Position numbers and translations under genes: made by a program. A stretch of 15,333 nucleotides of DNA, taken from Bacteroidales bacterium. GTDB lineage: Bacteria; Bacteroidota; Bacteroidia; Bacteroidales; UBA932. The notes under the pieces were generated by a model that was given only the letters and a program-made list of their open reading frames with translations, made no database searches and was not told the DNA's origin. The stretch lies in the NCBI GenBank assembly GCA_024402115.1, contig JAKSJQ010000045.1, positions 1 to 15,333 on the forward strand, given 5' to 3'. Positions 1 to 15,333 of the stretch are shown piece after piece (within the stretch, counting starts at the first letter, position 1; every line of letters starts with the position of its first letter).

Positions 1-425
1 GCCGCGTAGTGAAGCTTTCTCCAGACATGCTTCAGTTCGGCGAGGAGCCTAAGCCTGTAGTAGTGGTTGACGAGAACGGACAGCCTCTCACAGCTGACGA
101 CCCACACCGCTTCTTCGAGGCAAGCTGGACTTTCAAGAAGGACGGCAAGTACTACTTCACATACTCTACCGGTGACAGCCACCTCCTCTGCTATGCAGTT
201 GGTGACAATGTATATGGTCCTTTCACTTACAAGGGCGTGATCCTTACTCCTGTCGTTGGTTGGACTACTCACCATGCCATCATCGAGTATCAGGGCAAGT
301 GGTACCTCTTCCATCATGACAGCGTTCCTTCAGGCGGTAAGTCATGGCTCCGCAGCCTTAAGGTCTGCGAGCTCACCTTCGACGCTGAAGGCAACATCGA
401 GACTATCGAGGGTATCGACGAATAA
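1..425 (+). CDS. Glycoside hydrolase family 43 protein, C-terminal part (5' end outside window)
   Basis: The reading frame is open from the first bases, so this is the 3' end of a gene; the GTG at position 9 is most likely an internal valine. The visible ~140 residues match the last blades of a GH43 five-bladed beta-propeller. FFEASW has the setting of the GH43 general-acid glutamate, followed by KDGKYYFTYSTG. TTHHAI and GKWYLFHHD match the later blades, where a histidine usually helps bind the active-site ion. GH43 enzymes are arabinofuranosidases, xylosidases or related glycosidases acting on plant cell-wall glycans; the substrate cannot be assigned. The protein ends soon after the propeller, so no C-terminal accessory domain is present. 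Leucine codons are mostly CTC and the codon set resembles that of the ppdK gene at the far end, suggesting strong expression (inference). The signal peptide, if any, lies outside the window. Confidence 0.85.
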   Translation, partial: RVVKLSPDMLQFGEEPKPVVVVDENGQPLTADDPHRFFEASWTFKKDGKYYFTYSTGDSHLLCYAVGDNVYGPFTYKGVILTPVVGWTTHHAIIEYQGKWYLFHHDSVPSGGKSWLRSLKVCELTFDAEGNIETIEGIDE

Positions 426-440
426 CATTTGTCAATAAAT

Positions 441-476
441 AAAAGATGCCGGCCCAAAAGGGTCGGCATCTTTTTT
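441..476. terminator. Bidirectional intrinsic terminator between converging genes
   Basis: A 15-base-pair stem (441-455 with 460-474, one G-U pair) closes an AAAA loop. The plus strand continues into T residues (471-476), giving a terminator for the GH43 gene. On the minus strand the same stem is followed by T-rich sequence (CTTTTATTTATTG), so it can also stop the fabG operon, whose last stop codon is at 504-506. Seen directly; function inferred from form and position. Confidence 0.9.
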
Positions 477-503
477 CGTTCTGTTCAAGGTAAAATACGG
501 CGA

Positions 504-1232
504 CTAGCTATAGAGTCCGCCGTTGATAGAGATGCATTCTCCGGTGATGTACGATGACTCCTTGGATGCGAGGAAACCGACGAGATTTGCGACCTCCTCA
601 GGCTCGCCGAAACGGTTCATAGGGATATGTTTCTTGAGCTCAGCCTCGTCGAGACCATCTACCATGTCCGTCCTGACGAAGCCAGGAGCGACTGCGTTGA
701 CGGTGATGCCTTTGCGGGCAACCTCCTGGGCGAGAGCCTTGGTCGCAGCGATGAGGCCGCCCTTGGCAGCAGAATAGTTGGTCTGACCGGTCATTCCCTT
801 GAGTCCTGACAGAGAGGCCATATTGATCACGCGGCCGAACCTGTGCATGAGCATAGGCTTGATAAGGAGCGAAGTCACGTTGTAGAAGCCGCCGAGATTG
901 GTGTTGATCACCTTGCCCCAATCCTCTGGGGACATCCAGACGATGAGGTTGTCCTTGCGTATGCCGGCGTTGTTCACCACTACCTCGATGTAATCTTCTG
1001 GATGGGCCTGCTGCCATGCCGTGATGGCGTCGCGAGTCTGTTCCGCGTCTGAGACATCAAACTTCAGCAACTGTGCGTCGCCACCTTCTGACTTGATCTG
1101 ATCAACGGTCTCCTGGGCCTTCGCCTCGTTGGACACATAGTTCACGAGGACTGTATAGCCCATGGATGCAAGCTTGAGGCTCACCGCACGTCCGATTCCG
1201 CGGCTGCCTCCTGTTACCAATGCGTATTTCAT
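504..1232 (-). CDS. fabG: 3-oxoacyl-ACP reductase, FabG-type short-chain dehydrogenase
   Basis: This is a 242-residue classical SDR, the usual length for FabG, expected to reduce 3-ketoacyl-ACP to 3-hydroxyacyl-ACP with NADPH in the cytoplasm. The nucleotide-binding TGGSRGIG lies at residues 7-14 and NNAG at 87-90. The catalytic set is complete: Asn112, Ser140, Tyr153 and Lys157 (YSAAK). PG at the start of the PGFVRTDM motif and the C-terminal TGECISINGG also fit the family. The ATG overlaps the stop of the upstream oxidoreductase gene by four bases (ATGA), so translation is probably coupled. As the last gene of the ketosynthase operon it more likely serves a dedicated polyene or specialised fatty-acyl pathway than housekeeping fatty acid synthesis. 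That assignment is inference; the sequence alone does not separate the two roles. Confidence 0.9.
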   Translation of the reverse strand: MKYALVTGGSRGIGRAVSLKLASMGYTVLVNYVSNEAKAQETVDQIKSEGGDAQLLKFDVSDAEQTRDAITAWQQAHPEDYIEVVVNNAGIRKDNLIVWMSPEDWGKVINTNLGGFYNVTSLLIKPMLMHRFGRVINMASLSGLKGMTGQTNYSAAKGGLIAATKALAQEVARKGITVNAVAPGFVRTDMVDGLDEAELKKHIPMNRFGEPEEVANLVGFLASKESSYITGECISINGGLYS

Positions 1233-2539
1233 ATATTCTTTCCTAATATTTTTTCACATGTACGATATGACGACTTGGTCACCCCAAGCACGCCGTGTAT
1301 TCCGATGTTCTGGCCCGTCAGATATAGGTTCGCCAACGGCGTCCTTACTGAAAGCGAAGTCCTCATGATATCGCTGCAATCCCTCACCAATCCATACGCA
1401 GAACCTCCAGGAGTTCCCGTATAACGCTCATAGGTGGATGGTGTGCTGACGTATGCGGCATCAATCGCATCCCTGAGCCAAGGCAGCCTGCACGACACGA
1501 ATTCGACGCAACGGTCCACGAGCTCTTCGCGCGACACGAATTCCGTCCTGGTCATCAAGTCCACCGTCCCCTCACCGAAACTTATGCCCACAGTCTCGAG
1601 AACATCGGTACGAGGATTCCAGAGATCGGCGTCTTCCGAATGCACATAGACGCTGCGGTTCTCCCCTGCAGGCGCACAGTCTCGAAGTCGTATGTTGACG
1701 GTCGAAAGACCCTTGGTGTTCTCCAGACTCGCGACTCTAGTCCTATATATCTTTCTCAGCCCGTCCGTCATCGCAACCAGAGCTGAAGGGTGTATGTCCG
1801 ACACCACCACATCTGCGGAATAGCGATCCCCATCCTCTGTCAGGACGGCGGATACCGCTCCGCCATTGCTTTCCAGGGCAGTGACCTTCTTACCAGTGAG
1901 CACATCACCGCCCTTCGAGCGTATACCCTCTGCAAGCTTCTCCGCAAGCTGGCTTCCACCTCCGCGAAGTCGCCATGTACCCCTGATGAAGGCATCATTT
2001 ATCCTCGCGAAAGTATAGAGAGGAAGCCTCTTCGAATCAAGCTCCATCTTGAGCGACGTACCCGAAACCACCTTCCTCAGAAGAGGGTCCGAAATGGTCT
2101 TGCAAAGCCATGAGTATGCGTTCATCTCCATGTACTCAGGATGCCCGTCAACTTGTCTGAGCTGAAGCACAAAGTCCTTGATTTCGTCTGCCGACGACGG
2201 GAAATAGCCGCACAGGGCCTCCTCATAGGCAGGATAACCTGACGGGAGAAAGAAACTCTGTCCTCCAATGCAGACCTCCTCGCCGTCGAGACGCTTCCAC
2301 GGCAGTTCCATGAGACCGAAGTCTGCAAAAAGACTTTCCAGACCGCCATCCTCACCCGCTCCACCGACGAAATGGAGTCCGGTGTCAAAGGTCGCGGATC
2401 CTCTGCGGAAGGACTGCATGCAGCCACCTATGGTGCTGTGCTGCTCGAGTACGGTCACCTTCCATCCGTGGCGGGAAAGGATATGACCGCATTGCAGACC
2501 TCCGAGTCCGCTGCCAATGACTATGGCGCTGCGTTCCAT
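1229..2539 (-). CDS. FAD-dependent oxidoreductase, phytoene desaturase/retinol saturase-like (aryl-polyene-cluster type)
   Basis: A 436-residue flavoprotein with the Rossmann fingerprint GSGLGG at residues 9-14, followed by VLEQHSTIGGC, where the acidic residue binds the FAD ribose and GG continues the dinucleotide-binding motif. TFDTGLHFVGG and the C-terminal LYLTGQNIGIHGVLGV (second FAD-contact region) are typical of the CrtI/CrtISO/retinol-saturase superfamily, and this form of the C-terminal motif is familiar from oxidoreductases in Bacteroidota flexirubin and aryl-polyene clusters. The protein is somewhat shorter than most CrtI desaturases. Its start codon directly follows the ketosynthase stop (0-base gap), and its stop overlaps the fabG start, so it sits centrally in a three-gene operon. 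No carotenoid synthesis gene is nearby, which argues against a carotenoid substrate. The likely role is adjusting the oxidation or geometry of a polyene acyl chain; this is inference. Confidence 0.8.
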   Translation of the reverse strand: MERSAIVIGSGLGGLQCGHILSRHGWKVTVLEQHSTIGGCMQSFRRGSATFDTGLHFVGGAGEDGGLESLFADFGLMELPWKRLDGEEVCIGGQSFFLPSGYPAYEEALCGYFPSSADEIKDFVLQLRQVDGHPEYMEMNAYSWLCKTISDPLLRKVVSGTSLKMELDSKRLPLYTFARINDAFIRGTWRLRGGGSQLAEKLAEGIRSKGGDVLTGKKVTALESNGGAVSAVLTEDGDRYSADVVVSDIHPSALVAMTDGLRKIYRTRVASLENTKGLSTVNIRLRDCAPAGENRSVYVHSEDADLWNPRTDVLETVGISFGEGTVDLMTRTEFVSREELVDRCVEFVSCRLPWLRDAIDAAYVSTPSTYERYTGTPGGSAYGLVRDCSDIMRTSLSVRTPLANLYLTGQNIGIHGVLGVTKSSYRTCEKILGKNI

Positions 2540-3757
2540 CTAGAGGTTCCTGATTATCAGGGTTGAGTTGGTACCTCCGAAGCCGAAGGAGTTTGAGAGG
2601 AAGGTGTCGAAGCCCTTCTCTATGGTATGGGACGGGATCAAGAGCTTTGCCGAATCCTCGTCCGGATTCTCGAAATTGATGTTTCCGGCGATGAATCCAC
2701 CCTTCATCATGAGAATGGAATAGATAACTTCGCTGGCTCCGGCCATCCACATCTCATGCCCGGTCTGGCACTTCGTGCTCGTCACCTCGGTGCGCTGATC
2801 TCCGAAAACATTGTAGATCGCCTTTGCCTCATTTGCATCTCCGACGTGGGTGGAGGTTGCATGGGCATTGATGTATCCGATCTCGCGGATATCGATTCCA
2901 GCACGGCGGATAGCCATGGAAAGAGACTTCGACGGACCTTCTACATTAGGTGAGGAAATATGGTCTCCATTGCTTGAAAATCCATATCCGAGCACCTCTG
3001 CGATGATAGGAGCGCCTCTTCTGACCGCAGATTCATAGCTCTCGAGTATGACGGTAGCTGCTCCGCCGCCAGGCACGAGGCCGTCCCTGTCACGATCGAA
3101 AGGACGGCTAGCCTTGGTCGGCTCGTCCTCCCTGATGGAAAATGCCGAGATGCCGTCGAACGAGCCTACCGATGCCGGATTCACCTCCTGTGCGCCACCG
3201 CATACCACCATCTCCTGAAGTCCGTTCTGGATAAGAAGAGCCGCGAGGCCAATAGCGTGCGATCCGCTGGCACATGCTCCGGAAACGGTGAGGTTGATAC
3301 CCTTGAGCTTGAAGATGCAGCCCAGGTTCATAGTCACGGTAGAGTTCATGGACTGGAAGATGGCGCCCGAACCGCAGAGGGTGGTGTCCTTCTTCTCCAT
3401 GATAGTATTCACAGCCTTGTAGACAGGCTCAGCCGTACTGTCGTTTCCATAGAGAAGACCGACATCGTGGGTATCAAGATAATCCTGGGTTATGCCGGCA
3501 GATGCCAGGGCATCGCGAGTCGCACAGTAGGCATACTTTGCCTGCTCCGGCATATACACCCTCTGGTTCCTGGAAAGTTCCTTCTTCAGATCCGGAACTT
3601 CGAGAAAGGCAGTGAGACCTGAGCGGAAACCCATCTCCTTGCGAAACGGATCGAGTATGATTCCTGATTTTCCAGTGTAGAGAGAATCCCTCACCTCGTC
3701 AAGGCTCTTGCCAAGGCAGGAATATATTCCCATGCCGGTAATTACGACTCTGTTCAT
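2540..3757 (-). CDS. Beta-ketoacyl-ACP synthase (aryl polyene/flexirubin-type KS)
   Basis: A 405-residue thiolase-fold condensing enzyme that extends an acyl chain with malonyl-ACP. The N terminus RVVITGMG is typical of FabF/FabB. The catalytic triad is present: Cys162 in SGACASG, His299 in NAHATST and His334 in QTGHE, with Lys329 before it; the C-terminal NSFGFGGTNS is also intact. The segment after the second histidine (EMWMAGASEVIYS) differs from housekeeping FabF and resembles ketosynthases of Bacteroidota aryl-polyene clusters. An in-frame ATG at 3823 would add 22 residues but lies upstream of the predicted promoter (3781-3813), and family alignment begins at MNRVVITG, so 3757 is chosen. 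It is the first gene of an operon followed with no gap by the oxidoreductase and then fabG. ACP, dehydratase and aromatic starter genes are not visible here. Confidence 0.87.
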   Translation of the reverse strand: MNRVVITGMGIYSCLGKSLDEVRDSLYTGKSGIILDPFRKEMGFRSGLTAFLEVPDLKKELSRNQRVYMPEQAKYAYCATRDALASAGITQDYLDTHDVGLLYGNDSTAEPVYKAVNTIMEKKDTTLCGSGAIFQSMNSTVTMNLGCIFKLKGINLTVSGACASGSHAIGLAALLIQNGLQEMVVCGGAQEVNPASVGSFDGISAFSIREDEPTKASRPFDRDRDGLVPGGGAATVILESYESAVRRGAPIIAEVLGYGFSSNGDHISSPNVEGPSKSLSMAIRRAGIDIREIGYINAHATSTHVGDANEAKAIYNVFGDQRTEVTSTKCQTGHEMWMAGASEVIYSILMMKGGFIAGNINFENPDEDSAKLLIPSHTIEKGFDTFLSNSFGFGGTNSTLIIRNL

Positions 3758-3780
3758 AGGGTATACATTATATAGGAGTG

Positions 3781-3813
3781 CAAATATACGAAAAAAGCCG
3801 TTGGGCACGCAAA
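3781..3813 (-). promoter_or_regulatory. Bacteroidota-type promoter of the ketosynthase operon
   Basis: On the minus strand TTTG (3813-3810), a 21-base spacer and TATATTTG (3788-3781) match the -33/-7 consensus of the Bacteroidota primary sigma factor. Transcription would begin only some 20 bases before the ATG at 3757, giving a short leader, and excludes the in-frame ATG at 3823. The promoter lies immediately downstream of the tRNA-Val terminator. Confidence 0.75.
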
Positions 3814-3825
3814 CAGCAGACATAT

Positions 3826-3857
3826 AACAAAAAACGCCAGTCGATGACTGGCGTTTT
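3826..3857 (-). terminator. Intrinsic terminator of tRNA-Val
   Basis: A perfect 12-base-pair stem (3831-3842 with 3846-3857) closes a three-base loop. Read on the minus strand it begins 7 bases after the tRNA 3' end and runs into TTTTTTGTT, the form of a rho-independent terminator. It insulates the tRNA from the ketosynthase operon that starts just beyond it. Confidence 0.88.
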
Positions 3858-3863
3858 CTCTTG

Positions 3864-3938
3864 TGGGAGCTGAGGGAGTCGAACCCCCGACCCTCTGCTT
3901 GTAAGGCAGACGCTCTGAACCAACTGAGCTAAGCTCCC
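3864..3938 (-). tRNA. tRNA-Val (anticodon UAC)
   Basis: The minus strand folds into a complete cloverleaf of 75 bases. The acceptor stem is GGGAGCT/AGCTCCC, the D stem GCTC/GAGC, and the anticodon stem TCTGC/GCAGA encloses the loop CTTACAA, whose anticodon TAC reads valine GUA and, with the usual U34 modification, other GUN codons. The T arm is GGGGG-TTCGACT-CCCTC with one G-U pair, and the discriminator base is A. CCA is not encoded, as usual for this phylum. It has its own promoter just upstream and a terminator just downstream, so it is a single-gene unit. No integrase or att-like duplication of its 3' end is visible nearby. Confidence 0.96.
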
Positions 3939-3950
3939 GAAATGGGATTG

Positions 3951-3981
3951 CAAATATACGCAGATATTTTTAATCCCCAAA
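3951..3981 (-). promoter_or_regulatory. Promoter of tRNA-Val
   Basis: On the minus strand TTTG (3981-3978), 19 bases and TATATTTG (3958-3951) match the Bacteroidota consensus exactly in sequence and spacing. The -7 box ends 12 bases before the mature tRNA 5' end at 3938. The 12-mer CGTATATTTGCA here is repeated exactly in the ketosynthase promoter. Confidence 0.8.
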
Positions 3982-4007
3982 TAAAAATGTCCTAAAAATC
4001 AAAAAAC

Positions 4008-4817
4008 CTAAGAAAGGAGAGAGCTGATCTGGTCATAGTACCTCTTAGAGACCGGAATCTGAGCTGCTCCATCTACATCCAGCTGGGCAAGGATCACGCC
4101 CTCAGCCTCCTTCTTGAGCACCTTCACATGCTTCGAGTTGATCACGTATGACCTATGGCAACGCACCAGACCGTGAGATGCAAGATTGTCCTCAAGGCTC
4201 TTCATGGAATTACGGAGCACATAGTTCTTCAGCTTTCCAGACTCAAGATAATGGATACGCACATAGTTCTCCTCAGACTGCAGATAGAGTACTGCTGGCG
4301 CTGCGATGACCAGCTTGAGCTTCTGGTTCTCGTCATGGAATCTCAGAAGGGATTCGTCAGACGCTGCCCCACCCGCCTCATCATTCCTCAGATCATTCAC
4401 AAGAAGAGAGAGAGTGATGATCACATAAGGGAACACGAGGATGGTATAGTTGAACTTTACGCAATCGTCCAGAGCCGAAAGGTACCAGGTGTGAAGCATC
4501 AGTGAGCTGTAGAGGGTATGGAACTGCGAGATGATCATAACCTCGGCAAGGCACCACACCACATACCAGAACCACGATATCTTCACCTTCGCGAGGTTCA
4601 TCAACAGATACAGGGCTGTCCTCGTGAGGGCAAGACATACCAGAGATATGCAGAACAGCATAAGTATGTTCAGCGTAAAACGCCCCATTCCCATGTCATA
4701 GAAAGTGAACATGTCATAGGGGTTGAACACTAGCACGAATGCAAAGAAGAACAGAGGAACGAATATCGCGTAAATCAACTGCGGCCCCCATCTTCCGGGT
4801 ACTTCAGGCGTCTTCAT
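4008..4817 (-). CDS. Membrane-anchored LytTR-family transcriptional regulator
   Basis: A 269-residue protein with two parts. The N-terminal half has about four hydrophobic segments (roughly residues 12-32, 47-73, 81-105 and 122-142), predicting an integral inner-membrane sensor. After a short linker (about 141-167) comes a LytTR DNA-binding domain (about 168-268), recognised by VLYLQSEENYVRIHY, the LRNSMKSLE segment and the signature VRCHRSYVINSKHV. There is no receiver domain and no neighbouring histidine kinase, so this is a one-component membrane-bound regulator rather than a classical response regulator. It is transcribed divergently from the SGNH hydrolase gene. Near-identical direct repeats in the shared region (4881-4915) have the spacing LytTR proteins use, which suggests autoregulation and control of the hydrolase (inference). 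The signal it senses is unknown. Confidence 0.88.
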   Translation of the reverse strand: MKTPEVPGRWGPQLIYAIFVPLFFFAFVLVFNPYDMFTFYDMGMGRFTLNILMLFCISLVCLALTRTALYLLMNLAKVKISWFWYVVWCLAEVMIISQFHTLYSSLMLHTWYLSALDDCVKFNYTILVFPYVIITLSLLVNDLRNDEAGGAASDESLLRFHDENQKLKLVIAAPAVLYLQSEENYVRIHYLESGKLKNYVLRNSMKSLEDNLASHGLVRCHRSYVINSKHVKVLKKEAEGVILAQLDVDGAAQIPVSKRYYDQISSLLS

Positions 4818-4846
4818 TAGTCACAAAGCAAATCTTAAATCATCCC

Positions 4847-4862
4847 TGTCAACGCTGTGACA
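4847..4862. repeat. Inverted repeat TGTCA-N6-TGACA upstream of the LytTR gene
   Basis: TGTCA (4847-4851) and TGACA (4858-4862) form a perfect 5-base inverted repeat with a 6-base spacer, 30-45 bases before the LytTR start codon. It lies where the -33 region of that gene would be; no convincing TTTG/TAnnTTTG pair was found for the gene. It may be an operator, but short half-sites like these also arise by chance. Confidence 0.35.
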
Positions 4863-4880
4863 AGTGTAAAATTATCCGTT

Positions 4881-4915
4881 TTTCATCCCAAATATGGCAC
4901 TTTAATCCCAAAAAT
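4881..4915. promoter_or_regulatory. Candidate LytTR binding site: paired 15-base direct repeats
   Basis: Two copies of TTT(C/A)ATCCCAAA(T/A)AT lie at 4881-4895 and 4901-4915, identical at 13 of 15 positions, including the core ATCCCAAA, with a 20-base period. LytTR proteins bind as pairs to direct repeats about two helical turns apart, and the neighbouring gene encodes one. The site is 64-98 bases before the LytTR start and ends 40 bases before the proposed -33 box of the SGNH hydrolase, a position suited to activation. The repeat is seen directly; the binding role is inferred. Confidence 0.5.
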
Positions 4916-4954
4916 CCAAATCTCGTCACTTTCGCCCGTCCCCGGTAAAGATTG

Positions 4955-4986
4955 TTTCCACAGGCCGCGACCACCCGCTACCTTTG
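4955..4986 (+). promoter_or_regulatory. Promoter of the SGNH hydrolase gene
   Basis: TACCTTTG (4979-4986) matches TAnnTTTG, with TTTC (4955-4958) twenty bases upstream as a one-mismatch -33 box. Transcription would start near 4990, after the alternative TTG start at 4984, so the ATG at 5017 is the supported start. Confidence 0.65.
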
Positions 4987-5016
4987 CATCATCGAAACCA
5001 AAGAAAAGATACAGCA

Positions 5017-5718
5017 ATGAAGAAGATTCTAGCATTTGGAGACTCAATAATGAAGGGAGTCGTCGTTGATAGGAACAGGAGCATATCAGACATGAAATAT
5101 ACGGTAAGCGACGAGAGCTTCACCGAAGAGTGCAGCCGCAGGCTCGGAGTGGAGATAGAGAACTTCAGCAAGTTCGGCAGCACAGTGACCACCGGAAAGA
5201 AGATAGTCGACAGGCATCTCGACCAGGTGAAGGAAGCAGACTATGTGCTCCTTAAATTCGGCGGCAACGACAGCGCCTACCGATGGGACGAGATCGGAGA
5301 TGACCCGGAAGCGCCTCATAGTCCGAATACCGACATCGACACTTTCCGACACAACTACATAGAAATCGTAGACGAGATTCTTGACCAGGGCGTCACTCCG
5401 GTCATCATCTCCATGCCGCCTATCGACCCGGACAAGTATTACTCAAACGTGATGCGTGGTCTTGACGACAGGCAGAAGAAGAACGTGGAGAGATGGCTGG
5501 GAGGACAGCCTTCCTACATTTACAACTGGCATGAGATATACAACCTCGAGGTGTTCAAGATCGCGGCGCTCAAGAAGCTGCCGTTCGTAGACATCACGAG
5601 TGCATTCCTCAACCGAAGAGACTTCAGAAGTCTGCTCTGTGCTGACGGAATGCACCCCAATGAAAACGGTCACAAGCTTATCGCTGACACTCTCTGCTCA
5701 AGTCTAGCACTAGCATAG
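5017..5718 (+). CDS. SGNH/GDSL-family hydrolase
   Basis: A 233-residue protein carrying the four SGNH blocks. AFGDSIMKG holds the nucleophile Ser10, Gly54 in FSKFGSTV is the block II glycine, GGND holds Asn84, and DGMHPNENGH supplies the catalytic Asp210 and His213. Family members are esterases, lipases or carbohydrate deacetylases; substrate cannot be told. No signal peptide or membrane segment is visible, so a cytoplasmic location is expected, unlike the exported deacetylases of this fold. An in-frame TTG at 4984 would add 11 polar residues but lies within the promoter; the ATG at 5017 places AFGDS at the normal distance from the N terminus. The gene diverges from the LytTR regulator and probably belongs to its regulon (inference). 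Its stop is only 15 bases from the stop of the converging alpha-2-macroglobulin gene, and no terminator is visible between them. Confidence 0.87.
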   Translation: MKKILAFGDSIMKGVVVDRNRSISDMKYTVSDESFTEECSRRLGVEIENFSKFGSTVTTGKKIVDRHLDQVKEADYVLLKFGGNDSAYRWDEIGDDPEAPHSPNTDIDTFRHNYIEIVDEILDQGVTPVIISMPPIDPDKYYSNVMRGLDDRQKKNVERWLGGQPSYIYNWHEIYNLEVFKIAALKKLPFVDITSAFLNRRDFRSLLCADGMHPNENGHKLIADTLCSSLALA

Positions 5719-5733
5719 CCATGATCGTGAGCA

Positions 5734-8700
5734 TCATCTTGACTGCAGTTCTCCTGTATACTCGCTATTCGCGACGTAGTGCGGAGCGTAAAGGCATTCA
5801 ATAGACGCAACCGGAGCTGCAAAGCTGCCCGCCTGAGTCACGTAGAATGTCTCGGACACGGTTGTCGTCTCCTCGGGATAGCTGTCGAAGAAGTATTCCG
5901 TCATCGAAGCTTTGACGTTCCTATAGCCCTGCGGAGTGCATGAGTACCACCCGTCGACAAAGAGCGGCCTGAGCCACCAGCGCATCATTCCCGAGAGCTG
6001 GTTCTCCGGTCTGAGAGAAGCCGGGCGAGGCACGCAGACATGGACGAAGCTGCGATTCTCCTCGTTCCATATCCTGACTTCGGAAACGACCTTGTCCCCA
6101 ACCGACAGAACATCACCAGACTTGAGGGCACTTCCGTCCTCCCTCTTATATAAAACCTCAACCTTGAAGCCATTTCCAGCGGACCTGATCTGCTGGAATG
6201 GCAATTCATTTTCGCCGGAAAGGATCAGCACGCGCATGTCCTTCATCGCCCCGCTTCCGTCCATCACCGACGATAGCGCTTCCATGTAGGCAGGATCAAC
6301 ATCCCACTGCTGGGTCTCCTTCTGCACCATGATCCATATCCTGATCGCATCGGCGAGCTCCTCGTATCCAAAATCGCGGAAGATATCGCAGAGCAGGGCA
6401 TGAGCCTGAAGCTCACTTTCCATGAGTCCTCTGAACGGCATCACCGCATTTGGGAAATATTTGCCACCGGAACGGTGTTCCACAGCATACTCTATCAGAG
6501 ATGCGACATCCGCTTCGAGAGACCGCTGCATCTTCTTCTCCGCAGAGAGTCGCACGCCAAGAGCCCTCGCAAGCCTCAGGCCCTCATCAGAAGCCGTAAG
6601 CAGGCTGAGCGTCCTTATCCTGTAAGCCTTCATGAGGATCGCGCCATTCACGCCTCGACCATTCTTCGGAACGAGATACTGGCTCACTGCCTTCCTGTAC
6701 TCCGCGCTTGGCTGAGCAGCCAGCTTCACATCCGCATAGTGAGCGCGGACGAGGAGATATTGCTCCAGCGACATACCGCCGCACCAAGAAGGTCTCTTCC
6801 TATCCTTGAGCATCTGCGTATCGATATACTTCACCGCAGACTCGAGGACATCGTCATCAAGCCCGAGAGAAAGTCCGCTGTCTTCGAGGGCAGCAGCGCG
6901 TTTGAGCACGGCGGCAGTGACGACAGGAGATGAATCCATTCCCTCGAACCATCCGAATCCGCCGTCCGCATTCCTGCATGCAAGTATCTTGTCAAGCATT
7001 CCGTCGTCAAGCTTCTCCATTCCGAGAGTCCTGGCGATGACGGACGCATAGAGGGACTCCGTGAGGGAGATGACGTCCTTGGCCTCTGTCGAAATCTTCT
7101 CCGGAATGGCTTCTCGGATAAGGTCCATGATAGTCCTCTCCGAAAGCACGGCTGACTCGGCAGGCACATTCACGAAGAGAGAGCGCAGATGTGCGACGAT
7201 CGCATCCCTATCCTGCCCTGCGAAGACGATGGATGAATGCGACTCGCGTATCGTCTGCGACGGGCGCTTCACCGGCACGCTTACGAAGACTCCGTCGGAA
7301 ATCGCTGCGCCGCCCTCATTTCCGCTGAAGACGAGCTTGAGTCCCAGGACTTCTGCCTGAGGCACATCAATCTCGAACTCCACGCCGGCGGCACCGTTCG
7401 CCTCAACCTTGACAGCCCTTGACATTGCGGCTACAGGACTTGCATTCTCATGCTTTTCTGTCGTATAGACATAAGCCGAGACCTTACCATCAACCGGGAG
7501 AACGCTCGAGTTCGAGAGATTCGCCTTCAGAACATACTTGTCACCCACATACAACAGCTGAGGCTCAACCACCGAAAGCTTGACAGGGATCGTCACCTTG
7601 AATGATTCCCTCGCCACCGCGCTGTTCATATCCTTGTCATGTGCGAACACGTTGATAATGTAGGTCGACAACTTATCTGAGGTAGTGAATTCGAAACTTA
7701 TCTTCCCGTCCTTGTCTGGACGGAGGAACGGCTCGAATGCGACGGTATTGGCAAAGTCCTCCCTGAGCACACCTGCGACCTCCGGTTCATCTCCGCCATC
7801 ATCCTCCATCATTTCGAAGGCCTCCTCTTCAATGATTCCGGACGACATGGTATTCACCTTACCCATCGCCCTAGGTGCCATATCGCGCACCGCCAGGTTG
7901 ACGCTAGCCTTGGACATGTACATGCCGTTCTCAGCCATTTCCCCGTCAACATAGAACCTGTCATCGTAGATGGAGCCCATGGACGATGAGCCGCAGACTG
8001 AGTTATATGAGATATATGGGAGCGACGGGCGCATGCGGTAGACCTCATACCAGCAGTTCGGGAAAATCACCTCCGTAGCCGCGTCGAAGATAGATGCGGC
8101 AGCCTCGACTCCGGCAGCAGTCGCCAGGGTCACGTCATATTTGGCAGACGGCGATGTGACGTCGCTGAAACGGCTGACGGCCAGAGGGAGCTTCACCTCT
8201 TGCGCAGCCTTGCTTATCTCCTTACTGTAACGACCGACTCTACCACCCTTGAAGTAGAAGACGTGCAGGACGACCTTGTCCGGCCATGATCTTGGATAAT
8301 CAATATGCTTATGTACGACAGAGCCTTTCTGGCCACGGATGCCTCCCACCTTCACAATCTCAGAACGAAGCAATTCTTCGCCATAGCCGAACACCTCGAC
8401 ACAAACCCAGAGAGGTCCTCGTCCGGATGCCATCTGCAGCGAGATGTCATCATCTTTCTCAATTACACGGAACAAGCTCTCCACATCAGCATCAAAGACA
8501 GTCTCGTCTTCAGAAATCCTGATGAAAGTACATGAAGTTCTGTCTGAGACAACGCTACCATCGGCTTTTTTCGCAGCTGCCTCGACCTCCAGGGCATATC
8601 GGCCTGAAGGAAGTGAGGCTATGCCTATGTCGAGTCTCTCGCCAAGAGTCAAGGAGCCTACTCCCATGAGCTTGTCCTTGTCGCCCAGAATCCTATATAT

Positions 8701-10920
8701 GATCTCAGCATCTCCGTTGTTGCCAGTCTTCACGCCGAGTTCATTGCCTATACTTGCCCTGACTGTCAGCACATCCCCATCGACAACGTTCTGCTGCGAC
8801 GCTTCGACTGCATTCTCGACCTCGACGGTTACGGACGGGCGGCGCATCACAAAGAATGAAGTATTGAACTCGAGAGTTTCGCCTGTGTTGTCCACCACCT
8901 TTACGATCACGTCACAATATCCGTACTTAACGTCCTTTGCGACAAGTTCGAACGAGCCATCCGGAGCAACGGTGACGGGATCAAGTTCGTCATCCGAATC
9001 ACGATAGCCACGCCCGATATGGGCGAAGACCTTTGCAGATGCCAGCGAGTGACCGGAATAGCTGGTCGCCCAAGCCTTTATGCGGACGGTATCTCCCTCG
9101 AGGAAGAACCTTACTATTTTTTCGAAGCGCACATCGAAGGTCGGGAGCACGAAATCATCGACACGAAGACCTGCATCGCCTATGTAGTTCTTCCCGTCAA
9201 GGACCCTAAGCGTGAAATATCCATTCCTGAGACCGTGCGGGATTTCGATAGAGCCCGCGATTGAACCGAAGTCGTTCGTGCTGGCCTTCACAGTTTTCAC
9301 ATCCTTGCCCTCTGCATCGACAAGGGACACCGTGACTGTTTTCCCGGCTATCGGAGCATAGTCATAGCCCTTGTTGGAATAGACCACAGCCTTGTACTGG
9401 ACAGTTTCTCCGGGCTTGAACGCCGTCCTGTCAAGCAGAACATGCGCCATCGTAGACTCAGAGATACGTTCCTCGCCCATCGAGTAATATCTGGCACCAA
9501 GGCGGTCCGAGCAGCGGTAAATTCCGCCAGTTTTGTCCACATGGCTGCATACCAGATAATTCGGACGATAACGCCCCTCGCCGTTCGCTTTCTTTATCGC
9601 CGCAACCATATTATCCGGGAGAGGAGTGAATCCGTCAATGGCAAGGCCCTTGGCTGTCGCCGTCTCCTTTCCATCCACGAAGAAAGACAGGTCGACCACG
9701 TCAAGCGGCTCGCCAGTCTTATAGTCAGCAGCAAAGATGGCATAACCACGAGAATCCTGACGGAATGCAGCAGAGATCGTATGACGTGAATAGCGAGACT
9801 TCGAATTCACGTCCTTTCCCTTCACGAGTACATCGTAATCCCCGTCGTCTATCCTTGGCAGAATCACAACGGCCTCATCCTGGAGATAGAATCTGTCCGC
9901 AGGATTCTCGACCGTCGATGCCCAAACTTTCTTCCCGTCTTTCCTCGACACCAACTCAACGCTGGCCTTGTCCAAGTTGCGGAAACATATGCGGAGGGTA
10001 TCATCTTCTATATCAGCTCTTGCCGAACGCACTTCAAGGGCGTCCAAAATGTCACGGACCTCGACGCAGCAATCGGCAAGCCTGCGCTCGTCACCGCTAA
10101 AAGCCTTGCGTTCCTTCTCAAAGGCCTGGCATTTCGCATGGTAGGACTTGACCCAGTCTTCCGCAACATCCTTTTCCAGAGAGAGCTTCTTCACATCCGC
10201 CTTGAGGAGCTGCTGACGAGAAAGCATTGCGGCGGCCTTACCGGCGTACTTATCGGCATGAGCCTCCAATGCCCTGATGCGGTCATCAGCGTTCACTTCC
10301 TGATTCGCATCAAGATATTCCAAGACTGCATATCCGGGATAGCTTTTGCCAATTTCGGCAAGAAGCGCATCGGAGCAATGCGTTCCATTTAAGCGGCATG
10401 CCCACAGAGCGAATTCAAGATCATTTCTGACCAAGGTACCCACATAGGAGCCAAGACCGTCCCAGGTAGAAAACCACGCCCTGCTGAAAGCTGTGACATT
10501 GCTCTGTCTGAGCTCCGAGGCATGTTCCATGGCATAGTCAAGAACAGAGGAGCCAGATCCTCTCTGAAGGCGATAATACAGTTCCATCACCGGCAATCCG
10601 TAATCCTCGACAGCCTTTCGGAACTCCTCCCTCGCGTTATCAACATCCTTCCAGTTGATTCTACGACGAACCTGGACCTTGTTCTCACCTGCGACATAAT
10701 AATCATACGGAATACGTCGCGACAAGGATTCCTTTAGAATCTTATCCAACGCAGCAAGCTGCTTTTGGGGAAGATCCTTGCTCTCCGCAGCACGATATTC
10801 CTTCCACAATTCCTTCAATTGCAGATCATCGTCGTCAGACATGGCCTCGACCGGCCTGTTGAAAAAGAAAAGCGCAAGGGCCACCAGGACCGTTGCTACA
10901 ATCAGACATGTTCTACCCAT
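5734..10920 (-). CDS. Alpha-2-macroglobulin family protein, exported, without thioester motif
   Basis: A 1728-residue protein with a Sec signal peptide (about residues 1-26, hydrophobic VLVALALFFF, likely cleavage after VEA). There is no lipobox, so it is probably soluble in the periplasm. The N-terminal third is helix-rich, then macroglobulin domains follow: an MG2-like segment near 490-590 (DRTAFKPGETVQYKAVVY), a very acidic loop near 1030-1050 and the A2M core LREDFANTVAFEPFL near 1053. A thioester-domain-like helical region (about 1220-1500) contains GGFGWFEGMDSS, and the C terminus shows FYVTQAGSFAAPVASIECLYAP. Bacterial relatives are thought to trap or inhibit proteases that reach the periplasm. 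The CxEQ thioester motif expected in the helical domain is absent, so covalent trapping is unlikely. The start overlaps the end of folC by 19 bases behind a GGAGG site, implying co-transcription. Confidence 0.9.
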   Translation of the reverse strand: MGRTCLIVATVLVALALFFFNRPVEAMSDDDDLQLKELWKEYRAAESKDLPQKQLAALDKILKESLSRRIPYDYYVAGENKVQVRRRINWKDVDNAREEFRKAVEDYGLPVMELYYRLQRGSGSSVLDYAMEHASELRQSNVTAFSRAWFSTWDGLGSYVGTLVRNDLEFALWACRLNGTHCSDALLAEIGKSYPGYAVLEYLDANQEVNADDRIRALEAHADKYAGKAAAMLSRQQLLKADVKKLSLEKDVAEDWVKSYHAKCQAFEKERKAFSGDERRLADCCVEVRDILDALEVRSARADIEDDTLRICFRNLDKASVELVSRKDGKKVWASTVENPADRFYLQDEAVVILPRIDDGDYDVLVKGKDVNSKSRYSRHTISAAFRQDSRGYAIFAADYKTGEPLDVVDLSFFVDGKETATAKGLAIDGFTPLPDNMVAAIKKANGEGRYRPNYLVCSHVDKTGGIYRCSDRLGARYYSMGEERISESTMAHVLLDRTAFKPGETVQYKAVVYSNKGYDYAPIAGKTVTVSLVDAEGKDVKTVKASTNDFGSIAGSIEIPHGLRNGYFTLRVLDGKNYIGDAGLRVDDFVLPTFDVRFEKIVRFFLEGDTVRIKAWATSYSGHSLASAKVFAHIGRGYRDSDDELDPVTVAPDGSFELVAKDVKYGYCDVIVKVVDNTGETLEFNTSFFVMRRPSVTVEVENAVEASQQNVVDGDVLTVRASIGNELGVKTGNNGDAEIIYRILGDKDKLMGVGSLTLGERLDIGIASLPSGRYALEVEAAAKKADGSVVSDRTSCTFIRISEDETVFDADVESLFRVIEKDDDISLQMASGRGPLWVCVEVFGYGEELLRSEIVKVGGIRGQKGSVVHKHIDYPRSWPDKVVLHVFYFKGGRVGRYSKEISKAAQEVKLPLAVSRFSDVTSPSAKYDVTLATAAGVEAAASIFDAATEVIFPNCWYEVYRMRPSLPYISYNSVCGSSSMGSIYDDRFYVDGEMAENGMYMSKASVNLAVRDMAPRAMGKVNTMSSGIIEEEAFEMMEDDGGDEPEVAGVLREDFANTVAFEPFLRPDKDGKISFEFTTSDKLSTYIINVFAHDKDMNSAVARESFKVTIPVKLSVVEPQLLYVGDKYVLKANLSNSSVLPVDGKVSAYVYTTEKHENASPVAAMSRAVKVEANGAAGVEFEIDVPQAEVLGLKLVFSGNEGGAAISDGVFVSVPVKRPSQTIRESHSSIVFAGQDRDAIVAHLRSLFVNVPAESAVLSERTIMDLIREAIPEKISTEAKDVISLTESLYASVIARTLGMEKLDDGMLDKILACRNADGGFGWFEGMDSSPVVTAAVLKRAAALEDSGLSLGLDDDVLESAVKYIDTQMLKDRKRPSWCGGMSLEQYLLVRAHYADVKLAAQPSAEYRKAVSQYLVPKNGRGVNGAILMKAYRIRTLSLLTASDEGLRLARALGVRLSAEKKMQRSLEADVASLIEYAVEHRSGGKYFPNAVMPFRGLMESELQAHALLCDIFRDFGYEELADAIRIWIMVQKETQQWDVDPAYMEALSSVMDGSGAMKDMRVLILSGENELPFQQIRSAGNGFKVEVLYKREDGSALKSGDVLSVGDKVVSEVRIWNEENRSFVHVCVPRPASLRPENQLSGMMRWWLRPLFVDGWYSCTPQGYRNVKASMTEYFFDSYPEETTTVSETFYVTQAGSFAAPVASIECLYAPHYVANSEYTGELQSR

Positions 10921-12251
10921 GATATTGCCTCCGATACTACATAAGTACTTCCTCCTACGTAAATCAAAGGTAATGCCATACTTTCACTCAGTCTACGAGC
11001 AAGAGCGACAGCATCGCCTACCCCAGGTTCGACATGGACGGAAGCTGCCTTACGGCCAAGAACGGAAAAACGCTCTGCGATAACAGCCGCAGGCATAGCA
11101 CGGTGACTGTCAGCGGCCGTGAACACTATGTTCGCACGTTCCGGAATCAGGGACAGCACGGCATCGACATCCTTGTCCGCGACACTGCCGTAGACCATGA
11201 CGAGATCCGACACTTTCCCCTGGTCGAGCATCTTTTCGAGCTGGCCGAAATTGTATTTCAGACCATGTGCGTTGTGACCGATGTCGCATATGGTGAGGGG
11301 ATCGGTCGAAATGCGCTCCCAGCGGCCGTGGAAATCAGCCAGTCTTGCGGTGTTCTCGATGGCATACACGACCTCGTCGGAAAGTTCTGTACCGAGTATC
11401 TCGAGGGCAGCCAGGACCGTGCGGAGGTTCTTCCTCTGATACGAGCCCTGAAGGTCCATCGCAGAGAGAATCTCATCCGCTCTTTCCCAGCCTCTAGGCT
11501 CGCATTTGTCCGCAAAGGTGAGCAAGGACATGATACGAGTTCTGTCACCCATGAAATCAGGTTCCGGGAGATTGGTATACAAGACTTTACGCTCGAAGAC
11601 AATATCTATTTCCGGAGAGCTCTCACCCACCACAACAGGGGTCTTCGGCTTGATGATTCCTGCCTTTTCGAAGGCTATCTCACCGAGGCTTTCGCCCAGT
11701 ATGTCGCAGTGGTCAAGTCCTATGTTCGTGATCACGGAAAGCTCAGGTGAGATGAGGTTGGTACTATCCAGTCTTCCGCCAAGTCCGCTCTCTATCACGG
11801 CAAGGTCGACGCCCTGCTTGGCGAACCAGTCAAATGCCATCATGGTGGTTATCTCGAAGAACGAGAGGCCGAGATTGTCGAAGGTGGAATCCCAAGTCTG
11901 CACGAAGTCCCATACGTCGTCCTTGCCGATCAGACGAACCTCACCTTTCTCCAGCACCCTCATCCTCTCCCTGAAGTCGAGGATATGGGGAGAAGTGTAG
12001 AGCCCGACCTTGAGCCCGGTCGCTGACAGAGACGCCGCGAGCATGTTGGACACCGAGCCCTTACCATTGGTACCTGCGACATGGATAGTGCGGTACCTGC
12101 GATGCGGATGGCCGGCGAGCTGATCGAGGAATTCCATCCTGTCAAGGCCTGGCTTATAGGCATCCTTTCCGGCTGTCTGGAAGGACTGGAAACGGGTATA
12201 CAGACCCGCAATCATCTTTTCGTATGCTTCGTTGCTGAATGAAGATTCCAT
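10902..12251 (-). CDS. folC: Bifunctional folylpolyglutamate synthase/dihydrofolate synthase
   Basis: A 449-residue Mur-ligase-fold enzyme of normal FolC length. It joins glutamate to dihydropteroate to give dihydrofolate, and adds further glutamates to reduced folates, using ATP in the cytoplasm. Evidence: the ATP-binding loop GTNGKGSVSNML beginning at residue 60, LYTSPHILDFRERM typical of FolC, the middle-domain motif VIESGLGGRLDSTN and TNIGLDHCDILG, and the C-terminal-domain motif DIGHNAHG with the conserved His-Asn. The ATG at 12251 is the first start after the divergent intergenic region and gives a normal N terminus. A TAAATTTG box (12278-12271) lies 19 bases upstream of the start codon. 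The 3' end overlaps the alpha-2-macroglobulin gene. Divergent from it is a PurL-like gene; folate supplies formyl groups to purine synthesis, a suggestive but unproven link. Confidence 0.95.
   Translation of the reverse strand: MESSFSNEAYEKMIAGLYTRFQSFQTAGKDAYKPGLDRMEFLDQLAGHPHRRYRTIHVAGTNGKGSVSNMLAASLSATGLKVGLYTSPHILDFRERMRVLEKGEVRLIGKDDVWDFVQTWDSTFDNLGLSFFEITTMMAFDWFAKQGVDLAVIESGLGGRLDSTNLISPELSVITNIGLDHCDILGESLGEIAFEKAGIIKPKTPVVVGESSPEIDIVFERKVLYTNLPEPDFMGDRTRIMSLLTFADKCEPRGWERADEILSAMDLQGSYQRKNLRTVLAALEILGTELSDEVVYAIENTARLADFHGRWERISTDPLTICDIGHNAHGLKYNFGQLEKMLDQGKVSDLVMVYGSVADKDVDAVLSLIPERANIVFTAADSHRAMPAAVIAERFSVLGRKAASVHVEPGVGDAVALARRLSESMALPLIYVGGSTYVVSEAISWVEHV
10928..10932 (-). promoter_or_regulatory. 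Strong Shine-Dalgarno site for the alpha-2-macroglobulin gene
   Basis: GGAGG on the minus strand (10932-10928) lies 7 bases before the ATG at 10920, inside the last codons of folC. Most Bacteroidota genes lack a clear Shine-Dalgarno and the other starts in this window show only weak purine stretches, so this site supports the 10920 start and internal re-initiation in the folC transcript. Confidence 0.7.
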
Positions 12252-12270
12252 AAAAAATTTGAATGGCCGT

Positions 12271-12278
12271 CAAATTTA
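12271..12278 (-). promoter_or_regulatory. Probable -7 box of folC
   Basis: TAAATTTG on the minus strand (12278-12271) fits TAnnTTTG and lies 19 bases before the folC ATG. No TTTG occurs at the expected 19-21-base distance upstream, so the promoter is only half supported. The 63-base divergent region is A/T-rich, and no clear promoter was found in it for the plus-strand gene. Confidence 0.4.
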
Positions 12279-12314
12279 CTTAAATTTACAAAGTTTTACG
12301 CATTTGCCCTTCAC

Positions 12315-13412
12315 ATGAAGCAGAACGAAGCACTGTATTCGCAGTATCTGATTGACGGCATCGAGACCGACAACACTCCGGCTGAGCTCCTCAGGGACTA
12401 TGGGGAAGCATGTGTGCCGGAAGAGGCGTGTCCGGGGCAGATCGTGGACGAATCCCTCGACCCAAATCCGAAACCAAGCACCTTCCGTCAGTCTCAGGTG
12501 GCCTCGTACATCGAGTCCATCATGAATCTTCCCGACAAGTTCCCTACCAGGCATCCCCGTTCGGGAGCCAAGACCAGGGTGGCCGTATCGCTCATAGACA
12601 CCTTATGGCTTGACGGACATTTCCGTCTGGGCAACCTTGGGATCAGCCCGAAGTGGAGATGGAACGACACTAAGATGGGCAACATGGCGGCCTTCTACCA
12701 GAGCGTCGAGGCCCTCTGCGAATATGTGAGCGAGATGGGGCTCAAGGTGGAGCAGTACGGATTCGAGGAAAGCGACGGGGACTGTCATCTCGACATCGAC
12801 GTCAAGTTCTCGCCCGTCGCGACGATGGAGGAGGAAGAGGCAGACGAGATCGTTCCCGGAAAGAAGCGCAACTGCCCGGACAAGGCGCGCAAGGAAGCCG
12901 ACAGCTGGATAGTGTACGTACCATTCGACACCTGTCCATACAGGCTCGGAGCATCAGCGCTCTCGGCATTTGCCGGAAACGGTGCCGACAACGCACCTGA
13001 AGTCCAGGACGCGGACTACTTCATCGACTGCTACGAGCTCATCCGAGAGATGGTGGAGGACGGAGTCGCCCTGAGCGGAGTGACCGTCGGTAAGGGCGGG
13101 CTCATGACAGCGGCCGCCAGGCTCTGCGCAGAGACAGGAACCACGCTCGACGTCAGCGGAATCGCAAGCTCGTACGATGAGGCAAGCGCTGCGCGCATCC
13201 TTTTCGGAGAGGTCCCTGGCGTCCTCATACAATTCAGCGACATTGATTTTGACTACATAGACTCCCAGTTCCTTCTTCAGGACGTTGCCTATTACCCACT
13301 GGGCCATCCTGACGGAATCGCAGGCCAGATCGGGGTACGCCACAGCAGAAAACCGGCTGTGGCAGGCATCTTAGGAGCCCTCCTCGGACAGACAAGCGAG
13401 GGAGAAGATTAA
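12315..13412 (+). CDS. Stand-alone PurL (FGAM synthase) C-half-like protein, probable pseudoenzyme
   Basis: A 365-residue protein that lines up, from memory of PurL sequences, with the second half of the PurL synthetase region (AIRS-type fold) but carries no glutaminase domain. Matching segments in order are: TRVAVSLIDTLW (about 87-98) against the AESLTN helix; GISPKWRW (109-116) against the SANWM strand; AFYQSVEALCEYVSEMGLKV (126-145); YRLGASALSAFAG (209-221) against LGATALAQVY; VGKGGLMTAAARL (258-270) against the DRSDGGL helix; and LFGEVPGVLIQ (296-306) against LFNEELGAVIQ. The ATP-site GKDSMSM is missing and the acidic residues of DRSDGGL are lost, so FGAM synthase activity is unlikely. 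An inserted charged stretch (about 171-196, EEEEADE then KKRNC) replaces a PurL loop. No signal peptide is seen. It lies 6 bases before the PIN-PhoH gene, probably one operon, and diverges from folC. Function unknown. Confidence 0.7.
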   Translation: MKQNEALYSQYLIDGIETDNTPAELLRDYGEACVPEEACPGQIVDESLDPNPKPSTFRQSQVASYIESIMNLPDKFPTRHPRSGAKTRVAVSLIDTLWLDGHFRLGNLGISPKWRWNDTKMGNMAAFYQSVEALCEYVSEMGLKVEQYGFEESDGDCHLDIDVKFSPVATMEEEEADEIVPGKKRNCPDKARKEADSWIVYVPFDTCPYRLGASALSAFAGNGADNAPEVQDADYFIDCYELIREMVEDGVALSGVTVGKGGLMTAAARLCAETGTTLDVSGIASSYDEASAARILFGEVPGVLIQFSDIDFDYIDSQFLLQDVAYYPLGHPDGIAGQIGVRHSRKPAVAGILGALLGQTSEGED

Positions 13413-13418
13413 TAACAC

Positions 13419-14762
13419 ATGAGCAAACCAAAGATTTTCGTGTTGGACACCAATGTAGTCCTCCACGACCACAAGGCCATCCGCAAGTTCCAGGAAAATG
13501 ACCTGGTTATCCCTATTGCGGTAATCGAAGAGCTTGACCACTTCAAGAAAGGCAATGACGCCCTTGCATTCAATGCGAGAGGCTTCGTGCGCGACCTCGA
13601 CAGAATGTCCGATCGAAGGCAGTTCGGAAAGGACGGCATCCAGATCGGAAAGGGTCTGGGAAAGATCAGGATCGAGGTCAACCATCCGTTCCCTGACGCA
13701 CTGAAGGAGTGCTTCATGGACGACATCCAGGACCATAGGATCATCGCCACCGCGATGTGGGTCCGCGACCACAACCCTGACAGGTTCGTGGCCCTCGTGA
13801 CCAAGGACATCAACATGCGAATGAAGGCGAAGGCCGTCGGAATGGAGGTGCAGGACTACCTGACCGACCGCGTCGACGAGGAGAAGATCGAAGGTGTGGC
13901 AAAGGAGGTCCTCACCGTCGAGGACGTCAGTCCGGAGGAACTCCAGAAGCTCGTCTATGGACCGGAGAACGCGATTCCATGGAAGTCCGTATGCCCGAAG
14001 GAGCCGCTTCCGAACCAACTTTTCAAGCTCTGCTGGCCGGGCGAAGGAGCACCGGTCACCACAGCGCGCTACGATAAGGCCACCGCACGCGTAGTGCTCG
14101 TGAAGGAGAGCAACGCGTACGGAATCAAGCCTCGAAACGCGGAGCAGAAATTCGCGATGGACGCCTGCATGAACAAGGACATTCCTCTCGTGTCTCTCAC
14201 CGGAGGTGCGGGCACGGGAAAGACCCTCGTCGCACTCGCATCGGCGCTTGAGCAGGAAAGGGACTTCGAGCAGATCATCATCTCACGCCCTACCGTCGTG
14301 CTCGGCGGCCAGGACATAGGATTCCTCCCTGGAGACCAGAAGACAAAGATGAGCCCGTACGTCCAGCCGTTGATGGACAACCTCAACGTGATCAAGAACG
14401 GATTCAAGCCTGGCAGCAAGCAGGCGCTTCACATCGAGAACCTCCTCAACGACGAGAAGATTCTCATCTCCCCTCTCGCATATATCAGGGGACGTTCGCT
14501 CGGAAAGGTCTTCTTCATCATCGACGAGGCCCAGAACCTCACCCCTCATGAGATCAAGACCATCATCACCAGGGCAGGAGAAGGCACGAAGATCGTGTTC
14601 ACGGGAGATATCTTCCAGATCGACCAGCCTTACCTCGACCAATGGTCGAACGGCCTCACCCACCTGAACAACAAGTTCCGTGGCCAGGTCCTCTTCGAGC
14701 ATGTGAACATGAGAAAGGGAGAGAGGAGCGAATTGTCCGAAATCGCCGCAAAGTTATTGTAA
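13419..14762 (+). CDS. PIN-PhoH fusion protein (PhoH2/YlaK type), predicted RNase-coupled ATPase
   Basis: A 447-residue protein with an N-terminal PIN nuclease domain (about residues 4-140) and a C-terminal PhoH ATPase domain (about 240-447), the usual arrangement and length for the PhoH2/YlaK group. PIN acidic residues are visible in VLDTN (Asp10), IEELDHF (Glu38-39) and the later FMDDIQDHRI and LVTKDINMRMKA segments. The PhoH domain shows Walker A GGAGTGKT (about 262-269), ISRPTVVLG, Walker B FFIIDEAQN (DEAQ about 368-371) and VFTGDIFQID. Characterised mycobacterial PhoH2 unwinds and cleaves RNA, so a role in RNA metabolism is expected in the cytoplasm. The start is 6 bases after the PurL-like stop, suggesting co-expression. 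Mycobacterial phoH2 is preceded by a small antitoxin-like gene; nothing that small is present here. Confidence 0.92.
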   Translation: MSKPKIFVLDTNVVLHDHKAIRKFQENDLVIPIAVIEELDHFKKGNDALAFNARGFVRDLDRMSDRRQFGKDGIQIGKGLGKIRIEVNHPFPDALKECFMDDIQDHRIIATAMWVRDHNPDRFVALVTKDINMRMKAKAVGMEVQDYLTDRVDEEKIEGVAKEVLTVEDVSPEELQKLVYGPENAIPWKSVCPKEPLPNQLFKLCWPGEGAPVTTARYDKATARVVLVKESNAYGIKPRNAEQKFAMDACMNKDIPLVSLTGGAGTGKTLVALASALEQERDFEQIIISRPTVVLGGQDIGFLPGDQKTKMSPYVQPLMDNLNVIKNGFKPGSKQALHIENLLNDEKILISPLAYIRGRSLGKVFFIIDEAQNLTPHEIKTIITRAGEGTKIVFTGDIFQIDQPYLDQWSNGLTHLNNKFRGQVLFEHVNMRKGERSELSEIAAKLL

Positions 14763-14769
14763 ACTAAAA

Positions 14770-14795
14770 GTTTATTTTCAATAAACGCGATTTTT
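14770..14795 (+). terminator. Weak A/T-rich hairpin after the PIN-PhoH gene
   Basis: GTTTATT (14770-14776), loop TTC and AATAAAC (14780-14786) form a 7-base-pair stem 8 bases after the stop codon, with a five-T run at 14791-14795. It could be a weak intrinsic terminator. The stem is mostly A-T pairs and it overlaps the proposed -33 box of ppdK, so it may equally be an operator. Confidence 0.35.
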
Positions 14796-14806
14796 GATTA
14801 TCTTCG
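14776..14806 (+). promoter_or_regulatory. Probable promoter of ppdK
   Basis: TATCTTCG (14799-14806) matches TAnnTTTG at all but one position and TTTC (14776-14779) lies 19 bases upstream. Transcription would start near 14812, leaving a leader of about 45 bases that is rich in A and T just before the ATG, as is common before strongly translated genes in this phylum. Confidence 0.55.
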
Positions 14807-14834
14807 CGCCCTATTTTAGAATACAACTGAAAAA

Positions 14835-14848
14835 AAATAACGTTATTT
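14835..14848. repeat. Perfect 14-base palindrome in the ppdK leader
   Basis: AAATAACGTTATTT reads the same on both strands and lies between the predicted transcription start and the ATG, 10 bases before the start codon. As DNA it could be a repressor site; as RNA it has no loop and would be a poor hairpin. Confidence 0.45.
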
Positions 14849-14858
14849 AGGTTAAATT

Positions 14859-15333
14859 ATGGCAGAAAACAAGAAAAGAGTCTACCGTTTCGGCGGTAAG
14901 AACGCAGAAGGCAATGGCAAGATGCGCGAGCTCCTCGGCGGTAAGGGTGCAAACCTCGCCGAGATGTGTACTCTCAGCATCCCTGTACCTGCAGGTTTCA
15001 CCATCACCACCGAGTGCTGTACTGAGTACTATCAGCTCGGAGGCGGTTACACTGCAGAACTCAAGAACGATGTAGCAGAAGCTCTCAAGGCTACTGAGGC
15101 AATCATGGGAATGAAGTTCGGCGACCCTGAGAATCCGCTCCTCGTGAGCTGTCGTTCAGGTGCAAGAAGCTCAATGCCTGGTATGATGGATACCATTCTC
15201 AACATCGGTCTCTGCTCAGCTACCATCCCTGGTATGATCAAGAAGACCGGTAACCCACGTTTCGTATACGATGCATATCGTCGTCTCATCATGATGTACT
15301 CTGACGTCGTAATGGAGAAGGCAGAGGGCATCG
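14859..15333 (+). CDS. ppdK: Pyruvate, phosphate dikinase, N-terminal part (3' end outside window)
   Basis: The first 158 residues are visible of a protein normally near 900 residues long. PPDK interconverts pyruvate, ATP and phosphate with phosphoenolpyruvate, AMP and pyrophosphate in the cytoplasm; in anaerobic Bacteroidales it links glycolysis and gluconeogenesis. Recognised by YRFGGKNAEG at the N terminus, ELLGGKGANLAEM, then IPVPAGFTITTE and the ATP-grasp segment LLVSCRSGARSSMPGMMDT followed by ILNIGL, all typical of the nucleotide-binding domain. The usual SVRSGA is SCRSGA here. The ATG at 14859 is preceded by an A/T-rich leader rather than a Shine-Dalgarno. Codon choice (CTC, GGT, CGT) is strongly biased, consistent with high expression. 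The gene appears to be transcribed from its own promoter, separately from the PIN-PhoH pair. Confidence 0.95.
   Translation, partial: MAENKKRVYRFGGKNAEGNGKMRELLGGKGANLAEMCTLSIPVPAGFTITTECCTEYYQLGGGYTAELKNDVAEALKATEAIMGMKFGDPENPLLVSCRSGARSSMPGMMDTILNIGLCSATIPGMIKKTGNPRFVYDAYRRLIMMYSDVVMEKAEGI

Follow-up and report, generated by a model that had tools for sequence, protein, structure and literature searches.

The DNA analysed here, hereafter the window, is a stretch of 15,333 nucleotides from a Bacteroidales bacterium. On its plus strand lies an open reading frame that starts with its own ATG at 12315 and ends with a stop codon at 13410-13412, in agreement with the preliminary description of the locus. 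We use the term orphan for the stand-alone PurL-derived protein encoded by this frame and for its short relatives. The genes around it are arranged as follows.

10902..12251, minus strand: folC-like Mur ligase family gene, divergent, found next to full-length purL in sister genera as well
12315..13412, plus strand: stand-alone PurL-derived gene (orphan), 365 amino acids plus stop
13419..14762, plus strand: phoH2-type gene (PIN plus PhoH), the usual downstream neighbour of orphan genes
14859..15332, plus strand: start of a pyruvate phosphate dikinase (PPDK) gene, which follows phoH2 and is truncated where the window stops

Only six bases separate the orphan gene from phoH. On the minus strand, the frame of a 1728-amino-acid bacterial alpha-2-macroglobulin family protein (5734-10920) shares 19 bases with the end of folC, and this gene stays near folC in many orphan loci. 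A row of short-chain dehydrogenase, amine-oxidase-type flavoprotein, and ketosynthase genes (504-3823, minus strand) may belong to a cluster of the polyketide or aryl-polyene type.

Two NCBIfam PurL models, NF003672 (E 5.1e-14, 50.8 bits; cut-off 783) and TIGR01735 (E 2.2e-13, 48.6 bits; cut-off 1123), matched the window orphan over part of their length, well above chance and far below their cut-offs, so that by curated full-length score the protein does not qualify as an FGAM synthase. The window orphan also matched human PFAS in the PDB at E 8e-7, and the family profile did so at 1.4e-20. With the Pfam AIRS_C model (PF02769), which the preliminary description had proposed as a check, the window orphan scored 13.5 bits and thus remained below the gathering cut-off of 23.1, but the domain is precomputed in many orphan relatives. 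The AlphaFold model (pLDDT 91) aligns over 325 residues with Salmonella PurL, which bears out the expectation of an AIRS-type fold and indicates a predicted unit of A and B subdomains. The PurL-like motifs also occur in the order originally named. The orphan is therefore a PurL relative that spans the second synthetase half (A2/B2) and has neither a glutaminase domain nor the known active-site residues. A sequence search with an orphan from genus g40 returned 47 relatives of 343-428 amino acids, among which no lineage of another kind was found. The source name phosphoribosylformylglycinamidine synthase, carried by 3 of 120 relatives among the matches listed, is probably misleading.

Profiles of 60 orphans and of 23 rows of clade-I PurL, the large type of TIGR01735 and NF003672 (21 of them distinct), were compared. 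They matched with a probability of 100 and E 2.2e-40, residues 43-344 falling on PurL 560-916. Within this match the orphan has a gap of about 56 residues relative to PurL, located between 591 and 648, and PurL 199-559 and everything beyond approximately 930 had no counterpart, which leaves the orphan without A1/B1 and glutaminase regions. The parts of the gene, all on the plus strand, are listed below.

12327..12410, plus strand: N-terminal remnant (residues 5-32), matching clade-I PurL 171-198 just past SEHCRH; contains ALYSQYLIDG, with D14 and G15 invariant
12441..12533, plus strand: B1-A2 linker and first helix (residues 43-73), matching PurL 560-590; D45 and E46 invariant
12534..12539, plus strand: deletion point (residues 74-75), where about 56 PurL residues (591-648; first A2 strands and Asp679 loop) are gone
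12540..12884, plus strand: remainder of A2 (from residue 76 to approximately 190); the boundary with B2 is approximate and taken from predicted strands
12585..12599, plus strand: place of EALTN (residues 91-95), PurL Glu and Asn being replaced by Val91 and Asp95
12885..13346, plus strand: B2 subdomain (approximately residues 191-344), from profile alignment and predicted structure
13083..13085, plus strand: place of HDxSxGG (residue 257), with Thr instead of the invariant Asp of PurL
13239..13283, plus strand: acidic stretch (residues 309-323), DIDFDYIDSQFLLQD, fixed in the orphan family and mostly not in PurL
13347..13409, plus strand: C-terminal helix and tail (residues 345-365), replacing the glutaminase domain; ends in EGED in 55 of 60 sequences

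The first synthetase half had been described as absent. This holds for most of it, but not for the short N-terminal segment. The match of this segment was a colinear alternative profile hit with a probability of 1.2, weak by itself, and the PDB profile search paired the segment with the same Salmonella PurL residues at 1.4 bits. The g40 sequence NLFEAKFVIDGIEQESTLKEL resembles PurL KIFNGTFIIDGKEKESTLFKL. When three reference sequences were used, the best ungapped window fell on exactly the PurL 171-198 site in 56/60, 51/60, and 59/60 orphans, while the score exceeded all 200 shuffles in only 11/60, 8/60, and 16/60, respectively. The two alignments also differ at profile positions 56-75, which the PDB profile search puts on Salmonella PurL from the Asp679 loop onward and the profile-profile comparison on the B1-A2 helix. 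We assigned them to the helix because PIEYSASRNEEYMERLL of g40 matches PLEYDEEDIEYYLEMVM of PurL.

Residues were compared between the 60 orphans and 21 clade-I PurL sequences, whose rows covered window residues 82-332 only. Thirty positions that are at least 95% conserved in clade-I PurL were kept in fewer than 10% of the orphans. They include Glu of EALTN (91), Lys-Asp of GKDS (156-157), and His-Asp of HDxSxGG (256-257), so that the invariant A2/B2 residues of FGAM synthase (EALTN Glu, GKDS, HDxSxGG Asp) are lost in over 90% of the orphans. The reported absence of GKDS and of the glutaminase domain was therefore confirmed by profile and residue comparison. Of the acidic residues of DRSDGGL that had been listed as lost, only the first Asp counts, since clade-I PurL of Bacteroidales already reads HDISAGGL. 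In 68% of the orphans, Asp replaces the Asn of EALTN, and the place of Asp679 held no Asp under either alignment. Glu718, Asn722, and Asp884 of Salmonella PurL, which we take to be further ligands of the ADP site, were only located by the PDB profile search. Asp679 lies near the second phosphate of the ADP bound by A2/B2, a site whose function is given as unknown, and the barrel between the PurL halves is built partly from A2 strands, according to PMC3815217. Because the active half and the barrel strands are gone, the orphan should lack both PurL chemistry and A1-A2 pairing, and it is presumably monomeric.

The orphan could instead be a sensor or a new enzyme whose A2-B2 cleft binds another small molecule or a metal through new residues. 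The AIRS-type A and B unit is intact in the predicted structure, D45, E46, D232, D238, and E241 are invariant, and an Asp occupies the old Asn place in most orphans; but the cleft has lost its invariant Glu and Asp as well as Asp679 of the ADP site, and no new catalytic motif was recognised in the orphan sequences. We therefore regard this explanation as unlikely. Some nucleotide might be bound at a new site.

The genomic setting points to the origin of the gene. We compared 64 orphan loci, some of which repeat one genome. A divergent folC lies to the left of the orphan in 60 of them, and phoH lies to the right in 52, with approximately 2 kb in between in L082; of the 12 loci without phoH, some end too soon. 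Seventeen full-length clade-I purL loci (15 from the family and two from other families) were hand-picked from many more PurL-bearing genomes for comparison. Among the 15 family loci, a divergent folC was found alongside purL in 12 and phoH downstream in eight; neither gene adjoined purL in the two loci from other families. The orphan occupies the place of full-length purL in sister genera, and the best reading is that it descends from that gene by shortening. The view that it is not a broken full-length purL was thus not supported.

A tree supports the same origin. Seventeen orphans grouped inside clade I at 100/100, and clade II (TIGR01857) was set apart at 100/100. The orphans adjoined 11 of 13 family PurL sequences, at a fork with a support of only 81/96. 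Descent from clade-II PurL was considered as well and rejected, as the tree places the orphans in clade I and clade II apart from them. Taken together, the orphan is almost certainly a shortened, in-place descendant of the ancestral clade-I purL.

The short distance to phoH could mean that the orphan is a partner or a translational leader of the adjacent PhoH2 RNase-helicase, the gene being downstream in most loci. However, this neighbourhood was inherited from full-length purL. At L040:5995-9900, phoH2 is missing and PPDK directly follows the orphan in an otherwise usual gene order. Full-length PhoH2 is also missing from 10 of 11 genomes with a phoH-less orphan locus; five of these 11 are 58-84% complete and six of unstated completeness, and in two the contig ends early. 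A leader role is further opposed by the codons of the EGED end, which differ at third positions among orphans. The idea that the EGED end serves only as a ribosome-binding signal for phoH was also rejected, because the third codon positions vary and the tail is kept where phoH is absent. Partnership with PhoH2 is accordingly very improbable, and the role of the orphan seems independent of it.

The distribution of the orphan was analysed in three draws of genomes. The nearest named record is a metagenome-assembled genome of Candidatus Cryptobacteroides caccocaballi with 92% protein identity, and genus g1 was therefore taken as Cryptobacteroides. In the family draw (149 genomes, each at least 85% complete), the orphan was present in 18/18 g1 and 3/3 g40 genomes. 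All 21 also carry clade-II PurL, which lies elsewhere than the orphan locus. The other matches in this draw were frames of 565-1331 amino acids; in addition, a g28 genome with a normal PurL match had a second, weak one (E 6e-5; G124:C43:16213-16470) in a 372-amino-acid frame. Clade-II PurL without an orphan remnant was found in 9 of 17 g39 genomes and in G086 of g28, and five of the 17 g39 genomes keep clade-I PurL. The orphan profile had no match in any of 12 clade-II genomes examined outside g1 and g40, two of which belong to other families.

Two side observations concern PurL itself. In this order, clade-I PurL has given way to clade-II PurL on more than one occasion (g39 and G086; also G038 and G051). 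In five g33 genomes (G069, G087, G104, G116, and G126), the PurL-matching frames have only 565-711 amino acids; in G069 and G087 the front part lies on another contig, in frames of 584 and 571 amino acids, perhaps reflecting a PurL split into two genes.

In the genus draw (150 g1 genomes, each at least 90% complete), the orphan was found in 149 genomes, with no match in G221 and one internal stop in the copy of G230. The dN/dS value between the window and L037 was 0.069, and the 40 pairs computed of 65 gave 0.042-0.192, rough values given that many dS exceeded 1. These results bear out the earlier claim of a PurL-type protein that is conserved and intact but lacks the known active-site residues. 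A decaying relic without function would suit a shortened descendant of a replaced gene; the presence in nearly all genomes and dN/dS of 0.04-0.19, which indicates purifying selection, show that the gene is not decaying, and the invariant residues and the new conserved tail make this explanation highly improbable. With descent from an enzyme, loss of the catalytic residues, and purifying selection, the orphan would, judged from sequence, be a pseudoenzyme, and it is presumably non-catalytic.

Clade-II PurL was detected in 116 of the 150 genomes, 115 of which have the orphan. PurH was also detected in 116, after one of 117 reported matches was dropped (G231; a single match of 39 residues in a 1474-amino-acid frame). 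G274 lacks PurL only, G256 lacks PurH only, and 33 genomes lack both, genomes not individually named being assigned by subtraction. All 33 keep the orphan, including G231 (10 contigs, 96% complete) and G275 (20 contigs, 96%). PurL and PurH share one cluster in G001 and are therefore not two independent signs of auxotrophy. It is unlikely that assembly gaps alone remove this cluster from 22% of the genomes, because completeness is high. The 33 genomes thus appear to be purine auxotrophs, judged on PurL and PurH, and suggest a repeated or lineage-wide loss of purine synthesis. In the mixed-quality draw (37 g1 genomes), the orphan was present in 36 and clade-II PurL missing from 11; G005 had neither.

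The preliminary description had asked whether each genome also has a full purL, and had taken a genome without one as a sign of a split enzyme. Most orphan genomes do have a full purL, from another clade, but the 33 genomes do not. The orphan matches one of the two synthetase halves and could therefore be one subunit of a split, working FGAM synthase. However, its active-site residues are lost, and in 10 PurL-less orphan genomes the sole match to three PurL models was the orphan itself (in the genus draw, the TIGR01735 and TIGR01736 models covered two of 34 PurL-less genomes, G006 and G020). The remaining PurL-bearing orphan genomes have a complete clade-II enzyme or fragments of one. The chance of a split enzyme is therefore negligible.

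It had also been suggested that the orphan regulates or scaffolds purine synthesis, for instance by binding clade-II PurL. Its PurL descent and its presence in nearly all genomes with clade-II PurL fit this idea, but the 33 genomes without PurL and PurH retain it, and the 12 clade-II genomes outside g1 and g40 manage without it. As a conserved role we consider this improbable. Since all 33 genomes keep the orphan, a role common to all these species cannot depend on PurL or PurH, and its conserved role is probably one other than purine synthesis.

What the orphan gained may hint at this role. Twenty-four positions are common to orphans and PurL. Another 39 fixed positions were flagged as novel, eight of them without PurL residues to compare (Y65, I352, L353, L356, and E362-D365). 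Of the 31 comparable positions, seven are common in PurL (at least 10 of 21 sequences) and 24 are new, and 11 of the 24 are acidic (D205, D234, D238, E241, E245, E248, D249, D311, D313, D316, and D323). The median pI of the orphans is 4.38, and the charge of A2/B2 at pH 7 is about -21 in orphans, whereas it is -5 for PurL of the family and -10 for other families. The newly acidic positions hint at a basic partner, though the acidity may simply reflect composition. At the C-terminus, two of 60 sequences end in EDDQDA instead of EGED and three g40 sequences in neither, so the EGED tail cannot belong to the oldest shared role.

We propose that FGAM synthesis passed to a clade-II PurL in the ancestor shared by Cryptobacteroides and a single sister genus. 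The old clade-I gene would then have lost the PurS-like domain, A1/B1, the first A2 strands, and the glutaminase domain, while the A2/B2 module would have been retained as a folded, acidic, non-catalytic protein with a role that does not need purine synthesis. For the present function we favour a protein-protein adaptor or regulator, in which the newly fixed acidic positions would form the contact with the partner; we consider this adaptor role plausible, at somewhat less than even odds. For the reading as a whole, an in-place purL remnant exapted as a non-catalytic acidic adaptor or regulator, we estimate a probability of roughly 0.55. More tentatively, the A2/B2 half of PurL might already have had a second, non-metabolic role, to which the old gene would have been stripped after the clade-II takeover. 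If so, the orphan would be a near-universal core protein of the genus that is independent of purine synthesis, and the older role would be separated from the chemistry; the A2/B2 half carries the ADP site described in PMC3815217.

Among the closest known systems, the A2/B2 half of clade-I PurL is like the orphan in sequence, order of elements, predicted fold, and genomic place, but it is part of a protein with the PurS-like domain, A1/B1, the first A2 strands, and the glutaminase; the orphan lacks all of these as well as the known active and ADP-site residues, and is kept without purine synthesis. Clade-II PurL belongs to the same superfamily and occurs in the same genomes, but is full length (approximately 1240 amino acids) and forms a separate branch of the tree. 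Single-unit enzymes of the AIRS fold (PurM, ThiL, SelD, and HypE) are also among the closest systems. In open-licence PMC papers, among the matches listed, no bacterial half-domain PurL remnant at the old purL place and kept without purine synthesis was found, nor any open-licence PMC paper on Cryptobacteroides and PurL.

The ORF75 vGAT pseudoenzymes of gammaherpesviruses are full-length proteins. PMC6213852 describes them as PurL/PFAS relatives without the catalytic triad that recruit PFAS and act via other proteins. They are viral and tied to the PFAS of the host, whereas the orphan is bacterial, comprises only a half-domain, and sits at the former purL site; a comparable recruitment of a working PFAS or PurL is unlikely to be its conserved role, because PurL-less genomes keep it. 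The bacterial half-domain remnant brings to light a near-universal Cryptobacteroides gene without an assigned function and offers a natural experiment in enzyme exaptation, in which intact enzyme, replacement, in-place remnant, and apparent auxotrophs can be compared within one bacterial family.
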